Source: Pseudomonas graminis (lineage in GTDB: Bacteria > Pseudomonadota > Gammaproteobacteria > Pseudomonadales > Pseudomonadaceae). From it: a stretch of DNA of 64,000 nucleotides. Below the pieces are notes generated by a model. The model did not search any database and was not told where the DNA came from. It saw nothing but the letters and a program-made list of their open reading frames with translations. Positions 1 through 64,000 of the stretch are shown here, piece by piece. The stretch covers positions 558,001-622,000 of the forward strand of contig NZ_MDEN01000069.1 of assembly GCF_001705435.1 (NCBI RefSeq), read 5' to 3'. Every line of letters starts with the position of its first letter. Position 1 is the first letter of the stretch. The translations under genes were made by a program, and so were the position numbers.

Positions 1-160
1 CGTTCTGTGCCAGCCCTTTAATGGCAAACACCCCGCTGGCAGGCGGCAGGCTGTCGCGGTCTTCACCCCCCAGCTGGCAACCGGCCAGGCTCAGGAGTCC
101 GATCATGGCAGCGGCCGCGCTCATGCGCGTTTTCAGAGTTGAAAGGGCTGGCGAGGCCAT
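1..160 (-). CDS. quiP: Acyl-homoserine lactone acylase QuiP-like lipoprotein, 5' end only
   Basis: The first 53 codons of a minus-strand gene that runs off the left edge of the window. The start ATG at 160 is preceded by a GGAG-type ribosome site. The protein begins [12 protein letters not shown], then a hydrophobic stretch ending in the lipobox LAGC (Cys28), and continues [11 protein letters not shown]. This start, and the KGLAQN stretch just after the lipid anchor, match my memory of QuiP, a penicillin-acylase (Ntn-hydrolase) family enzyme that cleaves the acyl chain from long-chain N-acyl-homoserine lactones in the periplasm. In P. aeruginosa quiP also lies next to a glutathione S-transferase gene, as here. 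The catalytic part is outside the window, so the name rests on the N-terminus and synteny. Confidence 0.6.
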
Positions 161-288
161 GATGAAGCTCCTGCGGGGGTGTGCGTAGAAAAGGCGCTAC
201 GTTAGAGAGCAGGCGAGCGCCACGCAAGCCGGGGGAGGGAGTTTATTTTCGCGATTTTCGCTCCACGGTGAAGGCGGCGTCTGTCCGT

Positions 289-933
289 TTATGGCTTCGG
301 CGGATTGATCTTGTCGGCCAGCGCATAGGCCCGCTTCACTGCATCGCGATTGGCGACCGTCTCGAACCAACGCTTCAGGTGCGGGAAGTCATCCAGGTTC
401 TGCTCCTGAAACGTGTAGGGCACGATCCACGGATAGATCGCCATGTCCGCGATGCCGTAGTCCTCGCCCGCCACAAAGCTGCGATCGGCCAGACGCTCGT
501 TCAACACGCCATACAAGCGCGCGGTTTCGTCGACGTAACGCTTGATCGCTTAGGGAATCTTCTCTTTGGCAAACCGGTTGAAATGGTGATTCTGACCGGC
601 CATCGGGCCCAGGCCACCCATTTGCCAGAACAGCCACTGCAGGGTTTCCTCGCGGCCGCGCAGGTCCGTTGCAATGAACCGGCCGGTCTTCTCGGCCAGG
701 TACAGCAGGATCGCGCCGGACTCGAACAGGCTCAGCGGTTCGCCGCCGTCAGCAGGTTCGTGGTCGACGATGGCCGGGATCTTGTTGTTGGGGGAAATCT
801 TCAGAAAATCGGCTTCGAACTGCTCGTTCGCGCCGATGTTGACCGGGAAAATTTTGTACGGCAGGCCCGCTTCTTCGAGGAAAATCGAGACTTTGTGGCC
901 GTTGGGGGTGGTCCAGTAGTGCAGATCGATCAT
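289..933 (-). pseudogene. Glutathione S-transferase, disrupted by an in-frame stop codon
   Basis: Codons from 933 encode a GST N-terminal thioredoxin-like domain (DLHYWTTPNGHKVSIFLEEA, then PNNKIPAIVDHEP and LFESGAILLYLAEKTGRF). The frame reaches a TAA at 550-552, just after AKEKIP. Without changing frame it continues as AIKRYVDET and the C-terminal helical domain (YGVLNERLADRSFVAGEDYGIADMAIYPW) to a normal stop at 289. Read through the stop, the product would be 214 residues, normal for YfcG/YghU-type GSTs, which I expect to have Tyr at the stop position (TAT or TAC to TAA is one base). No frameshift is visible. It is either a recent nonsense mutation or a base-call error. A Met at 516 could in principle start a 75-residue C-terminal fragment, but I see no convincing ribosome site there. 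It was probably a glutathione-dependent disulfide-bond oxidoreductase. Confidence 0.85.
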
Positions 934-1010
934 TGCGCGCTCCAGGTGAAGTCATCACGACTGCCATTAAGGCTTGAGCTCTTTTACCCCTTCGGGCGTC
1001 GATCACACAA

Positions 1011-1038
1011 ATAAAAACGGCCTGAAGATTCAGGCCGT
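1011..1038 (-). terminator. Rho-independent terminator of the LEA2/SEC-C pair
   Basis: A perfect 10-bp inverted repeat (ACGGCCTGAA at 1017-1026, TTCAGGCCGT at 1029-1038) is followed on the minus strand by TTTTTAT. It lies 18 bp beyond the stop of the SEC-C gene, as expected for the end of that transcript. Confidence 0.8.
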
Positions 1039-1055
1039 GGAAGCATCCGAGAGCG

Positions 1056-1262
1056 TTAGGCGCCGTGGCACTTCTTGAATTTTTTCTCGCTGCCGCAAGG
1101 GCAAGGGTCGTTGCGGCCGACGTCCTTGAGCGTGTTGCGGACCGGCTCTTGAGGCGCGTGGCCGCAATGCGGGCCGTGCACGTGGCCGTGGTCATGGTGG
1201 TGATCGTGATGGTCGTGATCGTGGTCACAATCGGGACCGTGCACGTGGGCTTGCTGGTTCAT
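1056..1262 (-). CDS. Small His-rich SEC-C motif metal-binding protein
   Basis: A 68-residue protein with two parts. Residues about 5-37 are extremely rich in His and Asp (runs such as [14 protein letters not shown]) plus Cys-containing HGPxCxH pairs. Residues about 47-68 form a SEC-C zinc motif ([17 protein letters not shown]), the motif also found at the SecA C-terminus. The His tract suggests it binds Zn or Ni, possibly as a store or chaperone; this is inference. It starts 4 bp after the stop of the upstream LEA2-type lipoprotein gene, so the two are probably co-transcribed, and a terminator follows. The last residues closely resemble the C-terminal SEC-C motif of YchJ encoded 1.2 kb away. 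Confidence 0.85.
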
Positions 1263-1266
1263 GGGG

Positions 1267-1752
1267 TTACTCCGGAATCAAATCGCCGGGGATTATGTCG
1301 CCATTGCGCCCGATGCGCACGCTGTGTCCGAATAAAAATCCGGTCTTGAGCTTGCCTTCCAACCGGTAATGCACCGGCTGATTGGCTTTGCCGAGCACCT
1401 TGGAGATGTCCTTGAGGTGTTCCCACAGATTGGTGCGGATCGGCACGGAAAAGTTTTTGTGGCTGTTGGCTTTGACGATGAACCAGTCGCTGTAGACGCC
1501 TTCGCTGAGCAACATGTCGTTGAGCAGGATTTTGTAGCGCAGACCGCGGACCAACAGGCTGGAGTCATTGGGGTTGTCGACCCGAAAGCGCAGCTTGAAG
1601 TCCTGACGCAGCAACTTGGCCTTGACCACTTCCACCTTCAGCAGCTTGACGTCGGGGTCTTCGAAGCCGCCGGTTATCCAGGTCGAGCAGCCCGACAGCG
1701 CCAGGAGCGCGAAGAGGCCTGCGATTCTGAGGACGTGTGCTGCAAACATCAT
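1267..1752 (-). CDS. LEA type 2 (WHy-domain) family lipoprotein
   Basis: 161 residues with a lipoprotein signal peptide ending LALSGC (Cys22). The mature part has the water-stress/late-embryogenesis-abundant type 2 pattern: repeated beta strands around [22 protein letters not shown], then [23 protein letters not shown], with the NPN motif typical of the WHy domain. Bacterial members are usually anchored in the outer membrane or periplasm and their function is unclear; stress protection is often suggested. A second ATG one codon in (1749) is an alternative start. It is the first gene of a two-gene transcript with the SEC-C gene (4-bp gap). Confidence 0.8.
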
Positions 1753-1854
1753 GGGTCGCTCCCTTTTATGCCCGGTCTGACCGCCACTTCACGTGACTCG
1801 CCGTTCTCTACAGCCTGCGCCATACTCGCGCCATGTGTCGAAGGAGTATTGACC

Positions 1855-2442
1855 ATGCAGCACTACGAAATCGTATTTTCCGGCCAACTGGTGCCCGGCG
1901 CGCAGCCGGATCTGGTCAAGGCCAACCTGGCAAAGCTGTTCCAGGCGGACGCTCAGCGCATCGCGTTGCTGTTCTCCGGCCGTCGGCTGGTGCTGAAAAA
2001 CAACCTCGATGAGGCCGCCGCCGAAAAGTACCGCTCGACCCTCGAACGCGCCGGGGCCATGGCCCAGGTTGTGTCGATGGTGCCGGTCGTTGAGGCGCCG
2101 GGTCTGGTCGAGGTGGAAGAAGTTGAACTGGCGCCGCCGCCGGACGAGCCGACCTGGACGCGCAAGGCGTCAAGCCTGACGCCGCCCAACGACGCCACCC
2201 CGCCGCGCAAAGCCAGCGTCAAGCCGCGCGATGTGTACATGGCTGCATTTGTGGACGTCGAGGCGCCGGACTTCACGCTCTCCGAACCGGGCCAGGACGT
2301 GCAGGATCCGAAGATGCCGGCGCGTGCGCCGCAGCTTGACCTGTCCGGCTTGAGCCTGGCACCGGCCGGCGCTGATCTGGGTCAGGACAAGCCGGTTGAG
2401 CACGCGCTGGTGCCGGACGTTTCCCACATCAGGCTGGCCTGA
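1855..2442 (+). CDS. Conserved hypothetical protein
   Basis: 195 residues; the ATG at 1855 is chosen because AAGGAG lies 9 bp upstream, although the frame is open much further upstream. Residues 1-70 form a compact domain (YEIVFSGQLVPGAQPDLVK, then LFQADAQRIALLFSGRRLVLK and KYRSTLERAGAMAQV). I recall this small alpha/beta module at the N-terminus of several Pseudomonas proteins, sometimes before membrane domains. The rest is Pro- and Ala-rich and looks disordered, with the repeated pattern APxLDLSGLSLAPAGADLG near the end. No signal peptide or membrane segment is visible. It is a single gene flanked by divergent and convergent neighbours. Function unknown. Confidence 0.7.
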   Translation: MQHYEIVFSGQLVPGAQPDLVKANLAKLFQADAQRIALLFSGRRLVLKNNLDEAAAEKYRSTLERAGAMAQVVSMVPVVEAPGLVEVEEVELAPPPDEPTWTRKASSLTPPNDATPPRKASVKPRDVYMAAFVDVEAPDFTLSEPGQDVQDPKMPARAPQLDLSGLSLAPAGADLGQDKPVEHALVPDVSHIRLA

Positions 2443-2483
2443 GGACTGCGTGTCTCTGAGTGGTGACTGGCGTCGCTGAAAGG

Positions 2484-2957
2484 TCAGGTGAGATAAGCCG
2501 AACAGCACTTCTTGAATTTCTGCTGACTGCCGCAAGGGCAGGCGTCGTTACGACCGGCTTTGATCGACACTGTCGGGTCGATGAAATACCAGCGTCTGTC
2601 ATGCTGCACGAACGCCGAGCGCTCGCGGTGACAATGCTCGCCGTCGGCATCGTGCCAGCGGGCGGTGAAGGTCACGAATGCATGTTCAGGCTGACCGCCG
2701 ATCAACTCCGCACCCTCGACTTCCAGACCCAGCCAGGTGCTCCGGGCGCTCCACTGGCTGATCGCGTCACGGTCCAGCCCGGCCTGTTGCGCCGGCAATG
2801 TGGTGTCCAGCAAATAATCCACCAACCCCAGCACATAAGCGCTGTAGCGCGAACGCATCAGCGCTTCGGCGCACGGCGCGGGCTGACCGGCGTGATAGCG
2901 ACCGCAGCAACCGTCGAGAAGATTGCCGCTGCCGCAAGGGCATATTGCGCTGCTCAT
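2484..2957 (-). CDS. ychJ: YchJ family protein with two SEC-C motifs
   Basis: 157 residues, close to E. coli YchJ (UPF0225). An N-terminal SEC-C-type Cys cluster ([17 protein letters not shown], residues 6-22) is followed by the family motif [17 protein letters not shown], an NTF2-like central domain ([18 protein letters not shown], then [11 protein letters not shown] and [16 protein letters not shown]), and a C-terminal SEC-C motif ([16 protein letters not shown]). Such proteins probably bind zinc; the function is unknown. The gene ends 10 bp before the start of the next minus-strand gene's stop-side neighbour at 2968, so it is probably translated from the same transcript as the DUF6231 gene upstream. 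Confidence 0.9.
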
Positions 2958-2967
2958 GATGCGTTTC

Positions 2968-3465
2968 TCACCACCAGTACTTGCCGTAATTCTCCGGATT
3001 GGCCCAGAACTTCGCGTTCAGCCAGTCCGGCACCTGTTTGTATTCGCGCAGATCGTAGGTGAACAGCGTCAGCACTTGTTCATCCCGGGAAAACCGTTCA
3101 CTGGCCTGCAGTGCCAGCGAGTAGAAATCCGTGGACTGCCAACCGCAGGCATCAAGATCCGCCAGCACGGCAATGCGGCTGGCATTGAGGTTGCGGATGC
3201 CGCCCAACAACTCCAGGCCCGTACGTTTGGGCATGTGTTCAAGGCAGTCCACCACCAGCGCCAGATCGAAGCGCTGTCCGGCCAGGTCGGCGGGTAAGAG
3301 ACCTGGCCCCGCGTGGGCCAGCTCGGTCTGCGGATGCGCTTCTTGAAAGGCCTGCAACGCCGGAAAAGTCTCGGCGCCAACCAGCAGCAAACGATTCGGC
3401 GCATAGAGGTCGAGCAGGGCGGCCAAGGCCTGTTGCGGCGTGCGGCTGGAGAAGCGGTCGGTCAT
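2968..3465 (-). CDS. DUF6231 family protein
   Basis: 165 residues. The layout recalls a degenerate Rossmann/methyltransferase fold: [21 protein letters not shown] near the N-terminus, then [30 protein letters not shown], which resembles the acidic strand-4 region of class I methyltransferases, then a C-terminal Trp- and Tyr-rich tail ([14 protein letters not shown]). The usual GxGxG SAM loop is absent, so enzymatic activity is doubtful. I recognise it as the protein encoded next to ychJ in pseudomonads. It is the first gene of a two-gene unit with ychJ. Confidence 0.7.
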
Positions 3466-3709
3466 TGGAGATCCTCGTTCAGGCGGGCAAGGTTAGCGTG
3501 CTGAACTTCAATGGCCTAGTGCTTGCAGGCTTTCATTTCGCATTACAACGACGCGTACGGAGTGAAGGCGGAAGGCTGTTCTCCACAGAAGAGCCCGAGT
3601 TGTGCGGTGAAATCCGGTAAAACCCCCGTCATCCGGGTGGCGAACGGCCCCACACGCGTCTTTACTGCATTTCAGTCGGTTTTAGCCGATACCAAAGGAG
3701 AAGAAACGT

Positions 3710-4411
3710 ATGAGCATGATTCGGACAGCGTTACCTCTGATTCTGGTGACCAGTGTATTGACGGGATGCGCGGGGTTGCAAAAGACCGACTGGCCTCTGT
3801 GTGCGGCCGGGGGCGCGCTGAGTGGCGCTGCGATCGGCGCCTTCCAGAGCGCGTCGGTGGCGGCAGGCTTCGGTGCTGCAGTGGGAGTCATGGCAGGCGC
3901 ATATTGCTGGACCCACGGGGACGGCGATGATGACGGCGACGGCGTCCTCAACAGCATGGACAAATGCCCGAACACACCGAAAGGCACCCCGGTCGATGCC
4001 ACCGGTTGCCCGATCGTGACACCGGCCCCTGAACCGATGGCCGCGCCGGTGGTGCTGCCGAAAGAAGAAATCATCACCATCCGTGACGTGCACTTCGAGT
4101 TCAACAAAGCCACCCTGACACCGGGTGACAAACAGCAACTGGACATGGTTGCGACCAAACTCAAAACCGAAGCGCCGAACGTGCAACTCCACGTCAGCGG
4201 CCACACCGACAGCGTGGGCAGCGACGCCTACAACCAGAAACTGTCGCAAAAACGCGCGCAATCGGTGACCGACTACCTCGTCAGTGCCGGCATCCCGCGT
4301 GCCTCGTTCGTGTCCGTCGAAGGTGACGGCGAAGCCCGCCCAGTGGCCGACAACAAAACCGCCGACGGCCGAGCGCTCAACCGCCGCGTCGAGATCAAAA
4401 TCAACCGTTGA
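3710..4411 (+). CDS. OmpA family outer-membrane lipoprotein
   Basis: 233 residues; ATG with a strong AAAGGAG site upstream. A lipoprotein signal ends VLTGC (Cys20). Residues about 30-65 are a Gly/Ala-rich glycine-zipper-like hydrophobic segment, followed by an acidic calcium-type repeat (DGDDDGDGVLNSMDKCPNTP) like the thrombospondin type 3 repeats of OprF. The C-terminal half is an OmpA peptidoglycan-binding domain (IRDVHFEFNKATLTPG, VSGHTDSVGSDAYN, LSQKRAQSVTDYL, ALNRRVEIKI). It probably tethers the outer membrane to the cell wall. It is a single-gene unit ending in a strong terminator at 4433-4463. Confidence 0.9.
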   Translation: MSMIRTALPLILVTSVLTGCAGLQKTDWPLCAAGGALSGAAIGAFQSASVAAGFGAAVGVMAGAYCWTHGDGDDDGDGVLNSMDKCPNTPKGTPVDATGCPIVTPAPEPMAAPVVLPKEEIITIRDVHFEFNKATLTPGDKQQLDMVATKLKTEAPNVQLHVSGHTDSVGSDAYNQKLSQKRAQSVTDYLVSAGIPRASFVSVEGDGEARPVADNKTADGRALNRRVEIKINR

Positions 4412-4432
4412 GACAAGGTTGACGCCATAAAG

Positions 4433-4463
4433 AAAGCCCCGGTCTGCAAGCCGGGGCTTTTCT
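4433..4463 (+). terminator. Rho-independent terminator of the OmpA gene
   Basis: Stem AAAGCCCCGG (4433-4442) pairs with CCGGGGCTTT (4451-4460) across an 8-base loop, followed by TTCT. It lies 22 bp after the OmpA stop. Confidence 0.85.
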
Positions 4464-4514
4464 ATTGGCGGGATTTGAATTCATGTTCAAAAAAATCAGC
4501 GCTCAAACCGGCCC

Positions 4515-4604
4515 CTTCCCGGCTAAAGCCGGTCCTACATGGGACGACATCGGTCCCACGGACTGCACGCGCTGCTTTTCGTAGGACCGGCTTCAGCCGG
4601 GAAG
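4515..4604. repeat. REP pair (REPIN), locus 1
   Basis: Two inverted 24-bp REP copies at 4515-4538 (forward, core GGCTAAAGCC) and 4581-4604 (reverse, core GGCTTCAGCC), separated by 42 bp. The arms could fold into one long hairpin. It lies directly upstream of long-repeat copy 1. Open frames across it are not coding. Confidence 0.85.
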
Positions 4605-4666
4605 CCTTTGCCTTTGCCGTTGCCGTTGCTTTGATCTTCATACACAAAAAGCCCAAACACCGCCAA

Positions 4667-4901
4667 ACGCGACTTGGGTGCAGGCTGAACGCAGACGACG
4701 CGGAGTGGGCCGAGCGGCATGGATGCCGCGAGAGCGCCGTCAGGACATGGATGTCCGTTCGGCGCGGGCCCACGGAGCGAGACCGGAGTGAGGGTACTCC
4801 GACGAAGGAGGAGCCCAACCAGGAGCACAAGCCCTTGGTTACTTGGGGTGCTTTTCCAAGTAACTCGCCGAAGGCGAAACGATCTGCCGTTAGGCAGAGC
4901 T
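4667..4901 (+). repeat. Long structured intergenic repeat, copy 1
   Basis: About 235 bp, also found at 19711-19942 and, inverted, at 36765-37011. Shared landmarks are TGGTGCAGGCTGAACG-like sequence at the left end, GAGAGCGCCGTCAGGACA, GTCCGTTCGGCGCGGGCC, GGACCGGAGTG-like sequence, and CCAAGTAACTCGCCGAAGGC near the right end. Nested inverted repeats include GTGGGCC (4705-4711) with GGCCCAC (4767-4773), GCGGCAT/ATGCCGC (4714-4729), GCGCCG/CGGCGC (4734-4765) enclosing GGACAT/ATGTCC, and a terminal CTGCC/GGCAG hairpin followed by TTTTT. Small open frames here encode only repeat-derived peptides and are not treated as genes. Nothing else is seen in the gap up to 5014. Confidence 0.85.
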
Positions 4902-5014
4902 TTTTCTTGGCCGCAGCCAACTTTTGAAACCTGCCTCTGGCATAGTCCCGCGCCTCCCCGTACTGTGCGCAAACCGTTTTCACCGCACAAAACCAAAAAC
5001 AGCAGAGGCACCAC

Positions 5015-5290
5015 ATGAGTGTGATTTGGGGAACAGGGAAAGTACTGACAACAGCATTCTGGCTACTGATAATCACCAGCCTGACCATCGCCATGCCACA
5101 CCCCTTCGACCTGTTGTTCAAACTGGCCGGCGGCCTCTTGCTGCTCGTCCACCTCATCGAACTGATCAGCTACAACGCCAGCCTGCGCGGCCGCCCCCAT
5201 CCCTGGCGCGATCGCCTCAAGATTCTGCTCTTCGGCCTATTCCACCTGAACACATTCAAACGCCCACTGGCGGAGGTACACCATGCGTAA
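5015..5290 (+). CDS. DUF1145 family small membrane protein (YhhL-like)
   Basis: 91 residues with two clear membrane helices (about 8-28, TAFWLLIITSLTIAMP, and 33-50, LLFKLAGGLLLLVHLIEL), then a basic cytoplasmic tail (GRPHPWRDRLKILLFGLFHL) with a third hydrophobic stretch. The pattern of a GKxLT start, a PFDLL turn and an LIEL helix end fits the DUF1145/YhhL family, of unknown function. The next gene starts 8 bp inside the end of this one, so their translation is probably coupled. Confidence 0.8.
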   Translation: MSVIWGTGKVLTTAFWLLIITSLTIAMPHPFDLLFKLAGGLLLLVHLIELISYNASLRGRPHPWRDRLKILLFGLFHLNTFKRPLAEVHHA

Positions 5291-6056
5291 CGCGATGCTG
5301 ATGACGGCAGGCCTGCTGTCCGCCCTGAGCAGCCCCTGGATCATGGCCCAGACCATCTCCGTCGAAACCCACTCGCTCATTCGCCTGCCCTCCAAAACCA
5401 GCGTATTGCAACTGGATCGACTGGAAGTCGCCGACTACGGCACCCTGCTGATCCCGGCCGGCCTCACCGAAGTCAAAGTCGGCCAACTTGTCATGGGCCA
5501 CGAATCACGCATCGCCATCGTCCCGAGCGCCGAGCCGTTCAGCCTGCAAGTCAAACAGGGCGACCTCGGCGGCGGCGCGGAAATCACCGCGCGGGGCGCT
5601 CCGGGCACCTTCGAAAAACCGCCGACCCCAGGCCGCAACCTCAACCTGCGGATCGAACAACTCAACGCCGACCAACTCTACATCGACGCCCGCGGCGGCG
5701 CAGGCTCGCCCGGTTACATCGGCCTCGATGGCGGCAACGGCATCGATCCGGGCTGCACGTGGGGTTCCGCCAGTCGCGGGATCGACGGCGACAATGGCGG
5801 CAACGGCCGTGACGGCGCGCCGGGTGCGCTCGTTCGTCTAGAGCTGCCAGCGACCTTCGGCAATGAGCGCATCAAGGTCAACGTACAAGGCGGTGCCGGT
5901 GGCATCGGCGGCGACGGCGGTCGCGGCGGCAAAGGCGGCGCGTCCAAAGGCTGCGTGGTCTATCGCGCTGACGGCGCCAAGTCCGGCAAGAACGGCGACA
6001 AGGGTCAGTCCGGTGCAGCAGGGCCGGCGGGCGCTATCGTGGTTCGCAACTTATAA
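5283..6056 (+). CDS. Secreted collagen-like Gly-rich protein
   Basis: 257 residues. A signal peptide (about 1-22, ending WIMAQ) leads to a beta-rich N-terminal domain (residues about 25-115; ETHSLIRLPSKTSVLQLDRLEV, then GTLLIPAGLTEVKVGQLVMG), followed by Gly-rich tracts with partial Gly-X-Y periodicity (GAGSPGYIGLDGGNGIDPG, GIDGDNGGNGRDGAPG, GGAGGIGGDGGRGGKGG, GDKGQSGAAGPAGA). Two Cys (in GCTW and KGCVV) may form a disulfide. The start overlaps the DUF1145 gene by 8 bp. Such proteins are usually exported and surface-associated, but I cannot assign a specific role. GC-rich Gly codons make false antisense frames here. Confidence 0.7.
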   Translation: MRNAMLMTAGLLSALSSPWIMAQTISVETHSLIRLPSKTSVLQLDRLEVADYGTLLIPAGLTEVKVGQLVMGHESRIAIVPSAEPFSLQVKQGDLGGGAEITARGAPGTFEKPPTPGRNLNLRIEQLNADQLYIDARGGAGSPGYIGLDGGNGIDPGCTWGSASRGIDGDNGGNGRDGAPGALVRLELPATFGNERIKVNVQGGAGGIGGDGGRGGKGGASKGCVVYRADGAKSGKNGDKGQSGAAGPAGAIVVRNL

Positions 6057-6177
6057 GCGCGATTTTCCGCCCTCCATACGGTTCATATGGGAGTGAGCTT
6101 GCTCACGAAGACGGTCTCTAAACCGCCCGATATCAAGCGGTTGAAGCGCCTTTTCGCGAGCAGCTCTTCCCCACCTC

Positions 6178-6642
6178 TCAGAACGTTGGCCTGATGGCAG
6201 CGATCGCCACAACGGCCGCCCCTATCATCAGATTGATCCCCACCAGACGTCGAATTCCCCCCATCGCAGCGGCGCCATCCGCCCATTGTTCGGCGAGCAC
6301 AGCCTTGCGCAACTGCGGCAGGTTCAGCGTCGAAACGCGCAGAAACAACGCCACCATCACCACATACAGGCCCATCATCACCTGCACATAGCGGGGCGCA
6401 GTCTGAAAGCCGCTGAAATTCATATTGATCATGCCAATGCCGGTCACCGGCAGCATGATCACCGCGCACCATACCCACACGAAGAAACGTGGCAACACCT
6501 GCAGCCACAGCTTTAGCCGGGCCGGGCCTTCAAGGGCGGCGATGACCGCCGGTCGAAGAATCATCCAGGCGAAAAACATTCCTCCTACCCACACAATCGC
6601 CGCCAGCACATGCAAGGCGTAGACAAAGGCTACAGGTGACAT
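6178..6642 (-). CDS. CopD family integral membrane protein
   Basis: 154 residues with four predicted membrane helices: about 5-25 (FVYALHVLAAIVWVGGMFF), 50-72, 82-103 (VQVMMGLYVVMVALFLRV) and 130-150. The N-terminal HVLAAIVWVGGMFF stretch is typical of the CopD/YeaQ-like family, whose conserved His and Trp residues are linked to copper or heme-related membrane functions. It is transcribed divergently from dinG, and the LexA-box candidate lies between the two starts. In P. aeruginosa a membrane-protein gene next to the dinG homologue is also present; shared SOS control here is inference. Confidence 0.75.
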   Translation of the reverse strand: MSPVAFVYALHVLAAIVWVGGMFFAWMILRPAVIAALEGPARLKLWLQVLPRFFVWVWCAVIMLPVTGIGMINMNFSGFQTAPRYVQVMMGLYVVMVALFLRVSTLNLPQLRKAVLAEQWADGAAAMGGIRRLVGINLMIGAAVVAIAAIRPTF

Positions 6643-6702
6643 CGAGAACTCCGATCTGCGCAGAAAGAATTAGCGCGGTATGATAGCCGCCCGCTGCGAC
6701 TA

Positions 6703-6718
6703 CTGAAGATATATCCAG
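6703..6718 (+). promoter_or_regulatory. Candidate LexA (SOS) box upstream of dinG
   Basis: CTG-AAGATATATC-CAG fits the CTG-N10-CAG LexA consensus with an AT-rich centre and matches CTGTATATATATACAG at 13 of 16 positions. It lies 53 bp upstream of the dinG ATG in the intergenic gap shared with the CopD gene. dinG is a classic LexA-controlled gene in E. coli, so the location fits. Confidence 0.7.
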
Positions 6719-6771
6719 CGGTTTTCGTGTTTTCATTCAGCACCCGTGACGCCGAGCCAACGACCCAGCCC

Positions 6772-8916
6772 ATGATCAGCACCGAACTCAAATCCCAGAT
6801 TCAGGGCGCCTACTCGCGTTTCCTCGAAGCCAAGAGCCTCAAGCCTCGTTACGGCCAGCGCCTGATGATCGCTGAAGTGGCGAAGGTGCTGGGCGACGTC
6901 GACACCGACGAAGAAGGCCGCCGTTCGGGTGATCCCGCCGTGGTGGCGGTCGAGGCGGGGACCGGCACCGGCAAAACCGTTGCCTACGCCATCGCAGCCA
7001 TTCCAACTGCCAAGGCTGCCGGCAAGCGCCTGGTCATTGCCACCGCGACTGTCGCCCTGCAGGAGCAGATCGTCTACAAAGACCTGCCCGACCTGATGCG
7101 CAACAGCGGCTTGAACTTCACGTTCGCGCTGGCCAAGGGCCGTGGCCGCTACATGTGCCTGTCCAAGCTCGACATGCTGCTGCAGGAAGGCGACGCCCAG
7201 AGCGCGACCGCACAGCTGTTCGAAGAAGAAGGCTTCAAGATCGAAGTGGATGAAGCCAGCCAGAAGCTCTTCACCACCATGATCGAAAAACTCGCCGGCA
7301 ACAAATGGGACGGCGATCGCGACAGCTGGCCCCAGGAACTGGCCGACCAGGACTGGGCGCGGCTGACCACCGATCACAGTCAGTGCACCAACCGCCATTG
7401 CCCGAACTTCCAGCAGTGCGCCTTTTACAAAGCCCGCGAGGGCATGGGCAAAGTCGACGTCATCGTCACCAACCACGACATGGTCCTCGCTGACCTGGCG
7501 CTGGGCGGCGGTGCAGTCCTGCCCGATCCTCGCGACACCCTGTACGTGTTCGACGAAGGCCATCACCTGCCAGACAAGGCGATCGGTCACTTCGCTCATT
7601 TCAGTCGCCTGCGCTCCACCGCCGACTGGCTGGAGCAAACCGCCAAGAACCTCACCAAATTGCTGGCCCAGCACCCGCTGCCGGGCGACCTGGGCAAGCT
7701 GATCGAGCAGGTGCCCGAGCTGGCGCGGGAGATCAAGACCCAGCAGCAGTTCATGTTCACGGCCTGCGAGCAGCTTGCCGACTTCAAGCAAGGCGAAGAC
7801 ATGGAAGGCCGCGAGCGTCCGCGGCATCGCTTCGTCGGCGGCGTGGTCCCCGAACACATGCGCGAGATGGGCATCGAGCTGAAAAAAGGCTTCGCCCGGC
7901 TCGACGACCTGTTCACGCGCCTGACCGAGCTGCTTAAAGAAGGCATGGACGGCGAGGTCAACATCGGCATCGCCAGCCATCAGGCGGAAGAGTGGTACCC
8001 GCTGTTCGGCAGCTTGTTGGCCCGCGCCCACGGCAACTGGGAATTGTGGACCGCCTTCACCGCTGAAGATCCGGAAAACAGCCCGCCCATGGCGCGCTGG
8101 CTGACCCTCGCCGACAGCGGCTCGCTGTTCGACATCGAGGTCAACGCAAGCCCGATCCTGGCGGCCGAAATGTTGCGCCGCAACCTGTGGAACGTTGCCT
8201 ACGGCGCGCTGGTGACCTCGGCCACCCTGACCGCGCTGGGCAAGTTCGACCGTTTTCGCATGCGTGCCGGGCTGCCGAAGGACGCCGTCACCGCGGTGGT
8301 GCCGAGCCCCTTCCACCATGCCGACGCAGGCGTGCTGCGCGTGCCAGACCTCAAAGCCGACCCTCGCAACGCGGCCGAACATACGGCCGCCATCATCCGC
8401 GAACTGCCGAATCTGGTCGAAGGCTCCAAAGGCACGCTGGTGCTGTTCTCATCGCGCAAACAGATGCAGGAAGTGTTCGACGGGCTGGAGCGGGACTGGC
8501 GCAAGCGGGTGTTCATCCAGGGCAATCTGTCCAAACAGGAAACCCTCAACAAGCACAAGGCGCGGGTCGACGGTGGCGATGAAAGCGTCCTGTTCGGTCT
8601 GGCCAGCTTCGCTGAAGGGGTCGACCTCCCGGGCGCCTACTGCGAGCACGTAGTGATCGCCAAGATTCCCTTCGCCGTGCCGGATGATCCGGTCGAAGCT
8701 GCGCTCGCCGAATGGATCGAAGCCCGGGGTGGCAATCCGTTCATGGAGATCGCCGTTCCCGATGCCTCGTTGCGCCTGATCCAGGCCTGCGGTCGTCTGC
8801 TGCGCACCGAACAGGATCGCGGCATCATCACGCTGCTGGATCGCCGGGTCGTGACCCAGCGCTACGGCAAAGCCATCCTCAACGCACTGCCGCCATTCCG
8901 GCGCGAAATTTCCTGA
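6772..8916 (+). CDS. dinG: ATP-dependent DNA helicase DinG
   Basis: 714 residues, the usual pseudomonad DinG length when started at the ATG at 6772; the frame is open 15 codons further upstream but lacks support there. It is a superfamily 2 XPD-like 5'-3' helicase that unwinds D-loops, R-loops and forked DNA. Walker A is EAGTGTGKT (61-69) and the DEAH-type box is DEGH (261-264). Four Cys at 129, 205, 210 and 216 have the spacing expected for the 4Fe-4S cluster domain. The C-terminal helicase half carries GTLVLFSSRKQMQEVFDGL, SVLFGLASFAEGVDLPG and the motif VI region LIQACGRLLRTEQDRG. A LexA-box candidate upstream suggests SOS induction. It is probably a single gene; a weak hairpin (8919-8940) follows the stop. 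Confidence 0.95.
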   Translation: MISTELKSQIQGAYSRFLEAKSLKPRYGQRLMIAEVAKVLGDVDTDEEGRRSGDPAVVAVEAGTGTGKTVAYAIAAIPTAKAAGKRLVIATATVALQEQIVYKDLPDLMRNSGLNFTFALAKGRGRYMCLSKLDMLLQEGDAQSATAQLFEEEGFKIEVDEASQKLFTTMIEKLAGNKWDGDRDSWPQELADQDWARLTTDHSQCTNRHCPNFQQCAFYKAREGMGKVDVIVTNHDMVLADLALGGGAVLPDPRDTLYVFDEGHHLPDKAIGHFAHFSRLRSTADWLEQTAKNLTKLLAQHPLPGDLGKLIEQVPELAREIKTQQQFMFTACEQLADFKQGEDMEGRERPRHRFVGGVVPEHMREMGIELKKGFARLDDLFTRLTELLKEGMDGEVNIGIASHQAEEWYPLFGSLLARAHGNWELWTAFTAEDPENSPPMARWLTLADSGSLFDIEVNASPILAAEMLRRNLWNVAYGALVTSATLTALGKFDRFRMRAGLPKDAVTAVVPSPFHHADAGVLRVPDLKADPRNAAEHTAAIIRELPNLVEGSKGTLVLFSSRKQMQEVFDGLERDWRKRVFIQGNLSKQETLNKHKARVDGGDESVLFGLASFAEGVDLPGAYCEHVVIAKIPFAVPDDPVEAALAEWIEARGGNPFMEIAVPDASLRLIQACGRLLRTEQDRGIITLLDRRVVTQRYGKAILNALPPFRREIS

Positions 8917-8918
8917 AC

Positions 8919-8940
8919 CCGTGTTGCAAATGAAACACGG
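8919..8940 (+). terminator. Weak hairpin after dinG
   Basis: CCGTGTT (8919-8925) pairs with AACACGG (8934-8940) three bases after the dinG stop. There is no T-run, so it may be a weak or Rho-dependent terminator or an mRNA 3' end stabiliser. Confidence 0.35.
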
Positions 8941-9025
8941 ATGACCGGGTCTTAGATTCGGTCCGCCCTGATGCGCGCAACCCCTTGTGCTCCGGGCCTC
9001 AGATGATCAAGGAGCTTCAGATCAC

Positions 9026-11404
9026 ATGATTCGCCGTTCACTGTCCGCCATCCTTGCCACGCTGTGCGCGGGTATGGCCCACGCCGCGCCTGACGTTCAG
9101 CAAACGCTGTTCAATTTCGTCCGGCCCGCCGACGTGGTGAAGGTCACCACCCAGGATGCCGGGTTTCCCCAGGCCAACGCCGAACAGACGGCCGAAGGCG
9201 AAGTGCTGCGCCGAGTCGTTTTCAATCCGGTCGCCAAACCCAGTCTGCGACTGACCCCGCAGACCGGCGTCTGGGACTGGAGCCACGACAGCGCCATGAC
9301 CTTGCGCCTGCAGAGCGCGATGGACTGGGCATTGACGGTGTACGTGCAGATCGAAAGCCGCGACGGCAAAGTCCTCACCAGCCGCATCGACCTGCCTGCC
9401 GGCCCGGCGCAAACCCTGGTGCTGCCGCTCAAGGCCAGTTCGCCGCTGACCCAGGGCATGCGCGCCGGTCCACCGATGCCGTGGGTTTACGAGGGACAGC
9501 GCGTGTTGCTGGCGAGCACCGAAGGTGACCTGAACAGCGCTGAGGTTTCATCGGTCACCGTGTCGTTGTCTCAGCCCAACGTTGCCCAGTCCGTCTTGAT
9601 CGAGAAGTTCGGCGTGCAAGAGGGCGATGCCTTGCTAACCGCTGCCTACGGCAACCTGGTTGACGGTTACGGTCAGTTCACCCGAGGCAAGTGGCCGGAG
9701 AAGGTCACCAGCGACGAGCAGCTCAAGACACTGGCGGGCAAGGAACAGCAACAGTTGCAAAGCTGGCTGAAAGACCGGCCCGCTCACGACAAATACGGCG
9801 GCTTGCTCAACGGACCGGCGTTCGAAGCGAAGGGCTTTTTCCGCACCGAGAAGCGCGACGAGCGCTGGTATCTGGTGACGCCAGAGGGCCATCCTTTCTA
9901 CTCCCTGGGCGTGAATGCCATCTCCGCTGACGACAGCCAGACCTACGTCGAGGGTCGGGAAACCATGTTCACCGGCCTGCCCGGCAGCGACGATCCACTC
10001 GCCGCGTTCTACGGCAAGGGCGACGACAACCGCGAGACGGGTGCCAACCGCAACCGGCAGTTCGATCAGGGCGGCTGGTTCGACTTCTATGGTGCAAATC
10101 TGCAGCGCACCTACGGCGCGCCGAAGTGCGTTGAAGTCTCCAAGCCTGTTGATCCGGCGGACGACGAAGACGAAACGCCAGCCAACACTGCAGCCACTCC
10201 AGCAGCGGCGACCGCGTCAACTGGCGACAGCGCTGACGGTCAGACCTTGCCAGCGCCTCAGCCTGAAAAGCCCGCCACATCTGCGCCTGCAGTCGAATGC
10301 AAGCCGGTGATCGTCGACCGCAAGCGCTGGGTTGATCACACCCTGCAACGTTTGCAGGCGTGGGGTTTCAACACCGTCGGCAACTGGAGCGAGCCCGCGC
10401 TGCAAAACCTCGAAAGCAGCAAGAAGGAACGCGTGCCCTACACACTGCCGCTGTCCATCGTTGGCGACTACGTCAGTATCAGCACCGGCTTGGATTGGTG
10501 GGGCGGCATGCCTGATCCGTTCGATCCGCGTTTTGCCATGGCCACCGAGCGGGCCGTCGCCATCGCTGCTCGCGACCATCGTGATGACCCGTACCTGATC
10601 GGTTACTTCGCCGATAACGAATTGGCCTGGGCTGCGCCGGGCAACGCTCCGAAGGATCGCTACGCATTGGCCTACGGCACGCTGAAGCTGACCACCGATG
10701 TGCCGGCCAAGCGTGCCTTCCTCAAGCAGTTGCGCGACAAGTACCGCAACGAAGAGGGGTTGTCCAAGGCGTGGGGTATTCACCTGGCAGCGTGGGAGTT
10801 GATGGAAGACCCGGGCTTCGAGCCGCCGCTGCCCAGCGCAGAGCACCCGGAGATCGAAAACGACTTCAGGTATTTTCAGCGTGTGTTCGCCGAGACCTAT
10901 TTCAAAACCATTTCCGACGCGCTCAAGTGGCATGCGCCGAACCATCTCCTGCTCGGCGGGCGCTTTGGCGTCACCAGCCCTGAGGCGGTCGAAGCCTGCG
11001 CCAAGTTCTGCGACGTGCTGAGTTTCAACTTCTATACGCTCAAACCTCAGGACGGCGTGGACTTTGCAAAACTGCACGTCCTCGACAAGCCTGTGCTGGT
11101 CAGTGAGTTTCACTTTGGCTCTCGTGATCGCGGGCCGTTCTGGGGCGGGGTGCTCGAAGTGCCGCGTGAAGAAGATCGCGGCCCGGCGTATGCCAATTTC
11201 CTGAAGAGCGCGCTGGCCGAGCCTTCCATTGTCGGTGTGCACTGGTTCCAGTACCTGGATCAGCCTGTCACCGGCCGATTGCTCGACGGTGAAAACGGCC
11301 ATCTCGGACTGGTAGGTATCACCGACGTGCCGTACTCGGGCTTCGTCGAGGCGGTGCGCAAGGCCAACGGACAGGTCGTGGACGTGATCGGCAAGCGCCC
11401 TTAA
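9026..11404 (+). CDS. Exported glycoside hydrolase (beta-agarase / beta-galactosidase-like, GH-A clan type)
   Basis: 792 residues from the ATG at 9026; a longer open frame from 8987 lacks a signal-peptide start. The signal peptide ends about AHA-APDV (residue 21-24). Residues about 30-200 look like a beta-sandwich domain and residues about 260-790 like a TIM barrel. Candidate acid/base and nucleophile glutamates are in YFADNELAW and LVSEFHFG, the positions expected in GH42/GH-A or agarase-like barrels. A low-complexity insert rich in Ala, Thr and Pro (around residues 375-430), flanked by Cys in PKCVEV and VECKPV, interrupts the barrel. The substrate is unknown; pseudomonads often have this protein annotated as beta-agarase, which I would not take literally. 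It is unlinked by function to its neighbours. Confidence 0.75.
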   Translation: MIRRSLSAILATLCAGMAHAAPDVQQTLFNFVRPADVVKVTTQDAGFPQANAEQTAEGEVLRRVVFNPVAKPSLRLTPQTGVWDWSHDSAMTLRLQSAMDWALTVYVQIESRDGKVLTSRIDLPAGPAQTLVLPLKASSPLTQGMRAGPPMPWVYEGQRVLLASTEGDLNSAEVSSVTVSLSQPNVAQSVLIEKFGVQEGDALLTAAYGNLVDGYGQFTRGKWPEKVTSDEQLKTLAGKEQQQLQSWLKDRPAHDKYGGLLNGPAFEAKGFFRTEKRDERWYLVTPEGHPFYSLGVNAISADDSQTYVEGRETMFTGLPGSDDPLAAFYGKGDDNRETGANRNRQFDQGGWFDFYGANLQRTYGAPKCVEVSKPVDPADDEDETPANTAATPAAATASTGDSADGQTLPAPQPEKPATSAPAVECKPVIVDRKRWVDHTLQRLQAWGFNTVGNWSEPALQNLESSKKERVPYTLPLSIVGDYVSISTGLDWWGGMPDPFDPRFAMATERAVAIAARDHRDDPYLIGYFADNELAWAAPGNAPKDRYALAYGTLKLTTDVPAKRAFLKQLRDKYRNEEGLSKAWGIHLAAWELMEDPGFEPPLPSAEHPEIENDFRYFQRVFAETYFKTISDALKWHAPNHLLLGGRFGVTSPEAVEACAKFCDVLSFNFYTLKPQDGVDFAKLHVLDKPVLVSEFHFGSRDRGPFWGGVLEVPREEDRGPAYANFLKSALAEPSIVGVHWFQYLDQPVTGRLLDGENGHLGLVGITDVPYSGFVEAVRKANGQVVDVIGKRP

Positions 11405-11478
11405 CCGGACGGTTCCCAAAGCGCCCAATCGCTGGAACAATGTGCGCCATTTTTGCAGCCCGACCGGAGAGCCAGACC

Positions 11479-12627
11479 GTGCAGATTCAAGGCCATTTCG
11501 AGCTTCAGTTTGAGGCCGTTCGCGATGCATTCGCCGCGCTGTTCGACGATCCGCAGGAGCGTGGCGCTGCGCTGTGCGTGCAGATCGGCGGGGAGACGGT
11601 GCTGGATCTGTGGGCGGGCACGGCAGACAAGGATGGCGGCGAAGTCTGGCACAGCGACACCCTCGCCAATCTCTTCTCCTGCACCAAAACGTTTACTGCC
11701 GTCACGGCGTTACAGCTGGTGGGCGAGGGCAAGCTGAATCTCGATGAGCCCGTGGCGCGTCTCTGGCCCGAGTTCGCCGCCAACGGCAAACAATCCATCA
11801 CGCTGCGCCAGTTGCTCTGCCATCAGGCCGGGCTTCCGGCGATCCGTGAAATATTGCCGGCTGAAGCGCTTTATGACTGGCAGGCCATGACGAGCGTATT
11901 GGCTGCCGAGGAACCTTGGTGGACGCCGGGGCAGGGCCACGGTTATGCCGCCATTACTTATGGCTGGCTGGTGGGCGAGATGATTCGTCGTGCTGACGGG
12001 CGTGGTCCGGGCGAGTCCATCGCTGCGCGTATTTCGCGGCCCTTGGGCCTGGATTTCCATGTCGGTTTGGCCAATGAAGAATTTCATCGTGTCGCCCACA
12101 TTGCCAGGGGCAAGGGCAATGTGGGTGATGAGGCCGCGCAGCGCCTGTTGCAGACCACGATGCGCGAGCCTGCTTCCATGACGGCGCGGGCGTTCACCAA
12201 CCCGCCCTCGATCATGACCAGCACCAACAAGCCGGAATGGCGGCGCATGCAGCAACCTGCCGCCAATGGCCATGGCAACGCCCGCAGTCTGGCTGGTTTT
12301 TACAGTGGCTTGCTGGATGGCAGTCTGCTGGACGGCGACCTGCTCAATGAACTGACCCGCGAGCACAGCATTGGGCAGGACAAGACGCTGCTCACCCAGA
12401 CCCGCTTCGGTCTGGGCTGCATGCTCGATCAACCGACGGTGCCTAACGCCACGTTCGGGCTGGGCGCCAAGGCATTTGGCCATCCCGGCGCAGGCGGCTC
12501 GGTCGGCTTCGCTGATCCCGAGCGCGATGTGGCGTTTGGGTTTGTGACCAACACCCTCGGTCCCTACGTGCTCATGGATCCGCGCGCGCAGCAACTGGTG
12601 CGCGTGCTTGGTGAGTGTTTGCAATAA
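11479..12627 (+). CDS. EstB-like serine hydrolase (beta-lactamase fold, family VIII esterase type)
   Basis: 382 residues from the GTG at 11479, which has GGAGA 8 bp upstream and fits the family start (QIQGHFELQFEAVRDAF); an ATG at 11440 is an alternative. The catalytic SxxK is SCTK (67-70) in NLFSCTKTFTAV, the Tyr motif is probably in GYAAITYGWLVGEMI, and HPGAGGSVGF near the C-terminus replaces the KTG box, as in EstB and class C-related esterases. No signal peptide is visible, so it is probably cytoplasmic. It acts on small esters or lactones rather than on antibiotics, judging from the family. It starts 75 bp after the glycoside hydrolase gene. Confidence 0.85.
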   Translation: MQIQGHFELQFEAVRDAFAALFDDPQERGAALCVQIGGETVLDLWAGTADKDGGEVWHSDTLANLFSCTKTFTAVTALQLVGEGKLNLDEPVARLWPEFAANGKQSITLRQLLCHQAGLPAIREILPAEALYDWQAMTSVLAAEEPWWTPGQGHGYAAITYGWLVGEMIRRADGRGPGESIAARISRPLGLDFHVGLANEEFHRVAHIARGKGNVGDEAAQRLLQTTMREPASMTARAFTNPPSIMTSTNKPEWRRMQQPAANGHGNARSLAGFYSGLLDGSLLDGDLLNELTREHSIGQDKTLLTQTRFGLGCMLDQPTVPNATFGLGAKAFGHPGAGGSVGFADPERDVAFGFVTNTLGPYVLMDPRAQQLVRVLGECLQ

Positions 12628-12777
12628 CTATCGCCGTTAAGTGCTTGTTCTACCGACTGTCAGTTAAATCTGGATAACGGAGCCGTAGGGCGGTTTCTTT
12701 TTCCAAAACAGTCTTTATGCGTGTTATATGAGCGCTGCTTCGTTCATTTTCTGATCAATTATTCATGTGGGTCACCC

Positions 12778-13884
12778 ATGTCAGCTAACAAAAGCCTCGC
12801 ATTCGCCATCTGCCTCGCCGTCACCGGCTGTGCGCAAACCCCTCAGGATCAGTCGGCCAGCAATGACCACTGGTGGTCGTTCGGTTCAGGCAAGGGCGCC
12901 GATGCCGCTCCTGCAACCCCGGCGCCAAGCCCGGCGGCTGCACAAGTGGCCAAAGCTCAGACCGAAACCGGTACGCGCTGGTACTGGCCGTTCGGCTCTG
13001 ACCATGGCGAAACCGAGAAGAAACCGGAAATCGCCGCCACTCAACCGGCTGCAGCCCCGGCCGTTGCCCAGGCCGGCGACGCCAACAAGTGGTGGTGGCC
13101 GTTCGGTGCAACCGACGCCAAAAAAGACGCCGCACCTGCTGTTCCCAAAGTCGACCCGAAAGTGACCCAGGCCTGGCTGGATCTGAACGAGCCGAAAGTC
13201 CGCGAAGCGATCAAGGACAGCCAGTTCCAGCTGGAGCGCCGTGACGACATCCTCGTGGTGACCGCGCCGGTCGACAGCACCTTCAATCCGAAGCGCCCGG
13301 AAATGCTCCTGCCGACCAATCTCGGCCCGATCAGCCGCATGGCCAAGATCGTTGAAGTCGACCCGCGCGCCGCCGTTCTGGTGCTGGGCCACAGCGATGT
13401 CGCCAGCGATTCCGATCTCAAGATCAGCCAGCAGCGCGCACAGTCGGTCGCGGCGATTTTCCGCCTCAGCGGCCTGCAGCGTAACCGTCTGAGCCTGCGT
13501 GGCATGGGCGCCGATATGCCCCGGGCAGCCAGCGATAGCGTGCCGGGTCGCGCACTCAACCGTCGTGTGGAAATCATCCTCACCCCGCAAGACACCATGG
13601 TTGCCCAGATGGCCAAGTACAACTTGCCGCCAGCACCGACCCTGCTGGCCGTGCAAACTGCCAACGCGCCGGCCCCTGCACCCGTTGCTGCACCGACCAA
13701 GGCTGCGGCGCCTGCCAAATCGGCCGCACCGGTGAAGAAAGCTGCGGCGACCAAGGCTTCCGCAGCCAAAGCGCCTGCGGCCAAAAAAGCACCGGTGAAG
13801 AAAGCTGCACCGGCGAAAGCCAAGGCAGCGCCTGCGAAAGCTGCGGCCAAAAAACCTGCGCCGGATGCTCAAGCCGGCAACTGA
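12778..13884 (+). CDS. OmpA family lipoprotein with Trp-rich repeats and histone-H1-like tail
   Basis: 368 residues from the ATG at 12778; upstream codons in frame do not give a signal peptide. The lipobox is AVTGC (Cys18). The N-terminal region has three Trp-rich repeats (WWSFGSGKG, WYWPFGSDHG, WWWPFGATDA) separated by Ala/Pro linkers. Residues about 140-285 form an OmpA peptidoglycan-binding domain (LVVTAPVDSTFNPKRPEMLL, VLVLGHSDVASDSDLK, SQQRAQSVAAIF, ALNRRVEIIL). The C-terminal 80 residues are Lys/Ala/Pro repeats (KKAAATKASAAKAPAAKK) resembling histone H1 or AlgP. In P. aeruginosa an OmpA-type outer-membrane gene lies in the same dinG-pdxH neighbourhood. It is 48 bp upstream of pdxH. Confidence 0.8.
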   Translation: MSANKSLAFAICLAVTGCAQTPQDQSASNDHWWSFGSGKGADAAPATPAPSPAAAQVAKAQTETGTRWYWPFGSDHGETEKKPEIAATQPAAAPAVAQAGDANKWWWPFGATDAKKDAAPAVPKVDPKVTQAWLDLNEPKVREAIKDSQFQLERRDDILVVTAPVDSTFNPKRPEMLLPTNLGPISRMAKIVEVDPRAAVLVLGHSDVASDSDLKISQQRAQSVAAIFRLSGLQRNRLSLRGMGADMPRAASDSVPGRALNRRVEIILTPQDTMVAQMAKYNLPPAPTLLAVQTANAPAPAPVAAPTKAAAPAKSAAPVKKAAATKASAAKAPAAKKAPVKKAAPAKAKAAPAKAAAKKPAPDAQAGN

Positions 13885-13932
13885 GGTTAAGATCGGGGTT
13901 CTGTTCACGGATCTCGATTAAGGAAGGCAGTG

Positions 13933-14580
13933 ATGAGCCAGCGTCTGGCCGATATGCGTCGTAACTACGCCCGCGAAGGGTTGACCGAAGCCCAGTCTCC
14001 GGAAGAACCCTTCGCACTGTTTCATCGCTGGTTCAACGAAGCGGTCGAAACCGAGCAGGCGCCGGTCGAGGCCAACGCCATGACGCTGGCGACCGTCGAC
14101 GCCGACGGCCGCCCGCACTGTCGGGTCCTGCTGCTCAAAGGTCTGGACGCTCAGGGATTCACGTTCTTTTCGAACTACGAGAGCGCCAAAGGCCAGCAGT
14201 TGAATGCACGTCCTTTTGCCGCCATGACGTTTTTCTGGCCCACGCTGGAACGTCAGGTGCGCATTGAAGGCCGCGTGGCCAAGGTCAGCCACGAAGAATC
14301 CGACGCCTATTTTCAGGTACGCCCCCTCGGCAGCCGCCTCGGTGCCTGGGCATCGCCGCAAAGCCGGGTGATTGCCGACCGTGAAGCGCTCGAGGGCTTG
14401 CTCAAAGCCACCGAGGCGCGTTTCATGGACGCACAGCCTGACTGTCCCGATCACTGGGGCGGCTATCGTCTGGTGCCCGATCGCATCGAATTCTGGCAGG
14501 GGCGTCCAAGCCGCCTGCATGACCGCCTGAACTATCGTTTAGTTGAAGATGAGTGGCAGCGCGAGCGCCTCGCGCCCTGA
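13933..14580 (+). CDS. pdxH: Pyridoxamine 5'-phosphate oxidase
   Basis: 215 residues, exactly the usual PdxH length, from the ATG at 13933 (AGGAAGG upstream; a GTG one codon earlier is an alternative). It is an FMN enzyme that oxidises pyridoxine or pyridoxamine 5'-phosphate to pyridoxal 5'-phosphate in the cytoplasm. Family features seen: [16 protein letters not shown]-terminus, [23 protein letters not shown] for the FMN-binding barrel, [44 protein letters not shown] and the C-terminal [17 protein letters not shown] and RLAP. All the core motifs are intact. Confidence 0.97.
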
Positions 14581-14780
14581 TTGCCGGTCTTTGAACAGCC
14601 GGCTTCAGCGTCTCTGTCACACTTTTCTTTGAATCAATTTCCGGCGCTGTCGTCCACTGAGGTAGACGTCGGGGTGTTGCTGTATAACGCCTGAATAAAC
14701 GTAAATTATCGGTACAGGGCCGTGACATCGATTGGCGTCGCAGAGTCTAATGGCTACCTGTTCCTATGGAGATAACTGTT

Positions 14781-15245
14781 ATGCGCAAGTCTGTTTTGTT
14801 GGTTGCTTCGTTCACCGCCATGGCGCTGACGCTGGGCGGCTGTACTTCAAGCCTCACCGGCGACTCGTACTCGCGCGACGAAGCTCGTCAAGTGCAGACC
14901 GTACGCCTGGGTACCATCGAATCGCTGCGTCCGGTGAAGATTGAAGGCACCAAAACCCCGATCGGCGCGGGTGCCGGTGCCATCGTCGGTGGCGTGGGCG
15001 GCAGTGCCATCGGTGGCGGTCGCGGCAGCATCGTGACGGCCGTGATCGGTGCGGTCGCCGGTGGTCTGCTGGGCTCCGCGGCGGAAGGCGGCCTGACCCG
15101 TGCTCAAGGCGTCGAGATCACCGTGCGTGAAGACGACGGCACCATGCGCGCTTATGTGCAGGAAGTTCAGGAAAACGAGATCTTCCGTGTGGGTGAACGT
15201 GTTCGCATCATGACCGTCAACGGTACCAGTCGCGTCAGCCACTAA
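14781..15245 (+). CDS. Glycine-zipper 2TM outer-membrane lipoprotein (SlyB-like)
   Basis: 154 residues from the ATG at 14781 (TGGAG 9 bp upstream; an in-frame ATG at 14766 overlaps that site and is rejected). The lipobox is LTLGGC (Cys21). Residues about 55-105 form two short hydrophobic Gly-zipper segments (GAGAGAIVGGVGGSAIGGG and TAVIGAVAGGLLGSAAEGG), the Rick_17kDa/SlyB pattern; the C-terminus is a small beta domain (EITVREDDGTMRAYVQEV, FRVGERVRIMT). Such lipoproteins stabilise the outer membrane. It stands alone and is closed by the terminator at 15306-15337. Confidence 0.9.
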   Translation: MRKSVLLVASFTAMALTLGGCTSSLTGDSYSRDEARQVQTVRLGTIESLRPVKIEGTKTPIGAGAGAIVGGVGGSAIGGGRGSIVTAVIGAVAGGLLGSAAEGGLTRAQGVEITVREDDGTMRAYVQEVQENEIFRVGERVRIMTVNGTSRVSH

Positions 15246-15305
15246 ACGCCGATGCACGTCCTGAAGCGCTGCATGGCTCGAAGCCGAGTCTAGTGCCCGC
15301 TCATG

Positions 15306-15337
15306 AAAACGCCCCGATCATTCGGGGCGTTTTGCAT
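15306..15337. terminator. Bidirectional terminator between the SlyB-like gene and the FAD oxidoreductase gene
   Basis: A perfect 12-bp stem AAAACGCCCCGA (15306-15317) / TCGGGGCGTTTT (15322-15333) with loop TCAT. It provides U-rich tails on both strands between two converging genes. Confidence 0.85.
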
Positions 15338-15372
15338 TTCAGTACGCGCTGGCGGGGAGGGGAGTGCTGGGC

Positions 15373-16986
15373 TTAACCAGCAATGCCCAATATGTCGCGG
15401 GCCAGTGCTTCGGCGATGCGGATCCCGTCGACACCGGCCGACAGGATGCCGCCGGCATAGCCTGCGCCTTCGCCCGCCGGGAACAGACCCTTGACGTTCA
15501 GGCTTTGCAGGTCTTCGCCACGGGTGATGCGCAGGGGCGAGGAGGTGCGCGTTTCGATGCCGGTGAGGATCGCGTCGTGCTGCGAGAATCCTCTGATCTG
15601 CTTCTCGAACGCGGGCAGCGCCTCACGAATGGCTTCGATGGCGAAGGCGGGTAGCGCGTCGGCAAGGTCGGTCAGCTTTACGCCCGGCTTGTAGGAAGGT
15701 TCAACGGTGCCCAGCGCCGTTGACGCTTTCCCCGCGATGAAATCACCCACCAGCTGCGCCGGGGCTTCGTAGGTTTCGCCGCCCATGAGGTAGGCGTGGG
15801 ACTCCAGACGCTCCTGCAGCTCGATGCCGGCCAGCGGGCTGCCCGGATAATCCTGCTCGGGCGTGATGCCCACGACAATGCCGGAGTTGGCGTTGCGCTC
15901 GTTGCGCGAGTACTGGCTCATGCCGTTGGTGACGACACGGTTGGGCTCCGAGGTTGCTGCCACTACGGTGCCCCCGGGGCACATGCAGAAGCTGTACACC
16001 GAACGGCCGTTCTTGGCGTGGTGCACCAGCTTGTAATCGGCAGCGCCAAGCTTCGGGTGACCGGCGTACTTGCCCAGTCGCGCGCGGTCGATCAAACCCT
16101 GAGGGTGCTCGATGCGGAAGCCGACCGAAAACGGCTTGGCCTCCATGAACACGCCGCGGCCGTGGAGCATGCGGAAGGTGTCCCGGGCGCTGTGGCCCAG
16201 CGCCAGAATCACGTGCCGGGAGTCGATGCGCTCGCCGCTGTCGAGCACAACGCCCTGCATCTGGCCGTCTTCGATCAGCACATCGGTGACGCGCTGCTGG
16301 AAACGCACTTCGCCGCCCAGCGCTTCGATCTGATGACGCATGTTCTCGACGACGCCGGTCAACCGGAAGGTGCCGATGTGCGGCTTGCTGACGTAGAGAA
16401 TTTCTTCCGGCGCGCCGGCTTTGACGAACTCGTGCAAGACCTTGCGGCCAATGAATTTAGGGTCTTTGATCTGGCTATAGAGCTTGCCGTCAGAAAACGT
16501 TCCCGCGCCGCCCTCGCCGAACTGCACGTTGGACTCCGGGTTAAGCACGTTCTTGCGCCATAGGCCCCACGTGTCCTTGGTGCGCTGACGAACTTCCGTG
16601 CCGCGCTCCAGAATGATCGGCTTGAAGCCCATCTGCGCCAGCAACAGGCCGGCGAATATCCCGCACGGGCCGAAGCCGACAACCAGCGGACGCTGGTTCA
16701 GCTCGGCAGGGGCGTGGCCGACCATCTTGTAACTCACGTCCGGGGCCGGGCCGATGTGTTTGTCGTGACTCAGGCGCTGAAGCAGGGCGGCTTCGTCGCG
16801 CACCTGAAAGTCGACGGTGTAAATGAACTGCAGCTCAGTGGATTTCTTGCGCGCATCGTAGCTGCGCTTGAACAGGGTGAAATCCAGAAGCTCGTCGCTG
16901 CCGATGGCCAGGCGCTGCAGAAGTGCGGGGCGCAGTTCGTCGTCCGCATGGTCCAGCGGCAGTTTGAATTCGGTGATTCGTAACAT
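15373..16986 (-). CDS. FAD-dependent oxidoreductase (COG2509-like)
   Basis: 537 residues from the ATG at 16986 (MLRITEFKLPLDHADDEL); an upstream in-frame Met at 17028 is less likely. The N-terminal 90 residues form a small alpha/beta domain ending near SYKMVGHAP, followed by the Rossmann FAD loop VVGFGPCGIFAGLLLAQMG, then ILERGTEVRQRTKDTWGLWR, NVQFGEGGAGTFSDGKLYSQI and ILALGHSARDTFRML. The C-terminal FPAGEGAGYAGGILSAGVDGI closes the FAD site. This layout fits the uncharacterised FAD-dependent dehydrogenase family widespread in bacteria; the substrate is unknown. It is a single gene. Confidence 0.85.
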   Translation of the reverse strand: MLRITEFKLPLDHADDELRPALLQRLAIGSDELLDFTLFKRSYDARKKSTELQFIYTVDFQVRDEAALLQRLSHDKHIGPAPDVSYKMVGHAPAELNQRPLVVGFGPCGIFAGLLLAQMGFKPIILERGTEVRQRTKDTWGLWRKNVLNPESNVQFGEGGAGTFSDGKLYSQIKDPKFIGRKVLHEFVKAGAPEEILYVSKPHIGTFRLTGVVENMRHQIEALGGEVRFQQRVTDVLIEDGQMQGVVLDSGERIDSRHVILALGHSARDTFRMLHGRGVFMEAKPFSVGFRIEHPQGLIDRARLGKYAGHPKLGAADYKLVHHAKNGRSVYSFCMCPGGTVVAATSEPNRVVTNGMSQYSRNERNANSGIVVGITPEQDYPGSPLAGIELQERLESHAYLMGGETYEAPAQLVGDFIAGKASTALGTVEPSYKPGVKLTDLADALPAFAIEAIREALPAFEKQIRGFSQHDAILTGIETRTSSPLRITRGEDLQSLNVKGLFPAGEGAGYAGGILSAGVDGIRIAEALARDILGIAG

Positions 16987-17099
16987 TGAAAGATCCGGTT
17001 TCGGGCCGCAGGATCGGCCCGGCAGCACTACAAGAGCGCGCGATTATAAGCCACATTAGGCAGGGAGCGGTGGCCCGAGCGACGACATCTGCCACTCCA

Positions 17100-17780
17100 T
17101 CAATCGTTACGCATCGCCCCGAAATACGCGCAGCCGCGCTGAACCTGGCCATTGACCCGCAGTTCGGCGGTCAGGTGCTGGACCGAGCCGTTTGACGGGT
17201 CCACACAGCGCAGCGGCGCGACGTAGAGCTCGACGTGTTGATTGTTGGCGTCGGTGATCAGGTTGAAGCGGCCCTCGGGCATCTGCTCTTCCATGTAGGG
17301 CACAGCGAACGGCTCTTTGCCTTCGCGCTCAAGCACCAGACCCTTGCCGCTGGCGTTCAGGTTCCATTTCGGACCGTTGCCGCTGGCATGAATGGTCAGG
17401 CGCTTGAAGTTGGGGTCCTCGCAGGCACCGCTCGGGCGCTCGACGCGGTAGAGCTGATAAATGTCAGCCTGACCGTCACTGCCCTGGGCCTTGCTCGCGA
17501 CGAAGTTGCCGCGAACATCGGCGAACGCTTTGCCGTTCTTGTCCACCACCGAAGCGGCTTCCTGCAGGACGCCGGTGTTGCCCTTGTCGGTCACTGCATA
17601 GCGGCGCTGTTCATTGCACGGAGCGAAGAACAGTTTGCCGCCGTCACCGCTGAGGGTGCCCTGCATGCGGATCATGCCGGCCGTCGACACCTTGCTGTCA
17701 TTCGACGACAGGGGCATCAACTGGCAGCCGGCAAACAGGGGCAACAAGGCAAACATCAGGGCGGAACGAGCAGCGGACAT
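17100..17780 (-). CDS. COG3650-like lipoprotein
   Basis: 226 residues from the ATG at 17780, which has TGGAGA upstream. The signal ends PLFAGC (Cys19). The mature protein has two similar beta-rich halves, with GTLSGDGGKLFFAPCNEQRRYAVTD in the first and WNLNASGKGLVLEREGKEPFAVPY followed by ELYVAPLRCVDPSNGSVQHLTAELRVNGQVQRGCAYFG in the second. The paired APCxE and GCAYFG patterns resemble the COG3650/META-like envelope proteins of pseudomonads. It is probably periplasmic, tethered to a membrane; function unknown. It lies between two other minus-strand genes with gaps of 113 bp and 62 bp, so it may have its own promoter. Confidence 0.75.
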   Translation of the reverse strand: MSAARSALMFALLPLFAGCQLMPLSSNDSKVSTAGMIRMQGTLSGDGGKLFFAPCNEQRRYAVTDKGNTGVLQEAASVVDKNGKAFADVRGNFVASKAQGSDGQADIYQLYRVERPSGACEDPNFKRLTIHASGNGPKWNLNASGKGLVLEREGKEPFAVPYMEEQMPEGRFNLITDANNQHVELYVAPLRCVDPSNGSVQHLTAELRVNGQVQRGCAYFGAMRND

Positions 17781-17842
17781 GGGACGGTCTCCAGACAAGT
17801 GCCGCCACGTTACTCAGCCTGCTCGCTCATCACAAGGGGTGA

Positions 17843-18442
17843 TTAACCGACGCGATACGTCTGTCCGGTTTGTAGCCCTTCGACACTTTTTGCATACGCC
17901 AATGCGACATCCGCTGCCGGAACAGGCTTGAAGCCGCGGAAGTATGGCGCGTAGCTGTCCATGGCTTCGACCAGCACGTTGGGGCTGACCGAGTTGACGC
18001 GCATGCCGCGCGGCATCTCGATGGCGGCGGCGCGCACGAAGGCGTCGATGGCACCGTTGACCAGGCTGGCAGACGCCCCGGTGCGAATCGGATCGATGCT
18101 GGTGATGCCGGTGGTGAAGGTGAAGGACGCGCCGTCGTTGGCGAATTCCCGGCCGATCAGCAACAGATTGACCTGACCCATCAGCTTGTCGCGCAGGCCC
18201 AGGGCGAAGGAATCGCCCGTCATTTCGTCGAGCGGCGCGAAGGTGACATTGCCGGCCGCGCAAATCAATGCGTCGAAAGGGCCCGTCCGTTCGAATAGTT
18301 TGCGGATCGAGTCGCTGTCACTAATATCGACGTGCTCGTCTGCGCCGGTTCTGCCGATGCGAACGACCTCGTGGCGTGGCGCCAACTCTTTCTCGATCGC
18401 CGAGCCGATGGTGCCGCTGGCGCCAATCAATAGAATTTTCAT
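17843..18442 (-). CDS. Short-chain dehydrogenase/reductase-like protein lacking the YxxxK motif
   Basis: 199 residues from the ATG at 18442 (AGGGGAAA upstream); a longer frame to 18490 overlaps the divergent promoter region. The N-terminal Rossmann loop is ILLIGASGTIGSAIEKEL (residues 3-20) and VVRIGRTGADEHVDISD follows, as in NADP-binding SDRs. CAAGNVTFAPLDEM is the NAG-like strand. Where a classical SDR has Tyr-x-x-x-Lys this protein reads SASLVNGAIDAFVRAAAIE, with neither residue. The family is known in pseudomonads and may still bind NAD(P)H and act as a reductase or a sensor. The divergent LysR gene 104 bp away is likely its regulator. Confidence 0.8.
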   Translation of the reverse strand: MKILLIGASGTIGSAIEKELAPRHEVVRIGRTGADEHVDISDSDSIRKLFERTGPFDALICAAGNVTFAPLDEMTGDSFALGLRDKLMGQVNLLLIGREFANDGASFTFTTGITSIDPIRTGASASLVNGAIDAFVRAAAIEMPRGMRVNSVSPNVLVEAMDSYAPYFRGFKPVPAADVALAYAKSVEGLQTGQTYRVG

Positions 18443-18546
18443 GATGCGGTTTCCCCTGGTATGGATCAGGCGCTCAGTGTGAGTCGCCATTTCCCACGGA
18501 TACAGGGGCTAAACGGCAATCCCGGTTTGTCAGAAAGGAAACAATC

Positions 18547-19455
18547 ATGAGCGAAATGGACGACCTGGCCGCGTTCGCGATGCTGGTGGAGGCCAACAGC
18601 TTCACCCTGGCCGCGCAATGGCTGGACACCAGTACCAGCCAACTGTCCAAGCGCATCAGCAAACTGGAAAAAAACTTCGGCGTGACGCTGCTTCATCGTA
18701 CCACCCGCAGCCTGACCCTGACCTCGGCGGGCGCCATTCTCCTGCCCGAGGCCCGCGCGCTGCTGGCCCAGCGCGACCGCGTCCGCGACGCCATGGCCTA
18801 CCTGAGCGAAAGCCTGATCGGCACCGTGCGCCTGACCGTGCCGGTGTCATTGGGGGAAACCTTTTTCGAAGGCCTGCTCAGCGAATTCGCCCACACCTAC
18901 CCCGATGTGCAGGTTGAGCTAGACCTCAACAACCACTTCCGCGACATGCGCCGTGATGGCTTTGATCTGGGCATACGCTCCAGCGTGGGCATTGACGAAC
19001 GCCTGGTGGCCAAGCCGTTGCTGTCGCTACAGGAACTGACCTGCGCCAGCCCGAACTACCTCGCCAAACATGGCACCCCGCAAACGCCGGAAGAACTGCG
19101 CGTGCACCGATGCCTGCTCAACAGCCACCACAGCGGCCGTGAGTCGTGGGCTTACCACCAGAAACACGAACTGACCCGCGTCAACGTCCGCGGCACCTTC
19201 GCCAGCAACCACTACGGCCTCCTGAAAAAAGCCGCCCTCGTCGGCGCCGGCATCGCCCGCCTGCCGTCCTATATGGTGCATGAGGAACTGAAAGCCGGGC
19301 GGCTGCACTGGCTGCTGCGCGATTACCAGACGCCGGTTTCATCGCTGTACCTGGTCCATCCCTTTGAGGGACGACTGCCGAGAAGGGTGAAGGTCATGGC
19401 TGACTACCTGACCGAATGGTTCGAGCGCAGCACTGCGGTGCTGGAAGCGCTCTGA
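18547..19455 (+). CDS. LysR family transcriptional regulator
   Basis: 302 residues. The N-terminal winged helix-turn-helix (residues 5-65; FAMLVEANSFTLAAQWLDTSTSQLSKRISKLEKNFGVTLLHR) is followed by a periplasmic-binding-type effector domain (VRLTVPVSLGETFFEGLL, DGFDLGIRSSVGIDERLVAKPL, GAGIARLPSYMVHEELKAGRL). It falls in the DHBP/CrgA-like group with the typical Q-S/T-SKRI recognition helix. It is divergent from the SDR gene, the standard LysR layout, so it probably controls that gene and itself. The effector is unknown. The gene ends before repeat locus 2. Confidence 0.9.
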   Translation: MSEMDDLAAFAMLVEANSFTLAAQWLDTSTSQLSKRISKLEKNFGVTLLHRTTRSLTLTSAGAILLPEARALLAQRDRVRDAMAYLSESLIGTVRLTVPVSLGETFFEGLLSEFAHTYPDVQVELDLNNHFRDMRRDGFDLGIRSSVGIDERLVAKPLLSLQELTCASPNYLAKHGTPQTPEELRVHRCLLNSHHSGRESWAYHQKHELTRVNVRGTFASNHYGLLKKAALVGAGIARLPSYMVHEELKAGRLHWLLRDYQTPVSSLYLVHPFEGRLPRRVKVMADYLTEWFERSTAVLEAL

Positions 19456-19599
19456 CGGCGCGAAAACTGGCATCGCTGTTTGGGCGACAACAGAGCTAAC
19501 GCAGAGCGTCAAGGGATGCATTAACGATCATCAACAGGTCGAGCGGGGGGCGATCAGGCAGGTTTTAACATTCAAAATTGATGGCGCAACCACAGGCCT

Positions 19600-19666
19600 C
19601 TTCCCGGCTAAAGCCGGTCCTACAAAGGCACCGCGTACCCCTGTAGGACCGGCTTTAGCCGGGAAG
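19600..19666. repeat. REP pair (REPIN), locus 2
   Basis: Inverted REP copies at 19600-19623 (forward, GGCTAAAGCC) and 19643-19666 (reverse, GGCTTTAGCC) with a 19-bp spacer. The arms are perfectly complementary over their cores. Directly upstream of long-repeat copy 2. The gap 19456-19599 before it holds no gene that I can see. Confidence 0.9.
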
Positions 19667-19710
19667 CTTTTGATCTTGATCTTCGGACGCGATTGACCAG
19701 ACACCACAAA

Positions 19711-19942
19711 ACGCGACTTTGGTGCAGGCTGAACGCAGGTTTCGCGCAGTGGGCCGAGCCGCATGGATGCGGCGAGAGCGCCGTCAGGACAGGGATGTCC
19801 GTTCGGCGCGGGCCCTCGGAGCGGGACCGGAGTGAAGGAACCCGACGAAGTCGGGCCCAACCGAGAGCAAGCCCCCTTGGTTACTTGGGGGGCTTTTTCC
19901 AAGTAACTCGCCGAAGGCGAAACGTCTGCCCTTAGGCAGACG
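19711..19942 (+). repeat. Long structured intergenic repeat, copy 2
   Basis: About 232 bp, homologous to 4667-4901 and to the inverse of 36765-37011. It has the same nested palindromes, with GCCGCAT/ATGCGGC where copy 1 has GCGGCAT/ATGCCGC, and a CCCGA/TCGGG hairpin where copy 1 has CTCC/GGAG. The terminal hairpin is GTCTGCC/GGCAGAC. It lies between the convergent ends of the LysR gene and livF, where it may also help stop transcription. Confidence 0.85.
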
Positions 19943-19971
19943 CCCTTGATCTTGATTTAGATCCGGACCCA

Positions 19972-20673
19972 TCACCCGCCGAGATAAGCATCCCGCACTT
20001 TCGGATCGACCAACAACTCCGCCCCCGACCCCTGCATCACCACCCGGCCATTCTCCAGAACATACGCACGATCAGCGATCTTCAACGCCTGATTCGCATT
20101 CTGCTCCACCAGAAACACCGTCACCCCATCCCGCCGCAACTGCTCAACAATCTCGAAAATCTGCTGAATAATAATCGGCGCCAGACCCAGCGAAGGCTCA
20201 TCCAGCAACAACAACTTCGGCTTACTCATCAACGCACGCCCGATCGCCAGCATCTGCTGCTCGCCGCCGGACATCGTCCCGCCGCGCTGATTGAACCGCT
20301 CCTTCAAGCGCGGAAACAACTCAAGCACCTTATCCATCTGCACCTGATAATCGGCCTTGTCCGTAAAGAACCCGCCCATCGACAGATTCTCCTCCACCGT
20401 CAGACGCGCAAACACCCGACGGCCCTCCGGCACCACCGCAATACTCTTGCGCATGATCACCGACGACTCCAGACCCACCAGCTCCTCACCCATATAACGG
20501 ATGCTGCCACTGTGTGCGCGCGGCGAACCGCACAGCGTCATCAACAGCGTCGACTTGCCCGCGCCATTGGCGCCGATCAGCGTGACAATCTCGCCCTGCT
20601 GCACATCGATGCTGACACCGTGCAAAGCCTGGATCTTGCCGTAGAACGTGGAAACGTTATCGAACTGCAGCAT
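19972..20673 (-). CDS. livF: High-affinity branched-chain amino acid ABC transporter, ATPase LivF/BraG
   Basis: 233 residues, standard LivF length. It hydrolyses ATP on the cytoplasmic face to drive Leu/Ile/Val import. Walker A is GANGAGKST (34-42), the signature is MSGGEQQ, Walker B is LLLLDEPSLGL, and VFLVEQNANQALKIADRAYVL is the H-loop region with the Gln-Asn typical of LivF. It is the last gene of the livKHMGF cluster; its ATG directly follows the livG stop (no gap), so translation is coupled. P. aeruginosa calls this gene braG. Confidence 0.95.
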   Translation of the reverse strand: MLQFDNVSTFYGKIQALHGVSIDVQQGEIVTLIGANGAGKSTLLMTLCGSPRAHSGSIRYMGEELVGLESSVIMRKSIAVVPEGRRVFARLTVEENLSMGGFFTDKADYQVQMDKVLELFPRLKERFNQRGGTMSGGEQQMLAIGRALMSKPKLLLLDEPSLGLAPIIIQQIFEIVEQLRRDGVTVFLVEQNANQALKIADRAYVLENGRVVMQGSGAELLVDPKVRDAYLGG

Positions 20674-21441
20674 TTACGCTTCCCCCAGATAGGCTTTGAT
20701 CACTTCAGGATTGTCACGGATCTGCTCGGGTGTGCCATCGGCCAGCGGCGTGCCCTGATTGATCACCACGATATGGTCGGAAATACTCATGACCAGCTTC
20801 ATGTCGTGCTCGATCAACAACACCGTGGCGTTGTGCTCGTTGCGCAGCACGCCAATCAGCGCTTTCAGGTCTTCGGTTTCTTTCGGGTTCAGACCGGCTG
20901 CCGGCTCGTCGAGCATCAGAATGCGCGGGCGCGTCATCATGCAGCGGGCGATTTCCAGACGGCGCTGCTGACCGTAGGCCAGCGTGCCGGCAGGACGGTT
21001 GGCGAATTCCTTCAGATCGACCGCTTCCAGCCAGTGCTCGGCGTACTCCATCGCCTCGCGCTCGCTTTTGCGATACGCCGGGGTCTTGAACAGGCCGGAG
21101 AGGAAATTCGTGTTGAGGTGGCGGTGCTGGGCCACCAGCAGGTTTTCCACCGCCGTCATTTCCTTGAAAAGGCGCACATTCTGGAACGTTCGCACCACGC
21201 CTTTACGGGCGATTTCATGGCCAGCCAGGCCCTGGATCGGCTCGCCGTCCAGCAGAATCGTCCCGGAGGAGGGTTTGTAGAAGCCTGTCAGGCAGTTGAA
21301 CACAGTGGTCTTGCCGGCGCCGTTCGGGCCGATCATCGACACCACCTGTTTCTCGTGGACGGTCAGACCGACGCCGTTGACGGCCAGGAGACCGCCGAAG
21401 CGCATGCACAAGCCGGACGCTTGCAGAAGTGGACGGCTCAT
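20674..21441 (-). CDS. livG: High-affinity branched-chain amino acid ABC transporter, ATPase LivG/BraF
   Basis: 255 residues, the second ATPase of the importer. Walker A is GPNGAGKTT (38-46), the signature is LAYGQQRRLEIAR (LivG-type, lacking SGG), Walker B is ILMLDEPAAGLNPKE, and the switch His is in LLIEHDMKLVMSISD. A long insert between Walker A and the signature (TFQNVRLFKEMTAVENLLVAQH) is typical of LivG. Its start overlaps the livM stop by one base, so the two are translationally coupled. Confidence 0.95.
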   Translation of the reverse strand: MSRPLLQASGLCMRFGGLLAVNGVGLTVHEKQVVSMIGPNGAGKTTVFNCLTGFYKPSSGTILLDGEPIQGLAGHEIARKGVVRTFQNVRLFKEMTAVENLLVAQHRHLNTNFLSGLFKTPAYRKSEREAMEYAEHWLEAVDLKEFANRPAGTLAYGQQRRLEIARCMMTRPRILMLDEPAAGLNPKETEDLKALIGVLRNEHNATVLLIEHDMKLVMSISDHIVVINQGTPLADGTPEQIRDNPEVIKAYLGEA

Positions 21442-22699
21442 CAGCGCTCCCCCTTGAGTTTCATGACGGGACGCTGCATCGGCAGGAAGCCCTGGGGACG
21501 CCAGATCATCATCAGCACCATCAAGGCGCCGAAGCCGAGCATCCGGTATTCGCTGAATTCGCGAAGCAGTTCAGGCAACAGAATCATCACGACGGCGGCG
21601 AGAATCACCCCCAGCTGCGAGCCCATGCCGCCCAGGACCACGATGGCGAGGATGATCGCCGACTCCAGAAAGGTGAACGACTCCGGCGTGATCAGACCCT
21701 GACGCGCGGCGAAGAAACTGCCGGCGAAACCGGCGAATGCAGCGCCGAGGGTGAAGGCCGACAGCTTGATGATGGTCGGATTCAGACCCAGCGCGCGGCA
21801 GGCGATTTCGTCTTCACGCAAGGCTTCCCAGGCGCGGCCGATGGGCATGCGGAGCAACCGGTTGATCACGAACAGCGCCAATAGCGCCAGCAGCAGGGCG
21901 ATCAGGTAGAGGAAGATCACCTTGTTGATGGAGTTGTATTGCAGGCCGAAGTATTCGTGGAACGTCTGCATGCCTTCTGCTGCCTTGCGCTCGAACGACA
22001 GGCCGAACAGCGTTGGCTTTTCGATGTTGCTGATGCCGTTCGGGCCGCCGGTGATGTCGGTCAGGTTACGCAGGAACAGGCGAATGATTTCACCAAAACC
22101 CAGCGTCACGATGGCCAGATAGTCACCTCGCAGCCGCAGGACCGGGAAGCCCAGCAGGAAGCCGAAAGTCGCCGACGCCAGCCCCGCCAGTGGCAGACAG
22201 ATCCAGAAGCCGAAGCCGAAATAGTGCTGCAGCAGGGCGTAGGTGTACGCGCCCACGGCGTAAAAGCCGACGTAGCCGAGGTCAAGCAGACCCGCCAGAC
22301 CGACGACGATGTTCAGGCCCAGGCCGAGCATCACGTAGATCAGGATCAGGGTCGCGATGTCCACTGCGCCGCGCGAACCGAAGAACGGCCACACCAGTGC
22401 CGCGATTACCAGCGCGCCGAGGAACCAGCGCTGGGTCGAAGGCAGGGTCAGAAAGTTGCTGGTCTTGTCGGACATCAGCTGTTTCTGCGGACGCGAACGC
22501 CACATGGCGCTGATCTGTTCGTTGAACAGCACGCGCAGGAACATCAGAAACGCGGCGGCGAAAATCACCAGCACGGTGGTGGTGCTGGCGCCGACCACCG
22601 CAAGGTTGATCCCGACGATATCCAGTTTGAGCCCGAGGATCGGGTAAGCGACGGCCAGCACCAGCACTGCGCTGAAGAGGGCCGATTTGAGATTCCTGG

Positions 22700-22703
<4 letters not shown>
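21441..22703 (-). CDS. livM: Branched-chain amino acid ABC transporter permease LivM/BraE
   Basis: 420 residues with about ten membrane helices. An N-terminal extension with two helices ([20 protein letters not shown] and [19 protein letters not shown]) precedes the permease core, as in pseudomonad BraE. The family signature [15 protein letters not shown] and the cytoplasmic coupling region [24 protein letters not shown] are intact. It pairs with LivH to form the inner-membrane channel. The start overlaps the livH stop by 4 bp (ATGA). Confidence 0.95.
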
Positions 22704-23626
<923 letters not shown>

Positions 23627-23786
23627 TGCTGAGTGCTCCTAAAAACCTGCCTGGTGTTTCACTGGTGGTGTCTTTTTCCCGCTCGCGCGTCGTGATCTAC
23701 GTCCGCGTCCGGCACGAGCCCAGTGGTTCACTGGTGCGGTTTCAAGATGTTCAGGGATCGGAATTCTTATGAAATTCGCTGCCCAG

Positions 23787-23820
23787 CTAAAACAAAGCCC
23801 ACTGCGGTTGCAGTGGGCTT
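23787..23820 (-). terminator. Terminator/attenuator between livK and livH
   Basis: On the minus strand AAGCCCACTGC pairs with GCAGTGGGCTT (11 bp, 23795-23820, loop of 4) and is followed by TTGTTTTAG. It lies 21 bp after the livK stop. It probably ends most livK transcripts and lets some read through to livHMGF, giving more binding protein than channel. Confidence 0.75.
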
Positions 23821-23841
23821 CGGGTAAGCATGAAGGCTGCG

Positions 23842-24969
23842 TTATTTCACAGGGGCTTCAGTCTTGGTGCCATCTTTGTGCCAGGTGTAAACGACGAATT
23901 TGAAGTCTTTCAGGTCACCCTTGGCGTCGAACGACAGATCGCCGGTAGGGGTCTTGAACGTACCGGCGTGGATGGCCGCTGCCACTTTGGCGGTGTCTTC
24001 GGACTTGGCGGTCTTGATCGCGTCGGCAATCACCTCGACAGCGGCGTAGGCCGGGAACACGAACGGACCGCTCGGGTCTTCTTTCTTCGCCTTGAACGCG
24101 GCGACCAGCTCATTGTTGGCCGGGTCCTGATCGAAGGATTTCGGCAGGGTGACCAGCAGACCTTCGGACGCGTCCTGAGCGATCTGCGAGATGGACGCAT
24201 TGCCCACGCCTTCCGGACCCATGAAGCCGGCTTTCAGGCCTTTTTCTTGTGCCTGACGCAGGATCAGACCCAGTTCAGGGTGGTAGCCGCCGTAGTAGAC
24301 GAAGTCAACGTTGGCTTGCTTCATCTTGGCGATCAGCGAGGAGAAGTCCTTGTCGCCGGCATTGATGCCTTCGAACAGCGCGACTTTCACGCCGTCTTTT
24401 TCCAGGGTCTGCTTGACGGCGGTGGCGATGCCTTCACCGTACTGCTGTTTGTCGTGGATGACCGCAACGATCTTCGGCTTGACCTGCTTGGAAATGTACT
24501 CGCCAGCGGCCGGGCCCTGGGCGCTGTCCAGGCCGATGGTGCGGAAGATCATTTTGTAACCGCGGGCGGTGATTTCCGGGCTGGTGGCCGCCGGGGTCAC
24601 CATGATGATGCCTTCGTCTTCGTAGATGTCCGAAGCTGGCTGAGTGGAGCTGGAGCAGAGGTGACCGACCACGAACTTGACGCCGTCGTTGACCACTTTG
24701 TTGGCGATGGCGACCGCTTGTTTCGGGTCACAGGCATCATCGTAATCAACCGCTTCAAGCTTCTTGCCGTCGACGCCGCCTTTGGCGTTGATCTGGTCGA
24801 TGGCCATCTTGGCGCCGCTGAACTGCATGTCGCCGTATTGGGCCACAGCACCGGTTTTCGGGCCGGCGATGCCGATCTTGATGGTGTCAGCTGCGAACGA
24901 GTGACTGGCAACCCCCGCCAGAACCAGTGCGGCAAACAGCTTGGAAATCTGATTAATACCCTTAGTCAT
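23842..24969 (-). CDS. livK: Branched-chain amino acid-binding periplasmic protein LivK/BraC
   Basis: 375 residues from the ATG at 24969; the frame is open much further upstream but only this start gives a signal peptide (KLFAALVLAGVASHSFAA-DTIK). It is the periplasmic receptor that hands Leu/Ile/Val, and in pseudomonads also Ala/Thr, to LivHM. Type I periplasmic-binding features are IKIGIAGPKTGAVAQYGDMQFSGAKMAIDQINAKGGVDG, the Cys pair in DDACDPKQ and GHLCSSSTQPASDIY, and FVYYGGYHPELGLILRQAQEKG. It is the first gene of the liv cluster and is followed by a terminator. Confidence 0.95.
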   Translation of the reverse strand: MTKGINQISKLFAALVLAGVASHSFAADTIKIGIAGPKTGAVAQYGDMQFSGAKMAIDQINAKGGVDGKKLEAVDYDDACDPKQAVAIANKVVNDGVKFVVGHLCSSSTQPASDIYEDEGIIMVTPAATSPEITARGYKMIFRTIGLDSAQGPAAGEYISKQVKPKIVAVIHDKQQYGEGIATAVKQTLEKDGVKVALFEGINAGDKDFSSLIAKMKQANVDFVYYGGYHPELGLILRQAQEKGLKAGFMGPEGVGNASISQIAQDASEGLLVTLPKSFDQDPANNELVAAFKAKKEDPSGPFVFPAYAAVEVIADAIKTAKSEDTAKVAAAIHAGTFKTPTGDLSFDAKGDLKDFKFVVYTWHKDGTKTEAPVK

Positions 24970-25239
24970 GATGCTCCACTCTTGCGTTGTAGTTTTTATA
25001 ATCCTGACGGCCGAAGCGGCAGGACCGGATTGAATCTCCAGGCCGCACCCCCAGCAACTGTACCGGAACAGTTTAGAGCGCCGGTCGAGCGCTTGAATAG
25101 CTGGCTGCGAGGGACAAAACCTGCGGATGTCGCTTAATCGACAGAAAGATACACAATCAGGCTGGTGGTTCCGCCTTGTCGGACGACGAACCGGTTGGCC
25201 TGCGTGAACTTCTCTGCAATCAATCACTTGAATCCGGGT

Positions 25240-25267
25240 TTGTCGGTACGAAAGGCGGCGCTATGAT
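25240..25267 (+). promoter_or_regulatory. Candidate sigma-70 promoter for the DUF2288 gene
   Basis: TTGTCG (25240-25245), a 16-bp spacer, then TATGAT (25262-25267), 29 bp upstream of the ATG at 25297. The -10 box fits well, the -35 box only partly. Confidence 0.4.
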
Positions 25268-25296
25268 TGCGCCGATTTCCAATACGGTGAAAACCC

Positions 25297-25596
25297 ATGA
25301 CGCAAGAACCTAGCACCCTCTATGCCAAACTGCTTGGCGAAACCGCTTCGATTACCTGGAAAGAATTGCAACCGTTCTTTGCGAAGGGTGCCCTGTTGTG
25401 GGTCGAGCCGACGCTGGATTTGATCGCCGTGGCACAGGCATTTGCCGAGAACAGCGAGGCGCAAGTGGCGGCATGGGTTGCGAGTGGAGAAGTCGGCAAG
25501 GTCTCTGAATCAAAGGCTCTGGATCTTTTGGAGCGCGATCCGACGCTGTGGGCCGTGGTCGTTGCACCCTGGGTGCTGATCCACGAAAGGGCGTGA
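25297..25596 (+). CDS. DUF2288 family protein
   Basis: 99 residues, soluble, no signal peptide. The sequence fits the DUF2288 family: LYAKLLGETASITWKELQPFFAKGALLWVEPTLDLIAVAQAFAEN, a segment predicted as a helix-strand-helix, then VASGEVGKVSESKALDLLERDPTLWAVVVAPWVLI. Function unknown. The start is set by the ATG after a -10-like TATGAT. It is transcribed away from livK and probably alone. Confidence 0.85.
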   Translation: MTQEPSTLYAKLLGETASITWKELQPFFAKGALLWVEPTLDLIAVAQAFAENSEAQVAAWVASGEVGKVSESKALDLLERDPTLWAVVVAPWVLIHERA

Positions 25597-25879
25597 CGCG
25601 CTTCTGTGCTCAAAAAGGGTGCGTCCAATGATGGCGAAGTGGGTAGGGCGGTAACTCCCCGTGTGTCCCCGGTAGCGAAATCGCTTACCTGACTGCTCAC
25701 ATAATCGGGCGCCTCGCGTCCTGCAGAGTCGGGATTGCTGCGTGATCGGGGCGGGTCTTACATGGGCCGGTATCAGCGGGGCGAATGTTCACAGACAGAG
25801 TGCCAAGGGGTGACTAGATTTCAGGCACACCGGAAACGTCAGCCGGGACAGCCTCCGCTAACAAGAAAGAGATCGCCCC

Positions 25880-27235
25880 ATGGACCACTCAACTCAGGCA
25901 AGGAACGCTTGGCGCGTTCTGTTTCTGCTGTTTCTGGCCAACCTGTTTAATTTCTTCGACCGCACGATTCCCGCGATCATCATCGAGCCCATCCGCAAGG
26001 AATGGTCGCTGAGCGACTTTCAACTCGGCATCATCGGCACCGCCTTCACGCTGGTTTACGCCGTGGCCGGCCTGCCGTTGGGCCGCATGGCTGACAACGG
26101 CTCGCGGCGCAAGTTGATGGGTTGGGGCCTGGCGGTGTGGAGTGGGCTGACGGCGGTGAACGGTCTGGTCGGCAGCTTCTGGGGGTTTCTGCTGGTGCGC
26201 ATGGGGGTGGGCATCGGCGAGGCCAGCTATGCACCTGCGGCCAACTCGTTGGTCGGCGACCTGTTCCCGGCCCACCGCCGGGCCCGTGCCATGGGCATTT
26301 TCATGCTCGGCCTGCCACTCGGGCTGCTGCTGGCATTCTTCACCATCGGCGCGATGGTCCAGGCGTTCGGCAGTTGGCGCGCGCCGTTCTTCATCGCCGC
26401 GGTGCCGGGGCTGGTGCTGGCGGTGTTCATGTTCTTCATTCGCGAACCGGCCCGGGGCGCCGCTGAAAGCGTGGCCATTTCCCAGGATAAAATCGACCGA
26501 CCCATCCGCCGGGTGCTCTCGATTCCTACGTTTCGCTGGCTGGTGCTCGCCGGTCTGGCGTTCAACTTTGCCACCTACGCGTGCAACTCGTTCATGGTGC
26601 CTATGTTGCAGCGCTACTTTTTGCTGCCTTTGCAGGAAGCGGCAATGGCGACCGGCATGATCGTCGGCGTGACCGGGCTCGTTGGCCTGACGGTCGGCGG
26701 CTGGGTGGCGGACAAGCTGCACCAGCGCTGGAGCAGCGGCCGTCTGATGTTTGCCGCCCTGAGCATGGTGGTCGCGACGCTGTGTACCGGTTATGCGCTG
26801 CACGCCGGGCGCATCGAGATCGGCGTGTTCGTCGGGGTGTTCAGCCTCGGCTGGCTGTTCTCTTATAACTTCTACACCTGCGTTTACACCGCCATTCAGG
26901 ACGTGGTGCAGCCCCGGCTCCGCGCCACGGCCATGGCGCTGTTTTTTGCCGGTCTGTATCTGCTGGGCGGCGGGTTGGGGCCGGTGGTGGTAGGGCTGCT
27001 GTCGGACCACTTCGCCCACTCGGCCATGTACGCCGCGCAGGTCGAACAGATGACCGAACCGTTCAAGGCGGTGGGGTTGCACGATGCGATGTACCTGATA
27101 CCGGTGGCGCTGTTTTTCGTGTTGGTGTTTCTGGTGAAGGCGTCGACGTGTTTCAGCGCCGATGCGCAGCGGATGCGCGAGGGGATGGTGGCGGATGAGC
27201 CGGTGGGGCGGGGGGTGAAACCGTCGGTGGCTTGA
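25880..27235 (+). CDS. MFS transporter (spinster/hexuronate-like group)
   Basis: 451 residues with twelve predicted membrane helices. The first helix starts WRVLFLLFLANLFNFFDRTIPAIIIEPI, with the FxDR motif common to the spinster-like and anion:cation symporter MFS groups. The inter-helix 2-3 loop GRMADNGSRRKLMGWG is the conserved motif A. A central loop (about 200-222, EPARGAAESVAISQDK) splits the two halves. A cytoplasmic C-terminal tail ends the protein. The substrate cannot be inferred from the context. AAGAAAGAG lies upstream of the ATG. The stop is 5 bp before the 55-bp palindromic repeat at 27240. Confidence 0.85.
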   Translation: MDHSTQARNAWRVLFLLFLANLFNFFDRTIPAIIIEPIRKEWSLSDFQLGIIGTAFTLVYAVAGLPLGRMADNGSRRKLMGWGLAVWSGLTAVNGLVGSFWGFLLVRMGVGIGEASYAPAANSLVGDLFPAHRRARAMGIFMLGLPLGLLLAFFTIGAMVQAFGSWRAPFFIAAVPGLVLAVFMFFIREPARGAAESVAISQDKIDRPIRRVLSIPTFRWLVLAGLAFNFATYACNSFMVPMLQRYFLLPLQEAAMATGMIVGVTGLVGLTVGGWVADKLHQRWSSGRLMFAALSMVVATLCTGYALHAGRIEIGVFVGVFSLGWLFSYNFYTCVYTAIQDVVQPRLRATAMALFFAGLYLLGGGLGPVVVGLLSDHFAHSAMYAAQVEQMTEPFKAVGLHDAMYLIPVALFFVLVFLVKASTCFSADAQRMREGMVADEPVGRGVKPSVA

Positions 27236-27239
27236 AGCG

Positions 27240-27294
27240 AAAAGGGGACAGATTTATTTACGGTGAAGCGCTGTAAATAAATCAGTCCCCTTTT
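27240..27294. repeat. 55-bp palindromic repeat, copy A (probable terminator)
   Basis: Arms of 22 bp: AAAAGGGGAC-A-GATTTATTTAC and GTAAATAAATC-A-GTCCCCTTTT, with one A-A mismatch and an 11-base loop. It recurs inverted at 48705-48751. Such GGGGACAGATTTATTT palindromes are widely dispersed in gammaproteobacteria and are often found near REP-associated transposases. Here it sits between the convergent ends of the MFS gene and rapA and could stop both transcripts. Confidence 0.8.
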
Positions 27295-27314
27295 ACGGCC
27301 CTAGTCTTGTTGGT

Positions 27315-30161
27315 TTAGCCGGCGACAAGCACCCGAATGGCTTCGAGGCGCAGCGCTGCTTTTTCCAGCATGGCCAGGCCTTGCTCACGTTGTTCACGCA
27401 ATGCCGCCAGTTCGCTGTCGCGGACCGTCGGGTTGACCGCTTGCAGGGCCGTCAGACGCGCCAGTTCTTCTTCGGTGTCTGCCGCCAGACGTCGCTGTGC
27501 TTCCGCCACACGTTCAGCGTGCTTGGGCGCGATCTTGCTTTCGGCGGCGTTGATCTGCGGGTTCAGCACGTCACGCTGGGCCTGGATGAACTTGTTGGCG
27601 CTGGCCCGGGGCACGCTTTCCAGCTGACCGTTCAGGGTGGTGAAAGACACACGGCCCGACAGGTCGTTGCCGTTGCCATCCAGCAGGCAACGCAGTGCAG
27701 CCGGCGGCAGGTAGCGGCCCAACTGCAGCGAACGCGGCGCGACCACTTCACTGACGTAGAGCAACTCCAGCAGCACGGTGCCGGGTTTCAGCGCCTTGTT
27801 CTTGATCAATGCCACCGCGGTGTTGCCCATCGAGCCGGACAGCACCAGATCCATGCCGCCCTGCACCATCGGGTGTTCCCAGGTAATGAACTGCATGTCT
27901 TCGCGAGCCAGCGCCTGATTACGGTCGTAGGTGATGGTCACACCTTCGTCGTCGCCCAGCGGGAAGCTGGCGTCGAGCATCTTCTCGCTCGGCCGCAGAA
28001 TCAACGCGTTCTCCGAATGGTCCTCGCTGTCGATGCCGAACGCGTCGAACAGGGTTTCCATGTAGATCGGCAGGGTGAACTGATCGTCCTGCTCAAGGAT
28101 GGCTTCCACCAGCGCTTCGCCTTCGCCCGCGCCGCCGGAATTGAGCTCCAGCAGGCGGTCGCGGCCGGTGTGCAGTTCACTCTCCAGACGCTCGCGCTCA
28201 GTACGGGCTTCGTTCACCAGGGCCTGCCAGTCATCCTCGTCACCGCCATCGAGCTGCGGCAGCAGGCGCGGGCCGAACGTATGCTGCAGCGCATTGCCGG
28301 TCGGGCAGGTGTTGAGGAACGCGTTGAGGGCTTCGTGATACCACTGGAACAGCCGCTCTTGCGGGCTGGTTTCCAGATACGGCACGTGCAGCTCGATGAT
28401 GTGCTTCTGGCCGATCCGGTCCAGACGACCGATACGCTGCTCCAGCAGATCCGGGTGCGCGGGCAGATCGAACAGCACCAGATGATGGGAGAACTGGAAG
28501 TTGCGGCCTTCACTGCCGATTTCCGAACAGATCAGCACTTGGGCGCCGAACTCTTCGTCGGCGAAGTAGGCCGCCGCGCGGTCACGCTCCAGGATGTTCA
28601 TGCCTTCGTGGAAGACTGTCGCCGGGATGCCGGAGCGCACGCGCAGCGCGTCTTCCAGGTCCATCGCGGTTTCGGCGTGGGCGCAGATGACCAGCACCTT
28701 CACGCGCTTGAGCATTTTGAGCGTGTCGATCAGCCATTCAACCCGCGGATCGAAGCGCCACCAGCGTTCTTCTTCGCTGATCTCGCCTTGGGCCTGGAAG
28801 CTGACTTCCGGGTACAGGTCGGCGTGTTCGCCAATCGGCAGCTCGAGGTATTCGGCCGGGCAGGGCAGGGGGTACGGGTGCAGTTTGCGCTCCGGGAACC
28901 CTTGCACGGCGGCGCGGGTGTTGCGGAACAGCACGCGGCCTGTGCCGTGACGGTCAAGCAGTTCACGGATCAGACGGGCACTGGCTTCGGCATCGCCGGC
29001 GGCAACAGCGGTCAGCAGTGCCTCGGCTTCGGCGCCGAGGAAACCACGGATGGTCTCGTTGGCCTTGGGCGACAGCGTGCCTTTGTCCAGCAGCTCCTGA
29101 ACGGCCTCGGCCACCGGGCGATAGTTTTCGCTCTCGGCGCGGAAGGCGTGCAGGTCATGAAAACGGTTTGGGTCCAGCAGGCGCAGACGGGCAAAGTGGC
29201 TGTCCTGACCCAGCTGCTCAGGGGTTGCCGTCAGCAGCAGAACCCCGGGAATCACTTCGGCCAGCTGCTCGACCAATGAGTATTCGCGGCTGGCCTTTTC
29301 TTCGTGCCAGACCAGGTGATGAGCCTCATCGACCACCAGCAGGTCCCAGCCCGCCGCAAACAAAGCGTCCTGGGCCTTCTCGTCTTCAACCAGCCATTCC
29401 AGTGACACCAGCGCCAGCTGGGTGTCTTCGAACGGATTGCTGGCATCGCTTTCGATGAAGCGTTCGGCATCGAACAGCGCGACCTGCAGGTTGAAGCGGC
29501 GGCGCATTTCGACCAGCCACTGGTGCTGCAGGTTTTCCGGCACCAGGATCAGCACCCGGTTAGCGCGGCCCGACAGCAACTGGCGGTGGATGACCAGACC
29601 GGCTTCGATGGTTTTACCCAGCCCCACTTCGTCCGCCAGCAAAACCCGCGGCGCGATACGGTCGGCGACTTCACGAGCGATGTGCAACTGGTGCGCGATC
29701 GGTTGCGCACGCACGCCGCCCAGGCCCCACAGCGAGGATTGCAGCTGGCGGCTGGTGTGTTCGAGGGTGTGATAGCGCAGGGAGAACCACGGGAGTGGGT
29801 CGATCTGCCCGGCAAACAGGCGGTCGGTGGCCAGGCGGAACTGGATGAAGTTCGACAGCTGGGTTTCCGGCAGGGTCACCGGCTGGTTTTGCGCGTTGAG
29901 GCCGTGGTAGACCAGCAGGCCGTCGACGTCGTCGACTTCGCGGACGGTCATCTTCCAGTTTTCGAAGTGGGTGATGGTGTCACCCGGCGAGAAGCGCACC
30001 CGCGTCAGCGGCGCATTGCGCAAAGCATACTGGCGCGTGTCGCCAGTGGCCGGATAGAGCACGGTCAACAAGCGGCCGTCCTGTGCCAGAACGGTGCCCA
30101 AACCCAGCTCGGCTTCGCTGTCGCTAATCCAGCGTTGCCCCGGTTGATACTGCTGCGACAT
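27315..30161 (-). CDS. rapA: RNA polymerase-associated ATPase RapA
   Basis: 948 residues, the expected length. It is a Swi2/Snf2-family translocase that binds RNA polymerase and helps recycle it after transcription. N-terminal Tudor-like domains ([39 protein letters not shown]) precede the helicase core: Walker A region ADEVGLGKT (176-184), DEAH (278-281), [11 protein letters not shown], then [21 protein letters not shown] and [15 protein letters not shown] in the second RecA domain. The C-terminal Spacer and SWI/SNF-specific regions are complete, with a coiled-coil-like end ([22 protein letters not shown]). Divergent from the small gene at 30367. Confidence 0.97.
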
Positions 30162-30366
30162 GCTGCCTGACTCCCGCCTTGAAAAAGCCGACTATGTTAA
30201 CGGAACAAGGCGCCCAGGCCAAAGCCACATTGTAAAAACCCCCGGATATAGTGGGGGGCGTGGCTGAACGGGCACTTGCTGCGAAAAACATAGTCGAAAC
30301 TCGCGCTTGAATCGGCTCAAGTCGACGAAACGGCAGCCGACAGCTTGATAACAGGAGACCATTACC

Positions 30367-30714
30367 ATGCTGCCACCGCTGATCCCATTGAGCGCGGCCC
30401 CCGTGACTTCGCAGCTGGACCCGGTCAAACCCACCCCGGACATCCCGCCGGTGACGCCGATTCAAAAGAGTTCGAGCGAAACCAATATCGACATGGGCGA
30501 ACGTGACCGTGAGCAGGCCGAATTGCTGCTGCGCGAAGAACAACGCCGCCATCAACGCCGCCGCAGCGACCGGCGCGTGGCAGACCGTCACCCCGATCTG
30601 CAAGAAGGCCCGGCCATTCCCGGGGATTTCCTCAATGCCGACGACACTGTGCCGGTGGTCCCGATCATCGACGACGAGCCACGCCAGGGCCTGTGGGTCG
30701 ACCTGAAGGTCTGA
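30367..30714 (+). CDS. Conserved hypothetical Pro- and charge-rich protein
   Basis: 115 residues; no signal peptide or membrane segment. Three parts are visible: a Pro-rich start (LPPLIPLSAAPVTSQLDPVKPTPDIPPVTPI), a highly charged helix (RDREQAELLLREEQRRHQRRRSDRR), and an acidic tail (FLNADDTVPVVPIIDDEPRQGLWVDLKV). I know it as a small pseudomonad protein often annotated (without basis) as aspartate-semialdehyde dehydrogenase. A short GC-rich hairpin, ACCCCC...GGGGGG, lies in the leader (30238-30260). Function unknown. Confidence 0.7.
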   Translation: MLPPLIPLSAAPVTSQLDPVKPTPDIPPVTPIQKSSSETNIDMGERDREQAELLLREEQRRHQRRRSDRRVADRHPDLQEGPAIPGDFLNADDTVPVVPIIDDEPRQGLWVDLKV

Positions 30715-30780
30715 GGCGCTGGTCAGCGCCGCTGCGATTGCGCATTATTGGCGGCAACAGGTATTCACGAGCGATACGCC

Positions 30781-30942
30781 ATGAGCGATGACGACAAACT
30801 GGTAGACCTGAGTGCCGAACGCGCCAAGCGTGTTCACGACCTCAATGACAAACGGCTGAACGAAGTCCGAAGCGCGTTTGAACAGGCCATGCCGTTGGGC
30901 AAGGGCAAGAAGAAAGCCAAGAGCAAACCGAAAAAACGCTGA
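30781..30942 (+). CDS. Small conserved acidic/basic protein
   Basis: 53 residues from the ATG at 30781 (MSDDDKLVDLSAERAKRVHD); an upstream Met at 30748 adds an unlikely extension. An acidic N-terminus precedes a helix (ERAKRVHDLNDKRLNEVRSAFEQAMPL) and a strongly basic tail (KGKKKAKSKPKKR) that could bind nucleic acid. It lies 66 bp after the preceding hypothetical gene and may share its transcript. Function unknown. Confidence 0.65.
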   Translation: MSDDDKLVDLSAERAKRVHDLNDKRLNEVRSAFEQAMPLGKGKKKAKSKPKKR

Positions 30943-31074
30943 CCACGCCTCCCGTTCGGCCCCCGCCTGCCGTCTGCTGTTTGCGATTCACGCCGGCATT
31001 GACCTGAGTCAATTTCTCCCGCTACCCCTCTGGTTACTCTGCGCCTGTCAAAGGCTGAAGCAGAGGGCACGCGC

Positions 31075-31191
31075 ATGTTTCTCGACCACGCAGTGATAGC
31101 CGGCGTCATGGCGGTGGGGCTGATGATGGTGATTTATTCAAGCGTCGGACTGTTCATCTGGAAAGACTCACCCCCGCGCGGCAGACGCTGA
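31075..31191 (+). CDS. 38-residue single-pass membrane protein
   Basis: ATG at 31075 with AGAGGG upstream. The product starts MFLDHAVIAGVMAVGLMMV and continues IYSSVGLFIWKDSPPRGRR. One membrane helix covers about residues 6-29 and the short C-terminus is positive, so it would face the cytoplasm. The sequence resembles small conserved pseudomonad membrane proteins of the MFLDxxVIAGV type; this is from memory. A strong terminator at 31223-31250 sits 31 bp after the stop and supports it as a real gene. Confidence 0.6.
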   Translation: MFLDHAVIAGVMAVGLMMVIYSSVGLFIWKDSPPRGRR

Positions 31192-31222
31192 GTTTTCTAT
31201 ACAAAGAGCACGCAAGGCATTT

Positions 31223-31250
31223 TGGGCAACTTCGGTTGCCCATTTTTTTT
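31223..31250 (+). terminator. Strong Rho-independent terminator with UUCG loop
   Basis: TGGGCAAC (31223-31230), loop TTCG, GTTGCCCA (31235-31242), then eight T. It closes the small-gene cluster on the plus strand and faces the end of phaJ. Confidence 0.92.
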
Positions 31251-31302
31251 GCGCGGTGGCTGTGCGTGCTGATTGCTGCGCCGGGAGGATGCTGGCGGCG
31301 GC

Positions 31303-31773
31303 TCAACCCACGGTGATGGGCGGCAGATCGGCCAGGGTCACGGTCTGCAGCTTGCGTGGCGCAAGGATCTCGGCCTCGCCATCCACCACCAGTTCATCGT
31401 TCTGATTGAACACGCGAGTGGCGATGCGCACGCGGAATTTTGGCAGTTTCTCGAGGATCTCCAGGCGCACGGTCAGGGTGTCGCCGATCTTCACCGGCTT
31501 CTGGAAGGTCATCTGCTGACCCAGGTAAATAGTGCCCGGGCCAGGCAGTTCACAGGCCACTGCCGCGCTGATCAATGCGCCGCTGAACATGCCGTGGGCG
31601 ATGCGATCCTTGAACATGCTCTTGGCCGCGAACTCAGCGTCCAGGTGCACCGGGTTGCGGTCGCCGGACATCTCGGCGAACAGCTGGATGTGACGCTCCT
31701 CGACGGTTTTGCTGTAGCTGGCGGTCTGGCCGACTTCAAGGGATTCGTACGGCGTGTTGGTGACTTGGGTCAT
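31303..31773 (-). CDS. phaJ: (R)-specific enoyl-CoA hydratase, MaoC family (PhaJ-like)
   Basis: 156 residues from the ATG at 31773 (the frame is open to 31890, but the family starts at TQVTNTPYESLEVGQ). The hot-dog fold hydratase motif is FAEMSGDRNPVHLDAEFA, with the catalytic Asp and His of the Asp-x5-His pair, and FKDRIAHGMFSGALISAAV. The sequence closely fits P. aeruginosa PhaJ1. It hydrates trans-2-enoyl-CoA to (R)-3-hydroxyacyl-CoA, linking beta-oxidation to polyhydroxyalkanoate or other (R)-hydroxyacyl use. It follows the alpha/beta hydrolase gene by 40 bp and lies divergent to fadD2, the same layout as in P. aeruginosa. Confidence 0.9.
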   Translation of the reverse strand: MTQVTNTPYESLEVGQTASYSKTVEERHIQLFAEMSGDRNPVHLDAEFAAKSMFKDRIAHGMFSGALISAAVACELPGPGTIYLGQQMTFQKPVKIGDTLTVRLEILEKLPKFRVRIATRVFNQNDELVVDGEAEILAPRKLQTVTLADLPPITVG

Positions 31774-31813
31774 GGGGTGTCCTGTGACAGTTGGGAAAGA
31801 TGAACCACCGGGG

Positions 31814-32758
31814 TCATTCGCTGCGGCGCGGCCTTGGCTGCTGTAGCGCCTGTTCAAGCCAGGCAAGCAGGTCATGGGTGACCTCTTCACGATTGATCTC
31901 CAGGAAAATCTCGTGACGCGCCTGCGGGTAGACCTTCAGCGTAACAAACGGGTGGTCGGTGCCGCTCAGAGCGTCGGCCAGATGCGTGAGACGCTTGCCA
32001 TCGCTCACCGGATCACATTCGCCACCGATAATCAGGATTGGCAGTCCGGAATCGATCTGCGCCAGGTTCGAACGCTTGCTGATCTGTTGCAGGCCGCCAA
32101 GCAGGTCCATCCACAACTGATTGGTGCAGCGAAAGCCACACATCGGGTCATGGCTGTACGCGTCGACCTCGGCCGGGTCGCGGTTGAGCCAGTCATAGCA
32201 GGTGCGTACGGGCTTGAATCGTTTGTTGAACGAGCCGAACGACAGGTGCTCGATCAACGCGCTGCGACCTGCCGGCCCTTGGCGCCAGCGTTCAAAACGA
32301 GCAACCAGCGCCGCCGAGCGGTAGAAGGCGACCGGATGGTAATTCGAGCCGCTGAGAATCGCCCCTTGCACACTGGCGCTGTGGTGTAACAAATACCCCT
32401 GGGCGATGTAACTGCCCATGCTGTGACCGAGCAGGAACACCGGCACGCCCGGATGGCGCACCGCAATCGACGCTTTCAGCGTGGCGAGGTCGCCGACCAC
32501 TTTGTTCCAGCCGTCCTGATCGGCGAAATGACCCAAAGTGCCATGGGAGGCCGAATGGCCGTGGCCACGCTGATCGGCGGCATACAAGGCGAAGCCTGCC
32601 CGCATCAGTGCCCCGCCGAGTCTGTCATAGCGCGCGCCGTGCTCAGCCATCCCGTGGGAAAGCATGACCACCGCCCGGGCATTGCCCATCGGCCTCCAGG
32701 TCCGCACATAGAGACGACTGTGATCTTGAGCGTCCAGCCAAAAAGCTTCGTGTTCCAT
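31814..32758 (-). CDS. Alpha/beta hydrolase, monoacylglycerol lipase-like
   Basis: 314 residues. The family start HSRLYVRTWRPMGNARAVVMLSHGMAEHGARYDRLGGAL is followed by the oxyanion/HG region, DQRGHGHSASHGTLGHFADQDGW, and the nucleophile elbow GHSMGS (Ser in FLLGHSMGSYIAQGYL). The acid is probably in ILIIGGECDPVSDGK and the His in YPQARHEIFLEINREEV. This matches serine-aminopeptidase/Hydrolase_4 monoacylglycerol lipases (lysophospholipase-like). It would release fatty acids from lipids for the adjacent FadD ligases. First gene of a pair with phaJ, divergent from fadD2. Confidence 0.88.
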   Translation of the reverse strand: MEHEAFWLDAQDHSRLYVRTWRPMGNARAVVMLSHGMAEHGARYDRLGGALMRAGFALYAADQRGHGHSASHGTLGHFADQDGWNKVVGDLATLKASIAVRHPGVPVFLLGHSMGSYIAQGYLLHHSASVQGAILSGSNYHPVAFYRSAALVARFERWRQGPAGRSALIEHLSFGSFNKRFKPVRTCYDWLNRDPAEVDAYSHDPMCGFRCTNQLWMDLLGGLQQISKRSNLAQIDSGLPILIIGGECDPVSDGKRLTHLADALSGTDHPFVTLKVYPQARHEIFLEINREEVTHDLLAWLEQALQQPRPRRSE

Positions 32759-32926
32759 CGCGTTTTCCTGGCCCCTGTAAAAAGTTGTCTCAAAAAACGC
32801 AGTGGCGAGCGCTTTGCTTGAGTGTATAGCGGTAGCCGGATGGCAGGCTGGTTACCCGCAAGATTCACACCGGTGATGACGTGGCGACGACTATTTGCCT
32901 TCTATGCCATAGCTGCTAACGTCCGG

Positions 32927-32940
32927 CAAACGCCCGTTTA
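32927..32940 (+). promoter_or_regulatory. PsrA-like operator candidate upstream of fadD2
   Basis: CAAAC-GCCC-GTTTA lies 45 bp before the fadD2 ATG in the gap shared with the lipase-phaJ genes. It fits the PsrA palindrome (G/C)AAAC-N2-4-GTTT(G/C) apart from the final base. PsrA is the long-chain fatty-acid-sensing repressor of beta-oxidation genes in pseudomonads, so the location makes sense, but a chance match is possible. Confidence 0.4.
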
Positions 32941-32984
32941 AATACCACGGGGCCAGTACACTCAGGTAAGAGGATAAAAACAAC

Positions 32985-34673
<1,689 letters not shown>

Positions 34674-34710
34674 TCCGGCATCGCTTCTTTCCCCTGAGCT
34701 TTACCCCCAC

Positions 34711-34741
34711 AAAACGGCGTGATGATCACGCCGTTTTTTTT
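34711..34741 (+). terminator. Rho-independent terminator of fadD2
   Basis: AAAACGGCGTGA (34711-34722) pairs perfectly with TCACGCCGTTTT (34726-34737) and runs into T-rich sequence to 34741. Confidence 0.9.
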
Positions 34742-34868
34742 GCCCGGTGTTTGGCTGCAGGGTTTGAGGGGGCCGCATAAATGAACATCACCGTAGGATA
34801 TTTCCGACATTTAGGTTCATTGCTCTAAACGTGACCGTGGCCTATTCAAGAGTCAGGTATGTGACTGG

Positions 34869-34952
34869 AGAGCCCGCTTTTGGCTCTAGGCGGCTTTTGG
34901 CAAAGCTGATACGCTCGCCCCGCTTTTTGTGCCAACGGTCAACAAAAAGCGG
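34869..34952 (+). promoter_or_regulatory. Structured leader upstream of fadD1 with two hairpins
   Basis: Hairpin 1 is AGAGCC (34869-34874) / GGCTCT (34882-34887) with loop CGCTTTT. Hairpin 2 is a perfect 11-bp stem CCGCTTTTTGT (34920-34930) / ACAAAAAGCGG (34942-34952) with an 11-base loop. Hairpin 2 ends 78 bp before the fadD1 ATG. They could be operators, RNA regulatory structures or parts of an attenuator; no long T-run follows, so a simple terminator is unlikely. The rest of the 34742-35030 gap shows no gene. Confidence 0.4.
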
Positions 34953-35030
34953 TTACTACAATATTCCAAACACAAGAAATCATCGCATCAAGCGGTGTGT
35001 AGAAACGCTGTTGCTGAGGAGTCGGCTTTT

Positions 35031-36728
35031 ATGCTCGAAAACTTCTGGAAGGATAAATATCCGACAGGTATCGCTGCCGATATCGATCCGGATCAGTATC
35101 CGAACGTACAGGCCGTATTGAAACAGTCCTGCGAGCGTTTCGCCAACAAACCTGCGTTCAGCAACCTGGGCAAGACCCTCACCTACGGCGAAATGTACGC
35201 GCTGTCCGGTGCCTTTGCGGCGTATCTGCAACAGCACACCGACCTGCAACCGGGCGATCGCATCGCCGTGCAGTTGCCCAACGTGCTGCAGTACCCGGTC
35301 GCGGTGTTCGGTGCCATTCGTGCCGGGCTCATCGTGGTCAACACCAACCCGCTGTACACCGCGCGGGAAATGGAACACCAATTCAACGACTCCGGCGCCA
35401 AGGCGCTGGTTTGCCTGGCGAACATGGCGCACCTGGCCGAGAAGGTCGTGCCCAAGACCGGCGTCAAGCACATCATCGTCACCGAAGTCGCCGACCTGCT
35501 GCCGCCCCTCAAGCGCCTGCTGGTCAACAGCGTCATCAAGTACGTGAAGAAGATGGTCCCGCCGTTTCACCTGCCCAAGGCGGTCAAATTCAACGCCGTG
35601 CTGGCCAAGGGGCACGGTCAGCCGGTGCGGGATGTTTCGCCGACCGGCGACGACGTCGCGGTGCTGCAATACACCGGCGGCACCACCGGCGTGGCCAAGG
35701 GCGCGATGCTCACCCACCGCAACCTGATCGCCAACATGCTGCAATGCCGGGCGCTGATGGCGGCCAACCTCAATGAAGGCACGGAGATTCTGATCACGCC
35801 GTTGCCGCTGTACCACATCTATGCGTTCACCTTTCACTGCATGGCGATGATGCTGAGCGGCAACCACAACGTGCTGATCAGCAACCCCCGTGATTTGTCG
35901 GCGATGGTGAAAGAGCTGTCGAAGTGGAAGTTTTCCGGCTTCGTCGGGCTCAACACGCTGTTCGTCGCGCTGTGCAATAACGCCGACTTCCGCCACCTGG
36001 ATTTCTCCTCGCTCAAGCTCACCCTGTCGGGCGGCATGGCTTTGCAAACCGCGGCGGCCGAGCGCTGGAAAGAGGTGACCGGCTGCTCGATCTGCGAAGG
36101 GTACGGCATGACCGAGACCAGCCCGGTGGCGTCGGTCAACCCGTTCCAGAAGATCCAGATGGGCACCATCGGCATTCCCGTGCCTTCGACCCTGTGCAAG
36201 ACCATTAATGACGCTGGCGAAGAGCTGCCGGTCGGCGAAGTGGGCGAGCTGTGCATCAAGGGGCCGCAGGTGATGAAAGGCTACTGGCAAAATCAGGCCG
36301 CCACCGACGAGATGCTCGATGCGGACGGTTGGTTGAAGACCGGTGACATCGCAATCATCCAGCCGGATGGCTACATGCGCATCGTTGATCGCAAGAAGGA
36401 CATGATTCTGGTCTCCGGTTTCAACGTGTACCCGAACGAACTGGAAGATGTGCTGGCGACCCTGCCCGGCGTCCTGCAGTGCGCGGCCATCGGTATCCCG
36501 GACGAAAAATCCGGCGAGGCGATCAAGCTGTTCGTGGTGTGCAAACCGGGCACGACCCTGAGCAAGGATCAAGTCATGCAGCACATGCGCGCCAACGTCA
36601 CGGCTTATAAAGTGCCGCGTAGCGTGGAATTCCGCGACGCCCTGCCGACCACCAACGTCGGCAAGATCCTGCGCCGCGAACTGCGTGACGAAGAACTGAA
36701 AAAGCTGGCGCTTAAGAAGCCGGCCTGA
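35031..36728 (+). CDS. fadD1: Long-chain fatty acid-CoA ligase FadD1
   Basis: 565 residues from the ATG at 35031 (GAGGAG upstream), starting MLENFWKDKYPTGIAADI; the frame extends upstream but is not supported. Same reaction and layout as FadD2: P-loop YTGGTTGVAKGAML, LPLYHIYAFTFHCMAMM, EGYGMTETSPVASVNPF, LKTGDIAIIQPDGYMRIVDRKKDMILVSGFNVYPNELED, NVGKILRRELRDEELKKL. It is the housekeeping long-chain ligase in pseudomonads; FadD2 is usually specialised for shorter or alternative chains. Tandem duplication is ancient, since the two differ throughout. The 3' gap holds repeat locus 3. Confidence 0.95.
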   Translation: MLENFWKDKYPTGIAADIDPDQYPNVQAVLKQSCERFANKPAFSNLGKTLTYGEMYALSGAFAAYLQQHTDLQPGDRIAVQLPNVLQYPVAVFGAIRAGLIVVNTNPLYTAREMEHQFNDSGAKALVCLANMAHLAEKVVPKTGVKHIIVTEVADLLPPLKRLLVNSVIKYVKKMVPPFHLPKAVKFNAVLAKGHGQPVRDVSPTGDDVAVLQYTGGTTGVAKGAMLTHRNLIANMLQCRALMAANLNEGTEILITPLPLYHIYAFTFHCMAMMLSGNHNVLISNPRDLSAMVKELSKWKFSGFVGLNTLFVALCNNADFRHLDFSSLKLTLSGGMALQTAAAERWKEVTGCSICEGYGMTETSPVASVNPFQKIQMGTIGIPVPSTLCKTINDAGEELPVGEVGELCIKGPQVMKGYWQNQAATDEMLDADGWLKTGDIAIIQPDGYMRIVDRKKDMILVSGFNVYPNELEDVLATLPGVLQCAAIGIPDEKSGEAIKLFVVCKPGTTLSKDQVMQHMRANVTAYKVPRSVEFRDALPTTNVGKILRRELRDEELKKLALKKPA

Positions 36729-36764
36729 GTCAGCCCTGACACCAACAGACCCCGCCAGCGTGGT

Positions 36765-37011
36765 CGGCCTAACGGCCTCGGGTTTCGCCTTCGGCGAGTT
36801 ACTTGGAAAAGCACCCCCCTCTCGGTTTTAAAGAGCAGCCAAGGGTGCTTGCTCTCGGTTGGGCCCCTCGTTCCTCGGGGTTCCTTCACTCCGGTCCCGC
36901 TCCGTGGGCCCGCGCCGAACGGACATCCATGTCCTGACGGCGCTCTCGCCGCATCCATGCGGCTCGGCCCACTCCGCGAGACCTACGTTCAGCCTGCACC
37001 AAGGTCGCGAT
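36765..37011 (-). repeat. Long structured intergenic repeat, copy 3 (inverted)
   Basis: About 247 bp, the inverse of copies at 4667-4901 and 19711-19942. Read on the minus strand it has GTGGGCC/GGCCCAC, GCCGCAT/ATGCGGC, GCGCCG/CGGCGC around GGACAT/ATGTCC, a CCCC/GGGG hairpin where the others have CTCC/GGAG or CCCGA/TCGGG, and a terminal GGCC/GGCC hairpin. Its right half (36825-36845) is diverged where the others carry GTTACTTGG. It fills most of the fadD1-hrpA gap. Confidence 0.85.
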
Positions 37012-37060
37012 AGGTGTCGTCTGGATTTTCTCCGCATGAAGATCAAAAGCAGATCACAAG

Positions 37061-37201
37061 CTTCCCGGCTAAAGCCGGTCCCACAGACCTACTGCGCATC
37101 CACTGTAGGACTGGCTTTAGCCGGGAAGAGGCCGGTGTGATCGCCACGTATTTCACTGAATGCACGCGCTGCTCTTAGTGGGACTGGCTTTAGCCGGGAA
37201 G
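37061..37201. repeat. Three REP copies, locus 3
   Basis: REP copies at 37061-37084 (forward), 37105-37128 (reverse) and 37178-37201 (reverse), cores GGCTAAAGCC or GGCTTTAGCC. The first two form a REPIN with a 20-bp spacer beside long-repeat copy 3; the third is an extra single REP. Nothing else is recognised in 37202-37411. Confidence 0.85.
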
Positions 37202-37411
37202 AGGCCCGCATGACCGCCATTAATTTTTTGGCATAAACCCTCCATGTGGGAGCCGTCACGACCTCGTGGGAGCGATCGGGGTGGCGCTCCACATTGCGCG
37301 CGAGGACTTACACCCTGCCCGTGAATGCCTTTGCGCCACAGACCTGCCTCCACCCCACCAAATCTGCGACAATCCGCGCCCTGCATTCAGATAGAAAGAT
37401 TCCGCGCCCTG

Positions 37412-40400
37412 ATGACCGACGATTCGACCTCCATCGACCAACTCTTCAAAAATCTCGACCACGCGATGATCAGCGATCGTCATCGCTTGCGCCGGCAATT
37501 GCATGAGCTGCGCAAGAAACCGGACGAGACGAAGCTGGCGCAGTGGGTCGAGCGCGTGCAGGCATCGTGCGCCCGTGTGCTGAGTCGCGCGCAAAGCGTG
37601 CCGACCCTGCGCTACGACGAAAACCTGCCGATCGCCGCCAAGCGCGACGAGATCAAGAAAGCGATCCTTGAACATCAGGTGTTGATCATCGCCGGCGAAA
37701 CCGGCTCGGGCAAAACCACTCAGCTGCCGAAAATCTGTCTGGAAATCGGTCGCGGGCAGCACGGACTGATCGGCCACACCCAGCCACGTCGCATCGCAGC
37801 ACGGAGCGTCGGCAGCCGGGTCGCCGAAGAAGTCGGCACGCCGCTGGGCGGGTTAGTGGGTTATCAGGTGCGCTTCGAAGACCAGAGCGACGAAAACACC
37901 CTGATCAAGCTGATGACCGACGGCATCCTGCTCGCCGAAACCCAGCACGACCGCTTTCTTGAGCGCTACGACACGATCATCGTCGACGAAGCCCACGAAC
38001 GCAGCCTGAACATCGACTTCCTGCTCGGTTATCTGAAAACCCTGCTGCCCCGTCGCCCGGACCTGAAAGTCATCATCACCTCGGCGACCATCGACCTCGA
38101 ACGCTTCTCGGAGCATTTCGACAAGGCGCCAGTCATCGAGGTCTCGGGCCGGACTTTCCCGGTGGAGACCTGGTACCGGCCGATGACCGCCCAGCAGGAC
38201 GAAGAGGGCAACAGCATCGAGGAAGACCTGACCGTCGATCAGGCGATTCTCGCCGCGCTGGACGAGTTGGCCGCTTTCGAACGCAGCGAGCGCAAGTCCC
38301 CCGGCGATGTGCTGGTGTTTCTGCCCGGCGAGCGGGAAATCCGTGACGCCGCCGAGATGCTGCGCAAGGCGCAACTCAAGCACACCGAAATCCTGCCGCT
38401 GTACGCGCGCCTGTCGCCGGCCGAGCAGCAACGAATTTTCCAGTCTCACCCGGGCCGTCGCGTGGTGCTGGCGACCAACGTTGCCGAAACCTCGCTGACC
38501 GTGCCGGGCATCCGCTACGTCATCGACACCGGCACCGCGCGCATCAGCCGCTACAGCTACCGCGCCAAAGTGCAGCGCCTGCCCATCGAAGCGATTTCCC
38601 AGGCCAGCGCCAACCAGCGCAAGGGCCGTTGCGGTCGGGTCGAGCCGGGCCTTTGCGTGCGGCTGTACAGCGAAGAAGATTTTCTGTCGCGGCCTGAATT
38701 CACCGACCCGGAGATTCTGCGCACCAACCTGGCGGCGGTGATCCTGCAGATGCTCCACCTGCGGCTGGGCCAGATCACCGATTTCCCGTTCATCGAGCCG
38801 CCCGACGGCAAGGCGATCAGCGACGGCTTCAACCTGTTGCAGGAGCTGTCGGCGGTCGACCGCGAGAACAACCTGACGCCGATGGGCCGACAACTGGCGC
38901 GCTTGCCGGTGGACCCGCGCATGGGCCGCATGTTGCTCGAAGCGGCGAAGCAGGGCAGCTTGCAGGAAGTACTGATCGTTGCCAGCGCAATGTCGATTCA
39001 GGACCCCCGTGAGCGTCCGCCGGAGCGTCAACAGGCCGCAGACCAAGCCCACGCGCAATGGAAAGATCAGGACTCCGACTTCGCCGGGCTGGTCAATCTA
39101 TGGCGCGGTTTCGAAGAACAGCGCCAGGCCCTGACCGCCAGCCCTCTGCGTAACTGGTGCCGCCGTAATTTCCTCAATTACTTGCGCCTGCGCGAGTGGC
39201 GTGATTCCCATCGTCAATTGAGCCTGATCTGCCGCGACCTGCAGCTGACGGTCAATAAAGAGCCGGCCGATTTTCCGAAATTCCACAAGGCGGTGCTCTC
39301 GGGCCTGCTCAGCCAGGTCGGTCAGAAGACCGAAGACGGCGACTACATGGGCGCGCGTCAGCGGCGTTTCTGGGTGCATCCGTCTTCGGGGCTGGGCCGC
39401 AAGCGCCCGCAATGGATCATGGGCGCCGAGCTGGTCGAGACCACCAAGCTGTATGCACGCATGGTGGCGAAGATCGAACCGGACTGGATCGAACCCCTTG
39501 CCGGGCACTTGATCAAGAAAAACCACTTTGAACCCCATTGGGAAAAGAAGCGCGGCCAGGTCGTCGCCTTCGAGCAGATCACGCTGTTCGGCCTCATCGT
39601 GGTTGGGCGTCGGCCCGTGCATTTCGGGCCGATTGATCCGGTCGTGTCCCGCGAGTTCTTCATCCGCGAAGGGCTGGTGCGCGGCGAAATCCAGTCCCGG
39701 GCCAAATGCCTCTCAGCCAATGCCAAATTGCTGGAGCAGCTCGACGAACTGGAAGCCAAGGCGCGTCGCCGAGACATCCTGGCCGACGAAGAAACCCTGT
39801 ATCGGTATTACGACGAACGCTTGCCGGCGGAGATTCACCAGACCGCGACGTTCGACGCCTGGTACCGGATGGAGAGCCAGAAGAACCCGCAGTTGCTGAT
39901 CATGCGCGAGGAAGATGTGCTCGCCCGTGAAGCCAGCGAGGTCACGGCCAATCAGTACCCGGACACTTTGCGCCTGGGCGAACTGACCCTGTCGCTGACC
40001 TATCACTTCGAGCCCAACCACCCCCGTGACGGCGTGACCCTGCGGGTGCCGGCGCCGCTGTTGCTGTCGTTACCGGCCGAGCGCCTGGAGTGGTTGGTGC
40101 CAGGGCTGCTGGAAACCAAATGCGTGGCGCTGGTGCGCAACCTGCCCAAGGCGCTGCGCAAGAATTTCGTGCCGGTGCCGGACTTCGTCAAAGCCGCGTT
40201 GCAGCGGATGGTCTTCGCCGAAGGCTCGCTGCCCCAGTCGTTGGGCCGCGAGCTGTTGCGCATGACCGGCGTGCGGGTGACCGACGAAGCCTGGGCCGAA
40301 GCGGCGCAGCAGGTGGAAAGCCACCTGAAAATGAACCTTGAAGTGGTCGACGCCAACGGCAAGTTCCTCGGTGAAGGCCGTGAGCTGGATGAGCTGACCG

Positions 40401-41323
40401 CCCGTTTCGCCGAGGCCGGACAGGCTGCACTCGCAGTGCCGCACTCGGCGAAAGGTCAGCAGCCGGTCGAGGCCAAGGGCTTCGCAAAGGTGGCCGAGAA
40501 GACTCAGCAGAAGATCGCCGGGCTGTCGATGACGGTGTATCCGGCGCTGGTGGAAGAGGGCGGCGCGGTTAAAGAAGGGCGTTTCTCGACCCAGGCCGAG
40601 GCCGAATACCAGCACCGCCGAGCCCTGCAACGGCTGTTGTTGCAGCAACTGGCCGAGCCGGCCAAGTTTCTGCGCAGCAAGTTGCCGGGACAGACCGAGC
40701 TGGCCTTGCTGTACCGCGACTTGGGTCGGGTCGATGCATTGATCGAAGACATCCTGCTGGCGAGTCTCGACAGCTGCATTCTCGAGGGCGAAACGACGTT
40801 GCCCCGAGACGGCGCCGGCCTCCTGTCCCTGGCCGAGCGCAAGCGTGGTGGCCTGACCGAGCATGCCGAGCGGCTGGCGAGGCTGACGCTGGAGATTCTC
40901 AAGCTGTGGCATGGCTTGCAGAAGCGCTTCAAGGGCAAGATCGATCTCGCCCAGGCCGTGGCGCTGAACGACATCAAAGGTCAGCTAAGCAAGCTGGTCT
41001 ATCCCGGTTTCATCCGCGAAACCCCGGCGGTGTGGCTCAAGGAACTGCCGCGTTACCTCAAGGCCATCGAAATGCGCCTCGAAAAACTTGGTAGCCAGGC
41101 GCAGAAGGACAGGGTCTGGAGCATCGAACTGGGCAATCTCTGGGCGCAGTACCAGGCCCGCGCCGACAAACACGCCCAGGAAGGCAAGCGCGATCCGGAG
41201 CTGGTGGTGTATCGCTGGTGGCTGGAGGAATACCGCGTTTCGCTGTTCGCGCAGCAACTGGGCACCAAAGTGCCGATCTCGGACAAGCGCCTGAACAAGC
41301 AGTGGACTCAGGTCGAGGGGTGA
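37412..41323 (+). CDS. hrpA: ATP-dependent RNA helicase HrpA
   Basis: 1303 residues from the ATG at 37412 (a longer frame starts at 37325 inside repeat DNA). It is a DEAH-box 3'-5' RNA helicase. P-loop GETGSGKT (95-102), DEAH (192-195), [14 protein letters not shown] (motif III SAT), the second RecA domain with [25 protein letters not shown] and [22 protein letters not shown] (motif VI), then HA2/OB-fold domains and the long C-terminal extension specific to bacterial HrpA. In E. coli HrpA helps rescue stalled ribosomes. It stands alone, 683 bp after fadD1. Confidence 0.95.
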
Positions 41324-41551
41324 TCCCCTCGGCCCGCAGTGCCGATTACATTACCCGATAGCGCGAAATGGCGGCCGTTATGGCAAACTTCGCGGCTAAA
41401 CTTCATAGCGTCATAAAACATCCGTCGTCCGCCAAGCGGGTTGCTGCCCCGTTGCATTGGGACCTTCGTCCCAGATCGCCAACGCCCCCGCTTGTGCTGG
41501 CTGTTCAGCTGCTGCCGTCAATGAGCTGCTTTTATCTCGAGAGGAACGACC

Positions 41552-42691
41552 GTGTACGAAGTCGTGATCAGTGGCACCGGGCTTTTCACCCCCGCCAACA
41601 GTATTTCCAACGATGAGCTGGTGCAGTCTTTCAACACCTACGTTGCCCAGTTCAACGCCGAAAATGCCGCCGCGATCGAAGCGGGAGAGGTCCAGGCACT
41701 GACGGAATCCAACGCGGCGTTCATCGAAAAAGCCAGCGGCATCAAAAGCCGTTACGTGATGGACAAGGACGGCATTCTCGACCCCCAGCGCATGAAGCCG
41801 CGCCTGCCCGAGCGCTCCAATGACGAGTGGTCGATCCTCTGCGAGATGGGCGTTGCCGCGGCCAATCAGGCCCTGCAGCGTGCCGGCAAGACTCCCGCTG
41901 ACATCGACGGCGTGATCGTCGCCTGTTCCAACCTACAGCGCGCGTATCCGGCGATCTCCATCGAAATCCAGGCGGCGCTGGGCGTTGAGGGCTTCGGCTT
42001 TGACATGAACGTGGCGTGCTCCTCGGCCACGTTCGGCATCCAGACCGCATGCAACAGCGTCAAGCTGGGCCAGGCCCGCGCGCTGTTGGTCATCAGCCCT
42101 GAGATCTGCACCGCTCACCTTAATTTCCGCGACCGTGACAGCCACTTCATCTTCGGTGATGCGGCCACAGCGGTAGTGGTCGAGCGTGCTGACCTGGCAA
42201 CCTCCCAGCACCAGTTCGACATCGTTGGCACCAAGCTGCTGACGACGTTCTCCAATAACATCCGCAACAACTTCGGTTTCCTCAATCGCACGGCGGAAGA
42301 GGGCCAAGGCAAGCAGGACAAGCAGGACAAGCAGGACAAGCTGTTCGTGCAGGAAGGCCGCAAGGTGTTCCGCGACGTCTGCCCGATGGTCGCCGAACTG
42401 GTGGCCGCGCACCTGGACGAGAACCAGTTGAACGTCAGCGACGTGCAACGCTTCTGGCTGCATCAGGCCAACCTCAGCATGAACCACCTGATCGTGAAGA
42501 AACTGCTGGGCCGCGACGCCACTGTCGAAGAAGCGCCGGTGATCCTCGATCGCTACGCCAACACCAGCTCGGCAGGTTCGGTGATCGCGTTTCACGAACA
42601 TCAGGACGACCTGCCAAGCGGCGCGCTGGGCGTACTCAGTTCGTTCGGCGCGGGGTATTCGATTGGTAGCGTGATCTTGCGCAAGAAGTGA
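41552..42691 (+). CDS. Beta-ketoacyl-ACP synthase III-like enzyme (PA3286-type)
   Basis: 379 residues from a GTG at 41552 (GAGAGGAAC upstream). It condenses acyl-CoA with malonyl-ACP, the first step of fatty-acid chain building. The thiolase-fold catalytic triad is Cys156 (NVACSSATFG), His304 (FWLHQANLSM) and Asn337 (YANTSSAGS), the Cys-His-Asn set of FabH. It is longer than FabH and resembles P. aeruginosa PA3286, which shunts medium-chain products of beta-oxidation into synthesis; that fits the nearby fadD and phaJ genes. Residues 254-262 are KQDKQDKQD, from a 9-bp tandem repeat. The 228-bp leader has a small hairpin (41458-41473). Confidence 0.85.
   Translation: MYEVVISGTGLFTPANSISNDELVQSFNTYVAQFNAENAAAIEAGEVQALTESNAAFIEKASGIKSRYVMDKDGILDPQRMKPRLPERSNDEWSILCEMGVAAANQALQRAGKTPADIDGVIVACSNLQRAYPAISIEIQAALGVEGFGFDMNVACSSATFGIQTACNSVKLGQARALLVISPEICTAHLNFRDRDSHFIFGDAATAVVVERADLATSQHQFDIVGTKLLTTFSNNIRNNFGFLNRTAEEGQGKQDKQDKQDKLFVQEGRKVFRDVCPMVAELVAAHLDENQLNVSDVQRFWLHQANLSMNHLIVKKLLGRDATVEEAPVILDRYANTSSAGSVIAFHEHQDDLPSGALGVLSSFGAGYSIGSVILRKK
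42311..42340 (+). repeat. 9-bp tandem repeat in the KAS III gene
   Basis: AAGCAGGAC is repeated three times (42311-42337), then AAG, giving KQD x3 in an exposed loop. Copy-number changes would keep the reading frame. The repeat is likely variable between strains. Confidence 0.9.
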
Positions 42692-42719
42692 TGCGCGCGG
42701 CATGACCGCGGTTGATGAC

Positions 42720-42852
42720 GTAGGAGCGTGGCTTGTCCCGCGATCTGGCGCGCAGCGGCAGCAACACAATGAATGCGGTGTGTCAGCAAGAATGGCGTGG
42801 CGAGGTTTAACGACTGCTGCGCAGCCGATCGCGGGACAAGCCACGCTCCTAC
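42720..42852. repeat. REPIN of a second family (25-bp perfect inverted arms)
   Basis: The left arm (42720-42744, containing GTAGGAGCGTGGCTTGTCCC) and the right arm (42828-42852) are perfect inverted copies separated by 83 bp. The arms differ from the GGCTAAAGCC family found elsewhere in the window. It lies between the KAS III gene and the porin gene. Confidence 0.9.
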
Positions 42853-42878
42853 AGAGTTCGGCGTATGGCATCGCAACA

Positions 42879-42950
42879 AAAAAGCCCGGCGTCGCTCTGT
42901 CGGAACGGATGATGGGGATCCGACAGGGCAACGGCGGGCTTGAGTTTTTT
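42879..42950. terminator. Large terminator between the KAS III and porin genes
   Basis: A-rich start AAAAAA, then AGCCCG and CTCTGTCGG on the left side pair with CCGACAGGG and CGGGCT on the right, around a purine-rich centre (GGATGATGGGG). TTTTTT follows at 42945-42950 and the run of A before it gives a tail on the other strand. It serves the two converging genes. Confidence 0.6.
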
Positions 42951-43029
42951 AGCAGCTTCAAACGGCAGCAGCACGCCGCTTCAGGCTTTTAGCTTTTAAC
43001 GTGTCGCTTGCAGCTTGCAGCTCGCTTTC

Positions 43030-44349
43030 TTAAAACTTCGCCAGTACGTCCAGTTGCAGCGTGTTGGCATCCTGATCACGCGGCAGCGCAGAGGTCGCGA
43101 AGTCCGCTTTGGTCAGGAAGTACGTCGCGCCGACGGCGAAGTTCTTGTCGATGTCGTAGGAAATGGCCAGCTTGTGACCGCGTGAACCGGTGGTGCCGTT
43201 GGCGAAATCGGAGTCGGTGAAAGCACCCACCACAGCGTTACGCTGCGTGTCGCGGTAGTTGTAGTCCAGACCGAAACCGAACACCTTGGTTTTCACACCC
43301 GCCAGCCAGGCGGTGTCTTCGTCGCTGTTGGTGGCGCTGTTGACCACGTACTGACCGTACAGGCCGACCGGTACGACAAAGCCGGTCAGGTCCAGTTGAC
43401 CGAAGCCTTCGTACAGGCGGAAGTCAGTGGTGTTGTTGCCGTTGATGCTCAAGCCACAGAACGTTGTGCTGGTGCTGGCAGCGGCCGGATTACAGTCGTT
43501 GGAGTTTTCGTAGTTGTAGACCGAACCGCCGACCGTCATCTTCACGTTGTCGGTGATGGCGACCCGCGTACCCAACTGAGCCGCGTTCAGGCGCAGGTCG
43601 TTCTTGAACTGCGTACCTTCGCCGCTGATGTTGTCCTTGAGGGTGTAGGTACCGGCGCTGCCGAACAGCTCGAAGCCCTTGTTGATCGGCAGGCTGTAAG
43701 TGGCGGCCAGACCTTCAGGGTTGATGTCGTTGTCCCAGATCACGTCGCCTTCGCTGACCCATGGCTGAGCCATCTTGCCGCCGATGACGTGCAGGTTCTG
43801 GATTGCGGTCGGGTGGTAGTCGATGAAGCCCTGATCCAGCCACAGGTCTTTCTTGGTGAAGTAGTCGTTCTGGTCAACGTTGGTGGAGTTGGCCTTGTTG
43901 TCACCACCGGTGGCGATACGGATTCCGGTGCTGACTTGCGGGTTGATCTCGCTGTAGGCGCCGAGACGCACACGGATACGCTGCCGGTTTTTGTCCTGGC
44001 TGTTGTTCTGGTCGTCGATCTTGACCGTCTCTTGCCGAACGCGAACGTCACCTTTGAATTGAGTCTTCGCTGCCCATGCCACTTTCTGCTCGAAGGCAGA
44101 CAGTTCGGAAGACTTGGCCGTGGTGGCGGCGGCGATCTGGTCGGACGTGGCTTTCTGAGCCTGTTGCTGAGCCAACTGGTCTTTGGTCAGCTCGGTTTGC
44201 AGTTCGGCATACTGGGCAGGTGAAATCGAGCCGTTGGCCTTGAGCATGTCGAGCAGTTTCGCGTCGACTGCGGCGCTGGCCGGAACGCTCATGGCCAGCA
44301 GCACACCACCACACAGGGCTGCCGCAGTTTTCGTGGAAGCAAGACGCAT
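43030..44349 (-). CDS. Putative outer-membrane porin (Porin_5-like)
   Basis: 439 residues. A signal peptide (ending about PASAAVDAK) is followed by a short helical/coiled region (DMLKANGSISPAQYAELQTELTKDQLAQQQAQKATSDQIAAATT), which may bind peptidoglycan or trimerise, and then a beta-barrel of about 16 strands with alternating aromatic residues (FKGDVRVRQETVKID, RIRVRLGAYSEINPQVSTGIRIATG). The last residue is Phe, as needed for barrel assembly. The putative-porin family of pseudomonads fits. The substrate is unknown. Its 279-bp upstream gap is shared with the divergent FemAB/GNAT-like gene. Confidence 0.85.
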   Translation of the reverse strand: MRLASTKTAAALCGGVLLAMSVPASAAVDAKLLDMLKANGSISPAQYAELQTELTKDQLAQQQAQKATSDQIAAATTAKSSELSAFEQKVAWAAKTQFKGDVRVRQETVKIDDQNNSQDKNRQRIRVRLGAYSEINPQVSTGIRIATGGDNKANSTNVDQNDYFTKKDLWLDQGFIDYHPTAIQNLHVIGGKMAQPWVSEGDVIWDNDINPEGLAATYSLPINKGFELFGSAGTYTLKDNISGEGTQFKNDLRLNAAQLGTRVAITDNVKMTVGGSVYNYENSNDCNPAAASTSTTFCGLSINGNNTTDFRLYEGFGQLDLTGFVVPVGLYGQYVVNSATNSDEDTAWLAGVKTKVFGFGLDYNYRDTQRNAVVGAFTDSDFANGTTGSRGHKLAISYDIDKNFAVGATYFLTKADFATSALPRDQDANTLQLDVLAKF

Positions 44350-44628
44350 ATCAATCTCCGTAACTGAGAAGGGATGACCGGATCATCCAGGGATCAGCCG
44401 ACCAAAGGCGGGCGGAAGAAAATTGGCGTTCTTAGAACCTCTGGCTCTAAAAACTGGCGCCAGTATTGCCAGCGTTTATGACGATACGGTGGCAAAGTGA
44501 TGTCGTGTGGGTGACATGTGAAAATTTCGTTGGACCTGCGGGCTAGAGCGGTGCCGCGAGTAATTTCATGTGCAGAACAGATGAATAGGTGATACTGCGC
44601 CCACGTTGGCGCGACCTGGAGTGGTGGG

Positions 44629-45753
44629 ATGTCGTTACACCGATTGGATAAGCTTTCTGACCTTGCGCCTGAACAGTGGGACGCCCTGATACCTGGCGAT
44701 TCACCGTTTTTGCGCCATGCCTTTCTCAGTTCGCTGGAAGACAGCGGCAGCCTCGGGCCGCGTTCCGGCTGGCGCGCCGAGCACTTGCTGCACTACGAGG
44801 GTGAGCGACTCATCGCTGCGCTGCCGGCGTACCGCAAGTGGCACTCTTATGGCGAGTACGTGTTCGATCACGCCTGGGCGGACGCCTGTCGTCGCGCCGG
44901 GCTGGCCTATTACCCCAAGCTGCTGGTGGCGGTGCCGTTCAGTCCAGTGAGCGGGCCCCGGCTGTTGGCGAAGACCCCCGAAGACGGCCGTGAACTGCTC
45001 GCTTGCCTGCCGGGCTATGCCCAGGGCGAGGAGCTGTCCAGCGTTCACGTCAACTTCACCGACCCGGTCGCCGATGCGTTGCTCGCCGAACAACCCGGCT
45101 GGCTGCAGCGCATTGGCTGTCAGTACCACTGGCAGAACCGCGGCTATCGGGATTTTCAGGATTTTCTCGACGCCTTGAGCTCACGCAAGCGTAAGCAAAT
45201 GCGCAAGGAGCGCGAGCAAGTGGCGGGGCAGGGTTTTGACTTCGACTGGCTCGAAGGGCATGAACTGAGCGAGGCTCATTGGGATTTCGTCTACGCCTGC
45301 TATTCCAATACCTACGAAGTGCGTGGGCAAACGCCTTACCTAACGCGGGAGTTCTTCAGTCTGGTTGCCGAGCGCATGCCCGACGCGATTCGTGTGGTGC
45401 TGGCGCGGCAGGGTTCGCGCCCGGTGGCGATGGCATTCAGCCTGGTCGGCGGCGACAGTTTTTACGGTCGCTACTGGGGCTGTTTGGCCGAGTTCGATCG
45501 ATTGCACTTCGAGACGTGTTTCTATCAGGGCATGGATTACGCGATCGCCCACGGCTTCAAGCGCTTCGACGCGGGCGCCCAAGGGGAGCACAAATTGATC
45601 CGCGGCTTCGAGCCGGTCATCACTCACTCGTGGCATTACCTGGCGCACCCGGGATTGCGCGAGGCGGTGGCGGATTTTCTGACCCAGGAACGGGCGGGGA
45701 TTCTGGCGTACGCCGAAGAAGCGCGCGGGGCGTTGCCGTATCGGCAGGTGTAG
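44629..45753 (+). CDS. GNAT/FemAB-like acyltransferase (PF04339 type)
   Basis: 374 residues, soluble. Two GNAT-like halves are visible: an N-terminal one starting LSDLAPEQWDALIPGDSPFLRHAFLSSLEDSGS and a C-terminal acetyl-CoA-binding type fold (VVLARQGSRPVAMAFSLVGGDSFYGRYWGCLAEFDRLHFETCFYQGMDYAI, then FDAGAQGEHKLIRGFEPV). This is the COG3146 family sometimes labelled peptidogalycan biosynthesis protein. The FYGRYWG and FDAGAQGEHK signatures are conserved. The substrate is unknown. Single gene, closed by a hairpin at 45786-45808. Confidence 0.85.
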   Translation: MSLHRLDKLSDLAPEQWDALIPGDSPFLRHAFLSSLEDSGSLGPRSGWRAEHLLHYEGERLIAALPAYRKWHSYGEYVFDHAWADACRRAGLAYYPKLLVAVPFSPVSGPRLLAKTPEDGRELLACLPGYAQGEELSSVHVNFTDPVADALLAEQPGWLQRIGCQYHWQNRGYRDFQDFLDALSSRKRKQMRKEREQVAGQGFDFDWLEGHELSEAHWDFVYACYSNTYEVRGQTPYLTREFFSLVAERMPDAIRVVLARQGSRPVAMAFSLVGGDSFYGRYWGCLAEFDRLHFETCFYQGMDYAIAHGFKRFDAGAQGEHKLIRGFEPVITHSWHYLAHPGLREAVADFLTQERAGILAYAEEARGALPYRQV

Positions 45754-45785
45754 TTGAATCGCGGGTGTCAGCGTAGCGGAGACAA

Positions 45786-45808
45786 TGGGAGCGACTGGGT
45801 CGCTCCCA
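45786..45808. terminator. Inverted repeat between the FemAB-like gene and the ABC exporter gene
   Basis: TGGGAGCGAC (45786-45795) / GTCGCTCCCA (45799-45808), perfect 10-bp stem, loop TGG. It lies between two converging genes and has no T-run, so it may be a REP-like element or a weak terminator. Confidence 0.45.
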
Positions 45809-45826
45809 CTGAGTGACGGCGACAGG

Positions 45827-47659
45827 TCAATCCATCCCGACAAATCCGCCCGTCTGATGCGCCCACAGCCGCGCATACAAGCCTTTGTGGGCCAGCAGCT
45901 CGCCATGGGTCCCGCTTTCCGCAATCACGCCGTTTTCCAGGACGATCAGGCGATCCATCCGCGCGATGGTCGACAGCCGGTGGGCAATCGCAATCACCGT
46001 CTTGCCCTGCATCAATGTTTCCAGACTTTCCTGAATCGCCGCTTCCACTTCCGAATCCAGCGCTGACGTCGCTTCGTCCATGATCAAAATCGGCGCGTCC
46101 TTGAGCAGCACGCGGGTGATGGCGATACGCTGACGCTGACCACCGGACAGTTTCACGCCGCGCTCGCCCACATGGGCGTCTAGCCCGGTGCGGCCCTCGG
46201 AGTCCGTGAGCAGCGGGATGAACTCGTCGGCGCGGGCCTTGCGCATGGCCTCCCACAGTTCGGCGTCGGTCGCATCCGGTTTTCCGTACAGCAAGTTATC
46301 GCGGATGGAGCGGTGCAGCAGCGACGTGTCCTGGGTGATCATGCCAATGTGCGAACGCAGGCTTTCCTGAGCGACGTGGGAAATGTCCTGATCGTCGATC
46401 AGGATGCGGCCGCCTTGTACGTCATACAGACGAAGCAGCAGATTCACCAAGGTCGATTTACCCGCGCCCGACGGTCCGATCAACCCGATTTTCTCGCCCG
46501 GCTTGATATCCAGGTTCAGGCCGTGAATCACGCCCTTGCCCTTGCCGTACTGGAAGTTGAGGTCTTCGAATTTCACCTCACCACGGCTGACCGCCAGCTT
46601 CGGTGCAGCGTCCCGGTCGGTGATGCCCACCGGTTGCGCGATGCTCTGCAAACCGTCCTGCACCATGCCGATGTTTTCGAAAATGCCGTTGACCACCCAC
46701 ATGATCCAGCCGGACATATTGACGATCCGAATCGCCAGACCGGTCGCCAGCGCAATCGCGCCCACGGATATCAACGACTGGGTCCACAGCCACAATGCCA
46801 GGCCTGTGGTCGTCACAATCAGAATGCCGTTGAGGCTGGTGATCACGGTGTCCATTTCAGTGATCACGCGACCTGCCAGCTGGGTCTTTTCTGTTTGTTC
46901 GCTGATGGCCTCGCGGGCGTACTGCTGCTCCGAGTTGGTGTGCGCGAACAGCTTGAGCGTTGCGATGTTGGTGTAGCCATCGACGATGCGGCCCATCAGC
47001 TTGGAGCGCGCATCGGAGGAAATGACCGAGCGAGCCTTCACCCGAGGCACGAAGTACCACAGCGCCAGAATGAACGCGAAGATCCAGCTCAGCAGTGGAA
47101 TCATCAGGCGCCAGTCGGCTTCGGCGAACAGCACCAGCGCGCTGATCGAATAGATCAGCACGTGCCACAACGCGTCCACCGACTGCACCGCCGAATCACG
47201 CAGCGCGTTGCCGGTCTGGACGATGCGTTGGGCGATGCGCCCGGCGAAGTCGTTCTGGAAGAAATTCAGGCTCTGCTTGAGCACGTAACTGTGGTTCTGC
47301 CAGTTGATCATGCTGGTCATGCCGGGGCTGATGGTCTGATGCACCAGCAGGTCATGCAGGGCAACGAAGATCGGGCGCAGCACCAGCGCGACGATGACCA
47401 TCCACGTCAGCTCGAACGCATGTTCGCGGAAGAAATTCGGGTTGGGCGTGCCTTGGGCCAGATCAATGATGCGGCTCAGGTAGCTGAACAGCGACACTTC
47501 GATCAGCGCGCCGATCAGTCCGACCACCAGCAGCGCGGCAAAGCTGGGCCACACCTGACGCAGGTAATACAGGTAGAACGAGGCTACGGTGTTGGGCGGG
47601 GCGGCGGAAGGGGCTTCGCGGAAGATATCGATCAGCTGTTCAAAACGGCGATAGAGCAT
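45827..47659 (-). CDS. ABC exporter, fused permease and ATPase
   Basis: 610 residues from the ATG at 47659, the usual size for the P. aeruginosa homologue; an upstream frame to 47776 lacks support. The N-terminal half has six membrane helices (ASFYLYYLRQVWPSFAALLVVGLIGALIEV first). The ATPase domain has Walker A GPSGAGKST, signature LSGGQRQRIAI, Walker B ILIMDEATSALD and the switch IAIAHRLSTI. It has the multidrug/lipid-exporter (MsbA-like) layout; the substrate is unknown. The next gene, ppiA, is on the same strand upstream of it but separated by a terminator, so it is probably independently transcribed. Confidence 0.9.
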   Translation of the reverse strand: MLYRRFEQLIDIFREAPSAAPPNTVASFYLYYLRQVWPSFAALLVVGLIGALIEVSLFSYLSRIIDLAQGTPNPNFFREHAFELTWMVIVALVLRPIFVALHDLLVHQTISPGMTSMINWQNHSYVLKQSLNFFQNDFAGRIAQRIVQTGNALRDSAVQSVDALWHVLIYSISALVLFAEADWRLMIPLLSWIFAFILALWYFVPRVKARSVISSDARSKLMGRIVDGYTNIATLKLFAHTNSEQQYAREAISEQTEKTQLAGRVITEMDTVITSLNGILIVTTTGLALWLWTQSLISVGAIALATGLAIRIVNMSGWIMWVVNGIFENIGMVQDGLQSIAQPVGITDRDAAPKLAVSRGEVKFEDLNFQYGKGKGVIHGLNLDIKPGEKIGLIGPSGAGKSTLVNLLLRLYDVQGGRILIDDQDISHVAQESLRSHIGMITQDTSLLHRSIRDNLLYGKPDATDAELWEAMRKARADEFIPLLTDSEGRTGLDAHVGERGVKLSGGQRQRIAITRVLLKDAPILIMDEATSALDSEVEAAIQESLETLMQGKTVIAIAHRLSTIARMDRLIVLENGVIAESGTHGELLAHKGLYARLWAHQTGGFVGMD

Positions 47660-47799
47660 TGGCAATGACGCCCACGCTTGAGCGGGCTCTCCTTTGGATG
47701 GCGATTGGATACAGCGGCTTGAGAGCAGCCCGGAGACAGTCTTGCGATCAGACCACATGGAAACGCGATTGCTCACGCTGAATCAAGGGGCCTTGTCCT

Positions 47800-47833
47800 T
47801 AAAATGCAAAAGCCGGGCAGGCGCCCGGCTTTT
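47800..47833 (-). terminator. Rho-independent terminator of ppiA
   Basis: On the minus strand AAAAGCCGGGC and GCCCGGCTTTT form a perfect 11-bp stem (47808-47833, loop of 4), followed by TTTT-rich GCATTTT. It lies 16 bp after the ppiA stop. Confidence 0.85.
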
Positions 47834-47848
47834 ACGCTTGCGACAGGC

Positions 47849-48406
47849 TTAGTTCACGCGCTTGGCCGTCTTGATCAGGATCGGGTCAAGGGGCACGTTC
47901 TGCATGCCGCCCTTGTTGCCGGCTTGCGCATTGACGATCTGGTCAACGACGTCCATGCCCTTGACGACTTTGCCGAACACCGCGTAGCCATAGTCACGGG
48001 CGCCGTGGTCGAGCATCGCGTTGTCCTTCACGTTGATGAAGAACTGGCTGGTGGCCGAATTCACGTCCGAGGTCCGCGCCATGGCGACGGTGCCGCGCAC
48101 GTTGTGCAGGCCGTTATCGGCTTCGTTCTTGATCGGGTCGTTGGTCGGCTTCTGTTGCATCTGCGCCGTGAACCCGCCGCCCTGAGCCATGAAGCCCGGG
48201 ATCACACGGTGGAAAATGGTGTTGTTGTAGAAGCTGCTGTCGACGTACTTGAGGAAGTTCTGGGTGCTGACGGGCGCCTTGTCCTGGTTCAGCTCGATTT
48301 CCACATCGCCGAAGCTGGTGGTCAGCACAACATGAGGCGCCGGAGCGGCCATCAAATTGCCGGCGAACAACACGGCAGCGGCGGAGAGGGCGATTTTCTT
48401 CAGCAT
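47849..48406 (-). CDS. ppiA: Periplasmic peptidyl-prolyl cis-trans isomerase A (cyclophilin)
   Basis: 185 residues from the ATG at 48406; the frame is open to 48553 but that part is REP-derived. The signal peptide runs [20 protein letters not shown]. Cyclophilin motifs are [35 protein letters not shown] (with the catalytic Arg), [32 protein letters not shown] and [17 protein letters not shown]. It isomerises proline bonds during folding of exported proteins. It is a single gene ending in a terminator. Confidence 0.95.
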
Positions 48407-48508
48407 GGGCAGAGTCCTGAAATTGATGTCGACTGCGAAAAAACAGGACGTAAGGGAAGCACGTTTGCCGGGATTTGGACAGTGGGCGTGTGGCGCGCCC
48501 TGTTTTAG

Positions 48509-48643
48509 TGGGACCGGCTTTAGCCGGGAAGGGGCCGGTTTAATCACCCCCAATCCTGCGGTGTAATCTCTGACGCTTTCCCGGCTAAAGCCGGTCCCAC
48601 AGGGTAATGCGGTGCATTCGTAGGACCGGCTTCAGCCGGGAAG
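48509..48643. repeat. Three REP copies, locus 4
   Basis: REP copies at 48509-48532 (reverse), 48577-48600 (forward) and 48620-48643 (reverse), the same family as loci 1-3. There is no long-repeat tail here. The pair 48577/48620 forms a REPIN with a 19-bp spacer. It lies in the ppiA upstream gap. Confidence 0.85.
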
Positions 48644-48704
48644 AGGCCAGTGTGAACACCCTCAAATTTGCGGTGTGACCCCCGATGCATTCCCCATGGA
48701 CTGA

Positions 48705-48751
48705 GGGGACTGATTTATTTACAGCGCTTCACCGTAAATTAATCTGTCCCC
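48705..48751. repeat. 47-bp palindromic repeat, copy B
   Basis: The inverse of copy A at 27240-27294: arms GGGGACTGATTTATTTAC and GTAAATTAATCTGTCCCC, with one mismatch in the right arm relative to copy A. It lies 15 bp downstream of the LysR stop, as a possible terminator for that gene. Confidence 0.85.
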
Positions 48752-48765
48752 GGATAGAGCCCTAT

Positions 48766-49692
48766 TCAAAGCATCTGCTGCGGCCCCGGGAAGGGCGCGT
48801 CCAGCGGCGCGGTATCAAAACTCTGAATCAGCTCAATCAGGATCTGCGTCGCAGGCCCGAGCGGTTTGTCCTTGCTGGAATACAGATAAAACGTCGGATG
48901 CCGACTGCCGCCTTTATCCAGCGGCAGAATCTTCAGCACCCCTTCCTGAATCTCCCGCTCAATGATATGCCGTGGCAGCCAGGCAAAGCCCAACCCGCTG
49001 CTGACGAACGCAGCCGCAGTGGCCAGGCTTCCGACCGTCCAGCGCTGTTCGGCGCCGAGCCAGCCGACGTCCCGCGGTTGATTGCGCCCGGAGTCACGAA
49101 TCACTACCTGCAGCTGGCTTTCGAGGTCCTGGAAATTCAGCTCACGTTGCAACTGATGCAACGGGTGCCCGGGATGGGCGACGGCGACGAACTCCACCTT
49201 GCTCATCTCATTGCCCAGATACCCCGGAATACTGAACCCGCTGATGGCGAGATCGGCGACACCTTCCAGCAACACTTCCTCCACTCCCGACAGCACTTCC
49301 TCACGCAGCCGCACCCGACATCCGCGGCTCTGCGGCATGAAGGCTGTCAGCGCCCGCACCAGTCGGGCGTTCGGGTAGGCGGCGTCTACCACCACACGCA
49401 CCTCGGCCTCCCAGCCCTGTTCCATGTGGTGGGCCAGGTCTTCCAGCTGGCTGGCGTTCTTCACCAACTGCCGCGAGCGCCGCAGCAATACCTCACCGGC
49501 CTCGGTCAGCACGGCTTTGCGGCCGTCGATGCGCAACAGCGGAACGCCGAGCTGGTCCTGCATTCTGGCGACGGTGTAGCTCACCGACGACTGCGAGCGG
49601 TGCAGCGCTTCGGCGGCCTGAGCAAAGCCGCCATGGTCGACAACGGCTTGCAGCGTGCGCCATTGATCAAGGGTCACGCGGGGCGCTTTCAT
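48766..49692 (-). CDS. LysR family transcriptional regulator
   Basis: 308 residues. N-terminal winged helix (LDQWRTLQAVVDHGGFAQAAEALHRSQSSVSYTVARMQDQLGVPLLRIDGRKAVLT) with the LysR HTH spacing, then an effector domain (RVVVDAAYPNARLVRALTAFMPQSRGCRVRLREEVLSG, VADLAISGFSIPGYLGNEM, GSLATAAAFVSSGLGFAWLPRHIIEREIQEGVLKILPL). The neighbouring ABC exporter-ppiA-LysR order is the same as in P. aeruginosa (PA3228-PA3225). The regulated genes are unknown; the divergent small gene at 49743 is 50 bp away and is the likeliest target. Confidence 0.9.
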   Translation of the reverse strand: MKAPRVTLDQWRTLQAVVDHGGFAQAAEALHRSQSSVSYTVARMQDQLGVPLLRIDGRKAVLTEAGEVLLRRSRQLVKNASQLEDLAHHMEQGWEAEVRVVVDAAYPNARLVRALTAFMPQSRGCRVRLREEVLSGVEEVLLEGVADLAISGFSIPGYLGNEMSKVEFVAVAHPGHPLHQLQRELNFQDLESQLQVVIRDSGRNQPRDVGWLGAEQRWTVGSLATAAAFVSSGLGFAWLPRHIIEREIQEGVLKILPLDKGGSRHPTFYLYSSKDKPLGPATQILIELIQSFDTAPLDAPFPGPQQML

Positions 49693-49742
49693 CTCTCGCT
49701 CCTGTTGTCCTAAGCTGGCGGTCCCTGAATGGAGACTGCCCC

Positions 49743-50057
49743 ATGAAAAGAATCTGTTGTGTGCTGCTGGCGATGCTGCCGCTGAGCGCGTTCGCCTACC
49801 CGATCGACGTCGAGAAAGACATCAAGGGCGTGCAGGTCGACTACAACAGTCATGACGTCGCCTACGACATCGGCAATATCACCCTGAATAACTTTGGCGA
49901 CGTCCCCGCCAAGTGCAGCGTGGTCTTCCGCAACGGGCCGGAAGCCCCACGCACGCGCCGGGTCCAGGTCGCGCCGAAGAGCAGCACCGAAGTGACCGCC
50001 AAGTTCACCCGCGACATCGTCAAGCTGCGCATCTCCCTGAGCTGCGAGCCTCTGTAA
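49743..50057 (+). CDS. Small exported conserved hypothetical protein
   Basis: 104 residues with a signal peptide (CCVLLAMLPLSAFA-YPIDV). The mature 80-odd residues form a beta-sandwich-like fold: GVQVDYNSHDVAYDIGNITLNNFGDVPAKCSVVFRNGPEAPRTRRVQVAPKSSTEVTAKF. The two Cys (in AKCSV and LSCEP) may pair. Often annotated without basis as a 3-phosphoglycerate kinase in pseudomonads. It is divergent from the LysR gene. Function unknown; probably periplasmic. Confidence 0.7.
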   Translation: MKRICCVLLAMLPLSAFAYPIDVEKDIKGVQVDYNSHDVAYDIGNITLNNFGDVPAKCSVVFRNGPEAPRTRRVQVAPKSSTEVTAKFTRDIVKLRISLSCEPL

Positions 50058-50241
50058 CCCACGTCTCAGCGTCGACCGAGCGTACTTCGGCTTCGGCGAT
50101 AAAACAAATTCTTAGATGGGTTCGGGTCGATAGTCGGCTTCTTTGATCGAGACGCCGGCCGCTGACAGGGCAGGGTGATGAGCGCTCACGTGCTGGAGTG
50201 ACATCCAACGCGCCTCTTAATCGCCCGTTAATCCCGCCGCC

Positions 50242-50345
50242 CGATGATGCTCGCGTTCATCGACACTCCATTGGCACTCGTTCGCTCCTGAGTGCATTGC
50301 CCGATCGACCCGCAGGACTGCGCCGGGTTGATCGGGTTTTTTCTT
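50242..50345 (+). ncRNA. Candidate structured RNA (sRNA, 3' UTR or leader)
   Basis: Three hairpins in a row: CGATGA/TCATCG (50242-50262), GCACTC/GAGTGC (50274-50295) and a strong terminator stem CCCGATCGACCC/GGGTTGATCGGG (50300-50336) followed by TTTTTT. It lies 185 bp after the gene at 49743 and 100 bp before the EamA gene. It could be the 3' end of a long transcript, a free sRNA or an attenuating leader for the EamA transporter. No clear promoter is seen; the rest of 50058-50446 is unassigned. Confidence 0.35.
50300..50345 (+). terminator. Rho-independent terminator in the 5' region of the EamA gene
   Basis: CCCGATCGACCC / GGGTTGATCGGG, a 12-bp stem with one G-T pair, 13-base loop and TTTTTTCTTTT tail. 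It ends 100 bp before the EamA ATG. Confidence 0.85.
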
Positions 50346-50446
50346 TTAGGGTTAGGCATCGCCGCAAACGGTGGCCCAGCCGACCTGTTCAATAGACACG
50401 CCGTGGCCAACCCGCTAAGGTCGCCGCCTTCAAAAAAGGGGCAACC

Positions 50447-51313
50447 ATGGGCTATCTACTTTTCGTGACGCTGATTCAGGCGTTTTCCTTCAGCCTGATC
50501 GGCGTTTATCTGGCCGGGCACGTCGACAGCTACTTCGCTGTTATGCTGCGGGTTGTCCTGGCCGGATTAGTGTTCATCCCGCTGACGCGCTGGCGTCGAG
50601 TCGAGCCGTCATTCATGCGCGGCATGCTGTTGATCGGCGCGCTTCAGTTCGGCGTCACCTACGTCTGCCTATACCTGAGCTTTCGCGTGCTGACGGTTCC
50701 CGAAGTGCTGCTGTTTACCATCCTGACGCCGCTCCACGTCACGCTGATCGAGGACGCCCTCAATCGGCGCTTCAATCCGTGGGGCCTGCTGGCGGCGTTG
50801 GTCGCGGTGCTCGGCGCGGTGATCATCCGTTACGACCGGGTCGATCCGAATTTCCTCGGCGGCTTCCTGTTGCTGCAGGTAGCAAACTTCACTTACGCGG
50901 CGGGCCAGGTGCTCTACAAACACCTGGTCGCCCGCCACCCCAGCGATCTGCCGCACTACCGCCGCTTCGGTTATTTCTACCTCGGCGCCCTGGCTGTGGC
51001 GTTGCCGGCGTTTCTGCTGTTCAGCAATCCGCAGCATCTGCCGGATGCGCCTCAACAGTGGGTGGTGCTGCTGTTCCTCGGCCTGTGTTCCACCGCGCTC
51101 GGCATGTACTGGTGGAACAAAGGTGCGTGCCTGGTCAACGGCGCCACACTGGCGGTGATGAATAACCTGCATGTGCCGGTGGGGCTGCTGATCAATCTAT
51201 TGATCTGGGGGCAGAATGAGGACTTGGGCAAGCTGTTTTTAGGCGGGCTGGTGATTGTTTCATCGGTGTGGATCAGTCGCCGCGGTGTTGTTCAACGCCG
51301 GGCTGTTCTCTGA
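50447..51313 (+). CDS. EamA family transporter (drug/metabolite transporter superfamily)
   Basis: 288 residues with ten predicted membrane helices in two five-helix EamA repeats (first GYLLFVTLIQAFSFSLIGVYLAGH, second repeat starting FLGGFLLLQVANFTYAAGQVLYKHL). It resembles the carboxylate/amino acid/amine exporter group (YtfF/RhaT-like). The substrate is unknown. AAGGGGC is upstream of the ATG. The strong terminator 100 bp upstream may mean that its transcription is attenuated. Confidence 0.85.
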   Translation: MGYLLFVTLIQAFSFSLIGVYLAGHVDSYFAVMLRVVLAGLVFIPLTRWRRVEPSFMRGMLLIGALQFGVTYVCLYLSFRVLTVPEVLLFTILTPLHVTLIEDALNRRFNPWGLLAALVAVLGAVIIRYDRVDPNFLGGFLLLQVANFTYAAGQVLYKHLVARHPSDLPHYRRFGYFYLGALAVALPAFLLFSNPQHLPDAPQQWVVLLFLGLCSTALGMYWWNKGACLVNGATLAVMNNLHVPVGLLINLLIWGQNEDLGKLFLGGLVIVSSVWISRRGVVQRRAVL

Positions 51314-51465
51314 AACAGCCGGGTTAGACGCCCGCGTTACCGACATCAGCGAGGGTGATGTTAGATATCTTCATGGGTGGTTTTTCATGTTGGGATCAAC
51401 CGAATAGATTGGCCCCAACGAAACGACTTAAACCACTTACCATCAACTACGCGGAGATCTACATC

Positions 51466-51702
51466 ATGAAAAAGTCCATCGCCTTCAGTTTCGCCTTGTC
51501 CATCCTGGCTACGGGTTCTGCATTCGCCAGCCCACAGCACATTAACCAACGCGCTATCGTCAACGCTTCCAGCGCTACCGTTCTGGACAGCAAAGTCGCC
51601 AGCAAAGAGGCGGTCAAGCCTTTCGCCACTAAGACTTCCGGCACCGTGACCGTTGCTGAAAACCGCAAAGAGTTCGGTTCCAGCTACCAGCGTGATCGTT
51701 AA
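51466..51702 (+). CDS. Small secreted hypothetical protein
   Basis: 78 residues from the ATG at 51466 (GGAGAT upstream), the only start with a signal peptide (KKSIAFSFALSILATGSAFA-SPQH). The mature part (about 58 residues) is Ser/Thr/Lys-rich (NASSATVLDSKVASKEAVKPFATKTSGTVTVAENRKEF) and Cys-free, and may be disordered. I see no known family. It has its own terminator (51732-51758). Confidence 0.65.
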   Translation: MKKSIAFSFALSILATGSAFASPQHINQRAIVNASSATVLDSKVASKEAVKPFATKTSGTVTVAENRKEFGSSYQRDR

Positions 51703-51731
51703 TTCTTTGGGTGTTTGAATACCCGAAACAT

Positions 51732-51758
51732 AAAAGCCCGGCATATGCCGGGCTTTTT
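51732..51758. terminator. Bidirectional terminator between the small secreted gene and the monooxygenase gene
   Basis: AAAAGCCCGGCA-TAT-GCCGGGCTTTT: a palindrome with U-tails on both strands (the plus strand runs into TTTTTGC). It separates the plus-strand gene from the end of the ABM-P450 transcript. Confidence 0.88.
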
Positions 51759-51774
51759 GCTCTTTCATTTTCTT

Positions 51775-52119
51775 TTATTCATGAACGCGTCTGCTATCGG
51801 CGGGCGCTTGAGCACGATTCTCCAGACTGTAATCTCGCATCACGTCAGCAATGCGCAGGTGGTAATCATAGAATACTTGCCTACGCCCCGTAAGTTGCGC
51901 GGCACGATGCAACTCAAGGCCGCGCCACCGTTCAATGGCTTCCTCATCACGCCAAAATGACAGCGACAGAACTTTTCCTGGCTCACTCAGGCTCTGATAA
52001 CGCTGCACTGAAATGAACCCATCCAAACCTTCCAGCAATGGCTTCAGTTCAGCCGCAAGATCAAGATACCGCTGGTATTGCTCCTCATTTGGCCACGCTT
52101 CAAAAATAACGGCGATCAT
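51775..52119 (-). CDS. Antibiotic biosynthesis monooxygenase (ABM) domain protein
   Basis: 114 residues with a full ABM ferredoxin-like domain: VIFEAWPNEEQYQRYLDLAAELKPLLEGLDGFISVQRYQS, then PGKVLSLSFWRDEEAIERWRGLELHRAAQ, and VFYDYHLRIADVMRDYSLENRAQAP. Proteins of this family act as cofactor-free oxygenases on quinone-like substrates or as small sensors/heme-degrading enzymes. Its ATG overlaps the P450 stop by 4 bp (ATGA), so it is the second gene of a tightly coupled operon. It is followed by a terminator. The base composition is lower than in the neighbours outside the cassette. Confidence 0.85.
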   Translation of the reverse strand: MIAVIFEAWPNEEQYQRYLDLAAELKPLLEGLDGFISVQRYQSLSEPGKVLSLSFWRDEEAIERWRGLELHRAAQLTGRRQVFYDYHLRIADVMRDYSLENRAQAPADSRRVHE

Positions 52120-53273
52120 TGTTGAGTATCCCGGCTGCGATGGAAATGAGGAATTCGAGCATTAAGCGAGGGCAAGTAGCGCCATTGATGAGCGCGGACA
52201 GCGGTGGTGGGCTGTCTACGCAATAGCTCTGAAACCGCTTCAGAGGCAATACGCAAAGCGAGTTGCTGACCTGGGCATTCATGTCTGCCTGAGCCAAAGC
52301 TGAATATTCGACGGTGTGACCGTGTGAGCAAAAAGTTGTCAGGATCCGGGTTTGCGCAAGGATCCCTGTTCGCCGAAGCCAGCAACAAAAGAACCGTATC
52401 CCCGGCCTTCAGGACGCTGCCTTCGATTACACACTGCTCGGCGACGAACCGCCGGGTGTTTTGTATGGGGGAGTCGTGGCGCGCCGCCTCGGCTACCCAC
52501 TCTGCAACACGCGGCGGTTGTTGAGGGGGGGCAAACAGGTCGGGGTTACGATGAATCGCTATGAGGGTGTTGCCGATCAAGCCTGCGGTGGCTTCGCAGG
52601 TCTGTGACAACAGGCCGATCAGATTAGCGATCAATGCGTCTCTGTCTCTCCAGCCCGTCACGTCACATTCCCTCAACACGTGGCTCATGAAGCGACTTCT
52701 TTCATCCTCGCAAAGCAGCAACTCTGCGAACAGTTGACTCAACCGAGTCGCTCCGGCATCGGCCTCATCCAGCTTGGTCTTGTCGCTTAAGGGGGAAAGG
52801 CAGCCCACAAAATTCTGGGTCAGGGTCACAACTTCACGTAACTGGGTGAAAGGTATGCCCATCAAGGTTGCCATGACGGATACGGGCAACGTCCACATCA
52901 ACTCATTGAGGGCGTCGACCGGGGCATTGAGGGACTCGAACACCTGCGACACAATTTCTGCGATGTTTTCGTCATGCACAGAAGCCAAAGTGGGCGCGAT
53001 GGCCATTCTTGGACACTGGTGTTCAGCTCCCTCGTTCATGCGCATGAGACGACCGAAAACACGACCCGCGGCGCCCTGTGCAATTGCGAGAGGAACCGGC
53101 TCATCAAGAGGACGGACTCGACAGTCCGAATGTTCCAGAATGGCCTCTACGGCACTGGCATCACTGGCGATCCACAGGCGTAGATCTGCATCGAACAACA
53201 GCCCCTTTCGTTGCCTTAAACCTGCGTAATAAATATAAGGGTCGGTATGGCTGGCTGCTTCAAACGGCGTCAT
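52116..53273 (-). CDS. Cytochrome P450
   Basis: 385 residues, the usual size of a soluble bacterial P450 (class I, needing separate redox partners, none of which is encoded here). The heme-binding loop is FGSGRHECPG with Cys333 as the axial ligand, the K-helix ExxR is E262-A-A-R265, and the I-helix acid-alcohol region is C226-E-A-T229. The meander/PERF-like Arg is in LLTRSHRR. All essential features are present, so it is probably active. The substrate is unknown. First gene of a two-gene operon with the ABM gene, divergent from the ArsR gene 75 bp away, so it is probably under ArsR control. Confidence 0.95.
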   Translation of the reverse strand: MTPFEAASHTDPYIYYAGLRQRKGLLFDADLRLWIASDASAVEAILEHSDCRVRPLDEPVPLAIAQGAAGRVFGRLMRMNEGAEHQCPRMAIAPTLASVHDENIAEIVSQVFESLNAPVDALNELMWTLPVSVMATLMGIPFTQLREVVTLTQNFVGCLSPLSDKTKLDEADAGATRLSQLFAELLLCEDERSRFMSHVLRECDVTGWRDRDALIANLIGLLSQTCEATAGLIGNTLIAIHRNPDLFAPPQQPPRVAEWVAEAARHDSPIQNTRRFVAEQCVIEGSVLKAGDTVLLLLASANRDPCANPDPDNFLLTRSHRRIFSFGSGRHECPGQQLALRIASEAVSELLRRQPTTAVRAHQWRYLPSLNARIPHFHRSRDTQQ

Positions 53274-53286
53274 TTCTGAAAGTCCT

Positions 53287-53346
53287 GTTCACAAAGAACG
53301 GCTAATATCTGGCACTGCGCACGTTAACGATTCGTTCAGGAACGAA
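53287..53346. promoter_or_regulatory. Candidate ArsR operator region between the P450 and ArsR genes
   Basis: Two related inverted repeats: GTTC-ACAAA-GAAC (53287-53299) and TTCGTTC-AG-GAACGAA (53331-53346), both built from GTTC/GAAC half-sites. A CGTTAACG palindrome (53322-53329) lies next to the second. The second ends 2 bp before the ArsR ATG and the first starts 14 bp before the P450 ATG, good positions for repression of both genes. Confidence 0.6.
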
Positions 53347-53348
53347 AT

Positions 53349-54062
53349 ATGGACTCCCCAGGCAATGACACCGCCATTTCAAGGATCGCCGGCGCAATCG
53401 CCGAACCAGCAAGGACGAAGATGCTCTGTTCGTTGATGGATGGGCATGCACGTACCAGCACAGAAATGGCTGTCATCGGCGACGTAAGTGCCTCTACTGC
53501 AAGCGCGCATTTGGCAAGGCTCAAAGAGGACGGGCTGCTGAAGCTGCACACGCAGGGCAGGCATCGATATTACAGTCTGGCGGACGCAGACGTGGCCAGA
53601 GCGATAGAGGCCCTCATGGTGATCAGTCATAAGCCGTACACCAGGTTTGTCCCGAATACCCCGGGTCGACTGCAAATCGCACGCACCTGTTATGACCACA
53701 TGGCGGGCTCATTGGCCGTAAAACTGCACGATCGTTTCCTCGAGTCAGGCTGGCTGACCATGTCAGCTGCTGACGACGGTAATTATCAACTTACTGTCAG
53801 CGGCGAAAAAGCGATGGTCGACTTAGGGCTTGACGTGGAGAGCATCAGGGCACAACGACGTCGCTTCGCCTGCTCATGCCTGGATTGGAGCATGCGCCGC
53901 CCGCATCTCGCTGGAGCACTGGGTGCTGCCTTTCTGCACATTGTGACCAGCCGCAAATGGGTTATCCAGGACCTTGACAGCAGGACGCTCGCGTTGACAC
54001 CCAAGGGAGCGAAAGAGTTTTCCGTTCGATTCGGGGTCAGCACTGAAAACAATGCGCCATAG
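53349..54062 (+). CDS. ArsR-type winged-helix transcriptional regulator with extended C-terminus
   Basis: 237 residues, longer than classical ArsR repressors (about 100). The N-terminal winged helix (residues about 10-90: ISRIAGAIAEPARTKMLCSLMDGHARTSTEMAVIGDVSASTASAHLARLKEDGLLKLHTQGRHRYYSL) has the ArsR pattern. The C-terminal half (TCYDHMAGSLAVKLHDRFLESGWL, CSCLDWSMRRPHLAGALGAAFLHIVTSRKWVI, LALTPKGAKEFSVRFGV) is a second domain found in a distinct ArsR subgroup; its two Cys and two His could bind metal, but an organic ligand is as likely. It is divergent from the P450-ABM operon and most probably controls it. Confidence 0.85.
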   Translation: MDSPGNDTAISRIAGAIAEPARTKMLCSLMDGHARTSTEMAVIGDVSASTASAHLARLKEDGLLKLHTQGRHRYYSLADADVARAIEALMVISHKPYTRFVPNTPGRLQIARTCYDHMAGSLAVKLHDRFLESGWLTMSAADDGNYQLTVSGEKAMVDLGLDVESIRAQRRRFACSCLDWSMRRPHLAGALGAAFLHIVTSRKWVIQDLDSRTLALTPKGAKEFSVRFGVSTENNAP

Positions 54063-54075
54063 CTGCACTTGTGCG

Positions 54076-55365
54076 TCAAATGCTGCCCGGTTGCTGCACA
54101 CTCTCATTCGACGACATCTTCGCCAACCCCATCCGCAAATCCGCGCCACTCGGCTGCTGATAAACCCCCAGCCCAAACTCCGGCAGCACCGCCAGCAGAT
54201 AATCGAAAATATCCCCCTGAATCCGCTCGTAGTCGCCCCAACTGGTGGTGCGGGTGAAGCAGTAGATTTCCAGCGGCACACCCTGCGCCGTGGTTTCCAT
54301 CTGGCGGACCATGCAGGTCATGTCCGGGTGGATGTCGGCGTGGCTTTTCAAATACGCCAGCGCGTAGGCGCGAAACGTGCCGATGTTGGTGATGCGGCGG
54401 CGATTGGCTGACATTTCGGCGACGTTGCCTTGCGCCTCGTTCCACGCCCTGAGCTCGGATTTCTTGCGGCCCATGTAATCCGTCAGCAAGCGAACCTGTG
54501 TCAGCTTCTGTTCTTCTTCATCGGAGACGAACCGCACGCCGCTGGCGTCGATGAACAGGCTGCGCTTGATCCTGCGCCCGCCGGACTGCTGCATGCCGCG
54601 CCAGTTCTTGAACGACTCGGACATCAGGCGCCAGGTGGGGATCGAGACAATGGTCTTGTCGAAATTCTGCACTTTGACAGTGTGCAGGGTGATGTCCACC
54701 ACGTCGCCGTCGGCGCCGACCTGTGGCATTTCGATCCAGTCGCCGACGCGCAGCATGTCGTTGCTGGTCAGCTGCACGCTGGCAACGAAGGACAGCAGGG
54801 TGTCTTTATAGACCAGCAGAATCACCGCCGACATCGCGCCAAGTCCGGAAAGCAGCAACAACGGCGATCGGTCGATCAACGTGGCGACGATGATGATCCC
54901 GGCGAACACGTACAGGATCATTTTCGTCAGCTGCACGTAGCCCTTGATTGAGCGGGTGCGGGCGTGTTCGGTGCGCGCGTAGATGTCCAGCAACGCGTTG
55001 AGCAGCGCGCCGACGGTGAGCATGAGGAAGAGGATGGTGAACGCCAGCGCGATATTGCCGAGCACATGATTGGCGGGATTGCTGAGGTTCGGGACCAGGT
55101 TGAGCCCGAATTGAATGACCACCGAGGGCGTGACCTGGGCCAGTCGATGGAAGACTTTGTTATGCAGGAAGTCATTGAGCCAGAACAGCGATGGCTGGCG
55201 ACTCAGGGCTTTCATGGCGTAGAGGATCACCCACCGCGCCAGCCGCCCGAGGGCGAAAGCAGCGACGAGCAGTAACAGCAATCCGGTGATCGTGCGCAGC
55301 ATTGGCTGGTTTTCCAGCAGCGTCCAGATTTCCTGGGCGCGTAGCCAAAGCGAGTGGGTGTCCAT
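54076..55365 (-). CDS. Mechanosensitive channel, MscS family (YbdG-like)
   Basis: 429 residues. Five N-terminal membrane helices (TITGLLLLLVAAFALGRLARWV first) lead to the pore-lining TM3 (LLLLSGLGAMSAVILLVYKDTLLSFVASVQL), the MscS beta domain (DMLRVGDWIEMPQVGADGDVVDITLHTVKVQNFDKTIVSIPTWRLMSESFKNW) and a large cytoplasmic C-terminal domain with the YbdG insert. It releases small solutes on hypo-osmotic shock. It is a single gene 14 bp from the ArsR stop; the junction marks the right edge of the cassette. Confidence 0.93.
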   Translation of the reverse strand: MDTHSLWLRAQEIWTLLENQPMLRTITGLLLLLVAAFALGRLARWVILYAMKALSRQPSLFWLNDFLHNKVFHRLAQVTPSVVIQFGLNLVPNLSNPANHVLGNIALAFTILFLMLTVGALLNALLDIYARTEHARTRSIKGYVQLTKMILYVFAGIIIVATLIDRSPLLLLSGLGAMSAVILLVYKDTLLSFVASVQLTSNDMLRVGDWIEMPQVGADGDVVDITLHTVKVQNFDKTIVSIPTWRLMSESFKNWRGMQQSGGRRIKRSLFIDASGVRFVSDEEEQKLTQVRLLTDYMGRKKSELRAWNEAQGNVAEMSANRRRITNIGTFRAYALAYLKSHADIHPDMTCMVRQMETTAQGVPLEIYCFTRTTSWGDYERIQGDIFDYLLAVLPEFGLGVYQQPSGADLRMGLAKMSSNESVQQPGSI

Positions 55366-55545
55366 GGGCGCTGGATCTCCTGATCAGAAATGGGGGGCGC
55401 GATTAGAGCATTGATAGGGAAGCGAGGGCAGGGTAGGCCAAATCCGGTAACAAAATAGGCCCTTTGAGCTAAAGAGACTCGGCGAATCCGGCTTAAACCG
55501 GTACCCTATGCGACTGTTTTTTTGTATTACGCCGAGGTAACACCC

Positions 55546-56898
55546 GTGTTCTCCCAATTCGCCCTGCACGAACGCCTGCTAAAAGCCGTGGCCGAACTCA
55601 ATTTCGTCGAGCCTACGCCTGTGCAAACAGCGGCCATTCCGCTGGCGCTGGAAGGACACGATCTACGGGTGACGGCGCAGACCGGCAGCGGCAAGACTGC
55701 CGCGTTCGTATTACCGATGCTCAATCGCCTGATGGGCCCGGCCAAGGTTCGCGTCGACATCCGCGCCGTGATCCTGCTGCCGACCCGCGAGCTGGCCCAG
55801 CAGACGCTCAAGGAAGTGGAGCGTTTCTCCCAGTTCACGTTCATCAAGGCCGGCCTGATCACCGGCGGCGAAGACTTCAAGGTCCAGGCCGCGATGCTGC
55901 GCAAGGTCCCGGACATCCTGATCGGCACGCCGGGCCGCCTGCTGGAGCAACTCAACGCCGGCAACCTCGACCTCAAGCAGGTTGAGTTGCTGGTTCTCGA
56001 CGAAGCCGACCGCATGCTCGACATGGGCTTTGCCGAAGACGTCGAGCGTCTGGCCGGCGAGTGTGCCAATCGTGAGCAGACCATGCTGTTCTCGGCCACC
56101 ACCGGTGGTTCGGGCCTGCGCGAGATGATCGGCAAAGTCCTGAAAGACCCGCAGCATCTGCAGGTCAACAGTGTCAGCGAACTGGCTCCGGGCACTCGTC
56201 AGCAGATCATCACCGCCGACCACAACGTACACAAAGAGCAGGTCCTCAACTGGCTGCTGGCCAATGAGACCTACCAGAAAGCCATCATCTTCACCAACAC
56301 GCGCGCCATGGCCGACCGCATTTACGGTCGTCTCGTGGCGCTCGAGTACAAGGCGTTCGTGCTGCACGGCGACAAAGACCAGAAGGATCGCAAGCTGGCG
56401 ATCGATCGTCTGAAGCAGGGCGGCGTGAAGATCCTGGTGGCGACCGATGTCGCGGCCCGTGGGCTGGACGTCGACGGCCTGGACATGGTCATCAACTTCG
56501 ACATGCCGCGCACCGGCGACGACTACGTTCACCGCATTGGCCGCACTGGCCGTGCCGGCGGCGAAGGGCTGGCGATCTCGCTGATCACCCACGGTGACTG
56601 GAACCTGATGTCCAGCATCGAGCGCTACCTGAAGCAGAAGTTCGAGCGCCGCACGATCAAGGAAGTCAAAGGCACCTACACCGGGCCGAAGAAGGTCAAG
56701 GCATCGGGCAAGGCTGTCGGCGTCAAGAAGAAAAAAACCGATGGCAAAGGTGACAAGAAGGGCGACAAAAAGAAAGCCGTCGCCAAGGGCCCGACCAGAC
56801 GCAAGTCGGTAAATCGTCCGAAGGCCGAGCCTTTGGTCAGCCAGGACGGGATGGCGCCGCTGAAAAAGCGCGTCACGCGTCCACCAGTCGCTGAATAA
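55546..56898 (+). CDS. DEAD-box RNA helicase
   Basis: 450 residues from the GTG at 55546 (GAGG upstream), giving the family start FSQFALHERLLKAVAELNF. Q motif PTPVQ, P-loop AQTGSGKT (44-51), DEAD (152-155), SAT in MLFSATTGGSG, VATDVAARGLDVDGLDMVINFD and DYVHRIGRTGRAGGEG in the second RecA domain. The C-terminal 75 residues are a Lys-rich, unstructured basic tail (KKVKASGKAVGVKKKKTDGKGDKKG) that probably anchors it to RNA. It belongs to the RhlE/SrmB-type ribosome-assembly or mRNA-turnover helicases; the exact gene name is uncertain. Confidence 0.93.
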   Translation: MFSQFALHERLLKAVAELNFVEPTPVQTAAIPLALEGHDLRVTAQTGSGKTAAFVLPMLNRLMGPAKVRVDIRAVILLPTRELAQQTLKEVERFSQFTFIKAGLITGGEDFKVQAAMLRKVPDILIGTPGRLLEQLNAGNLDLKQVELLVLDEADRMLDMGFAEDVERLAGECANREQTMLFSATTGGSGLREMIGKVLKDPQHLQVNSVSELAPGTRQQIITADHNVHKEQVLNWLLANETYQKAIIFTNTRAMADRIYGRLVALEYKAFVLHGDKDQKDRKLAIDRLKQGGVKILVATDVAARGLDVDGLDMVINFDMPRTGDDYVHRIGRTGRAGGEGLAISLITHGDWNLMSSIERYLKQKFERRTIKEVKGTYTGPKKVKASGKAVGVKKKKTDGKGDKKGDKKKAVAKGPTRRKSVNRPKAEPLVSQDGMAPLKKRVTRPPVAE

Positions 56899-57023
56899 CC
56901 CCCTTCTGCCTCCCGGCCAGCCCGCTGAACGGCTGGCCCTTTGCTGGGTCACAACCACTGAGCACCAAGCCCGATGACCGGACGTCACGGGTATTGCCCT
57001 GTTGGCCCACTGGAGGTTGAAAC

Positions 57024-57347
57024 ATGTCTAAACGATACGACTGGGACCTGATCGAGCGTCTGCTGCACCACGTACAAAACAGCGTCGCAATCGAGGATGC
57101 ATCAGAAACGCATGCCGCAGAATTGAGAGCGCTGTTGCTCGAACGTGGATTCATTGCCGCCCACACCAGCGGTGCAGGCGGGAATGGCGAAGGCGCCAGC
57201 CTTACCCCACGAGGCGCAAGCCTGCTGGCGATGATCGACAGCAGCATTCCGGGCAATGACCATCCGCGTCAGGTCTTGAACGATCAGGCCGATGCGCTGG
57301 ATGAGGCGACCTTTGATGAGGTGGCCTCCAAGGCGCAAATCGCCTGA
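57024..57347 (+). CDS. Hypothetical DUF2513-like winged-helix protein
   Basis: 107 residues from the ATG at 57024 (TGGAGG upstream). YDWDLIERLLHHVQNSVAIEDASETHAAELRALLLERGFI looks like a winged-helix start, and LTPRGASLLAMIDSSIPGND matches the wing region of DUF2513/phage-type proteins. The C-terminal tail is acidic (NDQADALDEATFDEVAS). No signal peptide. A Rho-independent terminator directly follows the stop. It may be a small DNA-binding regulator, but this is inferred from the fold pattern only. Confidence 0.6.
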   Translation: MSKRYDWDLIERLLHHVQNSVAIEDASETHAAELRALLLERGFIAAHTSGAGGNGEGASLTPRGASLLAMIDSSIPGNDHPRQVLNDQADALDEATFDEVASKAQIA

Positions 57348-57352
57348 TGCTG

Positions 57353-57379
57353 AAAGCGTCCTGATTAGGACGCTTTTTT
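57353..57379 (+). terminator. Rho-independent terminator overlapping the DUF6279 stop codon
   Basis: AAAGCGTCCT (57353-57362) / AGGACGCTTT (57367-57376), loop GATT, then TTT. The hairpin covers the stop codon of the converging minus-strand gene at 57365-57367. Confidence 0.9.
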
Positions 57380-58237
57380 CATGCTCTTGTAGCAACTTAA
57401 ATCCGTGAAGTCCTTGCGCACGTCGGCGATCTTCGCCAGCAACTTCTGCCGTTGATCACCCGTACTTTGCGCCATCAGGTCCGCAATCAGAAAAATCGCT
57501 GCCTGCTCGGTATGGTCATAGGCTGCTCGGTATTCGGGCGTCCAGAAGGTCTGGCGGTCCTGCAGGAGGCTGGCAATCTTCTGATCGAAATCGGCGGCAT
57601 TGCGCTGTTTCACGGCCGCCAGCAGCAGCGACTGCCAGTGCGCGCGGTTGTCGATCCACAGCCGGTTCTGCTCGCCCAGCGAGGTCGACCATTGCATCAC
57701 CCGCGCCTGCTGCGCGGCATTCAGTTTGCCCATCCACGGCGTCAGACGTTTCTCCATGCGTTGAGCGCGTTCACTGATCTGCTTGTCCAGCGGCTGGTCG
57801 ACGAACTCATCCTCATGCTTGCGCAGGTCCTTGGCGAACGCCGCCTGCATTTCGCCCACTTGCTGATCGTCCAGCTGACGCAGCAGTTCGACCGCCGAGG
57901 GCGTGATTTCTTTGGAGAGGGTAGCGATGGCTTGCCGTGCTTCAGATGTGCGTGCTTTGAGCTGCTCTTGATTGACCTGATTGTTTTCGACCATCCCTTG
58001 CAGACGGTCCAGCCAGTCGAGGTAACCGGGAATCTGGGTGGTGCAGTGCCAGCTCAAGTGCTCTTTCAAGCGCTCATCGAGCCAGTCCTTCTGCGACGCA
58101 TTCATGTCCAGGTAGTCGTTGAGCGACCAAGGGATGATGAAGTCCAGATGTCGATACGTCAGACCAATCTGACTGCACCCCGCCAGCAGCGTCAGGCTCA
58201 GCCACAGCGAAATAAAGGTCTTCAACACAATGCCCAT
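57365..58237 (-). CDS. DUF6279 family lipoprotein
   Basis: 290 residues. Lipoprotein signal LSLTLLAGC (Cys21), then GLTYRHLDFIIPWSLNDYLDMNASQKDWLDERLKEHLSWH, a start typical of this family. The remainder is a long, almost all-helical domain (QLKARTSEARQAIATLSKEITPSAVELLRQLDDQQVGEMQAAFAKDLRKHEDEFVD), predicted as several amphipathic helices. Function unknown. Its stop lies inside the terminator at 57353-57379. Confidence 0.85.
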   Translation of the reverse strand: MGIVLKTFISLWLSLTLLAGCSQIGLTYRHLDFIIPWSLNDYLDMNASQKDWLDERLKEHLSWHCTTQIPGYLDWLDRLQGMVENNQVNQEQLKARTSEARQAIATLSKEITPSAVELLRQLDDQQVGEMQAAFAKDLRKHEDEFVDQPLDKQISERAQRMEKRLTPWMGKLNAAQQARVMQWSTSLGEQNRLWIDNRAHWQSLLLAAVKQRNAADFDQKIASLLQDRQTFWTPEYRAAYDHTEQAAIFLIADLMAQSTGDQRQKLLAKIADVRKDFTDLSCYKSMKKAS

Positions 58238-58300
58238 GACAGCTCCTTGCCGGTTCGTCTCCCCGTTATAGAGCCAGTCAGGTCACAGCGGTTCAACCCA

Positions 58301-59044
58301 TCAGAAAAACGAGCGGACGACCTTCAGCGTGACGGTGCTTTCGCACTGCGTGTTGTGCCCGCTGTAGGCGCTGCAATCGGCGCCGGTCAGGCTCGAACCG
58401 CTGTACATCAGGTTCATGTCCATGCCCAGCACCGGGCGCGATACGTTGAAGGACCAGTCGCTGTAGGCATTGACCACACCGCCGCCGTCGATGATCGTGG
58501 GTGAGTCGAGCTGGTGGTTGCCGTACTGCATGCGCAGGTCCAAGCCCAGCGGAATCATGTCGCCGAGGTCTAGGAACAGGGTGCTGTCCTGGCGACCGGC
58601 GTCAGTGCTGAAGGCGGTGCCGATACGGCTGTCGAAAATGCGGAAGCCGGCGTACAGCTCGTGGCTGTCGAGCTGATCGGTGTTCGGGTAGCTGTAGCGA
58701 ATCACGCCAAGCTCATAACCGAGGGTTTTGTCGAAGGGCTTCTTGAACCCCATGTAGGAGTCGACTTCCAGCGAGGTATCGGGCGCGAGCCCGGTGCTGG
58801 GTGACCATTGCCCGAAGTAGAAGCCGCTTTCGTGGGTCAGGTCGAGTCCGCCATGGAATTTGGAATCGGCACCGCTCGGCGTCACCAGGCCCTGGGCCAT
58901 GGTGCGGCTGGGGGTGGTGCCGAGCTTGAGGCTGAAGTCGCCCAGTTCCCGCTCGATGACCTGAGCGCTGGCGGCGTGATGCATGAAGGCGGCGCAGGCA
59001 AACACCGCACCGGTCCAACGGTTGAAACAGCGAGCATAAGGCAT
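58301..59044 (-). CDS. TorF family putative porin (Gcw_chp-like)
   Basis: 247 residues. Signal peptide (CFNRWTGAVFACAAFMHHAASA-QVIERE) and a beta-barrel of about 12 strands. The family pattern is LGTTPSRTMAQGLVTPSGADSKFHGGLDLTHESGFYFGQW, with the SR...Q pattern, followed by amphipathic strands, and the protein ends in Phe (KVVRSFF). A Cys pair (ADCSAYSGHNTQCESTV) is near the end. It is an outer-membrane channel of unknown substrate. Confidence 0.85.
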   Translation of the reverse strand: MPYARCFNRWTGAVFACAAFMHHAASAQVIERELGDFSLKLGTTPSRTMAQGLVTPSGADSKFHGGLDLTHESGFYFGQWSPSTGLAPDTSLEVDSYMGFKKPFDKTLGYELGVIRYSYPNTDQLDSHELYAGFRIFDSRIGTAFSTDAGRQDSTLFLDLGDMIPLGLDLRMQYGNHQLDSPTIIDGGGVVNAYSDWSFNVSRPVLGMDMNLMYSGSSLTGADCSAYSGHNTQCESTVTLKVVRSFF

Positions 59045-59205
59045 GCTTCACTCCTTTCAGGTTTCGGAGGAGTGGGTCGAAGGTATCTATGCTGACGGCG
59101 AATGGCCCGACAAGAACCGCGATCTAGAGCGTCGCAAGGATACCGCCGATTGGCGATATCTCGCGACCATTGGTCGATTCGATGCAGATGGTCTGAACGT
59201 TGCGA

Positions 59206-59691
59206 TCAGTTCGCGGTGGAAATCAGCTGGTTGACGACGATCAACGCCTGGGGGAAAGAAGGATAACCGCTTGTGGCGACATCCAGTTTTTCGTACCTGG
59301 CGCGATAGGCGCGGGCCTTGTCCTGATCCTCCGTTCCGGCCCGTTGCGCCTGCAGGGCGATGGCCAGCGGGTAGTTGCGGTCGGCGGAGTCATCGAGCTT
59401 GGCATCAACCTGTTTCGGGCTGGCGTTCTGACGCAAGAGCAGGATCGCTTGATAAAACTCCGCCTCGCCGGACGTGTCTTCGCGCGCCGCCCGTTCCAGC
59501 AGGGCGCTGGCGAGCTCGTCGTTTTCAGCGCGGCGCTCGTTGATCAGCAGCTTGGCCTGGAGCATGTCGTTCTGGTACAGCAGATAGTCGGCGCGGCATG
59601 GGCTGCCCGCCACCGAGGTGTCACATCCGTGGGTCGCACAACCGGTCAGCCCGAGGCTTAGCAGGGCGCCGATGATCATCCGTTTGTTCAT
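59206..59691 (-). CDS. Small hypothetical lipoprotein with helical repeat-like region
   Basis: 161 residues. Lipobox GLTGC (Cys18) followed by Cys23 and Cys32 (HGCDTSVAGSPCRADYLLYQ). The rest is helical: AKLLINERRAENDELASALLERAAREDTSGEAEFYQAILLLRQ and VDAKLDDSADRNYPLAIALQAQRAG, resembling TPR/Sel1-like helical hairpins. Function unknown; probably periplasmic. Single gene. Confidence 0.75.
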   Translation of the reverse strand: MNKRMIIGALLSLGLTGCATHGCDTSVAGSPCRADYLLYQNDMLQAKLLINERRAENDELASALLERAAREDTSGEAEFYQAILLLRQNASPKQVDAKLDDSADRNYPLAIALQAQRAGTEDQDKARAYRARYEKLDVATSGYPSFPQALIVVNQLISTAN

Positions 59692-59886
59692 ATCGGTTTC
59701 CGCAGAGACTTCAGCAGTTCAGGGCATCGTCCGTTCTGTTGCCATATCATGCGCGGCGCCATTGACAGGCAGCTCGGTGCGTCATGTGACAAGAGAGTAA
59801 AGCAGAGCTTTGTGCAGCGAGGAGCGATGGACCTGGCGCCTTGTGATCAAAGCGCCTGGATGTCGACCGCGGAGGCGGGAGAAAAT

Positions 59887-60066
59887 TTACTTTTTGCCGA
59901 GGGAGATCTGCTTGGATGGGCCGAAGGTCTGGCCGCTGACACCTTTGGCGATCTGCTGGATCTCGCCACCGGATTTCAAGAAAGCTGCAATTTGCGCGTT
60001 GATCGAATCGCTGGTCTCAACGGCAGGAGCTGGCTTGGCTTTCGAGTTGGATGCTTTTACACGCAT
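59887..60066 (-). CDS. 59-residue conserved hypothetical protein
   Basis: ATG at 60066, TAA at 59887-59889. The sequence starts MRVKASNSKAKPAPAVETSD, then SINAQIAAFLKSGGEIQQI and AKGVSGQTFGPSKQISLGKK. A basic Pro/Ala-rich start is followed by a short helix-turn (INAQIAAFLKSGGEIQQIAKGV) and a basic tail. The FLxxGGxIQxI stretch weakly recalls the tail of the RNA-polymerase-binding protein SutA, from memory only. AT-rich promoter-like sequence lies just upstream (60072-60092, containing TATATAAATTTAATA). Small open frames on the other strand here are not coding. Confidence 0.65.
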   Translation of the reverse strand: MRVKASNSKAKPAPAVETSDSINAQIAAFLKSGGEIQQIAKGVSGQTFGPSKQISLGKK

Positions 60067-60436
60067 GGCTGCAATTGACCTATATAAATTTAATACGGCC
60101 GGCCATCCTATCGGAATTGGCCGGAAATTGCTTGGGTATTATCCGATGAGGGGAGGGCTGTTGCTCGCGCGGTGGTGCAGACATATTCTTCGACATTAGC
60201 CGCTAACTGACTGTTTTAATTGCGATGTTCAATCGGGCGTTCCGTGGTGTTCGACCAGCCTTCATGGCTGCTGCCAGATTCAACGACCTGACGAATGGCT
60301 TGAGCCCGGCACCGTCTGCGCGGTGACGTTCATCAACCCCTTGATTTTCAAAGCAGGCAGCCGACGCCAGAGGCCGATCCGTAACGCCCGCCGGAATTCG
60401 GGTAGAATGCCGCCCACGTAACGAGGGTATCTGCAC
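60067..60436. other. Intergenic region between the 59-residue gene and cvfB
   Basis: 370 bp without a convincing gene. It contains an inverted repeat CCGGCC...GGCCGG around 60093-60123 near the divergent promoter, and a possible -10 box TAGAAT (60403-60408) 29 bp before the cvfB ATG, without a good -35. Otherwise nothing is recognised. Confidence 0.5.
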
Positions 60437-61273
60437 ATGGCTTTAGTCGGGCGCTACAACAGTTTGCAAGTGGTGAAACACACCAACTTCGGTTTATTTC
60501 TGGACGGGGCACAAGATGGCGAAATTCTGCTGCCCAATCGATATATCCCCAAAGATATTCCCAGCGAAGATGAAGACTGGCTCAACGTCTTTATTTATCT
60601 GGACAGCGATGACAAGTTAATCGCGACCACGGAAAAACCCAAGGTTCAGGTGGGTGAATTTGCCAGCCTCAAAGTGGTTGAAGTCAACAGCATCGGCATC
60701 TTTCTGGATTGGGGGCTGCCCAAAGATCTGCTGCTGCCGTACTCGGAAGAAAAGCAGCCGCTGAAGGCCGGCGATTACTGCGTGGTGCATGTCTACCTCG
60801 ACAAGCACACGCGCCGCATCACCGCGACCACGCGTCTGGATCGGTATCTGGACAAGGTGCCCGCCAACTATGCAGTCGGGCAGGAAGTGGACTTGCTGGT
60901 GGCGGAAGAAACCGCGATGGGTTTCAAGGCGATCATCAACAATAAGCACTGGGGCTTGATTCACAAGAACGAGGTGTTCAAGTTCCTGCGTTCGGGCAAA
61001 CAGGAAAAAGGCTTCATCAAGGAAGTGCGCAGCGACGGCAACATCAGCCTGAGCCTGCAGCCAGTGGGCGAACAGCTTGCCAGCAGCCTCAACGCGCAGA
61101 TCCTCGGCAAGTTGCGTGACAACAACGGCGTATTGCCTGTCAGCGACAAGAGCGATCCGCAGGTCATCAGCAACCTGTTCGGCGTCAGCAAGGGCAACTT
61201 CAAGAAAGCGATCGGCGCACTGTACAAGCAGGGCCAGATCGTCATTCACGCCGACCGTATCGAATTGGTCTGA
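60437..61273 (+). CDS. CvfB-like S1 RNA-binding protein (YitL family)
   Basis: 278 residues. S1-type domains in tandem: residues 1-65 (VGRYNSLQVVKHTNFGLFLDGAQDGEILLPNRYIP), 75-130 (VGEFASLKVVEVNSIGIFLDWGLPKDLLLPYSEE) and 145-205 (VGQEVDLLVAEETAMGFKAIINNKHWGLIHKNEVFKFLRSGKQEKGFIKEV), then a C-terminal winged helix (VISNLFGVSKGNFKKAIGALYKQGQIVIH). This is the CvfB/YitL architecture; homologues bind RNA and affect virulence in staphylococci. Ribosome site GAGG before the ATG. A 13-bp hairpin (61284-61315) follows the stop. Confidence 0.9.
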   Translation: MALVGRYNSLQVVKHTNFGLFLDGAQDGEILLPNRYIPKDIPSEDEDWLNVFIYLDSDDKLIATTEKPKVQVGEFASLKVVEVNSIGIFLDWGLPKDLLLPYSEEKQPLKAGDYCVVHVYLDKHTRRITATTRLDRYLDKVPANYAVGQEVDLLVAEETAMGFKAIINNKHWGLIHKNEVFKFLRSGKQEKGFIKEVRSDGNISLSLQPVGEQLASSLNAQILGKLRDNNGVLPVSDKSDPQVISNLFGVSKGNFKKAIGALYKQGQIVIHADRIELV

Positions 61274-61283
61274 CGTGATACTC

Positions 61284-61315
61284 GAGTGCAGCGCCGGGTG
61301 ATCGGCGCTGCACTC
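61284..61315. terminator. Strong hairpin between cvfB and the following minus-strand gene
   Basis: GAGTGCAGCGCCG / CGGCGCTGCACTC, a perfect 13-bp stem with a 6-base loop. It has no T-run but sits between converging genes, 11 bp after the cvfB stop. Confidence 0.6.
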
Positions 61316-61335
61316 GTCAGATCAACGCGGGTTGA

Positions 61336-61716
61336 TCATTTCTGCACGAAGCTGGCGAAGCTCAGGTTCGCGCCATTCGGGCGCATGTCCTTCAAGTACG
61401 AATCCTTGTCAGCCGAGAGCTCCAGGCTCACGGTGGACTTGCGCTTGCCTTCATTGCGAACCACCACCGCGTCTTTTTGATCGCGCAGGAACTTGGTCGT
61501 CACCTTCAGGTGAATCAACTCATCCGTGCTAGGCGTGTGCAGAAGCAGATGCAGCCACTCGTACTGACCCACTGCCAGACGGCTCATGGGCAAATCAAAC
61601 CACCAGATATTGCGCTTGGGGTCGAGCACGGCGAAGTGCGTGTTATTGGTGCCGAGCACGGCGCCGCCGAGCTGTTCATTACGGCGCGCAATGGCCTGCT
61701 GCTTATCGAGTTTCAT
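61336..61716 (-). CDS. Conserved hypothetical protein
   Basis: 126 residues, soluble. LDKQQAIARRNEQLGGAVLGTNNTHFAVLDPKRNIWWFDLPMSRLAVGQYEWLHLLLHTPSTDELIHLKVTTKFLRDQ... suggests an alpha/beta fold with one Trp-rich strand (NIWWFDLP). The C-terminus (LELSADKDSYLKDMRPNGANLSFASFVQ) is well ordered. No known motif is recognised; I have seen similar proteins in other pseudomonads. Single gene. Confidence 0.6.
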   Translation of the reverse strand: MKLDKQQAIARRNEQLGGAVLGTNNTHFAVLDPKRNIWWFDLPMSRLAVGQYEWLHLLLHTPSTDELIHLKVTTKFLRDQKDAVVVRNEGKRKSTVSLELSADKDSYLKDMRPNGANLSFASFVQK

Positions 61717-61872
61717 AACATTCCTGGATCACGGTCTCGTCAACCTGGCCCGACGCCCTGAGCGCCGCCGGTTCGGTCGCGCATTCTCCGGGGTTCTCGG
61801 GGAAACATAAAGGCAAAATTGGCCGGCGCGATTCGCGGTCTTCGACAGGGACGCGGAGCGCCCCGGGCTGCA

Positions 61873-61893
61873 TTCCCACGCGGAGCGTGGGAA
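61873..61893. repeat. Short palindromic repeat (TTCCCACGC family)
   Basis: TTCCCACGC-GGA-GCGTGGGAA. This 21-bp palindrome, within TGCATTCCCACGCGGAGCGT-type sequence, is a common dispersed repeat of P. syringae and related species. It lies 29 bp before REP locus 5. Open frames across it match repeat-derived spurious proteins. Confidence 0.75.
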
Positions 61894-61922
61894 CGATCAA
61901 ATGTCAGCGCCTGAACGGGCCT

Positions 61923-61989
61923 CTTCCCGGCTAAAGCCGGTCCTACAAAAGCGCCGCGTAACTGCGTAGGACCGGCTTTAGCCGGGAAG
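61923..61989. repeat. REP pair (REPIN), locus 5
   Basis: REP copies at 61923-61946 (forward) and 61966-61989 (reverse), spacer 19 bp, cores GGCTAAAGCC and GGCTTTAGCC. No long-repeat tail. The gap 61717-62101 holds only this and the TTCCCACGC palindrome. Confidence 0.9.
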
Positions 61990-62101
61990 CTGTGGATATG
62001 CTTAACGCGGCGTCGCGAATTAATTGAACCTCTGATTCACCGATCCGGTCAGTTCTAGTGTCGAGTTAATGACATCCTATTTCCACCCTGGAGTGAACCC
62101 T

Positions 62102-62293
62102 ATGAGCAGCACCGGCGATAAAGTCAAAGGCATGGCTAACGAAGCAGTAGGCAACGTCAAGCAGGGCGTCGGCAAAGTGACCGACAACGACAAACTGCGT
62201 GCCGAAGGCAAAGCGCAAGAAATCAAGGGCGAAGCCCAACAGACTGTTGGCGAAGCCAAAGACGCTGTGAAAAAAGGCGTCGACAAGGTCTAA
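62102..62293 (+). CDS. CsbD family stress protein
   Basis: 63 residues from the ATG at 62102 ([21 protein letters not shown]); an upstream in-frame Met is not used. It is made almost entirely of charged, amphipathic helix repeats with KGxAxExVGxxKxxVGKV-type spacing ([41 protein letters not shown]). This is the CsbD family, induced by general stress in many bacteria; it probably binds membranes or stays disordered. A hairpin follows at 62346-62378. Confidence 0.9.
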
Positions 62294-62345
62294 ATCCCTT
62301 GCGCCCTGAGCCCAATGGCTCCAGGCGACCTGATTTGCGACACCG

Positions 62346-62378
62346 TAACGGCCATCCTCTGATGGCCGTTATCATTTG
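62346..62378 (+). terminator. Probable terminator of the CsbD gene
   Basis: TAACGGCCATC (62346-62356) / GATGGCCGTTA (62361-62371) with a 4-base loop, then TCATTTG. The T-run is short, so termination may be partial. Confidence 0.6.
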
Positions 62379-62561
62379 CGTCACCGACCGCCTGAAACAC
62401 ATCAAATGTAGCCAACACCCCGGGCACCCTGTAAAAAGCCAGCCCGTTCGGGTAACTGACGGAATTTCAACGCCATTGCCCGCTCGTATGCATACCGCTT
62501 GTAGATACGCTTGAATCAATAATCGTGCTTCGGCTACATCTGTGTCGCGAAAGGAGACGCC

Positions 62562-63560
62562 ATGATATTCCCGGACTTGCGCCAGCTCAGCATCAAGACA
62601 GTGTTGGTCAGAACGGTCAAAGAGTTTCTCGATGACGAGATGTCGACCTACGCCTCGGCACTGGCCTACCAGATGCTGTTTTCGCTGTTCCCGTTCCTGC
62701 TCTTCCTCATTGCCCTGATCGGCTTCCTGCACCTGCCGGACTTTTTCAGCTGGCTGCGACTGCAATCGGAACTGGTCCTGCCGCCCCAGGCCCTTGACCA
62801 GGTCAACCCGGTCATTGACCAGCTGCAACAGTCCAAGGGCGGTTTGCTGTCGATCGGTATCGTCATCGCGCTATGGACCGCCTCGGCTGGCGTGCGGCTG
62901 ATGATGAGCGCCATGAACGCCGCGTATGACGTGGTCGAAGCGCGCCCGGCCTGGAAGCGCATCCCGCTGTCGGTGTTCTACACCATCGGCATCGCTGGCA
63001 TGTTGCTCACGGTTGCCGCGCTGATGGTCACCGGCCCGGTGGTCATGAACTGGCTCGCCGCGCAGATTGGCATGGAAGATTTCATCGTCACGCTGTGGAC
63101 GGTTCTGCGCTGGCCGCTGATCATCATCCTGCTGATGGTCGCGGTGGCGATCATGTATTACGTCATGCCCGATGTTAAGCAGAGCTTCCGCTTCATTACC
63201 CCGGGCTCGGTGCTCGCGGTCGTGGTGTGGATCGTCGCATCGCTGGGCTTCGCCTACTACGTCAAAACCTTCGCCGACTACAACGCGATGTACGGCAGCA
63301 TCGGTGCGATCATCGTGTTGCTGCTGTATTTCTACATTTCGGCGGCGGTGTTATTGCTGGGCGCTGAGATGAACGCGGTGATCGAGCACATGTCCGCTGA
63401 AGGCAAGGAGAAGGGTGAGAAGGAAGAAGGCGAGCGCGATGGCACGGCCGACTTTAATACGGTGCACCTCAAGCAGCACGTCTCGGGTCTCGGCCGCGAT
63501 CACACCCATGACCATGACTACACGCCAACGCCGCCGGTGCTGAAGACCGACAAGTTCTGA
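62562..63560 (+). CDS. YihY/BrkB family membrane protein
   Basis: 332 residues with six membrane helices (MLFSLFPFLLFLIALIGFLHL, then GLLSIGIVIALWTASAGVRLM, VFYTIGIAGMLLTVAALMVTGPVVM, LRWPLIIILLMVAVAIMYYVMP, LAVVVWIVASLGFAYYV, IGAIIVLLLYFYISAAVLLLGAEMNAVIE). The YASALAYQMLFSLFP start and the GSIGAIIVLLLYFY motif identify the YihY/BrkB (ex-RNase BN) family; the function is unsettled. The C-terminal tail is acidic and His-rich (GRDHTHDHDYTP), possibly a metal-binding extension. AAAGGAG precedes the ATG. Confidence 0.9.
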   Translation: MIFPDLRQLSIKTVLVRTVKEFLDDEMSTYASALAYQMLFSLFPFLLFLIALIGFLHLPDFFSWLRLQSELVLPPQALDQVNPVIDQLQQSKGGLLSIGIVIALWTASAGVRLMMSAMNAAYDVVEARPAWKRIPLSVFYTIGIAGMLLTVAALMVTGPVVMNWLAAQIGMEDFIVTLWTVLRWPLIIILLMVAVAIMYYVMPDVKQSFRFITPGSVLAVVVWIVASLGFAYYVKTFADYNAMYGSIGAIIVLLLYFYISAAVLLLGAEMNAVIEHMSAEGKEKGEKEEGERDGTADFNTVHLKQHVSGLGRDHTHDHDYTPTPPVLKTDKF

Positions 63561-63620
63561 TGACGCTCAAGGCAGACGGCGCCCGCTGATGGCGCCTCTG
63601 CCCGTTGCAGAGGGCCCGCA

Positions 63621-64000
63621 ATGATTCGCGAAATTCTGAAAATGGGCGACGAGCGCTTGCTGCGCATCGCGCCACCTGTCCCCGAGTCGATGTTCGGCTC
63701 CCGTGAGCTGAAGACACTCATCGAGGACATGTTCGAAACCATGGAAAGCGTCGGCGGTGTCGGCCTGGCCGCGCCGCAGATCGGCATTGACCTGCAGCTG
63801 GTGATCTTCGGTTTCGAGAGCAGCGATCGTTATCCGGATGCCGAGGCGGTCCCCCAGACCATCCTCCTCAATCCGCTGATCACCCCGCTGGAGCAAACCC
63901 TGGAAGAGGGTTGGGAAGGCTGCCTGTCGGTGCCGGGCCTTCGTGGCGTGGTCGATCGCTACGAGCACATCCGCTACGAGGGTTTCGACCCGGACGGCAA
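63621..64000 (+). CDS. def: Peptide deformylase, 3' end beyond the window
   Basis: The first 126 codons from the ATG at 63621; the gene runs off the right edge. It removes the formyl group from new proteins and needs Fe or Ni. Motif 1 is [10 protein letters not shown] and motif 2 is EGCLSVPG with the metal-binding Cys; the third motif (HEXXH) lies beyond the edge. The sequence ([42 protein letters not shown]) is of the bacterial type 1B kind with an insertion, possibly a secondary deformylase rather than the fmt-linked one. It lies 60 bp after the YihY gene. Confidence 0.93.

Follow-up and report, generated by a model that had tools for sequence, protein, structure and literature searches.

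The 64,000-nucleotide stretch of Pseudomonas graminis DNA analysed here (the window) contains three copies of a dispersed, TwoAYGGAY-type repeat, here referred to as the element. All three were found where the original prediction had placed them: copy 1 at 4667–4901 and copy 2 at 19711–19942 on the plus strand, and copy 3 at 36765–37011 on the minus strand. R1, a covariance model built from 51 copies, matched them with 175.9, 189.9 and 188.0 bits, respectively, over model cores at 4690–4856, 19734–19898 and 36806–36987. An inverted pair of palindromes (19592–19674, unstranded) lies upstream of copy 2, and related palindromes are found at ≈4515–4555, upstream of copy 1, and at 37061–37241, upstream of copy 3. 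We take these to be of the REP type, a name in use for Pseudomonas repeats (see also PMC2718517).

At the gathering level, Rfam detected only the PhrS sRNA in the whole window (31047–31250, plus strand, 126.7 bits, full length), and no TwoAYGGAY. The window also contains a 48-nt inverted repeat (GGGGACAGATTTATTTACGG...) at 27244–27291 and 48704–48751, and a similar sequence occurs just downstream of several element copies. Direct repeats of 79–85% identity, at 33168–33868 and 35214–35893 in two adjoining plus-strand ORFs, suggest a tandem gene duplication.

Layout of the element

Copy 2 is structurally intact. Its outermost stem, P0 (arms 19738–19745 and 19821–19828), is followed inwards by P1 (19749–19755 with 19811–19817), which encloses a first hairpin, H1 (19758–19773), with an AUGGAU loop, and a further stem, P2 (19778–19783 with 19804–19809). 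P2 in turn encloses a second hairpin, H2 (19787–19800; GGACAGGGAUGUCC), with an AGGGAU loop. H1 and H2 represent candidate RsmA/CsrA sites 1 and 2. This multibranched part is followed by H3 (19841–19855), a covarying stem with a variable loop, by an intrinsic-terminator-like hairpin with a T-run (19871–19898), reported by a strict terminator scan, and by a hairpin at the 3' edge (GTCTGCC/GGCAGAC, 19924–19941). In copy 1, H1 (4714–4729) and H2 (4743–4756) both have AUGGAU loops, as do H1 (36963–36948) and H2 (36934–36921) of copy 3 on the minus strand.

Several of these pairings had been described in the original prediction and are indeed present, including the exchange of GCGGCAT/ATGCCGC in copy 1 for GCCGCAT/ATGCGGC in copies 2 and 3, a second hairpin that reads CTCC/GGAG, CCCGA/TCGGG and CCCC/GGGG in copies 1–3, and an outer GTGGGCC/GGCCCAC stem, which is P1. 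The last hairpin (CTGCC/GGCAG and its counterparts) does alter on both arms among copies, as judged by inspection, and lies outside the models. The GCGCCG/CGGCGC stem exists as well, but rather than enclosing both of the first hairpins, as had been proposed, it surrounds only the second. The description of the whole as cloverleaf-like is a loose one: there is a multibranch stem, in which P0–P1 surround H1 and P2–H2, but the 3' hairpins lie outside it. The prediction made no mention of P0, GGTCTCGC/GCGAGACC, which is block-swapped to GACGACGC/GCGTCGTC in other copies, or of the most informative feature of the element, the A-N-GGA-U loop on both main hairpins.

In copy 1, GACGACGC stands opposite GCGAGACC, so that P0 is mismatched. 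The two arms of P0, like those of the chimeric terminator stem, match different sub-types and have lost their pairing. Copy 1 (4690–4856) thus looks like a recombinant of two element sub-types.

Conservation of the fold

Three alignments were used to evaluate the pairing. A1 consists of 51 copies from the genome to which the window belongs (six partial copies among 57 places found by BLAST were dropped), aligned with MAFFT and not fitted to the structure. A3 (45 rows, genus-wide) and A5 (128 rows, the majority taken from named Pseudomonas) were aligned to the model and are therefore biased towards its structure, a bias from which A1 is free. RNAalifold, unaided, recovered the same main helices from A1, namely P0, P1, H1, P2, H2, H3 and the terminator-like hairpin; P0, P1, P2 and H3 were likewise present as helices in A3 and A5.

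Standard pairs made up 98.5% of the 2122 paired-column cells in A1, compared to 88.7% in shuffled alignments, none of 500 of which reached the observed value, and to 36–45% in slid controls. There were 181 double-sided cells, against 45.5 in shuffles, and 18 of the 42 pairs changed on both sides in some copy. The number of further pair types (34, against 32.8 in shuffles, with 167 of 500 reaching it) was the sole one of five measures without an excess in A1; the same measure exceeded the shuffles in A3 (2 of 500 reaching it) and in A5 (0 of 500). Pairing was retained in 96.4% of cells in A3 and 94.0% in A5, where 28 and 36 of the 42 pairs, respectively, were altered on both sides. The least conserved helix in A5 was that of the terminator, with 76.8% of cells paired, compared to 98–99% in H1, P2 and H2. 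The fold z-scores were −3.33 for copy 2 and −4.22 for copy 1. It is thus the structure, and not just the sequence, that is conserved among the copies, as had been claimed.

The original prediction had named covariation above the phylogenetic background as its own test. For this purpose, a FastTree tree was calculated for 118 of the 128 rows of A5 (the 10 lowest-scoring rows were left out), and substitutions reconstructed by parsimony were redistributed along its branches to give 40 null alignments. Column pairs were scored by G-test covariation with average-product correction, using our own script modelled on R-scape rather than R-scape itself. Against this null, 11 of the 42 structure pairs were significant at E < 0.05 when each of the 13,861 column pairs was counted as a test, and 18 of the 42 when the structure pairs alone were. 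Four further pairs outside the listed structure were also significant, all of which extend or adjoin its helices. Parsimony on the same tree yielded 201 double-sided changes from one pair to another, 118 one-sided changes and 168 changes to or from unpaired states, with at least two double-sided events in 27 of the 42 pairs. Because recombination between copies breaks the assumption of a tree, these values should be taken as support and not as exact estimates. They nevertheless lie above the phylogenetic background and support the reading that the structure is under selection.

The structure had been attributed to either an RNA or a DNA cruciform. Watson–Crick covariation by itself cannot separate the two, but the mismatches at paired columns are informative, since a cruciform selected at the DNA level would treat both strands equally. 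On the strand read in the original prediction, G·U outnumbered A·C by 37 to 8 in A1 (other mismatches, 23), by 90 to 5 in A3 (other, 63) and by 258 to 23 in A5 (other, 287). The excess shrinks to 13:4, 16:5 and 33:14, respectively, when repeated occurrences of a type at the same pair are counted as one. Because the mismatches are G·U rather than A·C, an RNA transcribed from that strand is favoured and the cruciform disfavoured, to the point that we consider the latter highly improbable. Judged from these alignments, the repeat is a real, strongly structured RNA.

Loop sequences and candidate RsmA/CsrA sites

While the stems covary, the loops stay constant. The H1 loop reads A-N-GGA-T in all 51 rows of A1 and in 44 of the 45 rows of A3, and the H2 loop does so in 50 of 51 rows of A1 (the remaining one being ATAGAT) and in all 45 rows of A3. 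The position N is variable, with all four bases represented. Among the copies of A1, the first loop reads ATGGAT in 43, AGGGAT in seven and ACGGAT in one, while loop 2 is ATGGAT in 47, AGGGAT in three and ATAGAT in one, so that the Y position of an AYGGAY loop is sometimes G. The H2 stem that surrounds the A-N-GGA-U loop occurs as GGAC..GUCC, GGGC..GCCC, CGCC..GGCG and GGCC..GGCC.

Both AnGGA hairpins were present in 70 of 73 copies. The number of GGA triplets per copy was 7.9 in this set, compared to 5.6 in shuffled sequences, and the number that were mostly unpaired in the minimum-energy fold was 5.0, compared to 2.5. The preferred CsrA site has been reported as RUACARGGAUGU in hairpin loops (PMC7937890), beside which the ACAGGGAUGU of copy 2 may be set. 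The A-N-GGA-U loops of H1 and H2 look like CsrA/RsmA sites in form, and are candidate docking sites for these proteins. The genome itself encodes four CsrA-family proteins and two rsmX RNAs.

Copy number and distribution

BLAST against the 66-contig assembly of the same genome found the element in at least 42 places (40 of 126 candidates were scored). With the R1 model, at least 93 matches at E ≤ 0.01 were obtained in this 5.96-Mb assembly, among 150 scored candidates; 73 of the 93 were full-length, above 160 bits, and several matches ran into contig ends. Across the genus, R1 matched 167 of 199 sampled Pseudomonas genomes at E ≤ 1e-4, with up to 14 candidates scored in each; some genomes were matched only weakly, and 46 of the 199 had at least 14 matches. 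A second model, R2, gave 85, 52 and 15 matches at E ≤ 1e-8, among 150 scored candidates each, in the single-contig assemblies G182, G160 and G010, respectively.

A pattern scan of named genomes identified at least 120 stretches. Among the 80 matches listed, 74 were from named Pseudomonas, and the others were from Nevskia (two), Stutzerimonas, Thalassolituus, a Pseudomonadaceae MAG and a Verrucomicrobia MAG. A search of phage records gave no match to the element, and a search of plasmid records gave only weak partial matches, to three records. In two other genomes, C4 antisense RNA and its a1/b1 targets were seen near element copies (L084, 2319–2515; L087, 1847–2045).

Arrangement and turnover

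Element copies that lie within ≈1 kb of each other are predominantly arranged head-to-head: 21 of 23 such pairs in the genome of the window (counted with the five weakest of the 93 matches left out), 22 of 23 in G182 (83 of 85 matches taken in) and 20 of 20 in G160; a tail-to-tail pair did not occur in any of the three. Among the loci from named genomes (L188–L267), 22 of 27 pairs were head-to-head, four were tail-to-tail and one was codirectional. The tail-to-tail cases (L204, L230 and L256) sit within alternating arrays.

Comparison with related genomes shows that individual copies come and go. By model search, copy 1 occupies the corresponding position in G182 and G020 and is missing from G152 and G068. 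For copy 2, the model gives a match in G182 and none in G152 or G068, and a BLAST match runs through it in G020 and G184. Both G182 and G184 carry copy 3, which is missing from G020, G152 and G068; G020 also lacks another copy (C65:668005). Copy 3 sits in the native terminator of the upstream plus-strand gene, as seen in relatives that have no copy; where the site is empty (G020, G152 and G068), the terminator of this neighbouring gene is intact. Sub-modules differ between orthologous copies, which suggests recombination between element copies.

These observations would fit a mobile or selfish repeat: a MITE-like, non-autonomous, REP-associated sequence that has spread and been homogenized through gene conversion, and in which the hairpins serve mobilization of the repeat instead of regulation in the host. 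The many copies, the filled and empty sites in related genomes, the differing sub-modules at one site, the mostly head-to-head arrangement of close neighbours and the REP-type palindromes upstream of the window copies are all consistent with such an origin. However, neither terminal inverted repeats nor a transposase could be established, and the comparison of filled and empty sites revealed no clean target duplication and no mobilizing enzyme. An outer stem formed by the 5' flank with the 3' flank was rejected, since the flanks of the same copy paired no better than permuted flanks (−29.76 compared to −29.66 kcal/mol, 106 copies). In addition, the preference for G·U over A·C and the constancy of the AnGGA loops on stems that vary point to an RNA bound at its GGA loops. 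Mobilization as the reason for the hairpins is rather unlikely in our estimation, although spread and RNA function are compatible with each other.

Gene context, the 3' end and transcription

Gene context was derived from our own codon-usage gene caller rather than from curated annotation. Where genes were called on both sides in the same loci, 19 of the 49 intergenic gaps with elements were convergent, compared to 8 of the 94 gaps without, whereas 7 of 49 and 30 of 94, respectively, were divergent. The downstream gene was on the opposite strand in 50 of 73 cases, and the upstream gene was codirectional with the element in 44 of 76.

A hairpin at the terminator position was more stable than −8 kcal/mol in 64 of 73 copies. 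Its T-run is short, with four T in 8 nt in 49 of the 73 and three or fewer in 14. The strict terminator scan, applied to the three window copies, reported the hairpin of the type seen at 19871–19898 in copy 2 only; in copy 1, the same scan reported the 3' edge hairpin (4883–4898) as terminator-like.

It could be argued that the element is a terminator or 3'-end module, which ends transcription or protects RNA ends between genes, with GGA loops that are either incidental or recruit RsmA only to the mRNAs next to them. The terminator-type hairpin in most copies, the enrichment of elements in convergent gaps and their scarcity in divergent ones, and the placement of copy 3 in a native terminator all fit this interpretation. 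On the other hand, H1 and H2 are the best conserved parts of the element and the terminator pairs the least (A5), the T-run is short in most copies, and a terminator has no need of a constant AnGGA loop. We consider it improbable that this is the main role of the element.

No excess of sigma-70-like promoters was found upstream of 73 copies (best score 3.03, compared to 3.35 in shuffled sequences), and a promoter scan around the three window copies found none. A promoter belonging to the element itself is not supported by these scans. A scan for the GacA box separated poorly, with three and four mismatches for the true rsmX genes and mostly four and five for the element copies. Because no promoter signal was found, transcription would probably occur as read-through from neighbouring genes. 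Since the upstream gene is codirectional in only 44 of 76 cases, many copies would be out of reach of upstream read-through.

Family identity

In copy 1, the TwoAYGGAY model (RF01731) of Rfam matches 4707–4771 with 37.5 bits, below its cut-off of 43, and covers model positions 45–113 of 168. For copy 2, the closest family in a permissive Rfam search was rsmX, at 27.9 bits compared to a cut-off of 56; TwoAYGGAY was not listed in this search, where the overlapping rsmX match, from the same clan (CL00106), was. A direct assignment of copy 2 to rsmX was dropped, because its score is far under the cut-off. A search of the genome with the rsmX model gave two matches only, both outside the repeat.

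Other copies match TwoAYGGAY better. Among the best seven candidates in the genome of the window, four TwoAYGGAY matches were listed, three of which pass the cut-off (45.6, 43.1 and 43.1 bits), and one copy in this genome matches model positions 1–168. Ten copies in five other loci were also scored: four, from three other genomes, are above the cut-off (55.0, 54.1, 51.9 and 43.4 bits), and six are under it (42.0 to 38.8 bits). Across the class, the Rfam model matched 24 of 369 sampled genomes, 16 of them over the cut-off, and several of the 24 had at least seven matches. By these model scores, the core of the element looks like a divergent TwoAYGGAY RNA, from the clan to which rsmX belongs.

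Proposed function

What the computations establish is the fold, the strand, the near-constant loops, the copy number, the distribution and the turnover of the element, and the presence of a terminator-like hairpin in most copies. The interpretation that, on these data, is probably correct, if only by a little, is that the element is a dispersed, non-coding, divergent TwoAYGGAY RNA that acts as an RsmA/CsrA decoy with a terminator-like end. In a transcribed copy, P0, P1 and P2 would expose a pair of short hairpins whose A-N-GGA-U loops have the form recognized by RsmA/CsrA dimers; several mostly unpaired GGA triplets would add to these, and the hairpin with its short T-run would then end the transcript. 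Each transcribed copy would thereby occupy RsmA-family protein, and the tens of copies per genome would together serve as a scattered decoy, in addition to the rsmX/Y/Z RNAs under GacA control. The element may also terminate transcription between convergent genes. Read-through of a head-to-head pair would join the sense sequence of one copy to the antisense sequence of its partner in a single RNA, and base pairing between the two could mask the sites.

Extended to much of Pseudomonas, the proposal would be that the element is a decoy repeat for RsmA/CsrA of variable copy number, with Rsm titration distributed in part over tens of intergenic loci and evolving by gain and loss. This generalization is tentative, and we would not yet put it on the side of the probable. 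Models of the Gac/Rsm switch usually take only a few decoy RNAs into account. Should RsmA-family proteins also be bound by tens of dispersed copies, Rsm capacity would vary by species with copy number, and pull-down data would hold reads that are easily lost as multi-mapping. A testable function is thereby offered for a repeat present in 167 of the 199 sampled Pseudomonas genomes, and the motif-based prediction of a link between TwoAYGGAY and CsrA becomes testable in genetically tractable strains.

A lead in this direction comes from a pull-down study in P. putida KT2440, which reports that RsmA, RsmE and RsmI bound intergenic RNAs adjoining copies of ISPpu8, as well as a "long palindromic region" downstream of PP_3547 (PMC7937890). 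Inverted pairs of the element are long palindromes, and one named P. putida strain (L230) has inverted copies. A corollary of the proposal is that the ISPpu8-related "long palindromic" RNAs of KT2440 may be inverted pairs of the element, which we offer as a lead and not as evidence. To represent ISPpu8, transposase loci of the IS4 family were taken from other genomes. None of 25 such loci, of 30 found, held the element, and in further IS4 stretches it was held by one of 20 (six IS places are common to both sets); IS4 transposons in these genomes are not, as a rule, neighbours of the element. This single IS4-associated element (L376, 290–459) lies ≈2.2 kb from the match to the transposase N-domain. 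In G665, seven IS copies sit in ordinary terminators; these are near-identical IS4-family copies of ≈1.42 kb (L364–L370) within intrinsic terminators, with flanking duplications of 11–13 bp in six of the seven.

Comparison with known RNAs and repeats

TwoAYGGAY was described by Weinberg et al., who list it in a table as probably an RNA and probably not cis-regulatory (PMC2864571), unlike Rfam, where its type is given as cis-regulatory. It was later proposed to be a CsrA-binding sRNA by a motif match, without experiment (PMC4333381). The element resembles this family in that a single stem encloses a pair of hairpins with AYGGAY-type loops, and in its covarying secondary structure. The Rfam model has a further external stem (PMC4333381), to which P0 of the element may correspond. 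The Pseudomonas element differs in the addition of H3, the terminator-like hairpin and the 3' hairpin, and in its occurrence in tens of copies, mostly as head-to-head pairs; the accessible parts of the published accounts of the family contain no mention of a high copy number.

With RsmX, RsmY, RsmZ and CsrB, the element shares multiple GGA sites, located in hairpin loops as well as in single-stranded stretches, and a 3' end of the terminator type. It differs from rsmX, which has two gene copies here, in being dispersed, in scoring below the rsmX cut-off and in the lack of a recognizable promoter. Titles and abstract openings in the open-access literature searched describe no multicopy Rsm/Csr decoy repeat as such.

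In its intergenic location and high copy number, the element is similar to REP sequences and to the R0–R200 families of intergenic repeats reported in P. fluorescens, in which R200 is 320 bp long and has 47 copies in SBW25, and in which the genes that flank the larger families are biased to a tail-to-tail orientation (PMC2718517). By its size and number, R200 could be a relative of the element. What seems to be novel is the scale and layout of the TwoAYGGAY-type element in Pseudomonas, the family and its predicted link to CsrA being already known.
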